Source of the DNA: a virus
Length of the DNA: 44,947 nucleotides
Reading direction: 5' to 3' (one strand)
IMG/VR virus record: IMGVR_UViG_3300033992_000391
Span: 1 to 44,947 of that record
Shown: positions 1 to 44,947 of the stretch, in pieces
Layout: the number at the start of each line of letters is the position of its first letter
Position numbering within the stretch: the first letter of the stretch is position 1
The notes under the pieces: model-generated
What the model saw: the letters and a program-made list of their open reading frames with translations, nothing else
What the model was told of the DNA's origin: nothing
Databases searched by the model: none
Program-made: the position numbers and the translations under genes

Positions 1-127
1 GTATCTCGGAGTGGTCTTGTCCTTAGCGGTGGCACAGTTATGACGGGCGCGGAAGGACTTGCGACGGGCAGGGTTGTCCTTCTTGATCGTCATATTCGGG
101 TCACCGAAGCGGACAATCTTCGTCTTA
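1..127. repeat. 127-bp terminal direct repeat, left copy
   Basis: Identical base for base to 44821-44947. The 80-codon gene on the minus strand runs in frame from here into 44820 and below, which shows that the two ends join. A 127-base overlap is what a de Bruijn assembler with k=127 leaves on a circular contig. A true short terminal repeat of the virion DNA cannot be excluded from sequence alone. Confidence 0.97.
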
Positions 128-222
128 CTGCCGGACTTGACGTACACGGCGGATTTCTTCGGGCCACCCGGAGTACGGAATGGCTTATTTAGTGATACCT
201 TGCGTCCTTTGTAGTCGGCCAT
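1..222 (-). CDS. Conserved small phage protein (partial here; 80 aa across the junction)
   Basis: ATG at 222-220; the frame is open to base 1 and continues at 44820, ending with TGA at 44802-44800, for 80 residues in all. The protein is basic, with a Thr-Pro-Gly-Gly-Pro-Lys stretch near the N-terminus, a FGDPNM motif in the middle, RRKSFRARHNC near residue 55 and a WSC-K-W end. From memory, the FGDPNM...RRKSFRARHNC pattern is a widespread phage family without an assigned function. The last bases are TGGTGA, so its stop overlaps the GTG start of the large terminase (GTGA) and the two are probably translationally coupled. Placement suggests a packaging or head role, but this is inference. Confidence 0.85.
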   Translation of the reverse strand, partial: MADYKGRKVSLNKPFRTPGGPKKSAVYVKSGSKTKIVRFGDPNMTIKKDNPARRKSFRARHNCATAKDKTTPRY

Positions 223-310
223 TGCGGGGGGTCTTTAAAAAAATTACAGATTGGAGGTCTGCCATATCAGGCTCCCACTCGTCATCTTCATCGAGATTGA
301 GTGGAAGCAT
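185..310 (-). CDS. Possible 41-aa acidic protein
   Basis: ATG at 310-308, five bases after the stop of the 43-residue gene, ends with TAA at 187-185. The N-terminal half is acidic (LDEDDEWEPD), the C-terminal half basic. It overlaps the first 38 bases of the next gene in another frame and crosses a run of seven A (237-243; T on the coding strand). The acidic start and tight spacing favour a real gene, the long overlap argues against. Function unknown. Confidence 0.4.
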   Translation of the reverse strand: MLPLNLDEDDEWEPDMADLQSVIFLKTPRNGRLQRTQGITK

Positions 311-315
311 CGGCG

Positions 316-447
316 TTACATCTTTCCCTTCTTCGATCCGTAGGGCTTGAAGCCAGCGCCACGATTCTTGCCGTGCATCGCCTTCTCCATCTTCTCCATA
401 CGTTCGTGCTTCTTGCCGTGTCCGGCTTTGCCACAGGATTTCTTCAT
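316..447 (-). CDS. Small Lys/His/Gly-rich basic protein (43 aa)
   Basis: ATG at 447-445, TAA at 318-316. The product starts MKKSCGKAGHGKKHERMEKMEK and is almost entirely Lys, Gly, His, Met and Arg, so it is probably a nucleic-acid or capsid-interior binding peptide. No membrane segment. A TTGACA box at 484-479 lies 37 nt before the start, matching the spacing seen at other gene-leading promoters of this genome. It sits between the tRNA gene and the genes that lead into terminase. No function is recognised. Confidence 0.7.
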   Translation of the reverse strand: MKKSCGKAGHGKKHERMEKMEKAMHGKNRGAGFKPYGSKKGKM

Positions 448-486
448 TGTATCAGGAAACTACCTACACCTGGGCCACTGTCAAGT

Positions 487-561
487 TGGAGCCTTGGGCC
501 GGAGTCGAACCGGCAACCCCCTGTTTACAAAACAGGCGCACTGCCATTGTGCTACCAAGGC
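487..561 (-). tRNA. tRNA-Thr (anticodon UGU), CCA encoded
   Basis: Read on the minus strand: acceptor GCCTTGG pairs perfectly with CCAAGGC; D stem GCAC/GTGC; anticodon stem CCTGT/ACAGG with loop TTTGTAA, giving anticodon UGU (threonine, ACA); T stem GCCGG/CCGGC with loop TTCGACT. The discriminator base is U and it is followed by a genomically encoded CCA (489-487). All stems are intact, so the tRNA looks functional. It lies inside the late operon and may supplement decoding of ACA/ACN codons. Confidence 0.95.
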
Positions 562-566
562 GTTAA

Positions 567-848
567 CTAAGCCGTCCACTCGGTGGCATCACCAGGCCCG
601 TCCTCGATAGCCATAACCCCGGCTGCCAAGACGTTACCCAAGACCCGATGGAAGTTATCTTCCTTATCACCACCCCCAAAGGAAAGCACCTTCCACTTCC
701 CACTAGGAGCCTGGACGATGATTGCACCCTCGGTGCAGTACGATTTTAAAAGTTTTAAACTAGCCAGTAAAGCCCCTTCCAGCTGCTCGTCCTTGTGGAT
801 AGCCGTCGGGTCTACCTTCTTCTTCCGGCTGCGCTTCTTCTTAGCCAT
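567..848 (-). CDS. Unknown protein with basic N-terminus (93 aa)
   Basis: ATG at 848-846 overlaps the stop of the upstream gene by one base (TAATG), so this start is preferred to a longer in-frame one at 890. The product begins MAKKKRSRKKK, a strongly basic tail, followed by a compact mixed alpha/beta region containing GAIIVQAPSGKWKVLSFGGG. The basic tail suggests nucleic-acid contact. The gene ends five bases before the tRNA. I do not recognise the family. Confidence 0.85.
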   Translation of the reverse strand: MAKKKRSRKKKVDPTAIHKDEQLEGALLASLKLLKSYCTEGAIIVQAPSGKWKVLSFGGGDKEDNFHRVLGNVLAAGVMAIEDGPGDATEWTA

Positions 849-1288
849 TACCAGCGTCCTCCAAACCTGGGGTGCTTGGCCGCTACCCACCTCTGACCAT
901 CAGATCGGAGAGGAACCACCATCCCCTTCACGAAGTTCTTACTGTCCCGCACAAGGACGTTCACATCCTTCTTGGCCTTACCCTCCTCAATCTCGCAGAG
1001 GATAATCCGGGGGTTCACGAACTTACCCTTCACCACCCCAGTCTTCGGCTTGTCGTCAGCCTTAGCCTCCCGCAGCTCCTCAACCACAGGAGCCTCCAGG
1101 CCAGCCTTGCCCTGCATAAACTCAATGCCCTCCTTCGTCCAGTAGATCGGCCACAGATGCTTAGGCCCATTCCGGGGCTTGCGGATCCAGTGCTTACCTT
1201 CCAGCGCCGTCTCACGCAGTCCCTTCAAATCAGCCCTGTTCAGGCCGGTCAATCTAATGACCTCGCTTTCCTTGTAGATATCTTCCAT
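848..1288 (-). CDS. HTH-like two-domain protein, first gene of the late operon (146 aa)
   Basis: ATG at 1288-1286. Residues about 1-60 look like an excisionase/MerR-type winged helix (E-V-I-R-L-T-G-L then W-P-I-Y-W-T-x-E-G). Residues about 80-146 form a beta-rich domain with VNVLVRDSKNFVKGM and a C-terminal RFGGRW, a pattern I have seen in unassigned podophage proteins. It is the first minus-strand gene after the 580-base control region and lies upstream of terminase in the reading direction, so it is one candidate for the missing small terminase or for a late regulator. A TTGACG box lies 36 nt upstream (1324-1319). Confidence 0.85.
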   Translation of the reverse strand: MEDIYKESEVIRLTGLNRADLKGLRETALEGKHWIRKPRNGPKHLWPIYWTKEGIEFMQGKAGLEAPVVEELREAKADDKPKTGVVKGKFVNPRIILCEIEEGKAKKDVNVLVRDSKNFVKGMVVPLRSDGQRWVAAKHPRFGGRW

Positions 1289-1381
1289 ACCTTAAGGAAA
1301 TACAAGTTACCTTGACTCCGTCAATCTGTCTCCCCAGGAGTTATGTCTTCGATTCTCTACGACAATAACCCCTTCCCCCTT

Positions 1382-1418
1382 GGGGGACTGAGGGGGGAGA
1401 GGGGGATTATTAAGGGGG
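1382..1418 (+). other. Possible G-quadruplex (four runs of 5-6 G)
   Basis: Runs GGGGG (1382), GGGGGG (1392), GGGGG (1401) and GGGGG (1414), with loops of 5, 3 and 8 bases. The G-rich strand is the plus strand, which is the template for the late operon. The pattern is seen directly; folding is inferred. Confidence 0.45.
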
Positions 1419-1502
1419 AAATACACCTACCTGTCAAGCCTACCCCATTACGTATTAGATTACCTTATCGTAGATATCATCAACATTCATAGGGCTTATC
1501 CA

Positions 1503-1542
1503 TAGGTCATTAGCACGACTATCCTAGGCCATTAGTACGGCT
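1503..1542. repeat. Two 18-bp direct repeats (TAGGYCATTAGYACGRCT)
   Basis: Copies at 1503-1520 and 1525-1542 differ at three positions and have a 22-bp period, about two helical turns, which suits cooperative protein binding on one face of DNA. They lie in the putative late control region. Confidence 0.6.
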
Positions 1543-1735
1543 TATTGCAAAAAAAGTCCATAGGGGGTAACCCGCTCGGTGTCCGACCCCTCCCCTCCTG
1601 GCTGCTCCCCCCGCCGGGGGTGACGTCGTGGCCGTGCGTCCGACGTTCTATAATATTATATAGAGCTGCCGTCCGATCTTTTATTATAGAATCCTATAGA
1701 AATATTATAAACCGGCTGCACTCCGTATCCAGATT

Positions 1736-1774
1736 CTCACTACACGTCGTATCAGTAAACTCACTACACGTCGT
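1736..1774. repeat. Two perfect 15-bp repeats CTCACTACACGTCGT
   Basis: Copies at 1736-1750 and 1760-1774, period 24 bp. The core ACTACACGT recurs in the palindrome at 2330-2346 in the next intergenic region, so this may be an operator for one regulator. Confidence 0.6.
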
Positions 1775-1869
1775 GTCGTGGGTTATTCATTACAGCAAGT
1801 CCTGGTGTGTACGGATTTTTTGCGACCGCCAAAAACCGATCCGACGAGTAGGCGCTACGTAGGAGGCAC

Positions 1870-1895
1870 AAAAAAGCCCCGGAAGAACCGGGGCT
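1870..1895 (-). terminator. Intrinsic terminator after the 111-aa gene
   Basis: Minus strand: 8-bp GC stem AGCCCCGG/CCGGGGCT with a 5-base loop followed by six T. It closes the 1920-2255 gene. The flanking GGCACAAAAA is shared with the terminators at 2543 and 3510. Confidence 0.9.
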
Positions 1896-1919
1896 GAAAA
1901 GCTGCACGTGGGCTGTTGA

Positions 1920-2255
1920 CTAGATCACACCCATAGTCGCCTTTACCTTGATGTCTTCAACGTTCCACTCGAAGTGGTTATGCACGCAGTAGATGTCGAG
2001 GACGCTGTCTACCTTCTCTTCAGTCTCCTTGAGGCTGTAGGGGGACTCTACGTACATAGAAAACTCGTAGTAGTAGTCGTCGTTAATTTCGTAGTACATA
2101 GAGACTTCCGTCTGGTCACAGATGCGGACTCCCGTCTGATTCGGCCAGATGACGTTGGCGACGACGTCGGGCGTTGTGGTGGCTTTCTTGCCCTCTGCGA
2201 GAGAGCATCGGAAGGTGACAGTTACTTGGTAGGGTTGGAGCGTGGTGTTGTTCAT
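1920..2255 (-). CDS. Unknown small acidic protein (111 aa)
   Basis: ATG at 2255-2253. Acidic and rich in aromatic residues (YYEINDDYYYEF), with alternating hydrophobic patterns that suggest a single beta-rich domain; no Cys motif, signal peptide or membrane segment. It stands as its own transcription unit: a TTGACT box 38 nt before the start (2293-2288), a palindrome further upstream and an intrinsic terminator 25 bases downstream. AAGGA five bases before the ATG is one of the very few Shine-Dalgarno-like sequences in this genome. Possibly a host-directed early protein; no family recognised. Confidence 0.8.
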   Translation of the reverse strand: MNNTTLQPYQVTVTFRCSLAEGKKATTTPDVVANVIWPNQTGVRICDQTEVSMYYEINDDYYYEFSMYVESPYSLKETEEKVDSVLDIYCVHNHFEWNVEDIKVKATMGVI

Positions 2256-2329
2256 AACGTCCTTAAGTGTCTGGAAGGATCGGTAATAGTCAACACCAGG
2301 ATTTTTTGAGCATCTGTAATTATTTTTTA

Positions 2330-2346
2330 ACTACACGTTGTGTAGT
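2330..2346. promoter_or_regulatory. 17-bp palindrome ACTACACGTTGTGTAGT
   Basis: Perfect 7-bp arms (ACTACAC/GTGTAGT) around GTT, about 75 bases upstream of the 111-residue gene. Its left arm matches the repeated ACTACACG of 1736-1774. Likely an operator rather than a terminator, since no T-run follows in either direction. Confidence 0.55.
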
Positions 2347-2477
2347 GTGTTTATTCTTACGTCGTAATTATTTTCCGGATACTGTGATTTTGGGGAGTGC
2401 AGCTTTAGGCCAGGATCGGCGACTTTCGCCGGTCTCAAAAAATCACAAGAGCAGCTTAAAGCAGCTTGGCTTGATCG

Positions 2478-2532
2478 TGCAGCTTTCTGCCTGTGCGTGT
2501 GTGTGCGTGTACCTACCTACCCACTACCTACC
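2478..2532. repeat. Composite intergenic element, copy 1 (GTGCGTGT + CCTA array)
   Basis: GTGCAGCTTTCTGCC, then GTGCGTGTGTGTGCGTGT (2493-2510), then a degenerate CCTA array (2512-2532). The same order of parts recurs at 4549-4720 and 7782-7878. The rest of 2347-2542 holds no gene that I can support. Confidence 0.55.
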
Positions 2533-2542
2533 AAGTAGGCAC

Positions 2543-2566
2543 AAAAAAGGGAGGCGATTGCCTCCC
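2543..2566 (-). terminator. Intrinsic terminator after the 80-aa gene
   Basis: Minus strand: 7-bp stem GGGAGGC/GCCTCCC, 4-base loop, six T. Nearly identical over about 34 bases, including GTAGGCACAAAAA, to the terminator at 3510-3534. Confidence 0.92.
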
Positions 2567-2594
2567 TTGATCGTCGTACTTCTACGCGCCGGAT

Positions 2595-2837
2595 TTACTC
2601 GCTGATAAAATAATCAGAAGGGATGTTTTTGGTAGTAATGTGATAACCCATACGGAGGAGGTTACGTTCTTTATTGGTAAGGTTCTCCATAATGTGAAAA
2701 ACGTCCTCTTCGGATTGTGCATAAAAGTCTGCCTCTTTTCCGGCAGCTTTCCAAGTGTACTTATAACCGATCGGAAAAACATCCCCTTCCCACATATGAA
2801 GGCAACCCATTGCGTCTAGTTTAAGGGTCGAGATCAT
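2595..2837 (-). CDS. Unknown small protein (80 aa)
   Basis: The start is placed at the ATG at 2837-2835, because it overlaps the stop of the 31-residue membrane peptide as ATGA; a longer GTG reading from 2879 would run through that peptide. The product is mixed alpha/beta (KYTWKAAGKEADFYAQSEEDVFHIMENLTNKERNLL) and resembles small phage proteins that carry a modified-residue or cytoplasmic inhibitor role only in size. No family recognised. It shares one transcript with the membrane peptide and ends 28 bases before a strong terminator. Confidence 0.75.
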   Translation of the reverse strand: MISTLKLDAMGCLHMWEGDVFPIGYKYTWKAAGKEADFYAQSEEDVFHIMENLTNKERNLLRMGYHITTKNIPSDYFISE

Positions 2838-2929
2838 AGGGCGAGATACAGAAGGTACAGGAGGTTTGAGATCGCCCACAGACTCAGTCCGATGGAGAAC
2901 CCCAGGATGATTTCTAATAGTGTGTTCAT
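2834..2929 (-). CDS. 31-aa single-span membrane peptide
   Basis: ATG at 2929-2927, TGA at 2836-2834. MNTLLEIILGFSIGLSLWAI then SNLLYLLYLAL: one almost uninterrupted hydrophobic helix with a single acidic residue. It has a complete leader (22 bases including the ATG identical to that of the 174-residue gene) with a TTGATT box 51 nt upstream, and it is ATGA-coupled to the next gene. That context makes it very likely to be expressed. Possible roles are membrane disturbance, superinfection exclusion or inhibition of a host membrane protein; none can be chosen. Confidence 0.75.
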   Translation of the reverse strand: MNTLLEIILGFSIGLSLWAISNLLYLLYLAL

Positions 2930-2980
2930 ATGGTGTGCGTTGTGCGTCTGAGAGTGTGTCCTTCCGGTCCTTGAAATCAA
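2927..2980 (-). promoter_or_regulatory. Early leader, copy A (TTGATT box plus shared 5' leader)
   Basis: TTGATT at 2980-2975, 26 bases, then GACGCACAACGCACACC and the ATATG start. Copy B at 4412-4465 has the same box, the same 26-base spacing and the identical leader, while the 26 bases themselves differ. Conserved spacing with a variable spacer is what a promoter and 5' end would show. Confidence 0.65.
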
Positions 2981-3038
2981 CAGAATAGAGTAAATTGCCT
3001 AATAAACGACAAAACGCCTTATAGCGCCTCCTAGATAG

Positions 3039-3382
3039 GTTTACGGCGATGTTTACTTTGTGAGGGGTAGGGCTAGGGGAAGATCGTCAAAAGGCCTTAG
3101 AATCGATTTGTGACGGCAGCTCATAAAACCCCTGTAAACATTGGGCGGAATGCGTGTCCAGGCCGCCGTCAAGGATTATTTCAGATCAAGGAAAATGTGC
3201 GGGGTGTGAATAACTTCCTAATCATAGGTTCATTACCCAGGATTAGAGGATGTCCGCCGGTTTTTACACATTTTTACAAGTTATATAAGTTGTTGATTAT
3301 CAGTAACTTATGTAAGCACACAAATCGGTTTAGAGACGTGTTTACTGTGTGGTGAAGGGTAGTAGTCGCATAAAGAGTAAAC
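3039..3382. promoter_or_regulatory. GTTTAC-site cluster with AT-rich core, possible origin or operator region
   Basis: GTTTAC occurs at 3039, 3051 and 3340 and its complement GTAAAC at 3134 and 3377, five sites in 344 bases. The AT-rich core 3261-3315 carries TTTTACACA (3262-3270), which fits the relaxed DnaA-box consensus TTWTNCACA, and a repeated AAGTTATATAAG/TAACTTATGTAAG. The 2930-3509 gap has no convincing longer gene. Origin function is inference. Confidence 0.4.
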
Positions 3383-3509
3383 GTCCGCCAGGAGGCACGG
3401 AGGCACGTCTAATGGCGTTTATCTTAATTCAAGGAGAATCGTGCCGGAAATCGTAAAAATATTCCAACGCCTACGGCAGCTGGGTCTCAGATTGGAGAAG
3501 GGTAGGCAC

Positions 3510-3534
3510 AAAAAAAGGGAGGCGACTGCCTCCC
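3510..3534 (-). terminator. Intrinsic terminator after the 17-aa peptide
   Basis: Minus strand: GGGAGGC/GCCTCCC stem, 4-base loop, seven T. Almost the same sequence as the terminator at 2543-2566, so one of the two is probably a copy. Confidence 0.92.
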
Positions 3535-3541
3535 TTGTTGG

Positions 3542-3595
3542 TTACTCCCTACTGAACCAAAGGATAACCAGAACCAACAGTATTGCCAGGATCAC
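3542..3595 (-). CDS. 17-aa hydrophobic peptide
   Basis: GTG at 3595-3593 overlaps the TGA of the upstream gene (GTGA), TAA at 3544-3542. Product MILAILLVLVILWFSRE: one short membrane helix with a charged C-terminus, directly in front of a terminator. It is below usual gene-calling limits. The stop-start overlap and hydrophobic purity support it, the tiny size leaves doubt. It is similar in style to the 31- and 35-residue membrane peptides of this genome. Confidence 0.5.
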   Translation of the reverse strand: MILAILLVLVILWFSRE

Positions 3596-3888
3596 TTGTC
3601 AAACGTGACGCAGTAATGATAACCGCCGACGTAGTAAGCGCGAGAGATCGACGCATCCCTGCACCAGCACTCAAACCCCTTCATTCCCCGGACTTTATTA
3701 AGAAGGGCAAGGGCAGCTTTGTCGTGCGTGTGGCAAGTGTCGCCCTCATAGTCCCAAGAGACGACGACAGAAACCTTATCATTGGTAAACAATTCCATAG
3801 TCGCCTTTACCCTGCTTCCCTTGTGATTCGTCGGTCCCAAGTACTTGGTAGTGATGAGACGTTGCGAGCGTGTGATAATGTCGGCCAT
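3592..3888 (-). CDS. Conserved phage/plasmid protein of the TKYLGPTNxKGSRxKA family (98 aa)
   Basis: ATG at 3888-3886, two bases after the upstream TAA; a longer in-frame reading to 4080 only overlaps the neighbour. The N-terminal part has ITTKYLGPTNHKGSRVKAT, followed by VSVVVSWDYEGDTCHTHDKAALALLNK and a C-terminal YYVGGYHYCVTF. From memory, this signature marks a family of small proteins common on phages and mobile elements, with no known function. Compact beta-rich cytoplasmic protein. Cotranscribed with the 174-residue gene and the 17-residue peptide. Confidence 0.85.
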   Translation of the reverse strand: MADIITRSQRLITTKYLGPTNHKGSRVKATMELFTNDKVSVVVSWDYEGDTCHTHDKAALALLNKVRGMKGFECWCRDASISRAYYVGGYHYCVTFDK

Positions 3889-3889
3889 A

Positions 3890-4414
3890 TTAGGAAAGGA
3901 TCGCCTTAATGCGTTTGGCGGTTTCGAGTGCCGCGTCGTCTTTCTCAATGCAGGCAATGGCAAGGAGTAGATCGGCGACAGGCTTAAGTGCGTCGTGCAG
4001 CTTTTGAATGTTGTTCCCTTCTTGTCCGTGTCCCCTCCGCAAATCCTCAAGTACGCAGGAATACACGTCGAGATCATCAACGTCGATTTGGCAAGGACAC
4101 GTCGTCGAGTCTGCGTCAGTAAAGCAGAACGTGTGGACTACGTTATTGCAGATGTCGTTATGGATCGCACTCGCCTTGTCGCACAAGTCCTTTGCGACCC
4201 TGCTCTTAATACTGTCTTCCATACTGCAAGGCAGGGTAGACGTTACGTGCCTCCCGAATTGGAAGCAGGCGACGAAAACCTTTTCTTCATTGTTGAGGTA
4301 GTCACTCGCCGGGATGCTCGCCCGGTTTGAGTGAAGGCGAGCCACTTGAAAGGCTTCCTCGATTTCGAGGTACTTAAGGTTAAGCGCCTCCGGGTTATTT
4401 TGTGTTTCGGTCAT
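3890..4414 (-). CDS. Unknown helical protein, first gene of an early unit (174 aa)
   Basis: ATG at 4414-4412. Mostly alpha-helical, acidic, with seven scattered Cys, including CPCQIDVDDLD near residue 110, which could be structural or metal binding, although no complete zinc-ribbon spacing is visible. It has leader copy B with a TTGACT box 51 nt upstream. The three genes 4414-3542 form one unit ended by the terminator at 3510. No family recognised; position suggests early takeover functions. Confidence 0.82.
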   Translation of the reverse strand: MTETQNNPEALNLKYLEIEEAFQVARLHSNRASIPASDYLNNEEKVFVACFQFGRHVTSTLPCSMEDSIKSRVAKDLCDKASAIHNDICNNVVHTFCFTDADSTTCPCQIDVDDLDVYSCVLEDLRRGHGQEGNNIQKLHDALKPVADLLLAIACIEKDDAALETAKRIKAILS

Positions 4415-4465
4415 ATGGTGTGCGTTGTGCGTCTCCTATAAGGACACGTCGCCGGGAATAGTCAA
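4412..4465 (-). promoter_or_regulatory. Early leader, copy B (TTGACT box plus shared 5' leader)
   Basis: TTGACT at 4465-4460, 26 bases later GACGCACAACGCACACC and ATATG. A CTTATAGG sits 17 bases after the box, a plausible -10. Same arrangement as copy A at 2927-2980. Confidence 0.65.
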
Positions 4466-4548
4466 CAGGAGATCGTGAGAAACTTTGGACCCATTATCCA
4501 GGCACGACGTGCCGGACGTGTCGCCGGTTTTGGCAAGTTGCGACCACG

Positions 4549-4720
4549 TGCCGGACGGCAGCTCTTATCCAGGATCGGACGGCAGCTCGACGTCGGCCAG
4601 GACGTCGCCGGTTTCGACGCGCCTTCGACGACTCGTCGGCCAGGATCGGACGGCAGCTCCACAAACAAAAAGACACACGTTTGTGCGTGTGTCTGTATAC
4701 CTACCTACCTACCTACCTAC
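4549..4720. repeat. Composite intergenic element, copy 2 with tandem GGACGGCAGCTC repeats
   Basis: CCGGACGGCAGCTC at 4551-4564, then CCAGGATCGGACGGCAGCTC perfectly repeated at 4569-4588 and 4640-4659 (71-bp period), GTGCGTGTGTCTGTATA at 4683-4699 and five CCTA units at 4700-4720, which run into the stop codon of the 141-residue gene. The 4466-4716 gap contains no supportable gene. Also present nearby are two copies of GTCGCCGGTTT. One reverse-oriented GATCGGACGGCAGCTC lies at 1679-1664. Confidence 0.7.
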
Positions 4721-5142
4721 TCCAGCGTACTCCGTGCGAGTTGTGCGAGTTGCCATTCATACCCCTCACTAACCCCTTCCTCCCACGCTGAACAAAGATC
4801 GTCGAGTACCTCTTCTACCTCGTCCGTGTGTTCTCCTCGTTCTGCGTCCGTGTACCACAGTACGTCCTCAAGGAGTTTCGCCGGAGTCATTTCGTCTGCG
4901 TACTCGCCGGAGAGATTGGGCAGACGCACGTCCATATGCGTGTGGTCGCACGATTCGATAGACTCAAGGACGGCACGTGCCTTCTCCTTGTGGTTACGAG
5001 TGCAACGTCCGCCGAACATATCCATTGCGACCCACTCGGCGAACTTGATTCCCTCTGCCCTACCCAGGTTACGTGCCTCGATGATGCATTCATCGACAAT
5101 GGGAGTGCCTTCCGGCACGTCTTCAAGGATCGGATGTCTCAT
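4717..5142 (-). CDS. Unknown acidic helical protein (141 aa)
   Basis: ATG at 5142-5140 overlaps the stop of the upstream gene (ATGA). Highly acidic throughout, especially the C-terminal half (DEVEEVLDDLCSAWEEGVSEGYEW), and predicted to be helical, with one CxxN and a DHTHMD stretch near residue 65. Its TAG lies inside the CCTA array. Acidic early phage proteins often mimic DNA or bind host enzymes, but there is no motif here to decide that. Unknown family. Confidence 0.8.
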   Translation of the reverse strand: MRHPILEDVPEGTPIVDECIIEARNLGRAEGIKFAEWVAMDMFGGRCTRNHKEKARAVLESIESCDHTHMDVRLPNLSGEYADEMTPAKLLEDVLWYTDAERGEHTDEVEEVLDDLCSAWEEGVSEGYEWQLAQLARSTLE

Positions 5143-5411
5143 TTGGCGTTCTTGCGAATGGCGTTCTTAGCGTTCTCGGTCTTGTTGATGAACGAATGCT
5201 CGTCTTCGTTATACTCCTCTTCCTCGACTACCTCGTCGTCGCAGTAGTTGTTAGACGCAGCTTCCTCAAGGAGTTGGTTAAACTCCTCGGTGGAAAGGTT
5301 GCGATAATGTTCCTGTGCCTCCTCCTCTGACATCGCCACCACTTGGTAGCAGATATGCACAGTTTCGGAGATCGTGTACATCGTCGGTTTGGTTTTCTTG
5401 GATTTGCTCAT
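5139..5411 (-). CDS. Unknown acidic protein with Glu-rich stretch (90 aa)
   Basis: ATG at 5411-5409 with the genome's recurrent ATGAGCAAA opening. Basic N-terminus, then a helix-rich acidic centre (SEEEAQEHYRNLSTEEFNQLLEEAA) and an extreme acidic run DDEVVEEEEYNEDEH near residues 60-72. No Shine-Dalgarno; CACACACAACA precedes the ATG. Coupled by ATGA to the 141-residue gene. Function unknown. Confidence 0.82.
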   Translation of the reverse strand: MSKSKKTKPTMYTISETVHICYQVVAMSEEEAQEHYRNLSTEEFNQLLEEAASNNYCDDEVVEEEEYNEDEHSFINKTENAKNAIRKNAK

Positions 5412-5429
5412 TGTTGTGTGTGGGGGAAA

Positions 5430-5804
5430 TTAGATGATGCCATCTAGGACGTTTGCGACCCTAACGTCAATGTCCTTTGAGAAGTATCCTTCAGGACAAG
5501 TGGACACGACGGACGCATAGGCATCGATGTTATGGGCAAGCGCCAGAAGAAGAGAGTTACGTTCTTTTCTGTGGCACGACACAAGCAGCTGGATGATGAC
5601 GTGAATGCGTTTCTCAGTCCAATCGATGTCTGCGTCTTCAAGGTACTCCTTGCCCTGCAAGGCCTCCCAATCACTCAGCCATTTGACTGAGAGATTCTGG
5701 ACTGCGATGTTGGAGAAGTTACGAGTGGCATACGCAACTGCGTGTGCCAGGTCGAGGAGTGCCTTGTCGTGTTCTTGTTGTGTCATAGGAGGGAAGGTGG
5801 ACAT
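5430..5804 (-). CDS. Unknown helical protein (124 aa)
   Basis: ATG at 5804-5802. Predicted all-helical (HDKALLDLAHAVAYATRNF, KRIHVIIQLLVSCHRKERNSLLLALAHNIDAYASVV), with no membrane segment or metal motif. A TTGACT lies 28 nt upstream, inside the end of the upstream gene. No family recognised. Confidence 0.8.
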   Translation of the reverse strand: MSTFPPMTQQEHDKALLDLAHAVAYATRNFSNIAVQNLSVKWLSDWEALQGKEYLEDADIDWTEKRIHVIIQLLVSCHRKERNSLLLALAHNIDAYASVVSTCPEGYFSKDIDVRVANVLDGII

Positions 5805-5824
5805 AGTAGTTAAGCGCCGGACGT

Positions 5825-6067
5825 TCAGTCAATCGTTTTGTAAACGTCCACGCATTCAAGCAGCTCTTCAGGATAACCGACCCATTCATCGCCTTGCAGA
5901 TCGCCTTCCTCGTCGCACGATTCGATTTTCCAATATTCATTCTCGGCGATGACCAACGTGTCGCCGGTCCTCGTAATAGAAATATCCATAATGGTGAAGG
6001 AGGGGTTCCGGGGATCTTCGATGGCAGACAAGTGCCAGGCCTTTTCCGTGTAGTACGTTTTGCTCAT
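5825..6067 (-). CDS. Unknown small acidic protein (80 aa)
   Basis: The ATG at 6067-6065 overlaps the TGA of the upstream gene, and the product begins MSKTYYTEKAW; the longer reading to 6118 is not needed. Beta-rich middle (FTIMDISITRTGDTLVIAENEYWKIE), acidic C-terminus (CDEEGDLQGDEWVGYPEELLECVDVY). Unknown function; part of a run of three genes that all start MSK. Confidence 0.8.
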   Translation of the reverse strand: MSKTYYTEKAWHLSAIEDPRNPSFTIMDISITRTGDTLVIAENEYWKIESCDEEGDLQGDEWVGYPEELLECVDVYKTID

Positions 6068-6258
6068 TTGATTATGGATACGATTTCGTACGCGCCGCCA
6101 TCGCAGAAGTGCTTCCATCCATTATGCCAATCGTTCTCGTCGTAGTCTACCCATTCCGGATTCCTGTCGTCGTTGATGTGCGAAAGCATATCTGCCATCG
6201 TCCAGGTTTCTGTCTTGTTGGTTTCCGTGTCCAACATAACGAATCTCGTTTTGCTCAT
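6064..6258 (-). CDS. Unknown small protein (64 aa)
   Basis: ATG at 6258-6256 (ATGAGCAAA, preceded by AATTCCT) is chosen over longer readings that overlap the upstream gene. MSKTRFVMLDTETNKTETWTMADMLSHINDD is followed by a Trp/Asp-rich part (WVDYDENDWHNGWKHF). Acidic, single domain. Coupled to the next gene by ATGA. No family recognised. Confidence 0.8.
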   Translation of the reverse strand: MSKTRFVMLDTETNKTETWTMADMLSHINDDRNPEWVDYDENDWHNGWKHFCDGGAYEIVSIIK

Positions 6259-6263
6259 AGGAA

Positions 6264-6458
6264 TTATTTCGTGTCGTTGGTTTCCCAATACTTGGTAGCC
6301 AGGTGCTTCTTGTGACAAGCGCCACAGATACAAGCAGACTCTCCTTTGCTTGCGGACGACACGTCGAAAGGGAGTGAGACGTAGACTACGATGTGCGTAC
6401 CAAGCACGTCGCCACAATCGTCGCAGTACTGTACCTCCGGAGATTTGTTTTTGCTCAT
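6264..6458 (-). CDS. Small zinc-ribbon-like protein (64 aa)
   Basis: ATG at 6458-6456, again ATGAGCAAA. Cysteines are arranged as CDDCGD near residue 12 and CICGACHKKH near residue 43, two CxxC-type knuckles about 30 residues apart, the classical layout of a zinc ribbon. Such small proteins often bind nucleic acid or RNA polymerase. Specific target unknown. It is followed within five bases by the 64-residue gene. Confidence 0.85.
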   Translation of the reverse strand: MSKNKSPEVQYCDDCGDVLGTHIVVYVSLPFDVSSASKGESACICGACHKKHLATKYWETNDTK

Positions 6459-6462
6459 AGGA

Positions 6463-6756
6463 TTAGAGAGAGAGTTTCTTGACGTACTTGGTACGCAGCT
6501 TGGCGAGATCGTGTGCGAGTTGGCAGAACGTCTCTGCGTCCTTGGCGTATTGTTTCGCCCACTTCTTGTCTTCCATACTTTTCGGAGAGGTACGCGCCAG
6601 GTCCTCGTAATCCTCCTTGAAGGAGTGGGACAGGTTACTCAACTCTCCGGCCAACTCCTCTGCGACGTGCAGGACGTTGACCATCGTGTCGATGCGAGTG
6701 GGCATATCTCCGCCCACCTTGTTGATAACCTCGAACAGCAGCTGATTGGTATTCAT
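6463..6756 (-). CDS. Unknown helical protein (97 aa)
   Basis: ATG at 6756-6754; the upstream extension of this frame overlaps the next gene and is low-complexity, so it is discarded. All-alpha (LLFEVINKVGGDMPTRIDTMVNVLHVAEELAGELSNL, then WAKQYAKDAETFCQLAHDLAKLRTKYVKKLSL), probably a helical bundle or coiled coil. The ATG is preceded by AATACACAT, no Shine-Dalgarno. Unknown. Confidence 0.8.
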   Translation of the reverse strand: MNTNQLLFEVINKVGGDMPTRIDTMVNVLHVAEELAGELSNLSHSFKEDYEDLARTSPKSMEDKKWAKQYAKDAETFCQLAHDLAKLRTKYVKKLSL

Positions 6757-6784
6757 ATGTGTATTATTGGGTCCGTGTGATGGG

Positions 6785-7552
6785 TCAGATAACTTTGTAC
6801 ATCGAGTGCGACAAGGCAGACTCGACGACGTAACAGTTGAGTCCGTTTGCGATATCGACGCAGGCATCGAACAGGAAGAACATCGCACGTGCGTACTGCA
6901 CGTCTACCTCACTCCTTGACTGCACGTTGATCGTGTAATGTCCGTCCGTGTAATCATCCGGCAGCTCGACGTGAAGATATCCTCCGGCGATATGGGCGGA
7001 CGTAATACGTTCCAACTCCTTCTCGATTTCGATATTGTACGTAACCTTGTTCTTGCGACGAATAGTAACCATACCTCCGCCAAGGGAACGTCCTTCTCCT
7101 TCCGGCGAGATATGGACTGCGACACCATCGTACTCCAGGTCGCACATAACGTCGAAGGTGTATTCGCCTACTTTGACTTTCTGGATAACACGTTCGACGA
7201 AACAGGTACGCGCCGCCAGAAGCACGTCCTTAGTGACGTTGCATCGAGGAGCATAGAGCATATTGTTGAGTGCGTCGTAGATGTTGTCACGACGTACTGC
7301 GAGAACGTCCTTACGAATGTGGGTCTGCATCATAGTACGCACGGAGAAGTACTCATTCCGTGCGAGAGTGAGTTTCTGCTCTGCGTCCTCCAGGTCCTTC
7401 TTGCCTCCGTTGCGAGTGCGTCCTGACGGCAGTTTGATGGAGGAGGAGATCGCATTGCGGAATGCACTCGCCTCGTTGTGCCTGTCGTTAGCGCCTTTGT
7501 GGGCCTCGATGAAGGCGAGCGTATCGACGTTGAGTTTGATGATGTGTTTCAT
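6785..7552 (-). CDS. Unknown two-part protein (255 aa)
   Basis: ATG at 7552-7550, the first after the promoter gap, with a TTGACG box 54 nt upstream and AGCACACAT before the ATG. Residues about 1-110 are helical with a basic stretch (KLPSGRTRNGGKKDLEDAEQKLTLARNEY); residues about 125-220 are beta-rich (VKVGEYTFDVMCDLEYDGVAVHISPEGEG, VTIRRKNKVTYNIEIEKELERIT). It is the largest unknown protein of the early block. The GEYTFDVMCDLEYDG stretch faintly recalls GERTFDVNVSISYYW of the 95-residue plus-strand gene at 16988, which may be chance. No family recognised. Confidence 0.83.
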   Translation of the reverse strand: MKHIIKLNVDTLAFIEAHKGANDRHNEASAFRNAISSSIKLPSGRTRNGGKKDLEDAEQKLTLARNEYFSVRTMMQTHIRKDVLAVRRDNIYDALNNMLYAPRCNVTKDVLLAARTCFVERVIQKVKVGEYTFDVMCDLEYDGVAVHISPEGEGRSLGGGMVTIRRKNKVTYNIEIEKELERITSAHIAGGYLHVELPDDYTDGHYTINVQSRSEVDVQYARAMFFLFDACVDIANGLNCYVVESALSHSMYKVI

Positions 7553-7614
7553 ATGTGTGCTGGGTGGGAAGGCACACACAGAATCAGAACGTCAGGCCAT
7601 CGTCAACAGCAGAG
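7553..7614 (-). promoter_or_regulatory. Promoter gap upstream of the 255-aa gene
   Basis: Contains TGTTGACGAT (TTGACG at 7606-7601), 54 nt before the ATG, similar to TGTTGACTATT upstream of the genes at 2255 and 4414. No clear -10. GTGTGTGCC and CAGCACACAT lie in the leader. Confidence 0.5.
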
Positions 7615-7776
7615 TTAATCTTTTTTATATATCACTCGGAGTGCCGGTTTAGCCAGGTCGGAGAGTGGCAGCACGTGCTTGTGGACCCACTCTATTGCAT
7701 CGTGCCTATCCCCTGATCGTAACGCCAGGACACGGACGAGCAAATCGTAGTCATACGTCGTAAGGCCGGTCTTGGA
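7615..7776 (-). pseudogene. Start-less second copy of the YDY-DAIEWV domain
   Basis: An open frame ending with TAA at 7617-7615 encodes YDYDLLVRVLALRSGDRHDAIEWVHKHVLPLSD, clearly related to YDYWKLVEVCMRLHDESMEDAIEWVEYNILGLND of the gene just upstream (92 residues, ends at 7875). No ATG or plausible start precedes it in frame. The stretch between the two copies is a GTAGG/GGTAGG array in which the frame of the first copy ends. Either a two-domain protein has been broken by an indel in the array, or the second domain is reached by frameshifting, or this is a decayed duplicate. Confidence 0.55.
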
Positions 7777-7781
7777 TTGCC

Positions 7782-7878
7782 GGACGGCAGCTCCCTCTGC
7801 GCCACGTACACGTGCGTGTCTACCTACCCAGCATACCTTATGCCTACCTACCCTACCTACCCTACCTACCTTGCCTAC
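7782..7878. repeat. Composite element, copy 3, with GTAGG array between paralogous domains
   Basis: GGACGGCAGCTC (7782-7793), GTGCGTGTCTACCTACC (7812-7828) and a CCTAC/CCTACC array up to 7878; on the coding strand it reads GGTAGGTAGGG repeatedly. Beyond it lie two imperfect copies of GTACGACGCAAG. The order of parts matches copies at 2478 and 4549. Confidence 0.65.
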
Positions 7879-8153
7879 CTCTTGCGTCGTACCTTTCTGC
7901 CTACCTTGCGTCGTACCCTTGGGGGCAAGCCTACCTCTGGGTAATGTACCCCGAAGTAGGTTTCGATGCTGTCGTTGAGACCCAAGATGTTGTACTCTAC
8001 CCATTCGATTGCATCCTCCATAGACTCGTCGTGCAGACGCATACATACCTCGACGAGTTTCCAATAGTCATAGATGATGTACCCATCACGTCGTTGCCGG
8101 TGGATCGCCTTGTCGTATTCCTTTGCTGGCTCGATGCGAATGTAGTTGGGCAT
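7875..8153 (-). CDS. YDY-DAIEWV domain protein (92 aa), first of a tandem pair
   Basis: ATG at 8153-8151. The domain (residues about 25-75) contains IIYDYWKLVEVCMRLHDESMEDAIEWVEYN. The C-terminus is a basic repeat (RVRRKVGRKVRRKR) translated from the start of the GTAGG array, which looks like translation of repeat DNA rather than an evolved domain. A second, start-less copy of the domain follows at 7615-7776 in another frame. Thirteen bases separate it from the cytosine methyltransferase gene upstream. Unknown family. Confidence 0.7.
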   Translation of the reverse strand: MPNYIRIEPAKEYDKAIHRQRRDGYIIYDYWKLVEVCMRLHDESMEDAIEWVEYNILGLNDSIETYFGVHYPEVGLPPRVRRKVGRKVRRKR

Positions 8154-8166
8154 ACCCAAGGGATAC

Positions 8167-9510
8167 CTACCCCTTGGCCTTGCTCAATTCGGAAACCAAA
8201 TCGTCTACGAGTTGGATGCGACGGCCAATCCACTTCATACAGTTGGTCGCCATACTATTGCCGATGGCCTTATACCTCGGCCCGTCCGGGCATTGGTCTG
8301 CCGGTTTCCCGCGCCAAGAAATCTGCGTCCAATTTTTTGGGAAGCCCTGCAATGCTTCACATTCGGAAGGCAGTAAACGACGCACCGCCATCGGTACTGC
8401 GACGTGCGGGTTCTGGTCACCGCTGTCCTTTGACAAGGTAGGGAATACCTCAGTGGATGGATCGCTACCAGCACGACGTGCCAGGTTCCCCGGCTGGAAG
8501 GCTACCGCAGATACGTTCTGTACGAACGGCACGTTGCCACCGCCCGTACCGAAACGTGCAGCTATGGTAGGTGCTACGTCGTGAGGTCCGGTAACACGGC
8601 TATCGTTAGGATGATTCTCGTATAAGAGTTGCTTGGGTTTGGCGATAGGCAGGGCAGGGACTAGGCCACTGCCACCTTGGGCGAACAACTCTTGGTTGCT
8701 GTACCCAGGACTGCCATTGCCGGAGTTGGATTGGTTGAGCGTAGGATGAATATCACTACCATCCCAATGGGAGTTGCTTACTCCTCGGACGACGAGGTTG
8801 TAGTGTTCGTCTCCGGCTGGCCCTCCAGATCCCTTGTGCCACTTGTTGGTGACTGTTCCAGAGATTCCGTCTGGCTGGCAGTTGATTCGGCTTGGGCTTC
8901 CAGCGCCTGTTCCAGAAGCGGGGGCAGTTTCTTCCCACGGCTCCTCGCCCTTCTTAAAATGCCCGAAGCTGCCAGGCCCGTCAAATAGTACCGCTGCGGA
9001 ATGTCGCCAGTCTCCAGAACGGCAGCCAACGATGAAGATTCTCTGCCGACGCTGGGCCAGACCGAAGTGCTGTGCGTCGAGCATTCTGTAGGCGAACCCA
9101 TACCCGCATTCAGCCAACGCTGAGAGGAGGGCCGAAAAGTCTGATCCAGACCTCGCTGACAGGAGTCCTGGGACATTCTCGTACACAATCCACTTCGGCT
9201 TAAGTCGCTTAACAAGTCCGAAATAGATGAGGGATAAGTTACCACGTGGGTCAGCCATTCCTTCTCTGAGACCGGCCACTGAAAATGCTTGGCAGGGGGG
9301 GCCGCCCACAAGAACATCTGCTGTTCCGGGGCCGACATCCCATTGTTCGTAGTTGGTGAGATCGCCATAATTTTTGACGTGAGGGAAGCGTTGTTTCAGT
9401 ACTTCACAGGGGAAGGGTTCGATTTCGCTGAAGCCCACTGGAGTCCAGCCCATATCGTGCCACGCCACAGACGCAGCTTCGATCCCGGAACATACTGAGA
9501 AGTACCGCAT
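8167..9510 (-). CDS. DNA (cytosine-5) methyltransferase (447 aa)
   Basis: Transfers a methyl group from S-adenosylmethionine to C5 of cytosine in a specific DNA sequence. All core motifs are visible: I FSVCSGIEAASVAW (residues 4-17), IV GGPPCQAFSVAG with the catalytic Cys (about 70), VI YENVPGLL (about 105), VIII QRRQRIFIVG (about 155), IX RRLLPSECEALQGFP (about 385) and X YKAIGNSM (about 420). The 200-residue stretch between VIII and IX is the target-recognition region and is Gly/Ser/Pro-rich, as in many phage enzymes. ATG at 9510-9508 overlaps the upstream stop (TGATG). No restriction partner is present, so protection of phage DNA from host restriction, or regulation, is likely. Confidence 0.96.
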   Translation of the reverse strand: MRYFSVCSGIEAASVAWHDMGWTPVGFSEIEPFPCEVLKQRFPHVKNYGDLTNYEQWDVGPGTADVLVGGPPCQAFSVAGLREGMADPRGNLSLIYFGLVKRLKPKWIVYENVPGLLSARSGSDFSALLSALAECGYGFAYRMLDAQHFGLAQRRQRIFIVGCRSGDWRHSAAVLFDGPGSFGHFKKGEEPWEETAPASGTGAGSPSRINCQPDGISGTVTNKWHKGSGGPAGDEHYNLVVRGVSNSHWDGSDIHPTLNQSNSGNGSPGYSNQELFAQGGSGLVPALPIAKPKQLLYENHPNDSRVTGPHDVAPTIAARFGTGGGNVPFVQNVSAVAFQPGNLARRAGSDPSTEVFPTLSKDSGDQNPHVAVPMAVRRLLPSECEALQGFPKNWTQISWRGKPADQCPDGPRYKAIGNSMATNCMKWIGRRIQLVDDLVSELSKAKG

Positions 9511-9743
9511 CAGAGTCGCTCCTCCTTCTTCATCTTCCTCTGAAGGGTGCGCCACTTCTTGATGGCAGCGACCATCGGGTCGGACGCACGGCCAGAACAG
9601 ATGGACTCAAACTCGTTGAGGAGTTTCTTCATCGATTCGATGTGCTTCTGGAGGATTTCTTTCTCCTCGCATTGGATTTGGATTTCCATTTCGAGTTCTT
9701 CGTTTGTGTGCTGTAAGGAAAGGATGTAGTCTTCGTCGCTCAC
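9510..9743 (-). CDS. Coiled-coil protein (77 aa)
   Basis: GTG at 9743-9741, overlapping the upstream TGA (GTGA). Residues about 8-45 form a heptad-patterned coiled coil (LQHTNEELEMEIQIQCEEKEILQKHIESMKKLLNEFESI), and the C-terminus is basic (IKKWRTLQRKMKKEE). It is coupled to both neighbours. A role as a DNA-binding or scaffold partner is possible; unknown. Confidence 0.82.
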   Translation of the reverse strand: MSDEDYILSLQHTNEELEMEIQIQCEEKEILQKHIESMKKLLNEFESICSGRASDPMVAAIKKWRTLQRKMKKEERL

Positions 9744-10111
9744 TTGTTGAGGCCAAGGATAGCCTGCAAGAAACGAGTGCGGAACGAGGCAACATCTTCA
9801 CCGACTTCCGGCTGGGCCTTGATGTCGTTGATGCTGGATCCGTAGAGGCGGGTGGCCTCGGAGATGGAGTCCCATAGTTTGTCGTACTTGCGGTACATCA
9901 TAACCTTCTGGGAGAGGGTGATGTCCTTGGCACTGGTCTTGGGGTCACGACAGGCGAACGCCAAAGCCCGGAGGGTATTCCAGGTCAGACCTTTGACGAT
10001 TTCGTCGGTGAGTGCCTGCTCAAGACGGGTCTTGGCGCGAGGCAGGATGGAGAAGTACTCGACCATCTCTGCGACAGTCGAGGGCTTCTTGGATGTGGTG
10101 GCTTCAGTCAT
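9740..10111 (-). CDS. Unknown helical protein (123 aa)
   Basis: ATG at 10111-10109, preceded by CCACCACAT without Shine-Dalgarno. Helical, basic in the first half (ILPRAKTRLEQALTDEIVKGLTWNTLRALAFACRDPKTSAKDITLSQKVMMYRKYDKLW). It ends in the GTGA overlap with the coiled-coil gene. No family recognised. Confidence 0.82.
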   Translation of the reverse strand: MTEATTSKKPSTVAEMVEYFSILPRAKTRLEQALTDEIVKGLTWNTLRALAFACRDPKTSAKDITLSQKVMMYRKYDKLWDSISEATRLYGSSINDIKAQPEVGEDVASFRTRFLQAILGLNK

Positions 10112-10125
10112 ATGTGGTGGGAGAA

Positions 10126-10410
10126 TTAGAAGATTTGAATGGCTTCGGACGCAGGCTTGAAGGTGGCCTCGATGCCGTACTGAACCGGGAAGATCCAGCC
10201 ATCCTGCGAGTCGTAGCAGGACATATCGATTTCGATGATGCTGACAGCCAGGTCAAGGTTGGTGAACGCCTTGTCTGCGAGCAGCTGGGTCTTGTAGGCT
10301 TCAGCCTCATCCTTGCTCTTGTAGAACAGGACGGAGTGGGAGTGGACTCTGCCGGTGCGGGTGATGACCACAACGTACTGTCGGGTCGTGTTGAACGTGG
10401 GTGTTTTCAT
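10126..10410 (-). CDS. Unknown alpha/beta protein (94 aa)
   Basis: The ATG at 10410-10408 (MKTPTFNTTRQYVVVI), preceded by CTTCCT, is chosen over an upstream in-frame ATG because a TTGACT box lies 42 nt upstream of it (10452-10447), so the longer form would start before transcription. Pattern beta-beta-alpha-beta (RQYVVVITRTGRVHSHSVLFYKSKDEAEAYKTQLL). Small cytoplasmic protein, function unknown. Confidence 0.78.
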   Translation of the reverse strand: MKTPTFNTTRQYVVVITRTGRVHSHSVLFYKSKDEAEAYKTQLLADKAFTNLDLAVSIIEIDMSCYDSQDGWIFPVQYGIEATFKPASEAIQIF

Positions 10411-10475
10411 AGGAAGGACTGCGATAAGAACATCGCACCCCTGCCCAGTCAACGCCTAAATAAATCTTTTTACTT

Positions 10476-10952
10476 TTATTCCGATTTGGTCGGTTCTTCT
10501 GGCGGAATGTCGATGACCAAACTGTTGGCATCCAGCAACTTATTGATGTCGTCGGCAGAAATCCTCAACTCTGCTTTGATGTTCACAGTTGGCGTGGGAT
10601 CGACCAACTTGTCCAACTTGTCGATGGCAATAGCAGTGGAGAGCATCAACTGACCCAGCGGGATACCATCCACTTCAGACTCCAAGCGTTCAGTCGCCTT
10701 GCTTACAAATGATGCGAGCCTGGCAGCAGTCTTGCGCTTGAAGGAAAGGATGTCGAGTTGGCCGGAGTCGGCGAGTTGATGTTTGATTTCGGTGACAGTC
10801 TTCGGCTCGACGGCGGTCAACTTGGCTGCCTCTGGAGAGGGTACGCCCTGCTTAAGCAACTCCTCGATCCGCTTGACTGTAGCCTTCGGCAACTTCTTGC
10901 CAGCGTCCGGGTTGTTCTCAGCCAGCCGTTCAAACTTCGGGTCAGTATCCAT
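10476..10952 (-). CDS. HTH DNA-binding protein, candidate small terminase or regulator (158 aa)
   Basis: ATG at 10952-10950. Residues about 18-60 form a homeodomain-like helix-turn-helix (KATVKRIEELLKQGVPSPEAAKLTAVEPKTVTEIKHQ), followed by a helical oligomerisation-type region (FKRKTAARLASFVSKATERLESEVDGIPLGQLMLSTAIAIDKL) and an acidic C-terminal tail. That architecture is common in phage small terminases, and none is found beside TerL. However, the gene faces the replication operon across a 52-bp divergent promoter, a classic place for a regulator. I cannot choose between the two. Confidence 0.8.
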   Translation of the reverse strand: MDTDPKFERLAENNPDAGKKLPKATVKRIEELLKQGVPSPEAAKLTAVEPKTVTEIKHQLADSGQLDILSFKRKTAARLASFVSKATERLESEVDGIPLGQLMLSTAIAIDKLDKLVDPTPTVNIKAELRISADDINKLLDANSLVIDIPPEEPTKSE

Positions 10953-11004
10953 AAAGTCAATATGCCACCTTGACCAATGGAAGCAAGCCGGAGTAACACA
11001 TCAT
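10953..11004. promoter_or_regulatory. Divergent promoter region
   Basis: Only 52 bases separate the two divergent operons. TTGACC at 10970-10975 is followed 18 bases later by TAACAC (10994-10999), which would put the plus-strand start of transcription at or next to the RusA ATG at 11005. A minus-strand TTGACT lies at 10960-10955. Any protein bound here would affect both operons. Confidence 0.5.
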
Positions 11005-11433
11005 ATGCCTCTCATCGCATTACGTATTAAACCGCCACCTACGCACCAAGCTGCGCTTCGCATCCTCAAGAACAAGAAGACGGGGGCGATGTTCGTAGGC
11101 AAGATGGCTAAGTCCTCCGCCAAGAAGTGGGGGGTTGAGTTCACCGCCCTATTGCGTGAGGCCAAGTCCAAGTTCCAGGTCAAGACCTACAAGGAGGCCA
11201 CAAGGGTGGGTATCGTATTCGTCTACCCTCATACCAAACAGTCCGCTAAGTCCGGGCATAGCATCCCCAAGGTAACCAGGCCGGACGTAGATAACCTAGC
11301 CAAGTCCGTGCTGGATTGTATGGTGGATGCCGGTTGGCTGGAGGACGACAACCTGATCGTCGAACTCATCCTCAAGAAGATTCATTCAGAGACGGCGCAA
11401 GTTGTCATTGACATTGACGATTACGTTGAGTAA
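11005..11433 (+). CDS. RusA-like Holliday junction resolvase (142 aa)
   Basis: Cuts Holliday junctions and branched DNA, typically to resolve replication or recombination intermediates before packaging. Family signature: RPDVDNLAKSVLDCMVDAG (residues about 93-111), then WLEDDNLIVEL with the acidic metal-binding residues and a Lys-rich ILKKIH. Length fits the family (about 120-140). Start ATG at 11005, 35 nt after a TTGACC box; longer in-frame readings run into the divergent gene. First gene of the replication operon. Confidence 0.93.
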   Translation: MPLIALRIKPPPTHQAALRILKNKKTGAMFVGKMAKSSAKKWGVEFTALLREAKSKFQVKTYKEATRVGIVFVYPHTKQSAKSGHSIPKVTRPDVDNLAKSVLDCMVDAGWLEDDNLIVELILKKIHSETAQVVIDIDDYVE

Positions 11434-11451
11434 ACCCCCTTCCTCTCACCT

Positions 11452-12258
11452 ATGAGCAAATACAACAAAATCATCAGCGGGCTGTCGTTCGCTGAATACA
11501 AGAAGAACCCCGGCGTTAACGCTTCTTACCTCAAGAAGTTCAACGTCTCCCCCCTGTTCGCTGAGACCGACACTTTCGAGTCGTCGGCTGCTACCGATCT
11601 AGGGAACTACGTCCACGCCTTGACCATCGACCAAGGCACTCTGGAGAACTTCGCCTGCCTGCCCACCACCGGGGAAGGTAGCAAGACCGCCCGTGCCAAG
11701 TGGCGCGACGAACACCCCGATGGCATCCTCCTCTCTCCGTCCCAGATGGAGCAGGGCAAGGCCACCGCTGACAAGTTGAAGGCGTTCCCTTACTTCGCTG
11801 AACTGATGGGTCGCACCGGCATCGACACCGAGGTCACCCTGTTCTGCGAGCATCCCAAGTACGGCTGGCCGATGAAGGCTCGCATCGATATCCTGGCGAT
11901 GGATGGTGACGAGATTTACCTTGGGGACGTGAAGACTTACGGCAAGGCTCTGACCAAGAAGCAACTGTTCTGGGATATCCGTGACCGGGGCTACGACTTG
12001 CAGCTCGCCCACTATCGTCGTTGTCTCCAGATCGTCCTCAACAAGAGTCCCAAGGAGATGGCCCTGTACTTCTGCGAGACGGAGACGGCAGCCCACGACT
12101 GCGCCAAGGTCATCCTCGACGAAGGCTGGCTGGCCCACGCCGAACTCCGGCTGGACGAGTACTACCGCCTGTACAACGAGTGCCACGAATCTGGGGTCTA
12201 TCCGGGCTTCAACTTCGGCAAGCCTCTGACCCTCACGCTGGGAGACACCCTGTCGTGA
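11452..12258 (+). CDS. RecE-like PD-(D/E)XK exonuclease (268 aa)
   Basis: Probable 5'-3' exonuclease that makes 3' single strands for the Rad52-like annealase encoded downstream. Signature of the phage exodeoxyribonuclease VIII-type PDDEXK family: ATDLGNYVHALTID (about 46-59), WPMKARIDILAMDGDEIYLGDVKTYG with the catalytic D...DVK (about 140-165), and YDLQLAHYRRCLQ with the conserved Gln (about 183-195). Start ATGAGCAAA preceded by CTCACCT. It ends in a GTGA overlap with the initiator gene. Confidence 0.93.
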   Translation: MSKYNKIISGLSFAEYKKNPGVNASYLKKFNVSPLFAETDTFESSAATDLGNYVHALTIDQGTLENFACLPTTGEGSKTARAKWRDEHPDGILLSPSQMEQGKATADKLKAFPYFAELMGRTGIDTEVTLFCEHPKYGWPMKARIDILAMDGDEIYLGDVKTYGKALTKKQLFWDIRDRGYDLQLAHYRRCLQIVLNKSPKEMALYFCETETAAHDCAKVILDEGWLAHAELRLDEYYRLYNECHESGVYPGFNFGKPLTLTLGDTLS

Positions 12259-12911
12259 CCGCACCAAAGGAAGGGTTCGGCCTCTGGATTCCAGGGGCTA
12301 TCCTCTCACGCCTAGAACTCAGCCTGGAGGAGAAGTGCCTCTACGGGCTTCTGGAGGTCTTGGACGGGGGCAAGGGGTGCTGGGCATCCAACGACTGGCT
12401 TGCGAGCCGTCTAGGGGTCAGCGAGAGGGCAGTACAGCGATACCTCGCAAGGTTGGAGGAGGTAGGTCTGGTCATCAAGGTCATCAATGAAGCCGCCGGT
12501 AACCAGCGCCGGGTGCAGACCATCGGATCGTATTCTGCCTCATCCACCCAATGCCAACTTGACGTGACCCTCACGCCAGACTGTCGTGACCCTCACGCCA
12601 ATCTGTCACCCAAGAGTAGAAAAGAGAATAGAAAAGAGATAGATACAATCCCCTTACCCCTTCCTCACGGCGAGAACTTTGCCAAGGCTTGGGGGGAGTG
12701 GATTAACTATCGGACTAAGACGAAGAAGAAGTTGTCTGCCTTCGCCCAGGAGAAGCAACTCAAGCTGCTTGCCGTCATCACCGAACAGGAAGCGGTTGAG
12801 TGCATTAACCGATCTATCGCCAACGACTGGCAGGGTCTGTTCCCAGAGAAGCGTAATAGTAAACCTTTTACCAAAATCTTAACCCGTGAAGACCACAATA
12901 ATGGATTCTAA
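12255..12911 (+). CDS. HTH replication initiation protein (218 aa)
   Basis: The GTG at 12255 overlaps the upstream TGA; the longer reading from 12021 only shadows the nuclease. N-terminal winged helix (residues about 10-80: WASNDWLASRLGVSERAVQRYLARLEEVGLV), basic Ser-rich linker, and C-terminal helical domain (WGEWINYRTKTKKKLS...ECINRSIANDWQGLF) of the type that follows in phage O-like/DnaD-like initiators and contacts the helicase loader. The next gene is that loader. Likely binds the phage origin and brings in host DnaB. The origin could lie inside the gene, as in lambda O, but no clear iterons are seen. Confidence 0.88.
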   Translation: MTAPKEGFGLWIPGAILSRLELSLEEKCLYGLLEVLDGGKGCWASNDWLASRLGVSERAVQRYLARLEEVGLVIKVINEAAGNQRRVQTIGSYSASSTQCQLDVTLTPDCRDPHANLSPKSRKENRKEIDTIPLPLPHGENFAKAWGEWINYRTKTKKKLSAFAQEKQLKLLAVITEQEAVECINRSIANDWQGLFPEKRNSKPFTKILTREDHNNGF

Positions 12912-13602
12912 GCACAAGCCATTCTGCAACGGATGCAAGGGGCCGCTGACCCCTGTGTACGACCCAGCAAAGAAGACATTCATCACCAAGTATTTCACGT
13001 GCCGTGCTTGCGCTGACTCCGGCAAAGCGACATACTGGGATTACCCTTTTGAGTATGCCAAAGTCTTCGAGAAGCACGGGTACATCTGGCTGGATCGTCA
13101 TCCAGAATATCCCGCTGCCTTCATCGACACGGACATCACGCGCCTGTCCAACAACCTCCAGCGAGCCTCGACCTGGACACCGGGAGACAAGGCAAGCCTG
13201 CTGCTCCACGGCACGACTGGGACGGGCAAGACCCGCACGGCTTGGGTAGTCTTCAATCGTCTTTGGTATAATGCTTTCCCAGACAAGGCGGTGTGGTTGC
13301 CGATGCGTAAACTTGAGATGGCAATCGAGAAGGGATTCGACGACCACAAGCACGGACAGGTGCTGGACTATTTCTGCAACGTCCCGCTATTGGCCTTCGA
13401 CGATCTGGGGAAGGAACGACTGACCGCCCGTATGGAGTCCGACCTGTTCGCCATCCTCGACGAACGCACCAGCAATCTGCGTACTACAATCATCACTACG
13501 AATTATAATGGCACAACCCTCCTCGACAGATTTAACAATAAGGAAACAGGAGAGGCAATCCTACGCAGGCTACGTGAGTATTACCAAGTAATCGCAATAT
13601 GA
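12901..13602 (+). CDS. DnaC-like AAA+ helicase loader (233 aa)
   Basis: ATPase that loads the host replicative helicase. N-terminal zinc finger (CNGCKGPL...FTCRACADSG, residues 8-40), Walker A HGTTGTGKTRTAW (about 100), Walker B LLAFDDLGKE (about 163), sensor I TTIITTNYN (about 200) and an arginine-finger helix GEAILRRLREYY near the end. ATG at 12901, overlapping the initiator by 11 bases; a GTG at 12886 in frame is an alternative. The initiator and loader pair, with no DNA polymerase or helicase gene, points to host-dependent replication. Confidence 0.94.
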   Translation: MDSKHKPFCNGCKGPLTPVYDPAKKTFITKYFTCRACADSGKATYWDYPFEYAKVFEKHGYIWLDRHPEYPAAFIDTDITRLSNNLQRASTWTPGDKASLLLHGTTGTGKTRTAWVVFNRLWYNAFPDKAVWLPMRKLEMAIEKGFDDHKHGQVLDYFCNVPLLAFDDLGKERLTARMESDLFAILDERTSNLRTTIITTNYNGTTLLDRFNNKETGEAILRRLREYYQVIAI

Positions 13603-14084
13603 ACAACTTTGAGTTCTCAAAAAAGGGCCACGACGAGTGGCTGACTCCGAAGTATATTACGGACGCTCTTGCTCCGTTCGATCTAGACCCGTGTTCCCCT
13701 ATCAACAGGCCGTGGGATACGGCCGCCACACATTGGCATAAGGACGACGACGGACTGTCTAAGGAGTGGAAGGGTTTCGTGTGGATGAACCCTCCATATG
13801 GACGTGAGACTGCCAAGTGGATGTTCAGGCTCAAACACCACGGCGACGGCATCGCCCTTATCTTTGTCCGCACGGAGACGGCGTCATTTTTTAAACACGT
13901 GTGGGGAAGTGCTTCTGCGATTTTATTCATCAAGGGAAGGCTGTCGTTTTGTTACGTAGACGGACAACCGGCCAAAGCAGCTGGCGCTCCATCGTGTCTT
14001 ATCGCATACGGAGATCGTGCGGTGGAACGCTTAGAGAACGCACTTAGCACTGGAAAGATCAAGGGATACATTGTTCATCTATGA
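13599..14084 (+). CDS. Phage DNA N6-adenine methyltransferase (161 aa)
   Basis: Methylates adenine N6 in DNA with S-adenosylmethionine. It belongs to the compact phage Dam type: EWLTPKYITDALAPFDLDPCS (residues 13-33), catalytic NPPYGRE (about 65), IALIFVRTETASFF, and C-terminal AAGAPSCLIAYG. Length of about 160 is typical. ATGA overlap with the helicase loader and with the next gene. With the cytosine methyltransferase of the other operon the phage can mark both bases; the target site cannot be read from sequence. Confidence 0.93.
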   Translation: MNNFEFSKKGHDEWLTPKYITDALAPFDLDPCSPINRPWDTAATHWHKDDDGLSKEWKGFVWMNPPYGRETAKWMFRLKHHGDGIALIFVRTETASFFKHVWGSASAILFIKGRLSFCYVDGQPAKAAGAPSCLIAYGDRAVERLENALSTGKIKGYIVHL

Positions 14085-14350
14085 GTAACAACAACTCCAA
14101 TCTTACCCTCAAGCAGATGGACTCCGCCTTCCCCCCTATGAGGTGGATGGTTACCAGCCAGAGCCGTAAGAACGTGGCGCATAGCGTAGACCTGTACGCC
14201 GGGAGCTGCACGTGCGAGGAGTACGTCTTCCGTCTGAATGGCAAGGACAGCCAGGTTCCCCCTGCCCTGCGTAAGTGCAAACATATCCGGGCCGTGCGGG
14301 AAAAGGTGGCTGATATTATAATCGAATACAATGTGAAGATTCGTGCTTGA
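14081..14350 (+). CDS. SWIM zinc-finger-like protein (89 aa)
   Basis: GSCTCEEYVFR (residues 46-56) and KCKHIRAV (about 69-76) give the CxC...CxH pattern of the SWIM zinc finger, here with an insert that suits the longer spacing known in phage versions. SWIM proteins bind DNA or proteins and often work with recombination factors. ATGA overlap with the methyltransferase; starts ATGAGTAAC. Confidence 0.82.
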   Translation: MSNNNSNLTLKQMDSAFPPMRWMVTSQSRKNVAHSVDLYAGSCTCEEYVFRLNGKDSQVPPALRKCKHIRAVREKVADIIIEYNVKIRA

Positions 14351-14387
14351 CCTTTATTCACACTGCTCACACACCATTCACATCCTT

Positions 14388-14609
14388 ATGCAACCCGATA
14401 TCCAAAGACTAGGCTTTGAAGCCTGGGCAGACAACGTAGTCGTCAACGTCCTTGAGAACTTTCAAGGCAACTCCACCGGCGATCTGCGAATCCAGAATGA
14501 GAACGTCGATGTCAACGTGACTGTAGACGACAACAACATCCACGTGGTCGTCCGGGCTTACGTGTGTGGCGCAGGCTGGAACACCCACGAACGAAACATC
14601 AAGCGATGA
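14388..14609 (+). CDS. Unknown small beta-rich protein (73 aa)
   Basis: The ATG at 14388 is preferred over 14343, because TTGACC at 14347-14352 lies 41 nt before it, the genome's usual promoter distance, and CATCCTT precedes it. Alternating hydrophobic beta pattern (VDVNVTVDDNNIHVVVRAYVCG). It ends ATGA-coupled to the endolysin, so this promoter would drive the lysis gene. Unknown function. Confidence 0.75.
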   Translation: MQPDIQRLGFEAWADNVVVNVLENFQGNSTGDLRIQNENVDVNVTVDDNNIHVVVRAYVCGAGWNTHERNIKR

Positions 14610-15070
14610 AACACCTCCTCTCATTCCTGCTGGCTGCCGTGTCCTGCGAAGCCAAGTCAATCGTTGACGCTGACCTGGTTCACAAGGTCGGCATCATCGA
14701 ATCCAATCTCAACGAGGATGCCATCGGTGATGGCGGGAAAAGCCGTGGGGCTTTCCAGATCGGGCAGAGGGCTTGGGCCGATGCCGTAGCCTACAGCATC
14801 TGTCACGGAGGCCCACACGACCCCGGCCTTCCTGTGGACTGGAAGGAGTACTCAATGAACTACGACATCGCTCATCAGGCAGCTGAACTTATCCTGCGTA
14901 TGCACGAAGACCGAATGATTCGTAACAAGATTAAGCCGACCCCGATTAAGTTGTATATGGCCTACAATATGGGCTATCATACGGCGGCCTCGTTTGGGTT
15001 TAATATGAACGTGACTTCCGGCAAACGCAGGGCCATCCTCCTGCGAGCGTACAACATCCTATCCAAGTAA
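14606..15070 (+). CDS. Exported lysozyme-like / lytic transglycosylase endolysin (154 aa)
   Basis: Cuts the glycan strands of peptidoglycan. MKHLLSFLLAAVSCEAKS is a signal peptide, possibly with a lipobox-like or cleavable end, so export may use the host Sec route. The core has the lysozyme-fold pattern GIIESNLNEDAIGDGGKSRGAFQIGQ (residues 27-53) with the catalytic Glu of IIES, and later YMAYNMGYHTAA. The start overlaps the upstream stop (ATGA). It sits within the replication operon, far from the holin and spanin-like genes on the other strand; alternatively it could act in entry rather than lysis. Confidence 0.85.
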   Translation: MKHLLSFLLAAVSCEAKSIVDADLVHKVGIIESNLNEDAIGDGGKSRGAFQIGQRAWADAVAYSICHGGPHDPGLPVDWKEYSMNYDIAHQAAELILRMHEDRMIRNKIKPTPIKLYMAYNMGYHTAASFGFNMNVTSGKRRAILLRAYNILSK

Positions 15071-15079
15071 TTTCCCCCA

Positions 15080-15382
15080 ATGAGCAACCCAGCAACCGAC
15101 ATCAAGTCCCTCACCCGTCTCATCAACCAAGAGGCGGAGCGAGTGGAACACACCATCAACAACCAGCAGAACCAGATCGTCTACTTGTCCGACAAGTTGA
15201 ATCGACTGTTCCACGCTCTGCGCCAGTTCAACCAGCACCACGGGCGTGACCTAGACCCGGATGTCTTGGACGCATTCAATGCGACCTGGCGTTCCTACGA
15301 GTCTACGTTTGACACGTGGCAGTCCTATCAGAAAGACTCCGACTCCAACATCGCCTCCATCTTCAACATCGATCTCGAATAA
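15080..15382 (+). CDS. Coiled-coil protein (100 aa)
   Basis: ATGAGC start, preceded by TTTCCCCCA with no Shine-Dalgarno. Residues about 10-55 are a coiled coil (LTRLINQEAERVEHTINNQQNQIVYLSDKLNRLFHAL), and the rest is helical and acidic. It lies just upstream of the annealase and may be a partner; unknown. Confidence 0.8.
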   Translation: MSNPATDIKSLTRLINQEAERVEHTINNQQNQIVYLSDKLNRLFHALRQFNQHHGRDLDPDVLDAFNATWRSYESTFDTWQSYQKDSDSNIASIFNIDLE

Positions 15383-15385
15383 TTT

Positions 15386-16297
15386 ATGTCCAACGATACC
15401 AACCCAATGAGCAACGAAATCATCAACAAACTCCGCGCCCCGTTCGGCCCTGACCGAATCGAGTGGCGACTCCAGTCGTCCGGCAAGAAGCAGGACGGCT
15501 CCTTCTGGGCGAAGTGCCTCGCCTACATCGACAATCGTGCGGCGATGGAACGCCTCGACGAAGTCTATGGTATGAACTGGTCGCACTCCGAAGAGTTCAA
15601 GCAGATCGGCAATCAGGCTGTCTGCACTGTGACCATCACCATCGAGTCCCGCAACGAAGGCGTGGCCCTGTTCCCCTATCGCTCCGTCACCGGCTCTTGT
15701 GCCGTGGAAGCCAACGGCGACATCGACCCGTTCAAGTCCGCTGCCTCTGGCGCTATGAAAAGGGCCGTGGTGAACCTGGGCATTGGCCGTTATTTATATG
15801 ACTTGCCGGAAGCCTGGGCCATCATCGACCCGAACGGCAAGTATCAGGGTGCGACCAAGGACAAGCAGTACTTCAAGTGGAATCCGCCCCAGCTGCCTGC
15901 GTGGGCCGGTGGTGGTGCTGACACTAACTACGTCGCCAACGCTTCTCATCACGAAGAGGTCGCCAACGCCCCTGCCTATGTCGCAAGCAAGCCTCAAGGC
16001 TACACCGCCCCGGCTCCTGCCCCCGTCGTCTCTGACGGCACGTGGCGTACTGTGGTCATCCCGTTCGGCAAGCAGCAGGGTCAGACCCTTGGTCAACTCA
16101 ACCCCGGCTCCCTCAAGTGGTGGCGCGAGAACTACCAGCCGAAGCCTTACAAGGGTAAGATTTCGGACAAGGACAAGGCGTTCCGTCTCGCTCTCGACCA
16201 GTCCGCTGAAGCCTATCAGCCGATGCCCGGACTGCCCACCGCCAGCAAGGACGAAGTAATCATTGACGAACCCCCGGCTGACGACGTTCCGTTCTAA
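15386..16297 (+). CDS. Rad52/22-family single-strand annealing protein with SSB-like tail (303 aa)
   Basis: Anneals complementary single strands made by the RecE-like nuclease. The Rad52 core spans about residues 10-155: AYIDNRAAMERLDEVYGMNW and RSVTGSCAVEANGDIDPFKSAASGAMKRAVVNLGIGRYLYDLPE. After a Pro/Ala-rich linker, residues about 212-270 (VVIPFGKQQGQTLGQLNPGSLKWW) resemble the small domain found at the C-terminus of exodeoxyribonuclease X-like proteins. The last residues, IIDEPPADDVPF, match the acidic tip by which bacterial SSB recruits repair proteins. The combination is unusual. Confidence 0.92.
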   Translation: MSNDTNPMSNEIINKLRAPFGPDRIEWRLQSSGKKQDGSFWAKCLAYIDNRAAMERLDEVYGMNWSHSEEFKQIGNQAVCTVTITIESRNEGVALFPYRSVTGSCAVEANGDIDPFKSAASGAMKRAVVNLGIGRYLYDLPEAWAIIDPNGKYQGATKDKQYFKWNPPQLPAWAGGGADTNYVANASHHEEVANAPAYVASKPQGYTAPAPAPVVSDGTWRTVVIPFGKQQGQTLGQLNPGSLKWWRENYQPKPYKGKISDKDKAFRLALDQSAEAYQPMPGLPTASKDEVIIDEPPADDVPF

Positions 16298-16315
16298 TCC
16301 TCAAGTACTTTCCTT

Positions 16316-16528
16316 ATGTACGAAAACCACAAACCCTACGATCCGCAGGAGGAACCGAAGTCCGTCGATGGCAAGACGGGTTCCGGCAACTCCACGGAGT
16401 TCTTCTCCTCTCTTCAGACCATCGACCAGAACCTTCTGAGCGATGACGAGATTATGGAAATCCTGCGCTTCGCCGTTGGCCGTGAACAGGCCCGTCGCAA
16501 GTCCAACCACCCAGGCCAACAGGGATGA
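16316..16528 (+). CDS. Unknown small protein (70 aa)
   Basis: ATG at 16316, preceded by CTTTCCTT. Polar, disordered first half, a short helix (SLQTIDQNLLSDDEIMEILRFAVGREQARRK) in the second. ATGA overlap with the next gene. Unknown function. Confidence 0.8.
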   Translation: MYENHKPYDPQEEPKSVDGKTGSGNSTEFFSSLQTIDQNLLSDDEIMEILRFAVGREQARRKSNHPGQQG

Positions 16529-16998
16529 GCGAGCATCTGCTACGGATGGTCGGCCTAGACCCGGCCAAGGTCAGGGCGATGATGACCCCCGTCGAACAGC
16601 CCAAGCCCAAGGGTGGCCGTCCTATCCTCAAGGCATCCCAGAAGGTAGTCTTGGCATACGAGATGATCCAGAAGACTGGATGCACTCTTGAGGGGGCAGC
16701 CAGGTCCTATGGAATAAAGGTCTATGCTATTGTCCAGTACGCCAAGCGTGAGGGTAAACCTTACATCTGGAACGCTGAAGGCCTGGACAAGAAGGCAGCT
16801 GAACTGGTGGCGCGTGGAGTGTTCACCAATATCCGGCACGGACTCAAGACCCGTGTCGCCTATCAACTCGCCCTTAAGTACGGGGTCAGCAAGGCTTGCC
16901 GTATGGCTGGCACTTCCCGCCGTGGCCTGTACGGATACTGCGAGCGTTATAACCTCAAGACTCCGGCCAGAGAAACCGGCGCTATCAGTGTACATTAA
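16525..16998 (+). CDS. Double-HTH DNA-binding protein (157 aa)
   Basis: ATGAGC start with ATGA overlap. Two helix-turn-helix units: CTLEGAARSYGIKVYAIVQYAKREG (residues about 53-77) and YGVSKACRMAGTSRRGLYGYCERYNL (about 119-144), with a basic N-terminal PKPKGGRPILKASQK. The layout suits a site-specific regulator, and it is a second candidate for late-gene control or a small terminase. No exact family. Confidence 0.8.
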   Translation: MSEHLLRMVGLDPAKVRAMMTPVEQPKPKGGRPILKASQKVVLAYEMIQKTGCTLEGAARSYGIKVYAIVQYAKREGKPYIWNAEGLDKKAAELVARGVFTNIRHGLKTRVAYQLALKYGVSKACRMAGTSRRGLYGYCERYNLKTPARETGAISVH

Positions 16999-17275
16999 GT
17001 TTCACGAATACCTGTTCAGTGGGATGAAGGTGGGCGAACGCACGTTCGATGTGAACGTCTCCATCTCCTACTACTGGGACGAACCCCAAGAGGGCGAACT
17101 TGAGGATGCCTATGTCGAGGTAGATGACTTCTCCCTTGGAGACATCTACGAGCAGCTCCCTGGAGGCAACCAGATCGTCATCCCTTGGGACGACCCTATC
17201 CGCTTCGACATCCTCGACCAAGTTGACGATAGGCTGGATGAGGCTTTGATTGGCCTTACCAAAGACAATGAGTGA
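16988..17275 (+). CDS. Unknown acidic beta-rich protein (95 aa)
   Basis: GTG at 16988 overlaps the upstream gene by 11 bases; an ATG at 17024 is the alternative and gives 83 residues. Acidic (EPQEGELEDAYVEVDDFSLGDIYEQL). Its KVGERTFDVNVSISYYW stretch resembles KVGEYTFDVMCDLEYDG of the 255-residue early protein. Overlaps the phosphoesterase gene by eight bases. Unknown. Confidence 0.75.
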   Translation: MYIKFHEYLFSGMKVGERTFDVNVSISYYWDEPQEGELEDAYVEVDDFSLGDIYEQLPGGNQIVIPWDDPIRFDILDQVDDRLDEALIGLTKDNE

Positions 17276-18005
17276 TAAATACGACATCGTCGCTATGGGC
17301 GACAACCACGGCGACCTGGCCTGCGAGGACACCCTCGATGCCATTATGGAGTTCACCAAGCGGGTGAAGCCCAAGTACAGGGTACACCTAGGCGATAACT
17401 GGGATTTCCGCTGGGCTAGGCGCGGGGTAGACAAGACCTCCAAGGAAGCCCGTGAGGGATTGGAGGAAGACCTGGAGGCTGGCATCCGCTGGATCGAACG
17501 CTATCGCCCGACCCACTTCCTCTTTGGAAACCACGACGACAGAATCCGGCAGATTATCTCCAGCACTGACTCCATCACGGACAGGGAGAATATGCAGGAA
17601 CTCCTAGACAAGATGATGGGAGTCCTCCGCCGATCTGGATGCAAGGTCATCAAGCCTTACAACGTGAGCAGCGGACGCATCGTCATCGGCCCTATCACTT
17701 TCATCCACGGATTCTCCCACGGGATGAACGCCTTGCTTAAAGATGCCCGGACGTTCGGACGACCTGGCGGTGGCTTCTGTATGGGTCACCTCCACCGACT
17801 GGAACAGTTGAACATCGAGAACTACGATGGCGGAGCTGCTTGGCTCTGTGGTTGGGCGGGTCGCCAGAAGGATGCCGAATACGCCTACAGGTTCCCCGGA
17901 AGCCTGCGCTGGCAGAATGGGTTTATGTATTTCAAATGCGATGGAGATAACTACATCGGCAAGCAAGCCCACCGCTTCGGTGATGGCTGGTATTTCCCAG
18001 CATAA
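17268..18005 (+). CDS. Calcineurin-like metallophosphoesterase (245 aa)
   Basis: Two-metal phosphoesterase. All five signature blocks are present in order: GDNHGD (residues 10-15, D-x-H form), HLGDNWD (about 38), FGNHDDR (about 84), IHGFSHGM (about 144) and GHLHRLEQ (about 172). ATG at 17268; a longer reading from 17250 is less likely. Its place in a recombination operon suggests a nuclease or nucleotide phosphodiesterase acting on DNA ends, as in Mre11/SbcD relatives, but the substrate is not shown by the sequence. Confidence 0.92.
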   Translation: MSDKYDIVAMGDNHGDLACEDTLDAIMEFTKRVKPKYRVHLGDNWDFRWARRGVDKTSKEAREGLEEDLEAGIRWIERYRPTHFLFGNHDDRIRQIISSTDSITDRENMQELLDKMMGVLRRSGCKVIKPYNVSSGRIVIGPITFIHGFSHGMNALLKDARTFGRPGGGFCMGHLHRLEQLNIENYDGGAAWLCGWAGRQKDAEYAYRFPGSLRWQNGFMYFKCDGDNYIGKQAHRFGDGWYFPA

Positions 18006-18011
18006 TAAACT

Positions 18012-18028
18012 TGCGTAATAATTACGCA
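18012..18028. promoter_or_regulatory. Perfect 17-bp palindrome upstream of the PAPS-reductase-like gene
   Basis: TGCGTAATAATTACGCA, 8-bp arms around one base, in a 44-base gap and 21 bases before the ATG. No T-run follows, so an operator is more likely than a terminator. TTGCGT at 18011 lies 39 nt before the ATG. Confidence 0.6.
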
Positions 18029-18049
18029 TCAACCCTTATCTAATTCCCT

Positions 18050-18910
18050 ATGAGCAAATCACCATTTGAAGAACCTCCACTCAAGACCAAGTTCAACGTG
18101 TTGAACCTTGGCGCTGGGGTGCAATCATCCTGCCTCGCACTAATGGCAGCTAAAGGAGAAGTCGGCCCTATGCCTGACTTCGCAGTCTTTGCCGACACGC
18201 AGGCAGAGCCTAAGAATGTTTACGACTGGCTGGACTGGCTTGAGAAGCAACTCCCGTTCCCGGTTATCCGGGTCACCAACGGAAACCTAACTGAAGAACA
18301 ACTTAAACTTAGAACGAGCAAGGCTGGGACTCCTTACATCAAGAGGCTAACCCCGGTGTTTGGCCTAAGTCCACGTGGTGACGTGGTGGCAGCTATCGGA
18401 AGAAAGTGTACGGCTGACTATAAAATCAAACCTATCATCAAGCAGATTAAGGAGTCTTGTGGAATCAAGTGGGGTCAGAAGGATGTGACTGTCACTCAGT
18501 GGATCGGCATTTCCTATGACGAGATGCAGCGGATGAAAGATCCAGCCGTAGCCTGGACTCAGCATCGCTGGCCTCTTGTGGAAAAGAAGATGCGCCGGTC
18601 TCATTGTATTGATTGGATGAAAGCCAACGGGTATCCAGAACCACCTCGCTCTGCCTGCTATTATTGCCCTTTCCATAGCGATACGGAATGGAGACGCTTG
18701 CGAGATGAAGACCCTGAACACTTCCAGAAAGCCGTAGAGTTTGACTACGCTATGCGTGAGGTGGGCAAGAAGCAGAAGACACTCAGGATGGAGATGTTCC
18801 TTCATCGCCAATGCTTACCCCTAGATAAAATCGACTTTGATTCTGAAGAGCAGAAGGGACAGTTAAACTTTGACTTCCAGGCAGAGTGTGAGGGAATGTG
18901 CGGAATCTAA
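18050..18910 (+). CDS. PAPS reductase / adenine nucleotide alpha hydrolase family protein (286 aa)
   Basis: N-type ATP-pyrophosphatase fold: PP-loop LGAGVQSSCLALMA (residues 20-33) followed by FADTQAEP (about 48). Cysteines: RKCTADYK (about 122), HCIDWM (about 185), CYYCPFH (about 203) and the C-terminal CEGMCGI, enough for an iron-sulfur cluster or thiol chemistry. From memory, this is the phage branch of the family related to DndC-like and sulfurylating enzymes. True sulfate assimilation is unlikely in a phage; a nucleic-acid modification or a nucleotide-based role is more plausible. It begins ATGAGCAAA behind its own 44-base gap. Confidence 0.88.
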   Translation: MSKSPFEEPPLKTKFNVLNLGAGVQSSCLALMAAKGEVGPMPDFAVFADTQAEPKNVYDWLDWLEKQLPFPVIRVTNGNLTEEQLKLRTSKAGTPYIKRLTPVFGLSPRGDVVAAIGRKCTADYKIKPIIKQIKESCGIKWGQKDVTVTQWIGISYDEMQRMKDPAVAWTQHRWPLVEKKMRRSHCIDWMKANGYPEPPRSACYYCPFHSDTEWRRLRDEDPEHFQKAVEFDYAMREVGKKQKTLRMEMFLHRQCLPLDKIDFDSEEQKGQLNFDFQAECEGMCGI

Positions 18911-18914
18911 TCCA

Positions 18915-19217
18915 ATGATGCACTACCCAGAAGACATCGAAGAACGCTCTCGCAGCCTTGGCATTGACCCAAGCCGGATGCGTGAACTCCTCAAGGCCGG
19001 TTACTGTGACCCGTCTTACGACCTGATCCCGAAAGGGATTATGGGCCGGGATAATCCCAACAGGAACATCACCTTGGACAAGGCTGACCGCTGGGTTCTC
19101 AAGTGGACGCAGGGCGGTAAGCGCCAGTACAAGGTTCTGTCTAAGAGCCTGGAGGAAGCCCGTGCTATGCGTGACGAGTTCTTTGACTCGATCAACTACT
19201 ACAAGGACAAGCGATGA
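18915..19217 (+). CDS. Small AP2/integrase-type DNA-binding domain protein (100 aa)
   Basis: ATGATG at 18915. The C-terminal half has the three-strand plus helix pattern RWVLKWTQGGKRQYKVLSKSLEEARAMRDEFF, as in AP2-like domains and integrase arm-binding domains. The N-terminal half is a short helical HTH-like part (SRSLGIDPSRMRELLKAG). No nuclease or recombinase domain, so it probably acts as a DNA-binding accessory protein. ATGA overlap downstream. Confidence 0.75.
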   Translation: MMHYPEDIEERSRSLGIDPSRMRELLKAGYCDPSYDLIPKGIMGRDNPNRNITLDKADRWVLKWTQGGKRQYKVLSKSLEEARAMRDEFFDSINYYKDKR

Positions 19218-19453
19218 TGATTGAAGTTAACTACGTTCACTTTCATAACCTGAACAGGAACGTCCTAGATCTTGGCAAGCAAGTCCGTGAACTGGCTGAA
19301 GAGAACACGCGCCTCAAGGCACAGGTCGAGAGGCTGACCAAGGCCGGAGACAAGATGTCTAAGGAACTTATACGGCTTGAAGATCGATTCAATGGCATCG
19401 AGTCAGCAGAGGCTCAAATGTGGTATACTGCCAAAGAGGGAGGCTGTCCGTGA
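19214..19453 (+). CDS. Coiled-coil protein (79 aa)
   Basis: ATG at 19214 overlaps the upstream stop. Heptad-rich helix over residues about 12-62 (VLDLGKQVRELAEENTRLKAQVERLTKAGDKMSKELIRLEDRF). GTGA overlap with the next gene. Unknown. Confidence 0.82.
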   Translation: MMIEVNYVHFHNLNRNVLDLGKQVRELAEENTRLKAQVERLTKAGDKMSKELIRLEDRFNGIESAEAQMWYTAKEGGCP

Positions 19454-19617
19454 AGCACCCCAAGCAAGTCGGTATGTCCTGCAAGAACACCCGGTTCGTC
19501 AAGAAGGGTCTGACCTGGGAGGAAGTACAGCGGGTCGAGAAGGCTACCAAGGCTGACCGGGATCGCTGGAATGAACTGATGGCAAAGCCCTGGAACAAGT
19601 GGGAGCCTGTTAAATGA
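19450..19617 (+). CDS. Unknown small basic protein (55 aa)
   Basis: GTG at 19450 overlaps the upstream TGA. Basic and helical (TWEEVQRVEKATKADRDRWNELMAKPWNKW). ATGA overlap with the following gene. Unknown. Confidence 0.75.
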   Translation: MKHPKQVGMSCKNTRFVKKGLTWEEVQRVEKATKADRDRWNELMAKPWNKWEPVK

Positions 19618-19817
19618 TTTACGAGTTCCGTAACCCTATGCCGGTTGAGACTCCGCTGGGGTACGGGATGGCTATATATGTACGTGACGGCGGGACGTTC
19701 TCAAACGATGTGTTCGCTATCGTATTGGACAAGGACGGGGTCATCCGGCATATGACCACCGACCAGTTCCGCCTTGTACGCAACGACACCTTCGATATCC
19801 GTACTGACAATGACTGA
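19614..19817 (+). CDS. Unknown small beta-rich protein (67 aa)
   Basis: ATG at 19614 in an ATGA overlap. Beta pattern GYGMAIYVRDGGTFSNDVFAIVLDKDGVIRHMTTDQFRLVRND. Overlaps the next gene by eight bases. Unknown. Confidence 0.78.
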   Translation: MIYEFRNPMPVETPLGYGMAIYVRDGGTFSNDVFAIVLDKDGVIRHMTTDQFRLVRNDTFDIRTDND

Positions 19818-20010
19818 TATCTCCAAGTGCGATGGGTGGATCCGCAACGTCCTGTGCGTCAACCGGGACAACTGCCTTCGCTACACCATCAAGGCGGACG
19901 ACCTATTGCAGTCCTGGCTTACGCCATCGATGAAGCACAACGGAGACTGCAAGTATTTCCTACCAAACTATGAGCAAGAAAAAGCAAAGCCTAGCAGAGA
20001 AGATAATTGA
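19810..20010 (+). CDS. Unknown small Cys-containing protein (66 aa)
   Basis: ATG at 19810. Four Cys (KCDGWI, LCVNRDNC, DCKYF) may bind metal. Overlaps the last gene of the operon by 41 bases in another frame, an unusually long overlap. Unknown. Confidence 0.72.
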   Translation: MTDISKCDGWIRNVLCVNRDNCLRYTIKADDLLQSWLTPSMKHNGDCKYFLPNYEQEKAKPSREDN

Positions 20011-20245
20011 GTACATCCGGCGCAACGACAAGGAGCAGCCGATTCCAGCCGGGTACAAGAGCATCAATGACTGGTGTGTCATCCTTGGATGCACCCGCCG
20101 TATGTGGGGCATTATGCTTCACGACCTACTGAAGACCACCAAGGTGAAGTCCGTCAAACTCAAGCGAGTACAGGCCGGGAAGATTAGGGTGATGAACTTC
20201 TACAAGATAGACGAAGCCTTCCTGCGCCAGATGCAGGGTAAGTAA
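19970..20245 (+). CDS. HTH-like DNA-binding protein, last gene of the plus operon (91 aa)
   Basis: ATGAGCAAG start. Basic; residues about 28-60 look like a helix-turn-helix (YKSINDWCVILGCTRRMWGIMLHDLL), followed by a beta hairpin with KVKSVKLKRVQAGKIRVMNFYKI, a winged-helix layout. Possible regulator. Unknown target. Confidence 0.78.
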   Translation: MSKKKQSLAEKIIEYIRRNDKEQPIPAGYKSINDWCVILGCTRRMWGIMLHDLLKTTKVKSVKLKRVQAGKIRVMNFYKIDEAFLRQMQGK

Positions 20246-20403
20246 GGCGGACTTCCCGCTGGTTAGCCACGGGTTGTCCTAACGATCAAGAGGCTTCCTT
20301 ATGAGCAACGCACACAACGCATACTTCCTAACCACCTCTTGACGCTGGTAGGAGTAATACGATGTATTACGTGTGTGTCAACGCCCGGACTTTTAATCTA
20401 CGT
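20246..20403. promoter_or_regulatory. Convergent intergenic region with leftward promoter-like sequence and inverted repeats
   Basis: Lies between the ends of the plus operon and the late minus operon. No T-tailed terminator is seen. It holds the palindrome GTAATAC-GAT-GTATTAC (20354-20370), a minus-strand TTGACA (20381-20376) with TATTAC 16 bases on (20359-20354), and an 8-bp inverted repeat TCAAGAGG/CCTCTTGA (20286-20293, 20335-20342). ATGAGCAACGCACACAACGC inside it resembles the early leader sequence. A short antisense RNA is possible. Confidence 0.4.
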
Positions 20404-20721
20404 TCACACCCGCCTCACAAGGCGAATTACCAGACCGGCAAACATAATCGAACAGGCGGCTACTGTGGCGTAGGCGATGTCGGCTGACATCCGTAGAGCT
20501 GCCGTGGCACTGTTCAGGTTCTTCTCCAAGTTGGCATCGTCAGAGGCGAACGACTTGCCCCCGTCGATGATAAGCAGGGCCATCATATTGCTGTTACCCA
20601 AGGCATCCAACGTGGTCTGGATGATATAGGCTGAGTAGATGGCGCAACCACAGGAGATCGCCAGGATAAACCCAACCGCCCAGAGGAGGTTACTTTCGTT
20701 TGCTTCGTTTAGACTTCGCAT
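20404..20721 (-). CDS. Two-span membrane protein, holin-like candidate (105 aa)
   Basis: ATG at 20721-20719, overlapping the upstream gene by 32 bases. Two membrane helices, residues about 12-36 (LLWAVGFILAISCGCAIYSAYII) and about 82-101 (IAYATVAACSIMFAGLVIRLV), with a soluble loop between and a C-terminal RLVRRV. Last gene of the late operon, behind a probable holin and a spanin-like gene. It could be a second holin, an antiholin or an unrelated inner-membrane protein. Confidence 0.72.
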   Translation of the reverse strand: MRSLNEANESNLLWAVGFILAISCGCAIYSAYIIQTTLDALGNSNMMALLIIDGGKSFASDDANLEKNLNSATAALRMSADIAYATVAACSIMFAGLVIRLVRRV

Positions 20722-21049
20722 TGGTTTTCACTCCTGCCTTTGCGACTTCAGCACCCATACGCTTCTTGGCGTAGGCGATGGCAGCGTCTAGCACTTCCGG
20801 GGCAGACGCACCGGCAAGGCCGATGGCTGCGAATCTCATCGTCATCGAATGGATATGTTCTTGAAGGGCGAAGCCCACCAGCACACTGACAATAGCGGCG
20901 GCGGCAGTGCGCCTGACGATCCAGCCAAGCGTCAACTTCTCGTCTGACAGCAGGATGCGACTGACCATCCCGGCTGCTCCTAGGGCAGAAGCGATGACGG
21001 AATCTTTAGCCAGTTGGCTGTAGTCGTCAGGGCCGGTTGCTGTCGCCAT
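20690..21049 (-). CDS. Probable holin (119 aa)
   Basis: Makes or triggers holes in the inner membrane at lysis. ATG at 21049-21047; the longer frame upstream overlaps the spanin-like gene and is discarded. Two hydrophobic stretches at about 17-35 and 45-65 (RRTAAAAIVSVLVGFALQEHI), a further amphipathic segment MRFAAIGLAGASAPEVLDAAIAYAKKRM, and a strongly basic tail (KTNAKSKRSKRK), typical of holins. From memory it resembles the LydA-type phage holin group; moderately sure. Confidence 0.75.
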   Translation of the reverse strand: MATATGPDDYSQLAKDSVIASALGAAGMVSRILLSDEKLTLGWIVRRTAAAAIVSVLVGFALQEHIHSMTMRFAAIGLAGASAPEVLDAAIAYAKKRMGAEVAKAGVKTNAKSKRSKRK

Positions 21050-21755
21050 TGGAGTTAATAGAGTCCCTGACCCTGTCGTACATCCACCAGATCGCAAGCG
21101 AAGCACAGGCAAGCAATACACTTCCGGCAATCCATTCAAAGTATTGGGAAGAAATGATATGAGGCACTGCACCGGCAAACGCCCCTGCCATAAGGATTGG
21201 AATGCCAATCTTGATGGAGGCGAAGGCGCAGGCCAACCCGCCGATTACTACAAGTGCAGCTCCAGTTACAGTCCAGATTTCAAAAGCACTCTCTTTCTTG
21301 ATGCGTTCGATCTCAGCGGTCAGTTCCTTGATGCGTGTATCCTTGAGGTCTGAAACTCGCTTGGCTTCACGCTGGTCTGCCTCGACACGCTCCCAGGCGA
21401 CATTGACAGCCGTCGCTAGTTTGCGCCCGAACTCCATCTGCTTCTTGTAGTCAATCTCACTACCCTTGGCCGCACGTGCCAATGCGAATGCGACATCCCC
21501 TTCCGGGGGACTAGGCAAATACGATTGGGCTAGGCGAGACTCAGCGACCACGACCCTGGGCTTGTCTGCATTCTTCTCAATAGCGACTAGGGCTGATGCG
21601 ACCCGGTGGTCAGTCTTGTCCAGGTCTTTGCCTAGTGTCGTTACTGACGACTCCTTGGTAGGGGCCGGAGGCTGTTCTGGGATAGGCTCTTGCTTTGGCG
21701 CGGACTTACATCCGACCAAGGCCAGCCACATAGAGATCAGGATGAGAGGCTTCAT
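21027..21755 (-). CDS. Lipoprotein with C-terminal membrane spans, spanin-like (242 aa)
   Basis: MKPLILISMWLALVGCKS carries a lipobox (ALVGC, Cys16) for outer-membrane anchoring. Residues about 45-155 are a soluble, partly coiled-coil part (WERVEADQREAKRVSDLKDTRIKELTAEIERIKKE), and residues about 158-228 hold about three membrane helices. A lipid anchor at one end and membrane helices at the other is the layout of a unimolecular spanin, which fuses inner and outer membrane, although known ones have a single C-terminal span. Overlaps the giant gene upstream as ATGA. Confidence 0.72.
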   Translation of the reverse strand: MKPLILISMWLALVGCKSAPKQEPIPEQPPAPTKESSVTTLGKDLDKTDHRVASALVAIEKNADKPRVVVAESRLAQSYLPSPPEGDVAFALARAAKGSEIDYKKQMEFGRKLATAVNVAWERVEADQREAKRVSDLKDTRIKELTAEIERIKKESAFEIWTVTGAALVVIGGLACAFASIKIGIPILMAGAFAGAVPHIISSQYFEWIAGSVLLACASLAIWWMYDRVRDSINSNGDSNRP

Positions 21756-24700
21756 CGGTATCGTTCATTTGCACGTTCCTGAGCCTCACGTTCAGACTTT
21801 GTCATCTGCTGGTTGATGACAGAACCACCTCCGGGCAGGGATTTATAGAACTCAGTCTTCATCGCTTCCTTGCTTACAGTCTTGGCAGGCACGTTCTCCC
21901 TTGTGCCACGAACAATGTCCTCGTTGCGACGGAGGGCTTCGTAGGCGGCCTTGGAGTCATTGGTGCGGTAGAGTTCAGTGCCGTTGATGCCATAGATATG
22001 GTACGTGAACATCTTCTTACCCTTACTGTTCATTCCATTGTACATAGCGACCAACTGGTTACCGAGTTCTGTCTTCCAGATGTTGCCAAGGGCGTTCTGC
22101 ACATCGATGCCAAGACCCATATGACGCTCAAAGTAGCGATTGACTGTGGCTGCGGCCTGATGTGCTTCGGGCGATCCAAGGATACCGGCGGCACGGGCAT
22201 TGCCTTCGGCAGCTGTTACCGCAGGGCCAGCCTGGTTGCCGGGGACGGCTGCACGGGGAACGAACGGCTTGCCACCACCGATACGACGGACGATAAGCGG
22301 GGCATTGACTGCGACAACTGGGAGGCCGGACGGCTCGACACGGAGGGTAGCGTTGATGACTTTCGCCAGATCGACTTCCGGGTCTTTGGAGTTCAGGGCA
22401 TCAGCAAGGGCTTGGGAGTCCTCGATGATAATGTCCATCTTGTCCTTGGCTTCTTGAGCCTGGCGTTCACGTTCCTTCTGTGTTTCCTTAGCAAGACGCT
22501 CTGCCTCCTTCTGGGCATCCTTAGCGGCCTGGTCAGCCTGACGCTGGGCCTCCTTGTTTGCCTCGTTTAGTTTCCTGTTGATTTCCCTTGTTAGACGTTC
22601 CGACTCTGTTTGCTGGGCTTCAGCGTCACGCTTAAGGATATCATCACGGAGAGCATCGGCTCGCTCACGGGCTTCACGATCCCGACGGGCATTATCTGCG
22701 ATATTTCTTGTCTCCGCCTCTGCGTTGGCACGTCTTTCGGCAGCTTGACGTGTGAGTTCAGCCGCACGTTCCTTGGCTGCTTTCTCTGCGCTACGCTGGA
22801 TGATGTCTTCCTGCAACTTGCGGTTGATGATGGCTCGCTCGTTCTGGATGCGATCTAGTTCGGCACGGGTATCCTCGACAGCCTTACGATGAGCAGCTTC
22901 GCCCTGAGCCTTGGCGGTTTCGTGTTCCTGTAGGATTTGGGCTTCCCGGTTGGCGATGAGTTCAGACATCTCCAACCATTCGGCATTGCCACGTCCGACT
23001 TCGTCAATGAGGTCTTGCTCCGCCTTTGTACGAGCCTGGTCACGGGCCTTCTCAAGTTTAGCCTGAGCGTTGGCATCTTTCTTGGCCTGAGCGCCAGTCT
23101 GGGCCTTTAACTTGGCCTCTTCTTTGGCTGCACGGGCCGCCTCTTCACGGAGCAACTTGTCGGCAAACCGGGAAGCGTCGAGTTCGGCTTCGGCGATGAG
23201 TCGGACTTGATTGGACTGGGCTACGGCCTCGTCAAAGGTGCGAGCCGTGTTGGACACGTTCTTTCCTTCGATGTAGATGTCGTAGGTCTTTCCGTTAAAC
23301 TCGTGAATGAAGGTGTTCGGAAGAGCAGGGTGCTGCCAAGAGCCTGTGAGGTTGGCGGAAGGATTGACCTTCTGGAAACCGGCTTGCAGCTGGGCGACAC
23401 GCTCCTTGCTAATACGATCCCACGACGCAGGCATCATATTGAACGTGCCACGTGTATGGACAGGCTGTGCCATCAGGGATCGAGCGCCAGTGTCCTGTAG
23501 CGGCCCAAGGAATGTCGGGTCGATATTGTGGAACGGGAAGTTCATTCCACGGGTAGCCTGATTAGTGAAGTTGGTGGGCATCACTGTCACACGACCCTCA
23601 CGGACTGTCATCCCGAAGGTGGCACGAAGGGCTGTCAGACGACCCTCACCAAGAGTCAGGTCGCCGTTGCCAAGCATAGCCGGGGAGGGTTCGGTAATCT
23701 TACCGCCAGGAACGGCTACAGATGTGGGGTCAATCGGGCCACCCTCAAGGTAGCGCCCCATCCACTGGTTGGCTAGGACGTGGAACTCATTGTCATCCTT
23801 GAACAGTTCATTGAACTTTTTCGCAGTGATTTCGTTGCCAGCCAAGTCACGGATGTAGCCGGTGTGGTTGCCTTCCTTGTCGTAGATACGCAGTCCTTCA
23901 GATCGTGCTTTGGACAGGTTCTCGTTGAACTTGCCAAGATTAAACACGTTCAGAAGAAAGCCCTCACGGGGCGTGTACATACCCTGTTCAGCCGGACGCA
24001 GCTTGGCGTATTCAGAAGCGGATAGAACTGTGCTTCCGTCCTGACTCCAGTAGCGGGTAGTGCTTTCGATTGTAAGCGGAACGAATGTCTCGTCGGCGAC
24101 AAACTGGTAATTATCACTGATAAGGCGACGGCCTTCAGTCGTGGCAGACGTGCGGTGGGACTGGATACGGACGTATCGACCTTGGAATACTGGGCGCTCA
24201 CCGCCAGTAGCCTGTAGGGATCGCATCACTTGGACGACATTATCAAGGATAGTGTCCGGCATCTTGCCACGCAGACCTTCGATAGCAGCGACTTCGGCTT
24301 CGGTAGGAAGACCCCAAAGAACACGGGGCTGTCCTCGACGTGCTTGGTCAACAGACCACTGGAAGCCACGCTGATTCTCCGGCACACTTCGCAGGGCGTT
24401 CGTCAGCATATCCGAATGAGCCGTGGAAACGTCGCTGATTGTCGGAACGTCGGACGGGGCGGTTGTCCGTGTGGGCTTGGGAGGAGTCCACATATCCCCA
24501 GGAGCTGCGGGTGTCGAAGGAGGAGGAGTCGCCGGTGTCTGCGTCGGGCCTGTGATGGGACGACCATTGATGGTCGGTACGACAGGAATCGCAGGGGGCG
24601 GCGGGATCGTCGGAGCCGGAGGAGGCGGTGTAGCGCCACCGGCAGGGGGAGGAGTACCACCTGTAGGAGCAGGCTGTCCAGGTACAACGGGCTGTCCGTT

Positions 24701-27700
24701 GTGCGTAGCCCCAGTGGGGGGTGTCGCAGGCGATCCACCCGTAGGGATCGTATGAGTTACAGTCGGGCCAGCAGGGGGGGTGGTCGTGCCGCCAGTAGGA
24801 GTGGTCGTGCCACCTGTAGGGCCGGGAGGAGGTGTAGCGCCGCCAGCAGGGGCAGGCTGGCCTTGACCAGCAGGGGCAGGCTTGGTCGGTTGGGGCTTAG
24901 GCTTGGGAGTAGGGATCGGAACCGCAGGCTGACTAACGCCAGGGATGGGCAACCCGGTGTTCGGGTCAACCAGCCAAGATAGGCCAGAGGCAATGAACAG
25001 GTTGGCCGTTTGCTGGGATGTAAGTTGAGTGACAGACAGGTCTGCAAGTCGAGGAGAGCCTTCGCCTCCGTTCGTCATTCGACGGATGCCTTCGTAGAGT
25101 TTGACAACGACAGGGTCACGGACGACCTCATTCCGGCTATTCAGCCAGAAGCCACGGATAGTTCCGTCGCCCTGCTTGATGAAACGCATACCGGCTTCCT
25201 GTAGGTTCTGAACCATATTGGAAGAGAAGCGACGAGGCAGGATGCCGACTTCTGGGTCGAGAAGCATATTAACCTCCGCCCGGATAGAGTCGGTGGCAAG
25301 GATGTCCATAACACGACGATCCCCACGGGTCAGTCGCATAACACTATCGATGATTCCCTTGCCTCTGACACCGACATTAACTCCAGGCTGGCCTGCGCCA
25401 CCATAGACGGCAGGACGACCTTCGACATCGATGGTAGCCATCCACCAAGCAAGAGCCTCACGGGTATAGCGATCCAGCAAAGCCGTACTGCCTGTGTCGG
25501 CATAGTGCTTCTTGGCGGCCTGGAGGCTGTTATCAAAGGCTGTCTTTTCAGCTGCCGTAAGATTGCTGGAGTACGTGGTAAAGAATACGTCACGGGCCTG
25601 GTCAGAGATACGCTGACCCTTACCTTCACCACCCCACAGGATAGCCGTGAGTTCCTTGGACATAGGCCGGACGGCATCGTCGGCAAGCATCGCTTCCCAC
25701 GCTTCGTGGAACATAGCGAACGGGTCGCCCTTGGTCACGTCGAAATAGATGCTATGGCTGTTCTGGCCGGTATGGACATACATACCCTCCTTGATTTGCC
25801 GGATAGTTCCGTTGGCGGTTGTACGCTCCTCGAAACGACGGAAGGTCAGGGGACTTTCGACTTGGCGCTGGGCCTCGGAATGCTGGCTCTTGATCTGGAG
25901 ATTCTCAGCCATCGTGGTCTTAAGGGCTGTCTCCTTAGTCACCATTTCGTGCTGGAGTTCGACAAGCGTCTTAGATGTGGTCTGTCCGTTACGCTTAAGA
26001 TTGGCCTCTTCAGTGTGGAGGCGTTCCTGAATCTTTACGATTTCACCACTGATAGTTTCGATACGCCGGGAGGAGTCAGCAAGGTCAAGGCTGAGTGCGT
26101 CTAAGTTAATCTTAGACTGACGCTGTGCCTCGATATCAGCAAGTCGCTGTTCAGCATACAGGGCGGCGGCAGTTGGGTCGTCTCTGTGGATGACGTTCGC
26201 TTCCTGCTTAATCTTGTTTACCAGGTCAGGGCTGTTGTGGATGGCGACACTGATTGCGGCCATCTCAGCCCCATTGGTAAGATGGATACGGCCAGCCGTA
26301 GCCATATACGCACGACGATAGGAGTCGGCACGTTCGACGAATCCATCAAAGTCCTTAGCGCCACTGAGCCACTCACGTAGTCGCATCGACTGGTGAGGGT
26401 CAAGTCCTTGGTCGATAGCGATGAGTTCTCCGACGACTTGCTTGCTTCGGTATTCCTGAGCCGTGGGCCTGGAGTACATTTCGGAAACACGGGCAAGACC
26501 ACGCAGACCTACTGAGAAAGCACCACCAATACCGAAGCCGTGAGCAGCGGTAGATCGGTCATTCATCCACGCAAAGGCAGCTCCCATCGTCCCTCCGTGT
26601 ACGACATCGTCGATGACCACGTGGAATCCGGCGCGAGCAGCATCTTCCCAGCCGGAGTTCTGCATCCACTTCATCATCTGAAGGTCTTCAGCGATGGCGG
26701 CACGGCGAGGGATGTTTTCAAGAGTGTTCGGGATAACGCTCGCCTCCTTGCGAAGACCCTCGATGGCAGCACGGATAGGAGATCCAGAGACCTTCTCTCC
26801 AGTAGCGGCGGCCTGACCTACACGCTTGGTGACACGTCCGAAAGTCTCCAAGCCTTTGCCACTGGACATAAGAACACCAGGACGCATCATAAGACCAACG
26901 CTGAATGTTCCAGCCAAAGCGCCTTGATACCATTCGCCGCCTTCAGAACCAACCCAGTAGCCAGTTCCAACGATTCCGCCAACACCGGCAATCCCTTGAA
27001 CCCAAGGAACAGCCTGATTGTTGAGCAGGAAGTTAAGACCCTTTTTACCAAGGACTCGCTCGGCAGTACCACCAGTCATATACTCACCAATCTTACGAAT
27101 GCCCTTGCCTGTCTTCTCCGTAGTCCAACCGGCGAACTGCATAAACGTGCCAGTGATAGGTCGTGTTGTCTTATCTACGCCCTTGATTGTATCGGCGTGG
27201 GCGACAGCCTTAGCCTGGAACTCACGGACACGCTTGGCTAGATCGGCGAACTCAGGCCCGGAAAGAGAGTCAACGACCTTGGTGCGAAGTTTAATAGCAT
27301 TCATACCAACACCCTTGTTGATGATATCGTCAGCCTGACCACTCATCAGTACGGCAAGAGCCTCAGACTCGCTGATAGCACGACCAGTGGCTTTCTTGAA
27401 CTCATCAATGATGACCCTGATGTTGACAGACTCCATCAGGCCGGACGATCCGGCAAGCGCACCCTTTGAGGCAGACGCAGCTGTTCGGACTTCAGCCATC
27501 AGAACTTCACCTTCGGCAGCCAAAGCCTTACCCGCAGTGGATACTTCAGCGAACTTAGCGAAGGTCATCGCACTGCGCCCGGTAACCTTAGCGAAGATAC
27601 TAGCACCACCCATAGCAAGGGTGATAGGGTCGAACGTGGCGGTAGCAGCGTCCTTCAGCCGTTCATCACCATAGGCGATTTTAGCGGCTTCAGCTGCATT

Positions 27701-29128
27701 GGTAAGGCCAATCTTCTCAAAGCCCCACGCAATAGCATTGCCCTGCTTAGTGTTTACGTTATCCCAATTGGAAGCCCACTGCTTGGCGGCCATAAGGACA
27801 TCAGAATCGGGAGCCTTATCCCAGAATGTGATGCTGTCTTGCAACTTGTTAATGCCTGCCAGCACTGGGGCAAATGGAAACCCAACGAAGCCGGTTCTAT
27901 CGAAACTGTGAGGAATCAGGAATAGGACGGAGCCAGGATCCAGAGAGTCTCCGACAAACTGTGCGAACGCAGGAACGCCCTCAATAACACCAGCACCAAA
28001 CGATGCGAGTTTCTCACCCGGCTTGCCTGGACGGAAAGCACCATCCGCACGGAGGGCAGCCATCTCGGCCATAGCCTGGACAACCGGCTGATTATCAGGG
28101 CTGTCAAAGTTCGTGTAGTGTTCTAGAATGGACATCACCTCACGACCATTTCCAGAACGCTGGGCGCGTTCCAAATCAGCGATTGGCTTCTGGAGAACAA
28201 TAGCAGCGTTACGGAATGCCCTCTCAGCCTTCTCACGCTTTACCGGGTCACGACGATAGGAGTCAGACAGGTATTCGTCTGGGGCCGTAGGGAGCATCGC
28301 ATCCGCAGCACCAGCCACAGCAGTCACGCCATCAATAATAAAGTTCTGCGCGGCGTTGGCAGCGTCGTTAATAAAGTTGTGATTTTTCTGCTTTGCTTTA
28401 TAATAATTAATATCACGCAGGGCTTGGGCCTGAGCCTGTTCTGTCAGGCTTCTCATATAAGTAGAGCCAGCCTTGAAAGCCTTCTCTCCGGCGTTATATC
28501 GGTCATCAAGACTCAGCAATCGGTTCTGAATCTTGCCCTTGATATCGACCCCGAAACGACGACGCTCCTTGTAGTAACTGCTATCCATCGTTTCCTTGAC
28601 CAACTCCTTGGCAATATCTTGAGGGATGTTGTTGTTAGGATCGGTGACGAATTGAACAAGTTGCTCGTCGTTATATAGTCCAAAAACCTGCGGGTAGGCT
28701 ACACCATTTACCCGATCAATCTTCTTCTGTTCATCGGCGAACTTGGCAATTCTATCATATACGATACCGGCGTTGTGTTCACTTGCGGGTCTGTCGTGTT
28801 TGATGAGCCGCCAGCCAGCTGCCTCACGCTCTTCGGCTGTCTTGGGGGCTTTGAATGTGCCGAACAGGGCTAGGTTATAAGAACTATCTTCATTATCAGG
28901 ATAAGCCTTCCAGTTCTTAACAGAATCAAAGACCCACTCATTCGCCTGACGAAGTTCCGACGTACTTGTGACAGCGTACTCAGGTGTTCCTGGGATTGTC
29001 TCCGGCTTGGCGGTAGCAGCCCCACCGAACGATCCATCTGCGTTCTGGTAGAGGTACGGCTGAGACGACAAGTCCACCACCGGGGCGGGTGCGTCAGGGA
29101 CAGGTGTAGGGGAGGGTTCGGAAGCCAT
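21752..29128 (-). CDS. Giant internal virion / ejection protein (2458 aa)
   Basis: Probably ejected with the DNA and forms or lines the channel through the host envelope. Residues 1-650: helical part with INNYYKAK-type repeats and several hydrophobic stretches; about 700-760: Gly-rich, hydrophobic, possibly membrane-active (VQGIAGVGGIVGTGYWVGSEGG); about 1010-1100: coiled coil; about 1140: FHEAWEAML, reminiscent of a zincin HExxH helix but with Glu in place of the second His; about 1393-1566: Pro/Thr/Gly-rich linker; 1580-1950: mixed domain; 1979-2229: long highly charged coiled coil; C-terminal domain ends SEREAQERANERYR. Preceded by two other internal virion proteins. No transglycosylase or polymerase domain recognised. 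Confidence 0.85.
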   Translation of the reverse strand: MASEPSPTPVPDAPAPVVDLSSQPYLYQNADGSFGGAATAKPETIPGTPEYAVTSTSELRQANEWVFDSVKNWKAYPDNEDSSYNLALFGTFKAPKTAEEREAAGWRLIKHDRPASEHNAGIVYDRIAKFADEQKKIDRVNGVAYPQVFGLYNDEQLVQFVTDPNNNIPQDIAKELVKETMDSSYYKERRRFGVDIKGKIQNRLLSLDDRYNAGEKAFKAGSTYMRSLTEQAQAQALRDINYYKAKQKNHNFINDAANAAQNFIIDGVTAVAGAADAMLPTAPDEYLSDSYRRDPVKREKAERAFRNAAIVLQKPIADLERAQRSGNGREVMSILEHYTNFDSPDNQPVVQAMAEMAALRADGAFRPGKPGEKLASFGAGVIEGVPAFAQFVGDSLDPGSVLFLIPHSFDRTGFVGFPFAPVLAGINKLQDSITFWDKAPDSDVLMAAKQWASNWDNVNTKQGNAIAWGFEKIGLTNAAEAAKIAYGDERLKDAATATFDPITLAMGGASIFAKVTGRSAMTFAKFAEVSTAGKALAAEGEVLMAEVRTAASASKGALAGSSGLMESVNIRVIIDEFKKATGRAISESEALAVLMSGQADDIINKGVGMNAIKLRTKVVDSLSGPEFADLAKRVREFQAKAVAHADTIKGVDKTTRPITGTFMQFAGWTTEKTGKGIRKIGEYMTGGTAERVLGKKGLNFLLNNQAVPWVQGIAGVGGIVGTGYWVGSEGGEWYQGALAGTFSVGLMMRPGVLMSSGKGLETFGRVTKRVGQAAATGEKVSGSPIRAAIEGLRKEASVIPNTLENIPRRAAIAEDLQMMKWMQNSGWEDAARAGFHVVIDDVVHGGTMGAAFAWMNDRSTAAHGFGIGGAFSVGLRGLARVSEMYSRPTAQEYRSKQVVGELIAIDQGLDPHQSMRLREWLSGAKDFDGFVERADSYRRAYMATAGRIHLTNGAEMAAISVAIHNSPDLVNKIKQEANVIHRDDPTAAALYAEQRLADIEAQRQSKINLDALSLDLADSSRRIETISGEIVKIQERLHTEEANLKRNGQTTSKTLVELQHEMVTKETALKTTMAENLQIKSQHSEAQRQVESPLTFRRFEERTTANGTIRQIKEGMYVHTGQNSHSIYFDVTKGDPFAMFHEAWEAMLADDAVRPMSKELTAILWGGEGKGQRISDQARDVFFTTYSSNLTAAEKTAFDNSLQAAKKHYADTGSTALLDRYTREALAWWMATIDVEGRPAVYGGAGQPGVNVGVRGKGIIDSVMRLTRGDRRVMDILATDSIRAEVNMLLDPEVGILPRRFSSNMVQNLQEAGMRFIKQGDGTIRGFWLNSRNEVVRDPVVVKLYEGIRRMTNGGEGSPRLADLSVTQLTSQQTANLFIASGLSWLVDPNTGLPIPGVSQPAVPIPTPKPKPQPTKPAPAGQGQPAPAGGATPPPGPTGGTTTPTGGTTTPPAGPTVTHTIPTGGSPATPPTGATHNGQPVVPGQPAPTGGTPPPAGGATPPPPAPTIPPPPAIPVVPTINGRPITGPTQTPATPPPSTPAAPGDMWTPPKPTRTTAPSDVPTISDVSTAHSDMLTNALRSVPENQRGFQWSVDQARRGQPRVLWGLPTEAEVAAIEGLRGKMPDTILDNVVQVMRSLQATGGERPVFQGRYVRIQSHRTSATTEGRRLISDNYQFVADETFVPLTIESTTRYWSQDGSTVLSASEYAKLRPAEQGMYTPREGFLLNVFNLGKFNENLSKARSEGLRIYDKEGNHTGYIRDLAGNEITAKKFNELFKDDNEFHVLANQWMGRYLEGGPIDPTSVAVPGGKITEPSPAMLGNGDLTLGEGRLTALRATFGMTVREGRVTVMPTNFTNQATRGMNFPFHNIDPTFLGPLQDTGARSLMAQPVHTRGTFNMMPASWDRISKERVAQLQAGFQKVNPSANLTGSWQHPALPNTFIHEFNGKTYDIYIEGKNVSNTARTFDEAVAQSNQVRLIAEAELDASRFADKLLREEAARAAKEEAKLKAQTGAQAKKDANAQAKLEKARDQARTKAEQDLIDEVGRGNAEWLEMSELIANREAQILQEHETAKAQGEAAHRKAVEDTRAELDRIQNERAIINRKLQEDIIQRSAEKAAKERAAELTRQAAERRANAEAETRNIADNARRDREARERADALRDDILKRDAEAQQTESERLTREINRKLNEANKEAQRQADQAAKDAQKEAERLAKETQKERERQAQEAKDKMDIIIEDSQALADALNSKDPEVDLAKVINATLRVEPSGLPVVAVNAPLIVRRIGGGKPFVPRAAVPGNQAGPAVTAAEGNARAAGILGSPEAHQAAATVNRYFERHMGLGIDVQNALGNIWKTELGNQLVAMYNGMNSKGKKMFTYHIYGINGTELYRTNDSKAAYEALRRNEDIVRGTRENVPAKTVSKEAMKTEFYKSLPGGGSVINQQMTKSEREAQERANERYR

Positions 29129-29134
29129 TAGAAA

Positions 29135-31372
29135 TTAAGCACCACGGGCGCGAGCAGCTTCTTCGGCGGCCTTCTTGGCGGCCTTTTCCTTGCTCTCGAT
29201 ATGCTCCTTCTTCATCTGCTGGAGAATCTTGACGTATCTAGGGTTATTGGCCTTTTCGGCGGCCTTGATTTCGGAATCGATATATGCCGCATCAAGAAGT
29301 GCGTTGGGCTTTTCTGGCTTATCCAATTTAGATGTTTGGATTCCGAAAGCCTTATAGTAACCCTTTTCAGCCCTATCGAGCATATCAAGGGAATCACCAC
29401 TGGATCCATTGATATCCTCACGCTTCAAGAACGCCTTAGAGGTTTCCATATCCAGGCGAACTCCGTTGGCGGCAAGCGTGGATCGGAACTTGGAGTCGAT
29501 GAACTTGGCGAGTGTTCGTGTCTGCGCCAGCATCTTATCCTTATCCTTAAACACATTCGGGCTGTTGATTTGAGTAATCAACTTCTGGACGTATTCTCGG
29601 TCAGCGTCAGAGAAGTTGCCGCCGGAGACGATGGCTCGACGGAAGGCAGCGACACCAAACTGGCCCAGAGCCTCGCCTTCTGTGAAGGTGTCATCCTTGG
29701 TTGTGGTAAGAATGAAGCGGTCAAGGTAGTTCTTAATTGCGTTTTCGTCAGTGGAATTGACGACTTCAAGCAGTTTGGATAGGAACACACGGCCTTCAGC
29801 GTAACCTTCGACTACTGTCTGGACGTTCTGACGGACAGCGTCAGGGATGGGAGCAGCAGTAGGATAGTCCAGCATCCTGAACTGATACTGGTTACCACCT
29901 TCTGTCGTAAAGCCGACCTGATACCAAGTCGGGTAATCACTCATAATCTTTTCGTGACGCTTAAACGCAGCATCCTGCATCTCGGCAGCCTTAGTTCCGC
30001 CGGTGCGACCCTGAATGATGCCAGCATTGTTAATCTTTGTCTCAACCTTCTCGCTGAATGTCTTGAACTTGCCTGGGGTAGCAGGCGTACCTGGTGCGCC
30101 GAACTCGACGTTAGTCTTGAGTTCCTCGGTGGCGGCAGTGACCTTACCTTGAGCAGCCTTCTCAGCTGCACGGGCCTCATCAGCGGCTGTCTGGAATGAT
30201 TTCAGGCGAGAATCGAGAGTGGCGACGTTAGCGGTATGACGATCTGCCATACGTGCGTATCGATTCTTGGACATCTCCTCGAAAGCCTTGATGTCATCGG
30301 AAGACGCTTTCTGGGACGTAAGTTGAGCGAGAGTAATTTGATAGTTTGCGCTAAACATTGCAGTCTCCTTCTGCCAGTCATTATCCAACTGAATACGGGC
30401 AGCCTGCAACTTGGGAATCTCAGTGATGTATGCCTTGCTTGTATCCTCTGTGGTGAGGTTGGTCGGCATCGCAGCAGTCGCAGCAGCCGGAATAGGGGCG
30501 GGAGTAGCACCCTTGGCCGTAATCGGCGCTCTAGTTGTCTCTACGGCAGGGGTTGCGGGAGCAGTGCTTAGAGTCGTGGCAAGTTTTACGCCAGACTGGT
30601 AACGCTCAGGAGTAAATCCAGAGGGCGTAGCATTCAGGCCAGAACCAAGGGGTTCGCTGGGGGTAATCTGGGGAGATGTACCGGCAAGAAGGGACGAACC
30701 TGGAGCAATGGTAGGCGAGGCAGTCGTGGTAGCGCCACCACCAGTAGCACCCGTAAAGGATGGCATACTGAAGGCAGGAGGCTGATATGTGGACATATCC
30801 TGTCCAGATCCATAAGCACCAAGGGTAGCACTGATACCGGCGCGAGAGAACTTCTCGGCGGCTTCAGCGTTCATCTTGTTGATTTCAGCCTGCAACTTCT
30901 GTTGCTCAAGGGATGCTTGTACTTTGGCTGCTTGGTCAGCCTCAAACTTCTTGTCGGCCTCAAATGCAGTTGCAAACCTCGTCAGGGCGTCGCCACTCAA
31001 CTTACTTCCGTCACCGCCGGTCTGGTTGTAGAAGGAGATAGCATCTGCTGCCTTGGCTGGGTCGAACTTGTCTTTGTTCTCTTCCGGCACGTAGACATTG
31101 CCACTCTCGTCTTTCTTAAGCCATCCACTAGCAAGAAAGTTATTAACTCCCTGAACACGGGGGTCACGCTTGAGATAAGAGCCAAGGAAAGCCTGGGTCT
31201 TGGCTTCCTCCTTCTTAATCTTCTCTCGCTCCTCCATCCCTTGGGCGATGCCTTGACCAAGGTTGGCGATGCCCTGACCGATAGACGCACCAGCACGGCC
31301 AAAGCCCTCGACGAAGCCTGGGGCGATTTGCTGAACCTGTTCAGACTGGTACTTGGCGAAGGGAGAAGCCAT
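29135..31372 (-). CDS. Internal virion protein (745 aa)
   Basis: ATG at 31372-31370 with a TAATG overlap with the upstream stop. N-terminal Gly/Gln-rich amphipathic part (FVEGFGRAGASIGQGIANLGQGIAQGMEEREKIKKEE), helical to about 185, a low-complexity Ala/Thr/Pro region (about 195-325), coiled coil (about 350-415) and a helical C-terminus ending KKAAEEAARARGA. Position between the 357- and 2,458-residue proteins matches the set of internal core proteins of T7-like podophages (gp14-gp15-gp16), although sequence similarity is not visible by eye. Confidence 0.8.
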   Translation of the reverse strand: MASPFAKYQSEQVQQIAPGFVEGFGRAGASIGQGIANLGQGIAQGMEEREKIKKEEAKTQAFLGSYLKRDPRVQGVNNFLASGWLKKDESGNVYVPEENKDKFDPAKAADAISFYNQTGGDGSKLSGDALTRFATAFEADKKFEADQAAKVQASLEQQKLQAEINKMNAEAAEKFSRAGISATLGAYGSGQDMSTYQPPAFSMPSFTGATGGGATTTASPTIAPGSSLLAGTSPQITPSEPLGSGLNATPSGFTPERYQSGVKLATTLSTAPATPAVETTRAPITAKGATPAPIPAAATAAMPTNLTTEDTSKAYITEIPKLQAARIQLDNDWQKETAMFSANYQITLAQLTSQKASSDDIKAFEEMSKNRYARMADRHTANVATLDSRLKSFQTAADEARAAEKAAQGKVTAATEELKTNVEFGAPGTPATPGKFKTFSEKVETKINNAGIIQGRTGGTKAAEMQDAAFKRHEKIMSDYPTWYQVGFTTEGGNQYQFRMLDYPTAAPIPDAVRQNVQTVVEGYAEGRVFLSKLLEVVNSTDENAIKNYLDRFILTTTKDDTFTEGEALGQFGVAAFRRAIVSGGNFSDADREYVQKLITQINSPNVFKDKDKMLAQTRTLAKFIDSKFRSTLAANGVRLDMETSKAFLKREDINGSSGDSLDMLDRAEKGYYKAFGIQTSKLDKPEKPNALLDAAYIDSEIKAAEKANNPRYVKILQQMKKEHIESKEKAAKKAAEEAARARGA

Positions 31373-32445
31373 TAGACGTTAAGGAGTTTGAAGCGGGGTT
31401 TGACGACAGTGTCCATCGCCTTCTTGACGAAGAACTTAAGCACAGGCTTGTCAGAGATGAACTTAGCGAAGCGTTCACCTTCTTCCATATATAGGTCACG
31501 AAGCCACTTGGGTGCTTCTTCGTGAAGCCAGGAACGGAACAGAAGGAACTCAGCGGTATCGTCTCCGTAGACTTCACGGGCGACCCAGCATCCAAACAGA
31601 ACGCCAGCCTTGATAGCCGCACCAGCCATTGTGCCAGCTGCACTGAGCGCCCCGCCAGCGATACCGGCAGAACGCTGGGCATTGGCAGACTGGATCGCAG
31701 TCTCCATCTGGATTCGGTTGGCGCGGATGTTGGCGAGGTACTGGGATTCCGGCTGGAGGAAGGGAGACGATCCGACATCGGCGTACATCCCGGTAGCACC
31801 ACCGGCGAGGCCAGTGAGACTGTACTGCTGGGAGGCGGCAAAGGCGGGGTTAAGGAAGCCCTGGAGACCAATCTGTTGCTGGCCTGCACCCATCTGGTAA
31901 GCCTGTTGAGCAACGCCCTGACGCTGGGCTAGACGACGCTGACCCATATTGTAGGTGTTAAGGATTTCCAGGTCAGCACCCTGACGGCTGAAGTTAACGC
32001 CACGGGCAGCTCCAGCGGCACGGGCAGCCTGTTGAGCCTGGGTGGTTTCCTGAGCCGTAAGGCTAGTGCCAGCCTGGAGGTCGGTTAGAGCCTGCTGGCC
32101 GAAGGTGGAGTAGATACCACGGGTAGTGGGGTCAAGAGAGCCAATGGCGGCCTGGGTGGACTGAGCGCCCATTCCAGCCAGCATCGACATCTGGTCGGTA
32201 GCGTAACGCTTCTGGAGAGCCTGAGCAGGCTCGTACAGATCGCCATACAGACCCATCAGCCCTTGGGAGGTGGCCTTGAGGCCAGCCATCCGGGTGTTGA
32301 TGAGCATAGGAGCAAGACGCTCCTCAAGCACAGCCTGCTCTGGAAGCAGGGTGGACTGAACCTTGAGGGCGTTACGCCCTTCGGTCAGATACTGGTTATA
32401 ATCTGCCTGAGGATTCGGCTCAGGTGTTCTTGCTCTTCCGCCCAT
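31372..32445 (-). CDS. Internal virion protein with CWVAREVYG domain (357 aa)
   Basis: Gln/Ala/Gly-rich helical first 260 residues (TAQETTQAQQAARAAGAARGVNFSRQGADLE), a hydrophobic Ala/Gly stretch (GIAGGALSAAGTMAGAAIKAGVLFG, about 267-291), then a conserved C-terminal module CWVAREVYGDDTAEFLLFRSWL...GERFAKFI...KPVLKFFVKKAMD. From memory, this CWVAREVYG module is a recurring C-terminus of podophage ejection proteins. TAATG overlap with the downstream gene. Confidence 0.85.
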   Translation of the reverse strand: MGGRARTPEPNPQADYNQYLTEGRNALKVQSTLLPEQAVLEERLAPMLINTRMAGLKATSQGLMGLYGDLYEPAQALQKRYATDQMSMLAGMGAQSTQAAIGSLDPTTRGIYSTFGQQALTDLQAGTSLTAQETTQAQQAARAAGAARGVNFSRQGADLEILNTYNMGQRRLAQRQGVAQQAYQMGAGQQQIGLQGFLNPAFAASQQYSLTGLAGGATGMYADVGSSPFLQPESQYLANIRANRIQMETAIQSANAQRSAGIAGGALSAAGTMAGAAIKAGVLFGCWVAREVYGDDTAEFLLFRSWLHEEAPKWLRDLYMEEGERFAKFISDKPVLKFFVKKAMDTVVKPRFKLLNV

Positions 32446-32864
32446 TAGATTGTGTGGATTAGGTTAATATATTTGTTAGAGATTTCGACTACCTTGTCGA
32501 ACTGAACTGCCCATTTCTTCTGGTTTTCCCAGTTAGGGTAGCGTTGCCGGAACTTCCAAATCAGGCTGATACGGCCTGCGGCGTTCACGGCGCACCAGTC
32601 CATAATGCAAATGTCCTTACCAGGCTCATCGACGGGCTGGACTTTAAAGTCAGGGTTCAGGGCATCTTCATCCCCGGTGTAAGGCTCTCCAATGGGGTAG
32701 GCGACACCCACCCCAGCGATCCGGCCTTCGTCAAAGGCTACGAACAGGTAGTCGTGCAGGAACGCCCAGCGAAGGTAGTTCTTGGTGTCGTTTATACCGA
32801 ACGCCTCCCTGCGACCCTTGTAGCGGTTCGCATCGACGAAGGAGGTTAGTTCGGTCAGGAGCAT
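32445..32864 (-). CDS. GNAT-like protein, T7 gp13-sized (139 aa)
   Basis: ATG at 32864-32862, overlapping the fibre gene stop. Pattern of an acetyltransferase-like fold: beta strand YLFVAFDEGRIAGVGVAYP (residues 38-57), then ICIMDWCAVNAAGRISLIWKF and a C-terminal helix NWENQKKWAVQFDKVVEI. No clear acetyl-CoA Q/RxxGxG/A loop is seen, so catalysis is doubtful. A small GNAT-like protein just before the core proteins is also found in T7 (gp13), which supports a structural or assembly role. Confidence 0.72.
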   Translation of the reverse strand: MLLTELTSFVDANRYKGRREAFGINDTKNYLRWAFLHDYLFVAFDEGRIAGVGVAYPIGEPYTGDEDALNPDFKVQPVDEPGKDICIMDWCAVNAAGRISLIWKFRQRYPNWENQKKWAVQFDKVVEISNKYINLIHTI

Positions 32865-34096
32865 TAGGAGACTCGGTAGCGGATGATGACGATGCCGTCA
32901 GCACCAAGGGTGGCTCCGTGATAGCCTTGCCGTGTGCCGCCACCGCCACCGCCAGAATTGGCGACAGGGGCTACACCAGCACCACCAGAGCCATAATTTC
33001 CGGGCGTATTAGCACCAATGCTTGTAGCCCTGCCACCACCACTGCCCCCGCCTCCATAGACCTGAAGCGTTCCACTGATAGATGATCCGTAGCCTTCGCC
33101 ACCAATGCCGCCTGCATCAGTCCACCGAAGGACTTGTCCAGTTCGTGCGCCGCCACCAGCACCAGCACCAGTAGAACCGCCTGATGCTCCGGCGATGCCT
33201 GATCCAGATGTGCCTCCAGTGTAGCCGCTGCCGGGTTGACCGCCATTGGCAGTGAACGAACTAAAGTAGGACGCACCACCAGTTCCGCTAGAGCCAGAAC
33301 CAACGACTACGCTAATAGGGGCAGTACCCTTAGCAATACTAATGAAACCAGTTACAACATCGCCAGCACCGCCACCGCCACCGCAAGGATTAAAACTTGA
33401 GCCAGCACCGCCAGCGCCAACGACCAGAACCTCAACCTTGCCCTCTTTGGTCAGCGAAGGAGTGAAAGTACCAGAGACAGTGAAGGTATGGATCTTGTAC
33501 CCATCAATGGTGGTAATCACTCCCCCGCTAGCGTCAAAAGGGCTACCACCCACCGCTTTCCATTCAGTACCCGAATATACTTCGGCCTGATCTAGTGTGG
33601 AGTTGTAACGGATTTGACCAGCAACCGGGGTTGCGGGGCGCTGACCAGTAGTTCCAACAGGGATTTTAACGGCAGAGGTTACATTGAAAGCAGCCAAGCC
33701 GTTGACATTAAGGCCAGCGTCAAGGGTGGTATTGCCCGTGACAGTCAGGCCACCCGTGATGACTTCGTTGCCAGTCACATCGAGGTTGCCGGAGACTTCG
33801 ACGTTCTGACCGGCAGCACCAGCCAGAATGAGGTCGGAGCCAGCAACGCCAGTGACGGAAGTGGCGACTACGGGGACACCACCACCAAGCAACTCGGTGA
33901 CAGTAGCCTTGCGGATTGCCGAAGCGGAGGCATCGTGGACAATGAGAGTATCAGACGAAGCCACCCCTCCGGCGATGGCAGTTTGGTCGGTGACAGCACC
34001 TGGGAGCAGGATAGCGCCGTTGGTCTGGTTGTTCAGACGAGCTGCCGTGACCTGTTGCCCATCTACGTAGGTTTCTGGGGATTGGATTTGGGCCAT
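32864..34096 (-). CDS. Tail fibre / receptor-binding protein with glycine-rich tip (410 aa)
   Basis: Residues 1-100 contain the virion-attachment type start (SPETYVDGQQVTAARLNNQTNGAILLPGAV); residues 85-190 are beta-helical (GNLDVTGNEVITGGLTVTGNTTLDAGLNVNG); the C-terminal 200 residues start HTFTVSGTFT and consist of Gly-rich runs (GAGGAGSSFNPCGGGGGAGD, GGTSGSGIAGASGGSTGAGAGGG). This is the phage glycine-rich adhesin domain, which forms polyglycine II-like bundles presenting loops for receptor binding. ATG at 34096-34094. Confidence 0.88.
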   Translation of the reverse strand: MAQIQSPETYVDGQQVTAARLNNQTNGAILLPGAVTDQTAIAGGVASSDTLIVHDASASAIRKATVTELLGGGVPVVATSVTGVAGSDLILAGAAGQNVEVSGNLDVTGNEVITGGLTVTGNTTLDAGLNVNGLAAFNVTSAVKIPVGTTGQRPATPVAGQIRYNSTLDQAEVYSGTEWKAVGGSPFDASGGVITTIDGYKIHTFTVSGTFTPSLTKEGKVEVLVVGAGGAGSSFNPCGGGGGAGDVVTGFISIAKGTAPISVVVGSGSSGTGGASYFSSFTANGGQPGSGYTGGTSGSGIAGASGGSTGAGAGGGARTGQVLRWTDAGGIGGEGYGSSISGTLQVYGGGGSGGGRATSIGANTPGNYGSGGAGVAPVANSGGGGGGTRQGYHGATLGADGIVIIRYRVS

Positions 34097-35701
34097 TTAT
34101 TTCTTGGTTTGAGTCATTTGTCCAGGGACGATGGCTTCTACAGTCACCGACCTGAAGGACGGACGAAGGTTTTTGGATTCCAGTTTAATCTGGGCGTAAT
34201 AGCCAGACTTGCGAACCGGGAAGCGAAGTGTCACGTCCTCAGTCGCTGGAGATCCATACGAGTTCAGAAGGGTATTGGTATCAGGGTTAACTGTGATAGC
34301 CGTGACATCCATTGCTCCACCGGCAGGCAGCTCGGCATCGACTTGGACGCTGGAGAATCGCTTCTCACGATTGGTCTGGAAGGAGTAAGCCCGTGTAATG
34401 AGTTCAGCGTCGATTTCTACAGGCTGAAAGGCGAGGGCGCTAAGTGTGGCCGGGATATAGAACGGAAGTTCAGGCGAGCCGATGGAGTTGTCGTATTCAT
34501 CCCAGTTCAACTCCTCAAGGAGATACAGACCCTGAGTGCGATCTACCATAAACATACGGCGGCGGTTACCCTTCTTGGCGACAACGAAGTCCTCAATCGC
34601 TTGGCTGGGATTATAGGTGTCTACGGACTCCCAGGCTTTATTAAGGAAGTTGTAGACCAATACGGCGTTATTGACAGTGCTATTGTCCAGCGGGACTGCC
34701 AGGTAGTATCGGTTCTCCCAGTAGGTCGCAATCGCCTTATCTACGGCATTGAAATTGATACGGGCGATTACATCAGAAACCGGGGCGGAAAGCGGTTCGG
34801 CGATTGTCAGAAGTCGCATCCCTTCAGGGGTATTGCCAGCCCCATTGCCAGCACCGGCAGGATTGAGGATATACACGCCATTGTCCGACAGGAACAGGAT
34901 GCCACCGCCAGCCTGGACGATAGACCCCTTGGCGATACAGCCGATATCTGAGGCCAGTGACTTGATATAGGAATCAGCCTCTTGCGCCGGATCGCCTACG
35001 GCGTTAGCACCAACGCCAGCGGCGGCGTAGAAGATGCTGTTACGCATAAAGATGACGAACTCATTAAGAGTCCAAGGGGTGACGGCTACGAGAGTATCGG
35101 AGCTGCCGTCATTGATGGTGAATACATCTAGCGCAGACCAGTGATTATCTTGAAGGTAATGGCTGACCTGAATCGTATTGCTGTCAATCTGGACGATATG
35201 CCGATTGCCGTAGTAGATAGCGTGACGGCTGTTCGGGTAGTTGTGATGTACTCCTACGCCCGGAACTACAATCGTGGTAGTCCCATCCCAGCGAAGAACG
35301 GACTTATTGAAGCCACGAAGGATATAGACATAACCGATACCCTGCGCCTGATAGAGTTCAACCTCATCCCCGTTGGCGATTGTCTGGCCTGCCGGGAAGT
35401 TGATTTTGGCAGACAGGGCTTCCGTGTCAGGGGTGTACTTGTAAATGCCGTCTGACACCGCCAGGATGATAAGTTCCTGACCGGCAGCTGTGGTATACGA
35501 GCAAGCCCCGTAGATGGCTTGGCCGACGAGGGAGCCTTGGGTCAGTCGTTCAGCACCCTTGCGGACAGTGGCGACCCCACGATCCATACGGATGTTCTGA
35601 GCCTTGGAGACATAGTTCTTACCCAGATTGACCGGGTTGTCCCTGGAGTTCAAGCCGATGAACCCCTCGTCACCATCGACTGCGTACTCCCGTGTTGGCA
35701 T
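34097..35701 (-). CDS. Tail nozzle / beta-propeller-like tail protein (534 aa)
   Basis: ATG at 35701-35699. Beta-strand repeats throughout (YVYILRGFNKSVLRWDGTTTIVV, HIVQIDSNTIQVSHYLQDNHWSALDVFTI, FLSDNGVYILN, NRYYLAVPLDNSTVNNAVLVYNFLNKAWESVD), as in the propeller-like nozzle proteins of podophages (T7 gp12 type). The N-terminus (FIGLNSRDNPVNLGKNYVSKAQNIRMDRGV) is a common start in this class. Position two genes from the fibre supports a central tail role. Confidence 0.82.
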   Translation of the reverse strand: MPTREYAVDGDEGFIGLNSRDNPVNLGKNYVSKAQNIRMDRGVATVRKGAERLTQGSLVGQAIYGACSYTTAAGQELIILAVSDGIYKYTPDTEALSAKINFPAGQTIANGDEVELYQAQGIGYVYILRGFNKSVLRWDGTTTIVVPGVGVHHNYPNSRHAIYYGNRHIVQIDSNTIQVSHYLQDNHWSALDVFTINDGSSDTLVAVTPWTLNEFVIFMRNSIFYAAAGVGANAVGDPAQEADSYIKSLASDIGCIAKGSIVQAGGGILFLSDNGVYILNPAGAGNGAGNTPEGMRLLTIAEPLSAPVSDVIARINFNAVDKAIATYWENRYYLAVPLDNSTVNNAVLVYNFLNKAWESVDTYNPSQAIEDFVVAKKGNRRRMFMVDRTQGLYLLEELNWDEYDNSIGSPELPFYIPATLSALAFQPVEIDAELITRAYSFQTNREKRFSSVQVDAELPAGGAMDVTAITVNPDTNTLLNSYGSPATEDVTLRFPVRKSGYYAQIKLESKNLRPSFRSVTVEAIVPGQMTQTKK

Positions 35702-35808
35702 TACTTACCTGTGATGGAGTGCCAGACGGCGAGCAGTTTCTCGGAGTAGCGAGCGCCGACATAGAGGCCGCCAAGGAACGAGATGGAGAGCAGGAGGATC
35801 GTGAGCAT
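35701..35808 (-). CDS. 35-aa membrane peptide in the tail cluster
   Basis: ATG at 35808-35806, TAA at 35703-35701 in a TAATG overlap with the tail nozzle gene. MLTILLLSISFLGGLYVGAR then YSEKLLAVWHSITGK: one N-terminal membrane helix and a short soluble tail. It fills the 108-base gap between two tail genes exactly, which strongly supports it. Unknown role; might be a small lysis or ejection membrane peptide. Confidence 0.75.
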   Translation of the reverse strand: MLTILLLSISFLGGLYVGARYSEKLLAVWHSITGK

Positions 35809-35809
35809 A

Positions 35810-35998
35810 TTATTTGGTCGGTAGGGAGATTTTGAGACGGGCGAGTTCGGCCTTCAGTTCAGCCTCGGTGGGCTTGTTGATCAGGGTTAGTTTTCCCCAG
35901 TACTTGCCGCCAGTAGGGAACTCACGATAGCCAAGGCAGGATTTGTCCTTAACAAAGGCGTTCCAGCCAGTAGCGATGTTGATAGGTTCGGTAGCCAT
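35810..35998 (-). CDS. Unknown small tail-region protein (62 aa)
   Basis: ATG at 35998-35996. Compact, basic C-terminus (TEAELKAELARLKISLPTK), N-terminal beta part with GYREFPTGGKYWGKLTLI. Possibly a small structural or chaperone protein for the neighbouring tail genes. Unknown. Confidence 0.75.
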   Translation of the reverse strand: MATEPINIATGWNAFVKDKSCLGYREFPTGGKYWGKLTLINKPTEAELKAELARLKISLPTK

Positions 35999-36003
35999 AA
36001 AGT

Positions 36004-37014
36004 TTAGACAAAGTAGTAGCCTCCTGTGCCATCCCAGTAGTAGTCGTAAGTTCCATCGTTATAGATGTATGTGCCGTTGGTGTAATATTTACACACACCA
36101 GTAACGCTATAACCACCGCTACCATCCCAGAAATAGTCATTACCACATTGTTTAGCATCGTAATAAGTGGAACTTCCGCTTGGAACTTCGGTGCTGGTGC
36201 TAAATGTGTTATCTGGTATAAAGGTAATGAATACTCCGTTGTTATGATAGTTACCTTTAGTAACAGGATAATTATAACCTCCAGAACCATTCCAAGTGTA
36301 ACCAATTGTTCGTCCTGTTCCATATAGACCTCCTCCGCTGGGGACTTCGGTTTGTTCTGCTACATCAAGACCAGTCAGACCTGTGTCTGTTCCTGCGGGA
36401 AACAAACTGCCCACATTGGCTGTATAGTAACCACCAATCCCATCAGACTCGTATTGAACCGCTGTTCCATTGTCGTAATAAATGCCACTTGAACTTGGAA
36501 CCGCTGTTTGATTATTGAAAGTTGCGATGACACTATTGTACGGAAGATATACTGTCATTGAAGATGTAGTCCAACTACCACTACCATCGTGAACACGGGT
36601 AGAATAGTTGTCACCAATAGTGTAATAAGTTCCACTTCCTGCGTTTGGAAGTTCTACTGTTGAGTAACCCGTTGAGGCTGAAAGGTCTGTGTCAAAAATA
36701 ACTCCATTAGACTTATAACCTACATTAAATGCCGTAGCGTAGTCCGTATAAGTCCCGCAACTGCCGTCGTTCTTAATCTGGAACTGAGCGTTCTCATTAG
36801 GAACATCTGTACTGGATGTGCCGCCAAAAAGCGTAATGGAGAAGAAGTCTCCCCCGTTAGCAATAGAGTACTCAATCAAGGCTGTATTGCTATTGAACGA
36901 CCCCGCCGACGGACACCCGCCACCGCCACTAGGGAACGACACGATAGTCCCGAACCCGGTACGGCTAGTGCCGGACGAGATGCCGAACCCGATCCGATGT
37001 AGGTCAACCCCCAT
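36004..37014 (-). CDS. Repeat-rich beta protein, probable tailspike or adhesin (336 aa)
   Basis: ATG at 37014-37012 with a TAATG overlap with the upstream gene. Dominated by Gly, Ser, Thr, Tyr and Asn with recurring units of the type YYxNGT...DGxGGYY (for example IGYTWNGSGGYNYPV, YFWDGSGGYSVTG, YYWDGTGGYYFV), about eight units of 35-45 residues, typical of a beta-strand repeat fibre. Its DNA is visibly richer in A and T than neighbouring genes, suggesting recent acquisition. It probably contacts the receptor or decorates the tail. Confidence 0.78.
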   Translation of the reverse strand: MGVDLHRIGFGISSGTSRTGFGTIVSFPSGGGGCPSAGSFNSNTALIEYSIANGGDFFSITLFGGTSSTDVPNENAQFQIKNDGSCGTYTDYATAFNVGYKSNGVIFDTDLSASTGYSTVELPNAGSGTYYTIGDNYSTRVHDGSGSWTTSSMTVYLPYNSVIATFNNQTAVPSSSGIYYDNGTAVQYESDGIGGYYTANVGSLFPAGTDTGLTGLDVAEQTEVPSGGGLYGTGRTIGYTWNGSGGYNYPVTKGNYHNNGVFITFIPDNTFSTSTEVPSGSSTYYDAKQCGNDYFWDGSGGYSVTGVCKYYTNGTYIYNDGTYDYYWDGTGGYYFV

Positions 37015-37313
37015 TAGGCCACAGCGTAAGCGATGTGGACAGGGGTAGAGGCAGTGTCAGAAACACAACGAACAATGCCGTTGTAGTTATCAAGGGAGAT
37101 GCTTTCGCCAGCCTTGACCTTCAGGCCGTCAGATCCAGACGCATTGAAGAACACAGTCACCAAGGCCGTAGCGTGTTGGTTCTGGATGATGACGCTGATG
37201 CGGCGCTCCGGGGTAACGGCAACGGCGAGGGCGGTACTGGCAGAAGTACCAATGGTCTCAGTGGCGTGGGTGAACGCCCGGATGAACGGGGAGGAGATGG
37301 AGATGTTCGACAT
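37014..37313 (-). CDS. Small beta-sandwich virion protein (99 aa)
   Basis: ATG at 37313-37311 (preceded by ACCTTT). Alternating beta pattern RRISVIIQNQHATALVTVFFNASGSDGLKVKAGESISLDNYNGIVRCV. From memory, proteins of this kind are found as small structural proteins next to podophage tail adaptors. Likely a head or tail decoration protein; exact role unknown. Confidence 0.75.
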   Translation of the reverse strand: MSNISISSPFIRAFTHATETIGTSASTALAVAVTPERRISVIIQNQHATALVTVFFNASGSDGLKVKAGESISLDNYNGIVRCVSDTASTPVHIAYAVA

Positions 37314-37318
37314 AAAGG

Positions 37319-38083
37319 TTAGTAGGTTCGGTTCATATTGATGCGATTGACCTGTTTCTGCTGGCGCAGGATGATGTCAATGGCTTCGACAAGGGTGTTC
37401 TGGGCTTCGGCTTCAGCGACCTGGGCGGCTTCCAGCTGCAGCTCGGACTTGAGCCAGTCTGAAAAAGCGCCACGGGCAGCATAAGAAGCGAACAGATAGG
37501 GAATCTGTACGATCTGCCACTTCGCAGGGTGAGTCGAAGGAGATTGACCAGCCGTCGTAGCCTCCAGGCAATTGTAGAAGTTGCCATAGTGGGGCTTACC
37601 GGCTACAGGGGTATAAGTGCCAGTGTTGCTTCCGCTGTCGAAATAGACCTGAGCGCCAACAGAATAGGCAATGGCGGGAGCATACAGATCGCCAACGAGT
37701 TCAGGACGCTTGATGCGATAGTCGGCATAAACAGTGCCTGGGTCGCTGGGGAGAACGAGTTTCTGGACAGTCCCGTTGTCATAGAGACGGAAGGACAGTT
37801 CAGAAGCCCGTGTGCTGACAAGGGGGTCTTTGTCGTAGCACGTAAGAATCTCCCCGGCATCGGCAGGGATAGCAGCAGTAACAAGTCCGTTGCCATCGTT
37901 GGTCACGACGAGTTGGACTACACGGATAAGGTCAGGCCAGTCTTGGGACTCCCAGGCGTGGCGGACACGCTCATTGATGAAGTCACGGAACTGGGCGAAT
38001 GTCTCCTCGGAGACGATGTGCCTATCCTGCCCGGAGTACTGAAGGGCGTTGAACAGGATCGGGGAAAAGTGGGTGGTTCTCAT
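37319..38083 (-). CDS. Tail adaptor protein, T7 gp11-like position (254 aa)
   Basis: ATG at 38083-38081. Helical N-terminus (FAQFRDFINERVRHAWESQDWPDLIRVVQL), beta-rich middle (VTAAIPADAGEILTCYDKDPL, TVYADYRIKRPELVGDLY), an inserted Gly/Ser-rich loop region, and a C-terminal helix EAAQVAEAEAQNTLVEAIDIILRQQKQVNRI with the final MNRTY. This layout and the place just after the capsid gene match head-to-tail adaptors. Confidence 0.8.
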   Translation of the reverse strand: MRTTHFSPILFNALQYSGQDRHIVSEETFAQFRDFINERVRHAWESQDWPDLIRVVQLVVTNDGNGLVTAAIPADAGEILTCYDKDPLVSTRASELSFRLYDNGTVQKLVLPSDPGTVYADYRIKRPELVGDLYAPAIAYSVGAQVYFDSGSNTGTYTPVAGKPHYGNFYNCLEATTAGQSPSTHPAKWQIVQIPYLFASYAARGAFSDWLKSELQLEAAQVAEAEAQNTLVEAIDIILRQQKQVNRINMNRTY

Positions 38084-38445
38084 CAGGTGAGAAAGCCGTC
38101 TGCTGTGAAGATAGCACCATTAACTGTGGTGCGCTTAACTCGGTTGGTCACAGCGACCTCCGGGTTGTGCTTGATGAAGTCGTTCAGGAACTCCTTCTCA
38201 TTCCAGCACTCGTAACCAAGGCGTTGGCCCCAGTAGTGAAAAGCAGAGAGGGGAATCTGGGCTTTTAGTTCCCCGACCCCCTCAATGCTGGATGCCGCAT
38301 TTTGATGACGGAAGGCCGCCATCTGCTTCGCCTGCGTATAAGCAGCCGCCTCTTGCATCCTCCAGCCTGTCAGAAGTTCCCGTTCGACTTGCTTTCGCAT
38401 ATCGTCGGGGATGGCTTCGGACAGAGACTGGATGATGTCAGACAA
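38083..38445 (-). CDS. Unknown virion-region protein (120 aa)
   Basis: No ATG in the non-overlapping frame; the best start is TTG at 38445-38443 (MSDIIQSLSEAIPDDMRKQ), ten bases after the capsid stop. Longer readings back to 38547 would overlap the capsid gene. Helical N-terminal part (KQVERELLTGWRMQEAAAYTQAKQMAAFRHQNAAS), C-terminal YWGQRLGYECWNEKEFLNDFIKHNPEVAV. Overlaps the adaptor by one base. Unknown head-completion candidate. Confidence 0.75.
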   Translation of the reverse strand: MSDIIQSLSEAIPDDMRKQVERELLTGWRMQEAAAYTQAKQMAAFRHQNAASSIEGVGELKAQIPLSAFHYWGQRLGYECWNEKEFLNDFIKHNPEVAVTNRVKRTTVNGAIFTADGFLT

Positions 38446-38455
38446 GGCAGTCTGA

Positions 38456-39484
38456 TTAGGCAGTGAAGTCGAACTTACCGAACGCCAGCGGGTTGTAGAT
38501 GCACAGACCGGCAACCGCTTCGACGAGGCGGGCAGGGCCACCACCATTGTCCGTCAACTCGGTGACCTGGGCGACGTTACCGCCGTAGCGGATTTCGACC
38601 TGGTCGAACGGGATGATGTAACCGCTGAAGTTGTTCTTCAGGAACAGGGACGGGTGGAGGCGGATGCGGCCGAAGTCACCTTCAAACACGTCCACGGACG
38701 AAACGTAGGACGAAGAGTCGGCATCACGATTGAACGTGCGGACGCTCTGGTACTGGTTCGTGCCGGAGGCTGTGGTGGTGAAGACGAGGTTCGTGAAGGC
38801 GCGCTTGAGGGTCGGGCCGACGAGAGCGTCGTAGTCCTTGAACTGGCCGGTCTGGGAGTAGATGCCGGTCAGGATGTCCTGCACGACAGTCTCAGTAAGA
38901 GCAGCTGTGCCGACAGAGGAAATCTGCGAGGCGGACGGGCAGAAGGCGGAGGCAGCAGCCGGGAGATCGACAGTGTCGATGTTAGCGGCGGCGACGATCC
39001 ACTTGTCGAGACCACGGGTGCGGTAACCGACAGTGCCGTTATCGACCTGAGCAGCCTGGTTGCCACACATCGCCACTTCCATATCACGCTTGATGAGCGT
39101 AATGGCCTTGGAGACGTTGTTGGCGAGTTCGTCCTTAACACCAGCGATGTTAGCGACGTCCTGGGTCAGTTTCGAGACACGGACAGCCTTGCGGAAGATC
39201 TGGATACGATTGCTCAGTTCGACACGGAACTGGGTCGTACCATCGTTCACGAAGTTAGTCGTGCCGGTGTTCGGGTCAACGTCAGTACCATCGACGACAG
39301 GTGTCGGGGCGGTGGTAGCGGGGAGGCGGTCAGCCTGCCAGCGGAAGATCGTGTTACCGGGCTGCGCACCCTTCTTCGCCATCGAGGTGAAGGGGGTGTC
39401 CTTCGCATCGACCATAGCGATGAGGTTGGCAAGGTCTTCACGCTTACCAGCGTTGACGATGTTCTTTTCGAGAAGTGAGGGCAT
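38456..39484 (-). CDS. Major capsid protein, HK97 fold, SU10-like family (342 aa)
   Basis: Forms the icosahedral shell. ATG at 39484-39482. Signature of the SU10-type major head protein group: EDLANLIAMVDAKDTPFTSMAKKG (residues 16-39), FRWQADRLPAT, FRVELSNRIQIFRKAVRVSKL, IKRDMEVAMCGNQAAQVDNG, and a C-terminal HPSLFLKNNFSGYIIPFDQVEIR. Position directly after the scaffold gene confirms the role. Confidence 0.93.
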   Translation of the reverse strand: MPSLLEKNIVNAGKREDLANLIAMVDAKDTPFTSMAKKGAQPGNTIFRWQADRLPATTAPTPVVDGTDVDPNTGTTNFVNDGTTQFRVELSNRIQIFRKAVRVSKLTQDVANIAGVKDELANNVSKAITLIKRDMEVAMCGNQAAQVDNGTVGYRTRGLDKWIVAAANIDTVDLPAAASAFCPSASQISSVGTAALTETVVQDILTGIYSQTGQFKDYDALVGPTLKRAFTNLVFTTTASGTNQYQSVRTFNRDADSSSYVSSVDVFEGDFGRIRLHPSLFLKNNFSGYIIPFDQVEIRYGGNVAQVTELTDNGGGPARLVEAVAGLCIYNPLAFGKFDFTA

Positions 39485-39507
39485 AGTAGTAGGGGGGGTA
39501 GGGGGGA

Positions 39508-40536
39508 TTAGATGAAACCTTTCGACAGCAGGACTTTGGCGAGGTCATCTGCGGAGGTCGATTTTGCGAATCGACTGACGGCTTGCTTGGCAGTTGCTTC
39601 GGTTTTGCCAAGTTTGACCGGGGCGGCAGTAGGACGGACGGGCTGTACGGGAGCCTTCTTCTGAGTCTGTGAGGACTTAGTGGCTGACTCTCGCATCTTC
39701 ATACCGGCAATGGCATCTCCAATCCAGATCTGCCAATCAGGGAACTTCTTAAGTTCCGGGGCCGTGCGAAGGATTTGTTGCGCCACTTGGTATTCTTGCG
39801 ATTGGGGGGACTTCCACCAGGGGTAAGCTGCTTCTGCAATAGGCTTGATTTTGCTTTCGACCTCGATGCGAGCCATCTGTTTTGGCAGATACTCTTCGAC
39901 AGCCTTAGTAGCATTGACAAGCATACGGCTAACATCTTCCGCCCCGTATTCAGTCTCTCCAAGGACAAACCCGTTAGGGTTCTCCATACACTTATAACGC
40001 AGCCATCGGGCTTGTTCGACTTCCTTGTCCACTTCAGCCTTCGATTTTAACGTCGAGAACGGATTTGATGCGTCTGTGACGCTATTTTCGTTCCTGGCGC
40101 TCGCTTGCTGGGACTCGGTCACCGCTTGCTTCAGCGTTTCAACCTCCTTGCGGAGATTCTCGGCTTCCTCTTCAGCCTGCTTTCGCTTGGCCGTGAGTTT
40201 GTCGATACGCTTCTGCACACCCTTCGGGAGATCGCTGTCTCCCTCGTCGTCTTGTGCTTCCTGTGAATGAACTTCGTCGCCATCCTCGGCCTGGGGGACT
40301 TCGTCGGCTGCTTCCGCTTCGGGGGCGTTAGCGTCTTCCGGGTCGTCCTTGACCTCCGTCTGGGCTTCATCCTCGTTCTCGGCCTGGGATTCTACCGCCT
40401 GCTCGCTATCAGCGAACAGTGTCTCACGCAGTTTAAGCGCAAGGGTTTCCTCGTTTAAGCCCGAAGAGGGGGCGTTCGACTGTGCCTCGATGTTATTTTG
40501 AGCCGGATCGATATCGGCATTAGTTTCGTCTGACAT
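39508..40536 (-). CDS. Scaffolding protein (342 aa)
   Basis: Directs capsid assembly, then leaves or is cut. Extremely acidic residues 1-105 (AENEDEAQTEVKDDPEDANAPEAEAADE), a coiled coil at about 105-145 (KGVQKRIDKLTAKRKQAEEEAENLRKEVETLKQAV), helical middle, and a basic C-terminus (KTEATAKQAVSRFAKSTSADDLAKVLLSKG) that would bind the capsid. Immediately upstream of the capsid gene. ATG at 40536-40534. Confidence 0.9.
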   Translation of the reverse strand: MSDETNADIDPAQNNIEAQSNAPSSGLNEETLALKLRETLFADSEQAVESQAENEDEAQTEVKDDPEDANAPEAEAADEVPQAEDGDEVHSQEAQDDEGDSDLPKGVQKRIDKLTAKRKQAEEEAENLRKEVETLKQAVTESQQASARNENSVTDASNPFSTLKSKAEVDKEVEQARWLRYKCMENPNGFVLGETEYGAEDVSRMLVNATKAVEEYLPKQMARIEVESKIKPIAEAAYPWWKSPQSQEYQVAQQILRTAPELKKFPDWQIWIGDAIAGMKMRESATKSSQTQKKAPVQPVRPTAAPVKLGKTEATAKQAVSRFAKSTSADDLAKVLLSKGFI

Positions 40537-40643
40537 ATCAGGGAATTGTTGCTCCCAGGGGCGTATGGGGATTAACCCCCGAAATCAATGCTCGTCAAAG
40601 GCCGGAACGGGCTGTTGTAAGTTTTGGCAAGTTTCTTTACGGC
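40537..40643 (-). promoter_or_regulatory. Possible scaffold-capsid promoter
   Basis: The only gap of more than 100 bases inside the late operon. TTGACG at 40598-40593 is followed by a TTAATCC 22 bases on, inside an inverted repeat GGGG-ATTAA-CCCC (40577-40590). The distance of 62 nt from the ATG is longer than for other TTGAC boxes here. Confidence 0.35.
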
Positions 40644-40883
40644 TCACTTGCCGTACTTGCCCTCCCGCGCCTCTTGTTGCTGCAAGAGAAGGAGGTCTTT
40701 GAAGTCTTTGAGGGATTCAGCACGTCCACAGGCGTGGATACGCTTTTCGCCCTCTGTGCTGTAGGAAATCGCACGATCTACCTCGGCTTCGACGCTGGCA
40801 TCAAGGAAAGCCAGGACTGCGTCAAAAACCTCGTTATTATCGAACGAAAGTACCCGCTTATGGTCGTCGATGCTCTTAGCCAT
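40644..40883 (-). CDS. Unknown small protein between portal and scaffold (79 aa)
   Basis: ATG at 40883-40881, overlapping the portal stop by eight bases. Helical (NNEVFDAVLAFLDASVEAEVDRAISY, ACGRAESLKDFKDLLLLQQQEA). Small helical proteins with GRxExLxDFKxxLL at this position recur in podophages; function unknown, probably in head assembly. Confidence 0.8.
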   Translation of the reverse strand: MAKSIDDHKRVLSFDNNEVFDAVLAFLDASVEAEVDRAISYSTEGEKRIHACGRAESLKDFKDLLLLQQQEAREGKYGK

Positions 40884-43002
40884 TCTGCTGTTGCTGGCTG
40901 AACTGGTCGGACACCGGGGTTACGCCGATACGTCCGATAGTCTTGTTTTCCTGCTGGGAAACGCTCATCTGGAGGTTCTTGAAGTAGTTCTGGAGGAGAG
41001 CCTGGAACTGCTGGTCGCCCTGAGCTGCCTGTTGAGCCTTCGGGTTCTTCTGCATCACGTCCTGAGCGAATTGCAGCTTGGACTTGGCCGCCGGGTCGTT
41101 CTCGACGTACTGAGGCTCCATACCGGCCATCATCTTGGCGATGTCGTTCTGGACTTGCTCGTACATACGCTGGGAGGCGGAAGCCTGATCCAGAACAATG
41201 TCCTTGGCGGCTTCAGGGCTGATGGCCTCGACGAAGCGAGCCGTCAACTTGTTGCGGTCAATGACACCCCCGCTGTCCATCGGAACGACGAACGAAGCGA
41301 TAGCCTTGAGTTTCTCCATCACGTAGTCCGTGTCGAGTTCACGCACGTTGTACGACACGTTGAAGTCGTAGGCGTGGCAGATGTCGTTCGGGCTGATGAC
41401 GATGGGAGTACCGGCGACACGCTCGATTTGAGCGCCATCCATATACTGGAGGGTAAGCGAGACAATCTGCTTGAAGACCTTGCTCCAGGCGTTGAGCCAG
41501 TTGTTGACGAGGAACTGCTGGGTCGTCTGGGTCTTGACTGGCGGGATGTTGGCGTGGTACAGGCCGAAATAGGCCGCATTCCGGGCCTCAACACGATCAA
41601 TGAGATTGAAGGCGAGTGCAGGATTGCCCGAAGGCGGCGAAAGGAACGTATAGTCGTCGGGCGTGGTGACCGGCAGAAGACCACCCGGCTGGATGATGTT
41701 CTGAGTGCCAAGACGCTTCTTGACCTTGATGGGAGGCAGGGTCTCGAAAGCCGTGCGGTCACGAATAGAGTCGTGCTGGGCTTTGATTTCCATCTGGTCG
41801 GTGTAAGCCAGTTCAGGAATGCCACGGGACTCGACGATAGATCGGCGGAGGTGTTCACGACGCAGCTCGACGAACGGGTACTGGCCGTGGGCGTAGTCCA
41901 GCATTTCGTGCTTGGCGTAGTTCTCCTCGCTGACCTGGGGGCAGAAGACTGTGTAGTAGATGCAGGGGATGCCGTCCGGCCCAATCTGGCGCGTATAGGC
42001 GTAGATGATTTCAACAAGGTTGTCCGCCCGGTGAAGGGTGTTCGTAATGTTGGTCGTCGTCGGGATGAGGTTCGGGTCAGCATACCACGAAGACTTGCCA
42101 GCGGCGTTAGCCGCTTCCTCGACGAACTTCGGATCCCAACCATCGGTTTCGATGAGTTCACGCATCTCCACTTCGGTCATATGAGTGCGGCGGAAGATGA
42201 CACGGGCATCCTGAAGGTCTAGGGTCTCAGGCGGGAACGTGATTTCGTCGAACGGCTTGAGGGCGGCGACGACGGGCTGGCTGTAGATGTCGTACTGCTC
42301 ACGGAAGGTGGATGTGCCGGAACGGATAAGTTCATCGATGACACGCTCGACTTCGCTTTCTCCGACGGCGTACAGCGAACGGAACAGTTGCTTGTTGTAG
42401 TCCGTCACTCCGTTAGCCTGGAAGTTCTGGAGCATTTCGGAGGCGATTTCATCTCCGTTCATAGCCTTGGTTTCGATGTCACCGACAGTCACCACGGCAT
42501 TACGGATGCCAAGTTTACGCTCCCAGCCGATGTGGGTGACGGCCCAACCGAACTGCAAGGCGTACTGCGCCCAGAGTTCTACCTCCTTGGTGAGTTCGGA
42601 CTTCATCCGATTGTTGACCACCCAGTTGGCGAGGGTCTGGATCGCACCGGCGGTGGCGGCGTTGTCGTAGTTGTTGCCAGAAACACGGAGGCGACCCAGC
42701 TGCCAGGAGGAGACGAGCAGGACGACGAGTTCGTTGATGGTCTGGTCAACCAGGCGACAGCGGACATCGGAAGCACCCTCAAAAGGGAAGACGGACTCAC
42801 CCTCACGGCTTTGAGAGGAGTATTTCTTGCCGTCGTCGCTCTGGCCTTCCCACCGGGCAAGGCGGATGTCGTCGTTGCTGTTCAGGCGAGCAACATTGCC
42901 ACCATTGTACAGGGAACGCTCAAGTTCCTTGCGAAGATAGACTAGGTCAGGCGTTTCGGCGTGAAATGTCAGTTTGTCTTTACGGGAGTCTCTGTCGAGC
43001 AT
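40876..43002 (-). CDS. Portal (head-tail connector) protein (708 aa)
   Basis: Dodecameric ring for DNA entry and exit. ATG at 43002-43000. N-terminal LARWEGQSDDGKKYSSQSREGESVFPFEGASDVRCRLVDQTINELV (residues about 48-95), the ELWAQYALQFGWAVTHIGWERKLG region, and MTEVEMRELIETDGWDPKFVEEAAN are typical of large SU10/podophage portals, and the C-terminal quarter (QMYEQVQNDIAKMMAGMEPQYVENDPAAKSKLQFAQDVMQKNPKAQQ) is helical with a Gln-rich barrel-like end. Size, position after TerL and before scaffold all agree. Confidence 0.92.
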   Translation of the reverse strand: MLDRDSRKDKLTFHAETPDLVYLRKELERSLYNGGNVARLNSNDDIRLARWEGQSDDGKKYSSQSREGESVFPFEGASDVRCRLVDQTINELVVLLVSSWQLGRLRVSGNNYDNAATAGAIQTLANWVVNNRMKSELTKEVELWAQYALQFGWAVTHIGWERKLGIRNAVVTVGDIETKAMNGDEIASEMLQNFQANGVTDYNKQLFRSLYAVGESEVERVIDELIRSGTSTFREQYDIYSQPVVAALKPFDEITFPPETLDLQDARVIFRRTHMTEVEMRELIETDGWDPKFVEEAANAAGKSSWYADPNLIPTTTNITNTLHRADNLVEIIYAYTRQIGPDGIPCIYYTVFCPQVSEENYAKHEMLDYAHGQYPFVELRREHLRRSIVESRGIPELAYTDQMEIKAQHDSIRDRTAFETLPPIKVKKRLGTQNIIQPGGLLPVTTPDDYTFLSPPSGNPALAFNLIDRVEARNAAYFGLYHANIPPVKTQTTQQFLVNNWLNAWSKVFKQIVSLTLQYMDGAQIERVAGTPIVISPNDICHAYDFNVSYNVRELDTDYVMEKLKAIASFVVPMDSGGVIDRNKLTARFVEAISPEAAKDIVLDQASASQRMYEQVQNDIAKMMAGMEPQYVENDPAAKSKLQFAQDVMQKNPKAQQAAQGDQQFQALLQNYFKNLQMSVSQQENKTIGRIGVTPVSDQFSQQQQNG

Positions 43003-43193
43003 AGCGGGGATGATTTAGATTCGATGTAGGATAAAAGGGATGATTTGTGGAAGCGATGCTGTCCACCTAGGGTAGTATAACACCGAAGAATGCCAGACTT
43101 GCGTAATTTGTCCAATTCTCGCACGTCAATGCCAGTCAGTCGCTCCGCAGCCGATCTGGAGAGCAACATCGGGTAGTCGTCCGGGTTTTTCAT
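42969..43193 (-). CDS. Excisionase/MerR-type HTH protein (74 aa)
   Basis: ATG at 43193-43191 overlapping the TerL stop by one base; the longer reading to 43217 is not needed. Winged-helix signature LSRSAAERLTGIDVRELDKLRKSGILRCYTTLGGQHRFHKSSLLSYIE, as in helix-turn-helix domains that recognise short DNA sites. It overlaps the portal start by 34 bases. No integrase is present, so it is not a classical Xis; a DNA-recognition partner of TerL or a late regulator is possible. Confidence 0.85.
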   Translation of the reverse strand: MKNPDDYPMLLSRSAAERLTGIDVRELDKLRKSGILRCYTTLGGQHRFHKSSLLSYIESKSSPLCSTETPVKTN

Positions 43194-44803
43194 CAGTAAG
43201 ACCCCCCTCTCTTGCACTTGAACGAGTCTTGGTCGTATTGCTCCGGCTGCATCACCGCCAGGTAGCGCAGGCAGTCAATCGGGTCTTTGGACGCACCCTT
43301 TTCGCCGTCAGCGCCAGTCCACTCACGCAGGGAGTAGATTAGATTCTCGCACGACTTGGCGATATACAGTTTAGGCTCGTTGATGGGGGATAGGGGCTGG
43401 CCGGGGTCGTGAGCCAGGGCATCATTGATGAGGGTGACCCCATCTTCGATGCGAAGACCGGCAGCTGGCTGAAAAGACATCGGCTCTGGATCAGAATCCA
43501 GAAGTTCAATCAGCGACGTGCCGCCTTCTTTGCTGGCCGCTTGCGTAGCGCCTGCACGGGGGTCGATGAACCTTTCTTCGACGACTTCTTCCCCTTCAAG
43601 GCCACGGATAAGTTCTTTGTACTCGTTGATGCCACGACCACCCCCGGCTCTTTGGGCTGGCCCCGCTTTGCCGTCGAGTTTCGTGTCCGGCAAGGCCCAT
43701 TCGCCGTAGGAAGCGTCGGGCCACTCTCGGTAGATGAACCACTTGGTGTTTTCGCCTTGTCCGACTGCCCGAAGCCAAAGCATAAACCAGTTTCTCGCAC
43801 CAGCCGGGTCAACCACCATATAATTAGTTCCTTCTTCGGGAATCTTGTCATCATCAATTTCATTGAGGTCGCCAAATCTCGGAAATTGTGCGCCAGCCAG
43901 TCCATCAGCCCATCCATATGCTCGGATTTTCTTTTCATAAGTTGTTTTACCCTCAAGGGTGCGACAGAGTTCGTCGAAAGGGTTGTAAGGGTTGAATTGG
44001 GAGTGAAACCACATCACTCCGGCATCCTTGCCTCTGGATTTGGCCCGATAGGGCATATGTCCGTGCGGAACGCCAGGTACGTGCTGGATTTTCTGATCCA
44101 GAACCTTCGCTACCCGACTTTCTAGCACTTTGCATCCAGAAATGTACTCTTTTACGACGTTAGTGTAGCCAGAAACCGGGGTAAAAGTAACAAGCAGCTT
44201 GCCCCGTCGAGTAACGACACGATAACGGAGTGTTTCGATCCAGTCCAGAGGTACAAGTTCGTCGCACCAGATGATATCGCACTCGCCACCTTCGATAACT
44301 CGCTTCTCTTGGGCATAATTCATAAAATGGCACTGGCTGCCATTTGGAAAGATGAAAGTGCCGTCAGAAAAGCCGTTCTTCTGGGAATATTGGATGTTGG
44401 TCACACGTCCTTTCTTCAAGGACTTGAACTCCGGCGGGATATACTTCCAGATGACGTTCTGTTGCATCTGGATTGAGGACTGGGAAGTGGTGTGGAGACA
44501 CCAGACACGGGCGTTCGGGATGTTCACCATCGCCGCAACCACCCGCTTGGCAGCCCATTCGGTCTTTCCGGCTCGATTGCCACCCAGGATGCACAGTTCT
44601 TGGTGCGACTTCAGCAGATCGTCAGCGTCCTTCCAGTGAAAAGGCTCGTAGCCGTGGCGGTACGGGTCGGTTTTCTCCGCCAGAATCTTCTCCTCACGGA
44701 TGCGAAGCACCCGCGCCAACTCCTCCGACCCCAATTTCTTGGCAAGTACCTTCAACTCATCAGTCGAAGGCAGCTTAAGAACTGGGTGCGGGGACAACTT
44801 CAC
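43193..44803 (-). CDS. terL: Terminase large subunit (536 aa)
   Basis: ATPase-nuclease motor that packages DNA. Walker A LGGNRAGKTEWA (residues 73-84, Lys80), Walker B CDIIWCDEL (about 174-182), and RNase H-like nuclease motifs MVVDPAG (about 328-334) and ERFIDPRAG (about 414-422). GTG at 44803-44801 inside the stop overlap (GTGA) of the preceding 80-residue gene. The small subunit is not recognisable next to it. The cleavage type (cos or headful) cannot be read off. Confidence 0.95.
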   Translation of the reverse strand: MKLSPHPVLKLPSTDELKVLAKKLGSEELARVLRIREEKILAEKTDPYRHGYEPFHWKDADDLLKSHQELCILGGNRAGKTEWAAKRVVAAMVNIPNARVWCLHTTSQSSIQMQQNVIWKYIPPEFKSLKKGRVTNIQYSQKNGFSDGTFIFPNGSQCHFMNYAQEKRVIEGGECDIIWCDELVPLDWIETLRYRVVTRRGKLLVTFTPVSGYTNVVKEYISGCKVLESRVAKVLDQKIQHVPGVPHGHMPYRAKSRGKDAGVMWFHSQFNPYNPFDELCRTLEGKTTYEKKIRAYGWADGLAGAQFPRFGDLNEIDDDKIPEEGTNYMVVDPAGARNWFMLWLRAVGQGENTKWFIYREWPDASYGEWALPDTKLDGKAGPAQRAGGGRGINEYKELIRGLEGEEVVEERFIDPRAGATQAASKEGGTSLIELLDSDPEPMSFQPAAGLRIEDGVTLINDALAHDPGQPLSPINEPKLYIAKSCENLIYSLREWTGADGEKGASKDPIDCLRYLAVMQPEQYDQDSFKCKRGGSY

Positions 44804-44947
44804 CAGGCTTTACAACTCCAGTATCTCGGAGTGGTCTTGTCCTTAGCGGTGGCACAGTTATGACGGGCGCGGAAGGACTTGCGACGGGCAGGGTTGTCCT
44901 TCTTGATCGTCATATTCGGGTCACCGAAGCGGACAATCTTCGTCTTA
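44800..44947 (-). CDS. Conserved small phage protein, C-terminal part on the right end
   Basis: Same gene as the one at 1-222. Its TGA is at 44802-44800, and the first bases of the window repeat here, so this end shows the last 49 codons. The GTGA overlap with terL is visible only at this end. Confidence 0.85.
   Translation of the reverse strand, partial: KTKIVRFGDPNMTIKKDNPARRKSFRARHNCATAKDKTTPRYWSCKAW
44821..44947. repeat. 127-bp terminal direct repeat, right copy
   Basis: Exact copy of 1-127; see the left copy. The unique genome is therefore 44,820 bp. Confidence 0.97.

Follow-up and report, generated by a model that had tools for sequence, protein, structure and literature searches.

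Repeated intergenic words in an uncultured tailed phage: two putative terminator-promoter cassettes and a probably coding relative

Three clusters of repeated short words in a phage genome raise the question of whether they are copies of one non-coding element, as had been proposed from the sequence, and what such an element might do. The stretch of DNA analyzed (hereafter the window) comprises 44,947 bases and is a complete IMG/VR virus record (IMGVR_UViG_3300033992_000391). Contig L086 is identical to window positions 1-4865 and bridges to the other end of the window, which it overlaps by 127 bases; the genome map is therefore circular. The genome encodes a terminase (phrog_2), a phrog_1328 head protein, Erf and exonuclease VIII homologues, a DnaC-like loader, RusA, and C5 and Dam-type methyltransferases, while neither an integrase nor a repressor was recognized among about 40 proteins scanned (a subset of the ORFs). 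A near-identity search of the left 12 kb against a named-phage collection gave no match, the best named matches of the head protein and terminase included no T4-like record, and the head protein, used for a host search, had no match in bacterial and archaeal genomes. Relatives were gathered from viral contigs by means of the head protein and the early protein 848-1288; the early protein 6785-7552, used as a query in viral contigs, found none. The clade thus gathered is one of uncultured tailed phages with no close cultured relative. The tetranucleotide CATG is missing from the window (0 observed vs about 184 expected), and its coding DNA is also poor in several further palindromes; CATG is likewise absent or almost so in the examined portions of L123, L124, and L127.

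Repeat words and their genomic setting

Exact matching placed GGACGGCAGCTC at 4553-4564, 4577-4588, 4648-4659, and 7782-7793, with a reversed copy at 1663-1674, and CCAGGATCGGACGGCAGCTC at 4569 and 4640 (71 bp apart). The GTGCGTGT word was found at 2493, 2503, 4683, and 7812, and once more within a gene at 3724, and CCTACCTACC arrays occupy 2512-2532, 4700-4721, and 7819-7870, beyond which the window holds a single near match (one mismatch) at 35816. These matches bear out the order of parts (motif, GTGCGTGT, array) and the coordinates given in the original prediction, together with its repeated 12-base core, the CCAGGATCGGACGGCAGCTC pair at 71-bp spacing and the reversed core. The repeats are real and well beyond chance: the 12-mer with at most two mismatches has 14 matches vs 5.2 expected and CCTACCTACC with at most one mismatch has 11 vs 1.9, numbers reached in none of 100 shuffles, and GTGCGTGT by itself is marginal (5 vs 1.6 expected; reached in 4 of 100 shuffles). 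They do not, however, constitute a single three-copy non-coding element. Since the genes on both sides are encoded on the minus strand, the feature must be read on that strand.

Read in this way, copy 1 consists of a terminator (AAGGGAGGCAATCGCCTCCCTT-TTTTGTGCC), a TAGG array, TACACGCACACACACGCAC, AGCTGC sites, CCTGG, TTGAC, and the start of gene 1920-2255. The predicted intrinsic terminator of the upstream unit (2547..2568, minus strand) has a 9-bp stem followed by a T run, with the tail TTTTTTGTGCC; its segment folds on the minus strand with a z of -6.6, and the hairpin is retained in eight aligned phages despite differing stem letters. Immediately past it lies the TAGG array (2512..2534, minus strand), which is found at the same position in L124, L127, L137, L146, L158, L122, and L125. 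A CACACGCAC tract follows at 2493..2510 (minus strand), and then four AGCTGC sites on the same strand (2484-2479, 2466-2461, 2456-2451, and 2404-2399), one pair of which has a 10-bp spacing and is found again in relatives. The next unit has its TTGAC promoter-like box at 2289..2293 (minus strand), with CCTGG ahead of it.

Copy 2 opens at the gene 4717-5142 stop codon and continues with (TAGG)5, AGACACACG-loop-CGTGTGTCT-TTTTG, three GAGCTGCCGTCC words, CCTGG, TTGAC, and the start of gene 3890-4414. Its five-unit array (4699..4720, minus strand), which begins with that stop codon, is present also in L124, L127, L146, and L158. The predicted intrinsic terminator (4671..4694, minus strand) reads AGACACACG-CACAAA-CGTGTGTCT-TTTTG; in L146 both sides of the stem are changed (AGGCACACG/CGTGTGCCT) and the pairing is kept, a compensatory A-T to G-C exchange, and array and hairpin together give a minus-strand fold z of -2.6. 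The GAGCTGCCGTCC words at 4659-4648, 4588-4577, and 4564-4553 (span 4553..4659, minus strand) are interspersed with CCTGG words, and the TTGAC promoter-like box of gene 3890-4414 lies at 4461..4465 (minus strand). The GTGCGTGT stretch of copy 2 noted earlier forms an arm of the terminator hairpin and is therefore not equivalent across copies. The array intervals of both copy 1 and copy 2 vary in length among relatives without preserving a reading frame.

Conservation and orientation of the cassettes

The cassette vocabulary was found in about 15 related uncultured phages with its orientation unchanged. Across the intergenic regions of the window and of seven relatives, the words show strong enrichment and strand bias: GGTAGGTA occurs 65 times forward and 3 times in reverse (0.5 expected), ACGCACAC 17 times forward and never in reverse, AGCTGCCG 19 times vs 5, and the tail TTTTTTGT 21 times vs once. 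Among 46 TAGG clusters, 27 are no more than 80 nt from a detected terminator, as compared with 3.8% of random positions, and 11 of the 19 that lie away from terminators belong to the copy 3 gene pair described below. In L121, L128, L141, and L145, arrays stand both before and after terminators; AGCTGC is almost missing from L121, and identical words occur in the relative L123, whose GC content is 41%. Some terminators have no array, among them two of the same type in the window at 3515..3536 and 1875..1895 (both minus strand). The genes around the cassettes change: copy 1 keeps its location while the upstream families vary (F5, F6, and F12), as do the downstream ones (F9, F1, and F13), and copy 2 has a constant upstream family (F3) followed by F4, F8, or F2. 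In scans limited to exact matches, which would miss diverged copies elsewhere, the composite strings occurred in few of 2.9 million viral contigs, the placeable ones being clade members, and the terminator-plus-array string had no match in 84,980 bacterial and archaeal genomes; a literature search for the TAGG-array string in phage papers returned nothing. The composite is thus shared by related phages and was not met in the cellular genomes searched. With all placed copies falling within the clade, the mobile repeat that had been envisaged gains no direct support, though the cassette does occupy gene-swapping junctions.

Promoter-like boxes were called by the TTGAC word as the sole criterion, and this word was present in 18 of 35 post-terminator regions and in 36% of control windows. 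Where related phages carry copies 1 and 2, the box lies 178-255 nt past the terminator; it follows every copy 1 and copy 2 cassette of the window, L124, L127, L146, and L158, also follows copy 1 in L137 and the array cassette in L163, and is lacking in the array cassettes of L120, L122, L123, and L125. Concerning the leaders, many are rich in CAC and show no clear Shine-Dalgarno sequence, and a 24-base start-region leader, TCATATGGTGTGCGTTGTGCGTCT, is identical at 2926-2949 and 4411-4434, ahead of two different genes.

Copy 3 and the overlapping genes A and B

The intergenic location claimed for all three copies holds for copies 1 and 2 and fails for copy 3 (array, CACACG tract, and GAGCTGCCGTCC; 7782..7870, minus strand), which overlaps two genes. 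Gene A (7875..8153, minus strand) encodes 92 amino acids with a basic KVRRKVGRKVRRKR tail, and its 3' end enters the copy 3 array, whereas gene B, a paralogue of A (about 7615..8004, minus strand), contains copy 3, its frame being open from an ATG within A. The two genes overlap in different frames, and that of gene B has no stop across the array and the GAGCTGCCGTCC of copy 3. Three TAGG units in succession place a stop in every frame; copy 3 arrays escape this, and the copy 2 array does not. In six distinct sequences, the window among them, the distance from the EWVEYN motif of A to the YDYDLLV-type motif of B takes six different lengths (335, 233, 257, 296, 251, and 245), all of which are 2 modulo 3. 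In L123, gene B is solitary, starts at an ATG of its own, and has a similar N-terminus, VKICWVGRYAEV. Codon-position counts in the copy 3 array, when summed, vary least at second positions; because first and third positions do not differ, they lend weak support to coding. Since the reading frame stays open across the array and is preserved in all six sequences, we consider it quite likely that copy 3 is coding, by way of an internal start or a frameshift; as a relative of the cassette lying within genes A and B, it is probably translated. With one of the three probably coding, the locus is a warning case for look-alike repeats.

Possible function and comparison with known systems

Given the presence, order, and orientation of the cassettes, their link to predicted terminators, their conservation, and the exchange of flanking families, we favor, with moderate confidence, the reading of copies 1 and 2 as control cassettes that join a terminator to a promoter and carry oriented candidate DNA-binding sites, which agrees with the earlier suggestion of a regulator array between genes. 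Weighing against it are the array-less terminators, the near absence of AGCTGC from L121, and the TTGAC counts given above, including the array cassettes that lack the box. The cassettes would lie in the early region of a tailed phage, transcribed leftward (minus strand), where the predicted hairpin would end one transcription unit and the next would start at the TTGAC promoter-like box about 180-255 nt further. Between hairpin and box stand the CACACG tract and, along the direction of transcription, several GAGCTGCCGTCC/AGCTGC sites; the TAGG array comes after the hairpin in copy 1 and before it in copy 2, and a CAC-rich leader lies past the box. The GAGCTGCCGTCC/AGCTGC sites, including the 10-bp-spaced pairs, may bind a phage or host protein, which could tune the next promoter or block read-through, and the common junctions might assist the annealing and exonuclease proteins of the phage in gene swapping. 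As to the TAGG array, our guess is that it aids termination at the level of DNA or nascent RNA and changes its length by slippage. A bolder version, in which TAGG/UAGG-flanked terminators and oriented 12-mers form a novel kind of phage transcription switch, with joint binding by phage proteins setting read-through and re-initiation at the boundaries of early-region units, strikes us as speculative and unlikely.

The RNA element that had been considered possible is reduced to the predicted intrinsic terminators, outside which minus-strand folding is at the level of shuffled sequence (z of -0.6 to +1.5), the array and words of copy 1 scoring +0.7 to -0.6 and the copy 2 words +0.7 to -0.4; the plus strand of copy 1 gives -2.8, including the same terminator palindrome. 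Nor did Rfam offer a known RNA family, tRNA-Thr being its sole match in the window, and a TRAP-type site was set aside since its spacing agrees neither with the period of 4 in the array nor with 1 nt between UAGs. The arrays and words might nevertheless act in nascent RNA, as a UAGG two-tier G-quadruplex or a TRAP-like protein site controlling read-through into the next unit, and both the occurrence of arrays on either side of terminators and the 65:3 strand bias are consistent with this, as is the copy 2 array in terms of calculated energy (-4.2 kcal/mol with the G-quadruplex option vs -0.6 without). However, the same option adds nothing in copy 1 (-1.5 either way) and little in copy 3, no structure beyond the terminator appears, and the copy 1 array, being downstream of its terminator, would be missing from the terminated RNA, all of which makes this explanation unlikely.

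Silencing at the DNA level has a precedent in the stoperators of cluster A mycobacteriophages, short asymmetric intergenic sites arranged along transcription that number more than 20 in L5 (PMC9283540). If GAGCTGCCGTCC were such an operator, a phage repressor bound to it would block elongation, and the sites are indeed asymmetric, intergenic, and co-oriented with transcription (four of five in the window, with one reversed; 19:5 for AGCTGCCG in the clade), while protein 848-1288 weakly matches an excisionase-like winged helix. Yet only five exact sites are present, several of them clustered at short spacing beside predicted terminators and promoter-like boxes, one of the four co-oriented sites falls within gene B, and the proteins scanned yielded no recognizable integrase or repressor, so we hold a stoperator role to be quite improbable. 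Neutral drift, by which slippage and word bias arising from restriction-site avoidance would fill intergenic DNA with functionless short words, would accommodate the strong palindrome avoidance seen for CATG, the differing array unit counts of close relatives, and the word-rich intergenic DNA of certain GC-rich relatives. It is at odds with the strict orientation and constant position beside terminators and with the same words in the 41% GC relative L123, and we regard it as improbable; palindrome-word bias is insufficient as the entire explanation because AGCT is avoided in the coding DNA of the window and enriched in its intergenic DNA.

The combination of a terminator and a promoter at gene-shuffling junctions is familiar mainly from T4-like phages. 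Under the cassette reading favored above, an uncultured tailed-phage clade would possess a lineage-specific, conserved intergenic control vocabulary built on this T4-like terminator-plus-promoter logic. PeSLs are described as composite promoter-terminator motifs of T4-like phages (PMC4503421, citing Arbiol 2010 and Comeau 2014), and they share with our cassettes a terminator stem-loop between genes and a location at gene-shuffling junctions; where PeSLs have a promoter, the cassettes have a promoter-like box, conserved in copies 1 and 2 of the nearer relatives. The cassettes differ in the distance of about 200 nt between terminator and box, in the additional oriented 12-mers, CACACG tract, and TAGG array, and in the phage genome that carries them, which is about 45 kb long with a phrog_2 terminase and phrog_1328 head protein and is not that of a T4-like myovirus. 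SAS/ESAS repeats of cluster K mycobacteriophages, which are 13 bp long, asymmetric, and specific to a lineage, lie near genes of differing families, with none to few in host genomes (PMC3203893); they resemble the present words in asymmetry, lineage specificity, and neighborhood but sit at the start codon, whereas the AGCTGC/12-mer sites lie about 130-250 nt upstream of the start and well upstream of the TTGAC box. PeSLs, stoperators, and SAS are nearest in kind, though the cassettes do not agree in full with the definition of any of them.

The reverse-oriented GAGCTGCCGTCC (1663..1674, plus strand) belongs to the control region upstream of gene 848-1288, and 12-mer variants in this orientation occur in the matching region of L124, L127, L137, and L158. 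Also present in this region (1288-1920), and matched by counterparts in relatives, are TATAATATTTC...TATAATAAA units, several copies of ACTACACGTCGT, and a promoter-like leader, TTGACA...TTAATAATCCCC. The structural model of protein 848-1288 (mean pLDDT 79, pTM 0.45) combines a winged helix resembling that of excisionases in its N-terminal part with an OB-like C-terminal half, both weakly matched, and the Foldseek match to the excisionase 2kvv has an E of 0.027; this small conserved protein is a candidate binder of the 12-mer, offered as a lead only. In three relatives, CCTACCTACC stands in the opposite orientation shortly upstream of an ATG (L122, 8382-8391; L125, 3669-3678; L161, 3607-3616). 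Finally, the lengthy conserved non-coding region at 2880-3590, with its GTTTACTG/CAGTAAAC words and a DnaA-box-like TTATTCACA (TTATACACA in L124, L127, and L146), is a candidate replication origin.

Follow-up and report, generated by a model that had tools for sequence, protein, structure and literature searches.

A conserved SSB-like C-terminal tip on a clade of phage Rad52/Erf-type annealing proteins

The window analyzed here, a stretch of 44,947 nucleotides covering the whole of one viral record, encodes a Rad52/Erf-type single-strand annealing protein that ends in DDVPF, a tip resembling that of bacterial SSB. Judged by comparison with its relatives, the tip is a real, conserved and clade-specific feature. 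It gives a protein of a known kind an architecture that is new, the function of which we infer. The present analysis established the architecture, its conservation and its single origin, and found no phage SSB gene. We give an about even chance to the annealase being a phage Rad52/Erf-type protein with a tethered recruiting motif of the SSB-Ct type.

Results

A preliminary description of the window had located the annealase gene and assigned its product a Rad52 core, and both were confirmed. The ORF stands as given in Table 1, its product ends in ...IIDEPPADDVPF, and it matches PF04098 (Rad52_Rad22; E 1.5e-15, 57.9 bits against a cut-off of 20.3, residues 10-146) and the Erf-like family phrog_1097 (E 1.2e-45). 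The true start may be residue 8 (MSNEIINK; 15407), which is the start used in several relatives. From N to C terminus the Rad52 core is followed by a Pro/Ala linker predicted to be disordered, the PFGK..G module, a second, variable linker and finally DDVPF. The AlphaFold2 model (mean pLDDT 71.4), for which 27 family members were aligned, predicts the core and module well, treats residues 178-216 and 279-303 as disordered and leaves the tip unplaced (pLDDT 36-40, blocks 281-303). Pro-Phe preceded by acidic residues stands, as in SSB-Ct, at the extreme C terminus of a disordered tail. Core and module are spaced by 36-79 residues in the family (n=43 members). The tail fits a tethered motif, being disordered and having a linker of 7-22 residues (n=42 tip-bearing annealases measured).

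Table 1. Positions of the annealase, its parts and associated features in the window
Feature	Position	Strand	Basis or remark
Direct terminal repeat, 127 bp exact	1..127, second copy 44821-44947	+	genome complete as assembled
RusA-like Holliday junction resolvase	10948..11433	+	phrog_140 E 4.7e-18; 26/42 family loci
RecE/exonuclease VIII-like PDDEXK nuclease	11452..12258	+	PF12684 E 6.9e-12, phrog_412 E 1.4e-29; 21/42 loci
O-like replication initiation protein	12273..12911	+	phrog_678 E 5.2e-18; 33/42 loci
DnaC-like helicase loader	12886..13602	+	phrog_50 E 4.4e-22; 37/42 loci
Rad52/Erf-type single-strand annealing protein, 303 aa	15386..16297	+	ORF, PF04098, phrog_1097
Rad52_Rad22 core	15413..15823	+	residues 10-146 by Pfam; fold to about residue 177
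Pro/Ala-rich linker, predicted disordered	15917..16033	+	residues 178-216, pLDDT <50
PFGK..G module, ExoX-C/DUF3820-like	16040..16216	+	residues 219-277
Variable tail linker	16217..16279	+	residues 278-298; pLDDT <50 across 279-303
SSB-Ct-like tip DDVPF	16280..16294	+	residues 299-303; stop 16295-16297

Human RAD52 (1kn0_A) was the top VIA-align match of the AlphaFold core (Z 10.8, 3.4 A over 130 residues), accompanied by 8bjm_B (Z 10.8), 80alpha Sak (9.3) and Mgm101 (9.3), with dsRBDs lower at 6-7. Foldseek, run on the whole model, found nothing at E <= 0.001, and PDB sequence searches returned weak rows only. Family and fold indicate that the core would bind and anneal single strands. There was no match in the protein to PF00436, the OB-fold SSB domain, so the earlier suggestion that the annealase may stand in for SSB cannot mean OB-fold coverage of the strand and would apply to a recruiting role only. 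The layout of ssDNA-binding core, disordered linker and tip is SSB's, except that a Rad52 fold takes the place of the OB fold and a small module has been inserted.

Of the 49 related contigs whose 3' end can be read, 48 keep the tip as [DE][DEN][VI]PF. These 48 are all 36 relatives from a protein-query search, each ending [DE][DE].PF, 11 of the 12 readable contigs from a profile search, and L087, a divergent relative (47% in its best segment). The profile search had added 13 contigs, one of which (L082) is cut before the 3' end and another (L078:4533-5414) is the sole tip-less member, an intact ORF ending NSDPY. Over 47 annealases, excluding the near-duplicates L002, L004 and L011 and the cut L082, the entropy of the last five columns was 0.15, 0, 0.49, 1.19 and 0.30 bits, and that of columns -6 to -40 was 1.9-3.3 bits; synonymous codons at the tip vary in the same set (four for Pro, four for Val, two for Asp). 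Like the SSB tip, the ending consists of acidic residues, a hydrophobic residue at -3, a Pro that is invariant and a Phe that hardly varies, a correspondence that exceeds what a merely acidic tail would require. Absence of the tip from relatives had been named beforehand as the outcome that would tell against the preliminary description, and the survey instead favored it.

This conservation, together with the ORF controls below, rules out a chance ending of the annealase. A tip forced by an overlapping gene was also considered and rejected: some relatives have a possible next-gene start 13-19 bases before the annealase stop, but the next plus-strand start in the window lies 19 bases past it, so overlap cannot explain the whole clade. 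It is highly improbable that the ending is a fusion relic or an accident with no present function. In P22-like phages erf directly precedes ssb, so that the two genes might have been joined at their 3' ends by a deletion, and loss of the tip in L078 would also suit a relic; against this, all readable relatives but one, the divergent L087 included, retain the tip through synonymous change, and the next gene of the window begins beyond the annealase stop. Such conservation leaves the relic or chance reading strongly disfavored.

The ending is also specific. The 510 loci examined contain 24,928 distinct ORFs with a length of 60 aa or more, of which 92 end in [DE][DEN][VILM]PF, namely 37 SSBs, 47 family annealases and 8 others, seven of which resemble replication proteins, and within this set the ending is nearly confined to ssDNA-handling proteins. 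Two different ORFs of Staphylococcus phages share the SSB-tip-like C terminus ...DAFQRASQSSIENLPF (L336, L338, L340, L344, L346, L353, L361, L372), and both types are apparently replication proteins.

Within the Rad52/Erf annealases the tip was present in 47 of 206 distinct proteins, or in 15 of 65 clusters at 70% identity, with no mixed cluster and with the tip absent throughout the 50 tip-less clusters. In a quick core-based tree of 63 cluster representatives, in which 26 of 60 inner branches are weak, the tip bearers and L078 form one group (SH-aLRT 95), in which L078 is nested among the tip bearers and has a long branch. The simplest account of these relationships would be that the tip was acquired once, where the clade begins, and lost once, in L078. 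That the tip is a general property of annealases was rejected for the sample, since the Erf, RecT and Sak proteins sampled lack it. In these samples, which are small for RecT, PF04404 Erf and Sak, it occurred in none of the 54 RecT and PF04404 viral loci read (58 were found, with L425, L439, L449 and L454 left out; L418 and L430 gave just 8-10-residue frames and are uninformative), none of the 13 bacterial PF04404/RecT ORFs recovered from 19 sought, and none of 80 Sak loci, all of which share one ending. A separate observation is that 24 of the 50 tip-less Rad52/Erf clusters end in Ala-Ala, versus 724 of 18,309 locus ORFs (L135, L209, L215, L220, L242, L250-L285 and others); an ending like a ClpXP degron may be common among annealases, with many of these clusters being related Clostridia sequences.

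The preliminary description had called the tip very like SSB DDDIPF, which holds for the acidic and Pro-Phe pattern and fails for an exact copy. The window annealase has Val at the third-last position, where Ile or Leu is expected of an SSB tip, and so do 44 of 47 annealase tips, the other three having Ile; of 73 SSBs ending in PF, 44 have Leu here and 26 Ile, and not one has Val. A further 35 phage and bacterial SSB-like ORFs include 26 that end in PF, and a single one of these has Val at -3, an SSB with the ending EDVPF from the record of outgroup phage L505. The -3 residue is the chief finding against a plain SSB copy. Val at -3 suggests a partner or affinity unlike that of the standard SSB tip, and would fit either a different partner or inheritance from an SSB like that of L505.

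Alternatively, the tip could act inside the annealase, docking on the ssDNA groove or on a neighboring subunit (core or PFGK module) and controlling binding and ring or filament formation in the manner of the T7 gp2.5 and HSV ICP8 tails, which we consider rather unlikely. The distinct Val would suit the protein's own docking site, and tip and module co-occur in the clade. Precedents are reported as well, in that a motif in the disordered tail of ICP8 docks on the neighboring monomer and is required for annealing (PMC12409425) and the C-terminal tail of several SSBs can inhibit DNA binding (PMC9917605). However, AlphaFold leaves the tip free, and its pLDDT of 58 in a module-only model, compared with 44-48 for the linker, is too weak to count; the variable linker length neither demands nor forbids a fixed site.

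The window genome is complete as assembled, as indicated by the exact direct terminal repeat. No SSB (PF00436) was found in its six frames and no PHROG SSB among the 30 window ORFs scanned, so that, with respect to homologues, the phage indeed has no recognizable SSB, as previously noted. PF00436 was above cut-off in none of the 48 tip-bearing records (27 and 21 searched), of which 11 are at least 40 kb and the others may be fragments; one record (G008) has a sub-cut-off match (E 0.005) with an internal stop. There was likewise no PF00436 SSB in the 10 kb L078 contig. SSB was present in 6 of 11 tip-less records (W01, W03 and the records of L504, L505, L506 and L088), and of the nearest four outgroup phages L504, L505 and L506 have it and L508 has none. 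In P22-like c341, Lactococcus D4044 and 80alpha, ssb directly follows erf or sak. Because the tip arose once, its association with a missing SSB is one event, neither independent evidence nor statistical proof. Counting against a recruiting role are the 5 of 11 tip-less records that also lack SSB, and L078, which lost the tip while its ORF stayed intact. The terminase of the window phage matched a single phage record, the distantly related Phage C75C1 (31% identity), and pointed to no host; the window also carries a tRNA-Thr gene (anticodon tgt; 487-561, minus strand).

The annealase belongs to a block with the RusA-like resolvase, RecE-like nuclease, O-like initiator, DnaC-like loader and a Dam methylase. 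The gene counts in Table 1 include several of the 42 family loci that are truncated, and the nuclease count leaves aside a divergent RecE-like ORF in L069, judged by eye. The RecE-like nuclease is likely the annealase's partner. A small protein at window 14081-14350, which weakly resembles a SWIM-like zinc finger (PF04434 E 0.31), occurs near the annealase in 34 of 42 family loci. Binding of the tip to a phage protein of this block, either the RecE-like nuclease or the DnaC-like loader, rather than to host proteins, seems to us quite unlikely. Nuclease-annealase pairs are common in phages, and despite this the other sampled annealases all lack the tip. In favor of such a partner are the conservation of the block, with the loader in most loci and the nuclease in half of them plus L069, and the pairing of nuclease and annealase in two-component viral recombination systems (PMC12409425).

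The module between core and tail had been described as ExoX-C-like. The likeness stands, with HHalign giving 94.4% against ExoX-C (11 segments), but it is not exclusive, as DUF3820 is equally close (94.4%, 7 segments) and the two score 91.0% against each other. Fifty column-shuffled modules reached at most 8.0% (ExoX-C) and 2.3% (DUF3820), which groups all three with one another across some 27 columns; the alignment spans only about 27-28 columns, that is, the FGK..G motif and first helix, which the annealase module shares with the C-terminal module of E. coli ExoX (PF20600) and with DUF3820 (PF12843). By HMMER the window annealase has no match to PF20600 (ExoX-like_C) at E <= 1 and a weak one to PF12843 (DUF3820/QSregVF_b; E 0.32). 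PF12843 was matched in 15 of 27 annealase relatives scanned (E <= 1; best 3.3e-4) and was above cut-off in L077, and the L078 annealase scored 10.5 bits for PF20600, below the cut-off of 26.5. ExoX has an RNase_T (DEDDh) exonuclease domain whereas the annealase does not, PF00929 giving no match in the annealase and a positive result in the E. coli ExoX control. Module and tail together had no match when searched against phage records, and a structure model of the module alone (mean pLDDT 65.8) gave a single VIA-align row with Z >= 2, at Z 3.0. A literature search on the ExoX-C and DUF3820 names showed no functional study among titles and abstracts.

Discussion

It may fairly be inferred that the tip recruits SSB partners, with the binding, the partner and the benefit each presumed. 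Under the proposal of a tethered recruiting motif, the annealase would coat ssDNA produced by the RecE-like nuclease, displacing host SSB, while the tip would hang on a flexible, length-variable tail and be recognized by proteins with an SSB-tip pocket. DDVPF would stay presented, so that the strand could still attract host SSB-interacting proteins such as RecO, RecQ, PriA, ExoI and RecJ, or else a phage protein that has a pocket of this type. The conserved tip suggests that two jobs have been placed in one phage protein. A more elaborate version, which we offer tentatively and with some doubt, is that the two jobs of SSB were split anew: the annealase would cover the strand instead of SSB, having taken over the recruiting tip while the phage lost its ssb gene. 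It would then be a new hub through which the host's proteins for repair and replication restart read annealase-coated DNA as SSB-coated, and the choice of partners would lie with Val at -3 and the PFGK module.

A clade with an SSB tip on its annealase and no phage ssb found offers a natural test of the tip's role in recombination. The clade may also have relevance to recombineering, in which the need for a matching SSB tail is considered to restrict the hosts open to a given annealase. The literature search found no paper on Rad52/Erf annealases with an SSB tip, judged mostly from the opening lines of abstracts.

Several known systems are comparable in part. Bacterial SSB (PF00436, tip DDDIPF) has the same disordered tail, acidic residues, hydrophobic residue and Pro-Phe, but an OB fold and Ile or Leu at -3, in place of the Rad52 fold and Val. 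The tail of T7 gp2.5 is acidic with a terminal Phe. T7 gp2.5 and HSV ICP8 bind and anneal ssDNA and are reported to have a functional flexible tail, as in our proposal, although their folds are unrelated (PMC12409425, PMC9917605); the ICP8 tail is described as working between subunits via an internal FNF motif (PMC12409425). Deinococcus DdrB differs in fold from the annealase, and its SSB-like motif was reported to be unneeded for radioresistance (PMC3834827), a caution that an annealing protein can do without a tail of this kind. Sak4 of HK620 reportedly needs the last six residues of its SSB (tip NDYPPF; PMC5928155), and for ResT too the SSB tip is reported to be read by an annealing protein (PMC7861564). 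In HK620 the tip is on a separate SSB that aids Sak4, whereas here it is on the annealase itself.

P22-like Erf and the DdrA-like annealase of Lactococcus phage D4044 share the Rad52/Erf core (42-44% and 37%, respectively, over the matched core) but have neither PFGK module nor tip, and a separate ssb gene directly follows. Almost 80% of Firmicutes phage erf genes are reported to be associated with ssb (PMC8093625). Among the SSBs, 31 ORFs end HAIHAI, and many P22-like SSBs carry the extension LPFPRHAIHAI; in the SSB of Salmonella phage c341 (L038:6703-7209) this follows an internal DDDIPF, so that the protein lacks the usual free C-terminal Phe. In P22-like phages the small gene that immediately precedes erf (a 79-aa ORF in L095 and L170; L038:5786-5986) has an SSB-tip-like end, PDELPF or PSELPF.
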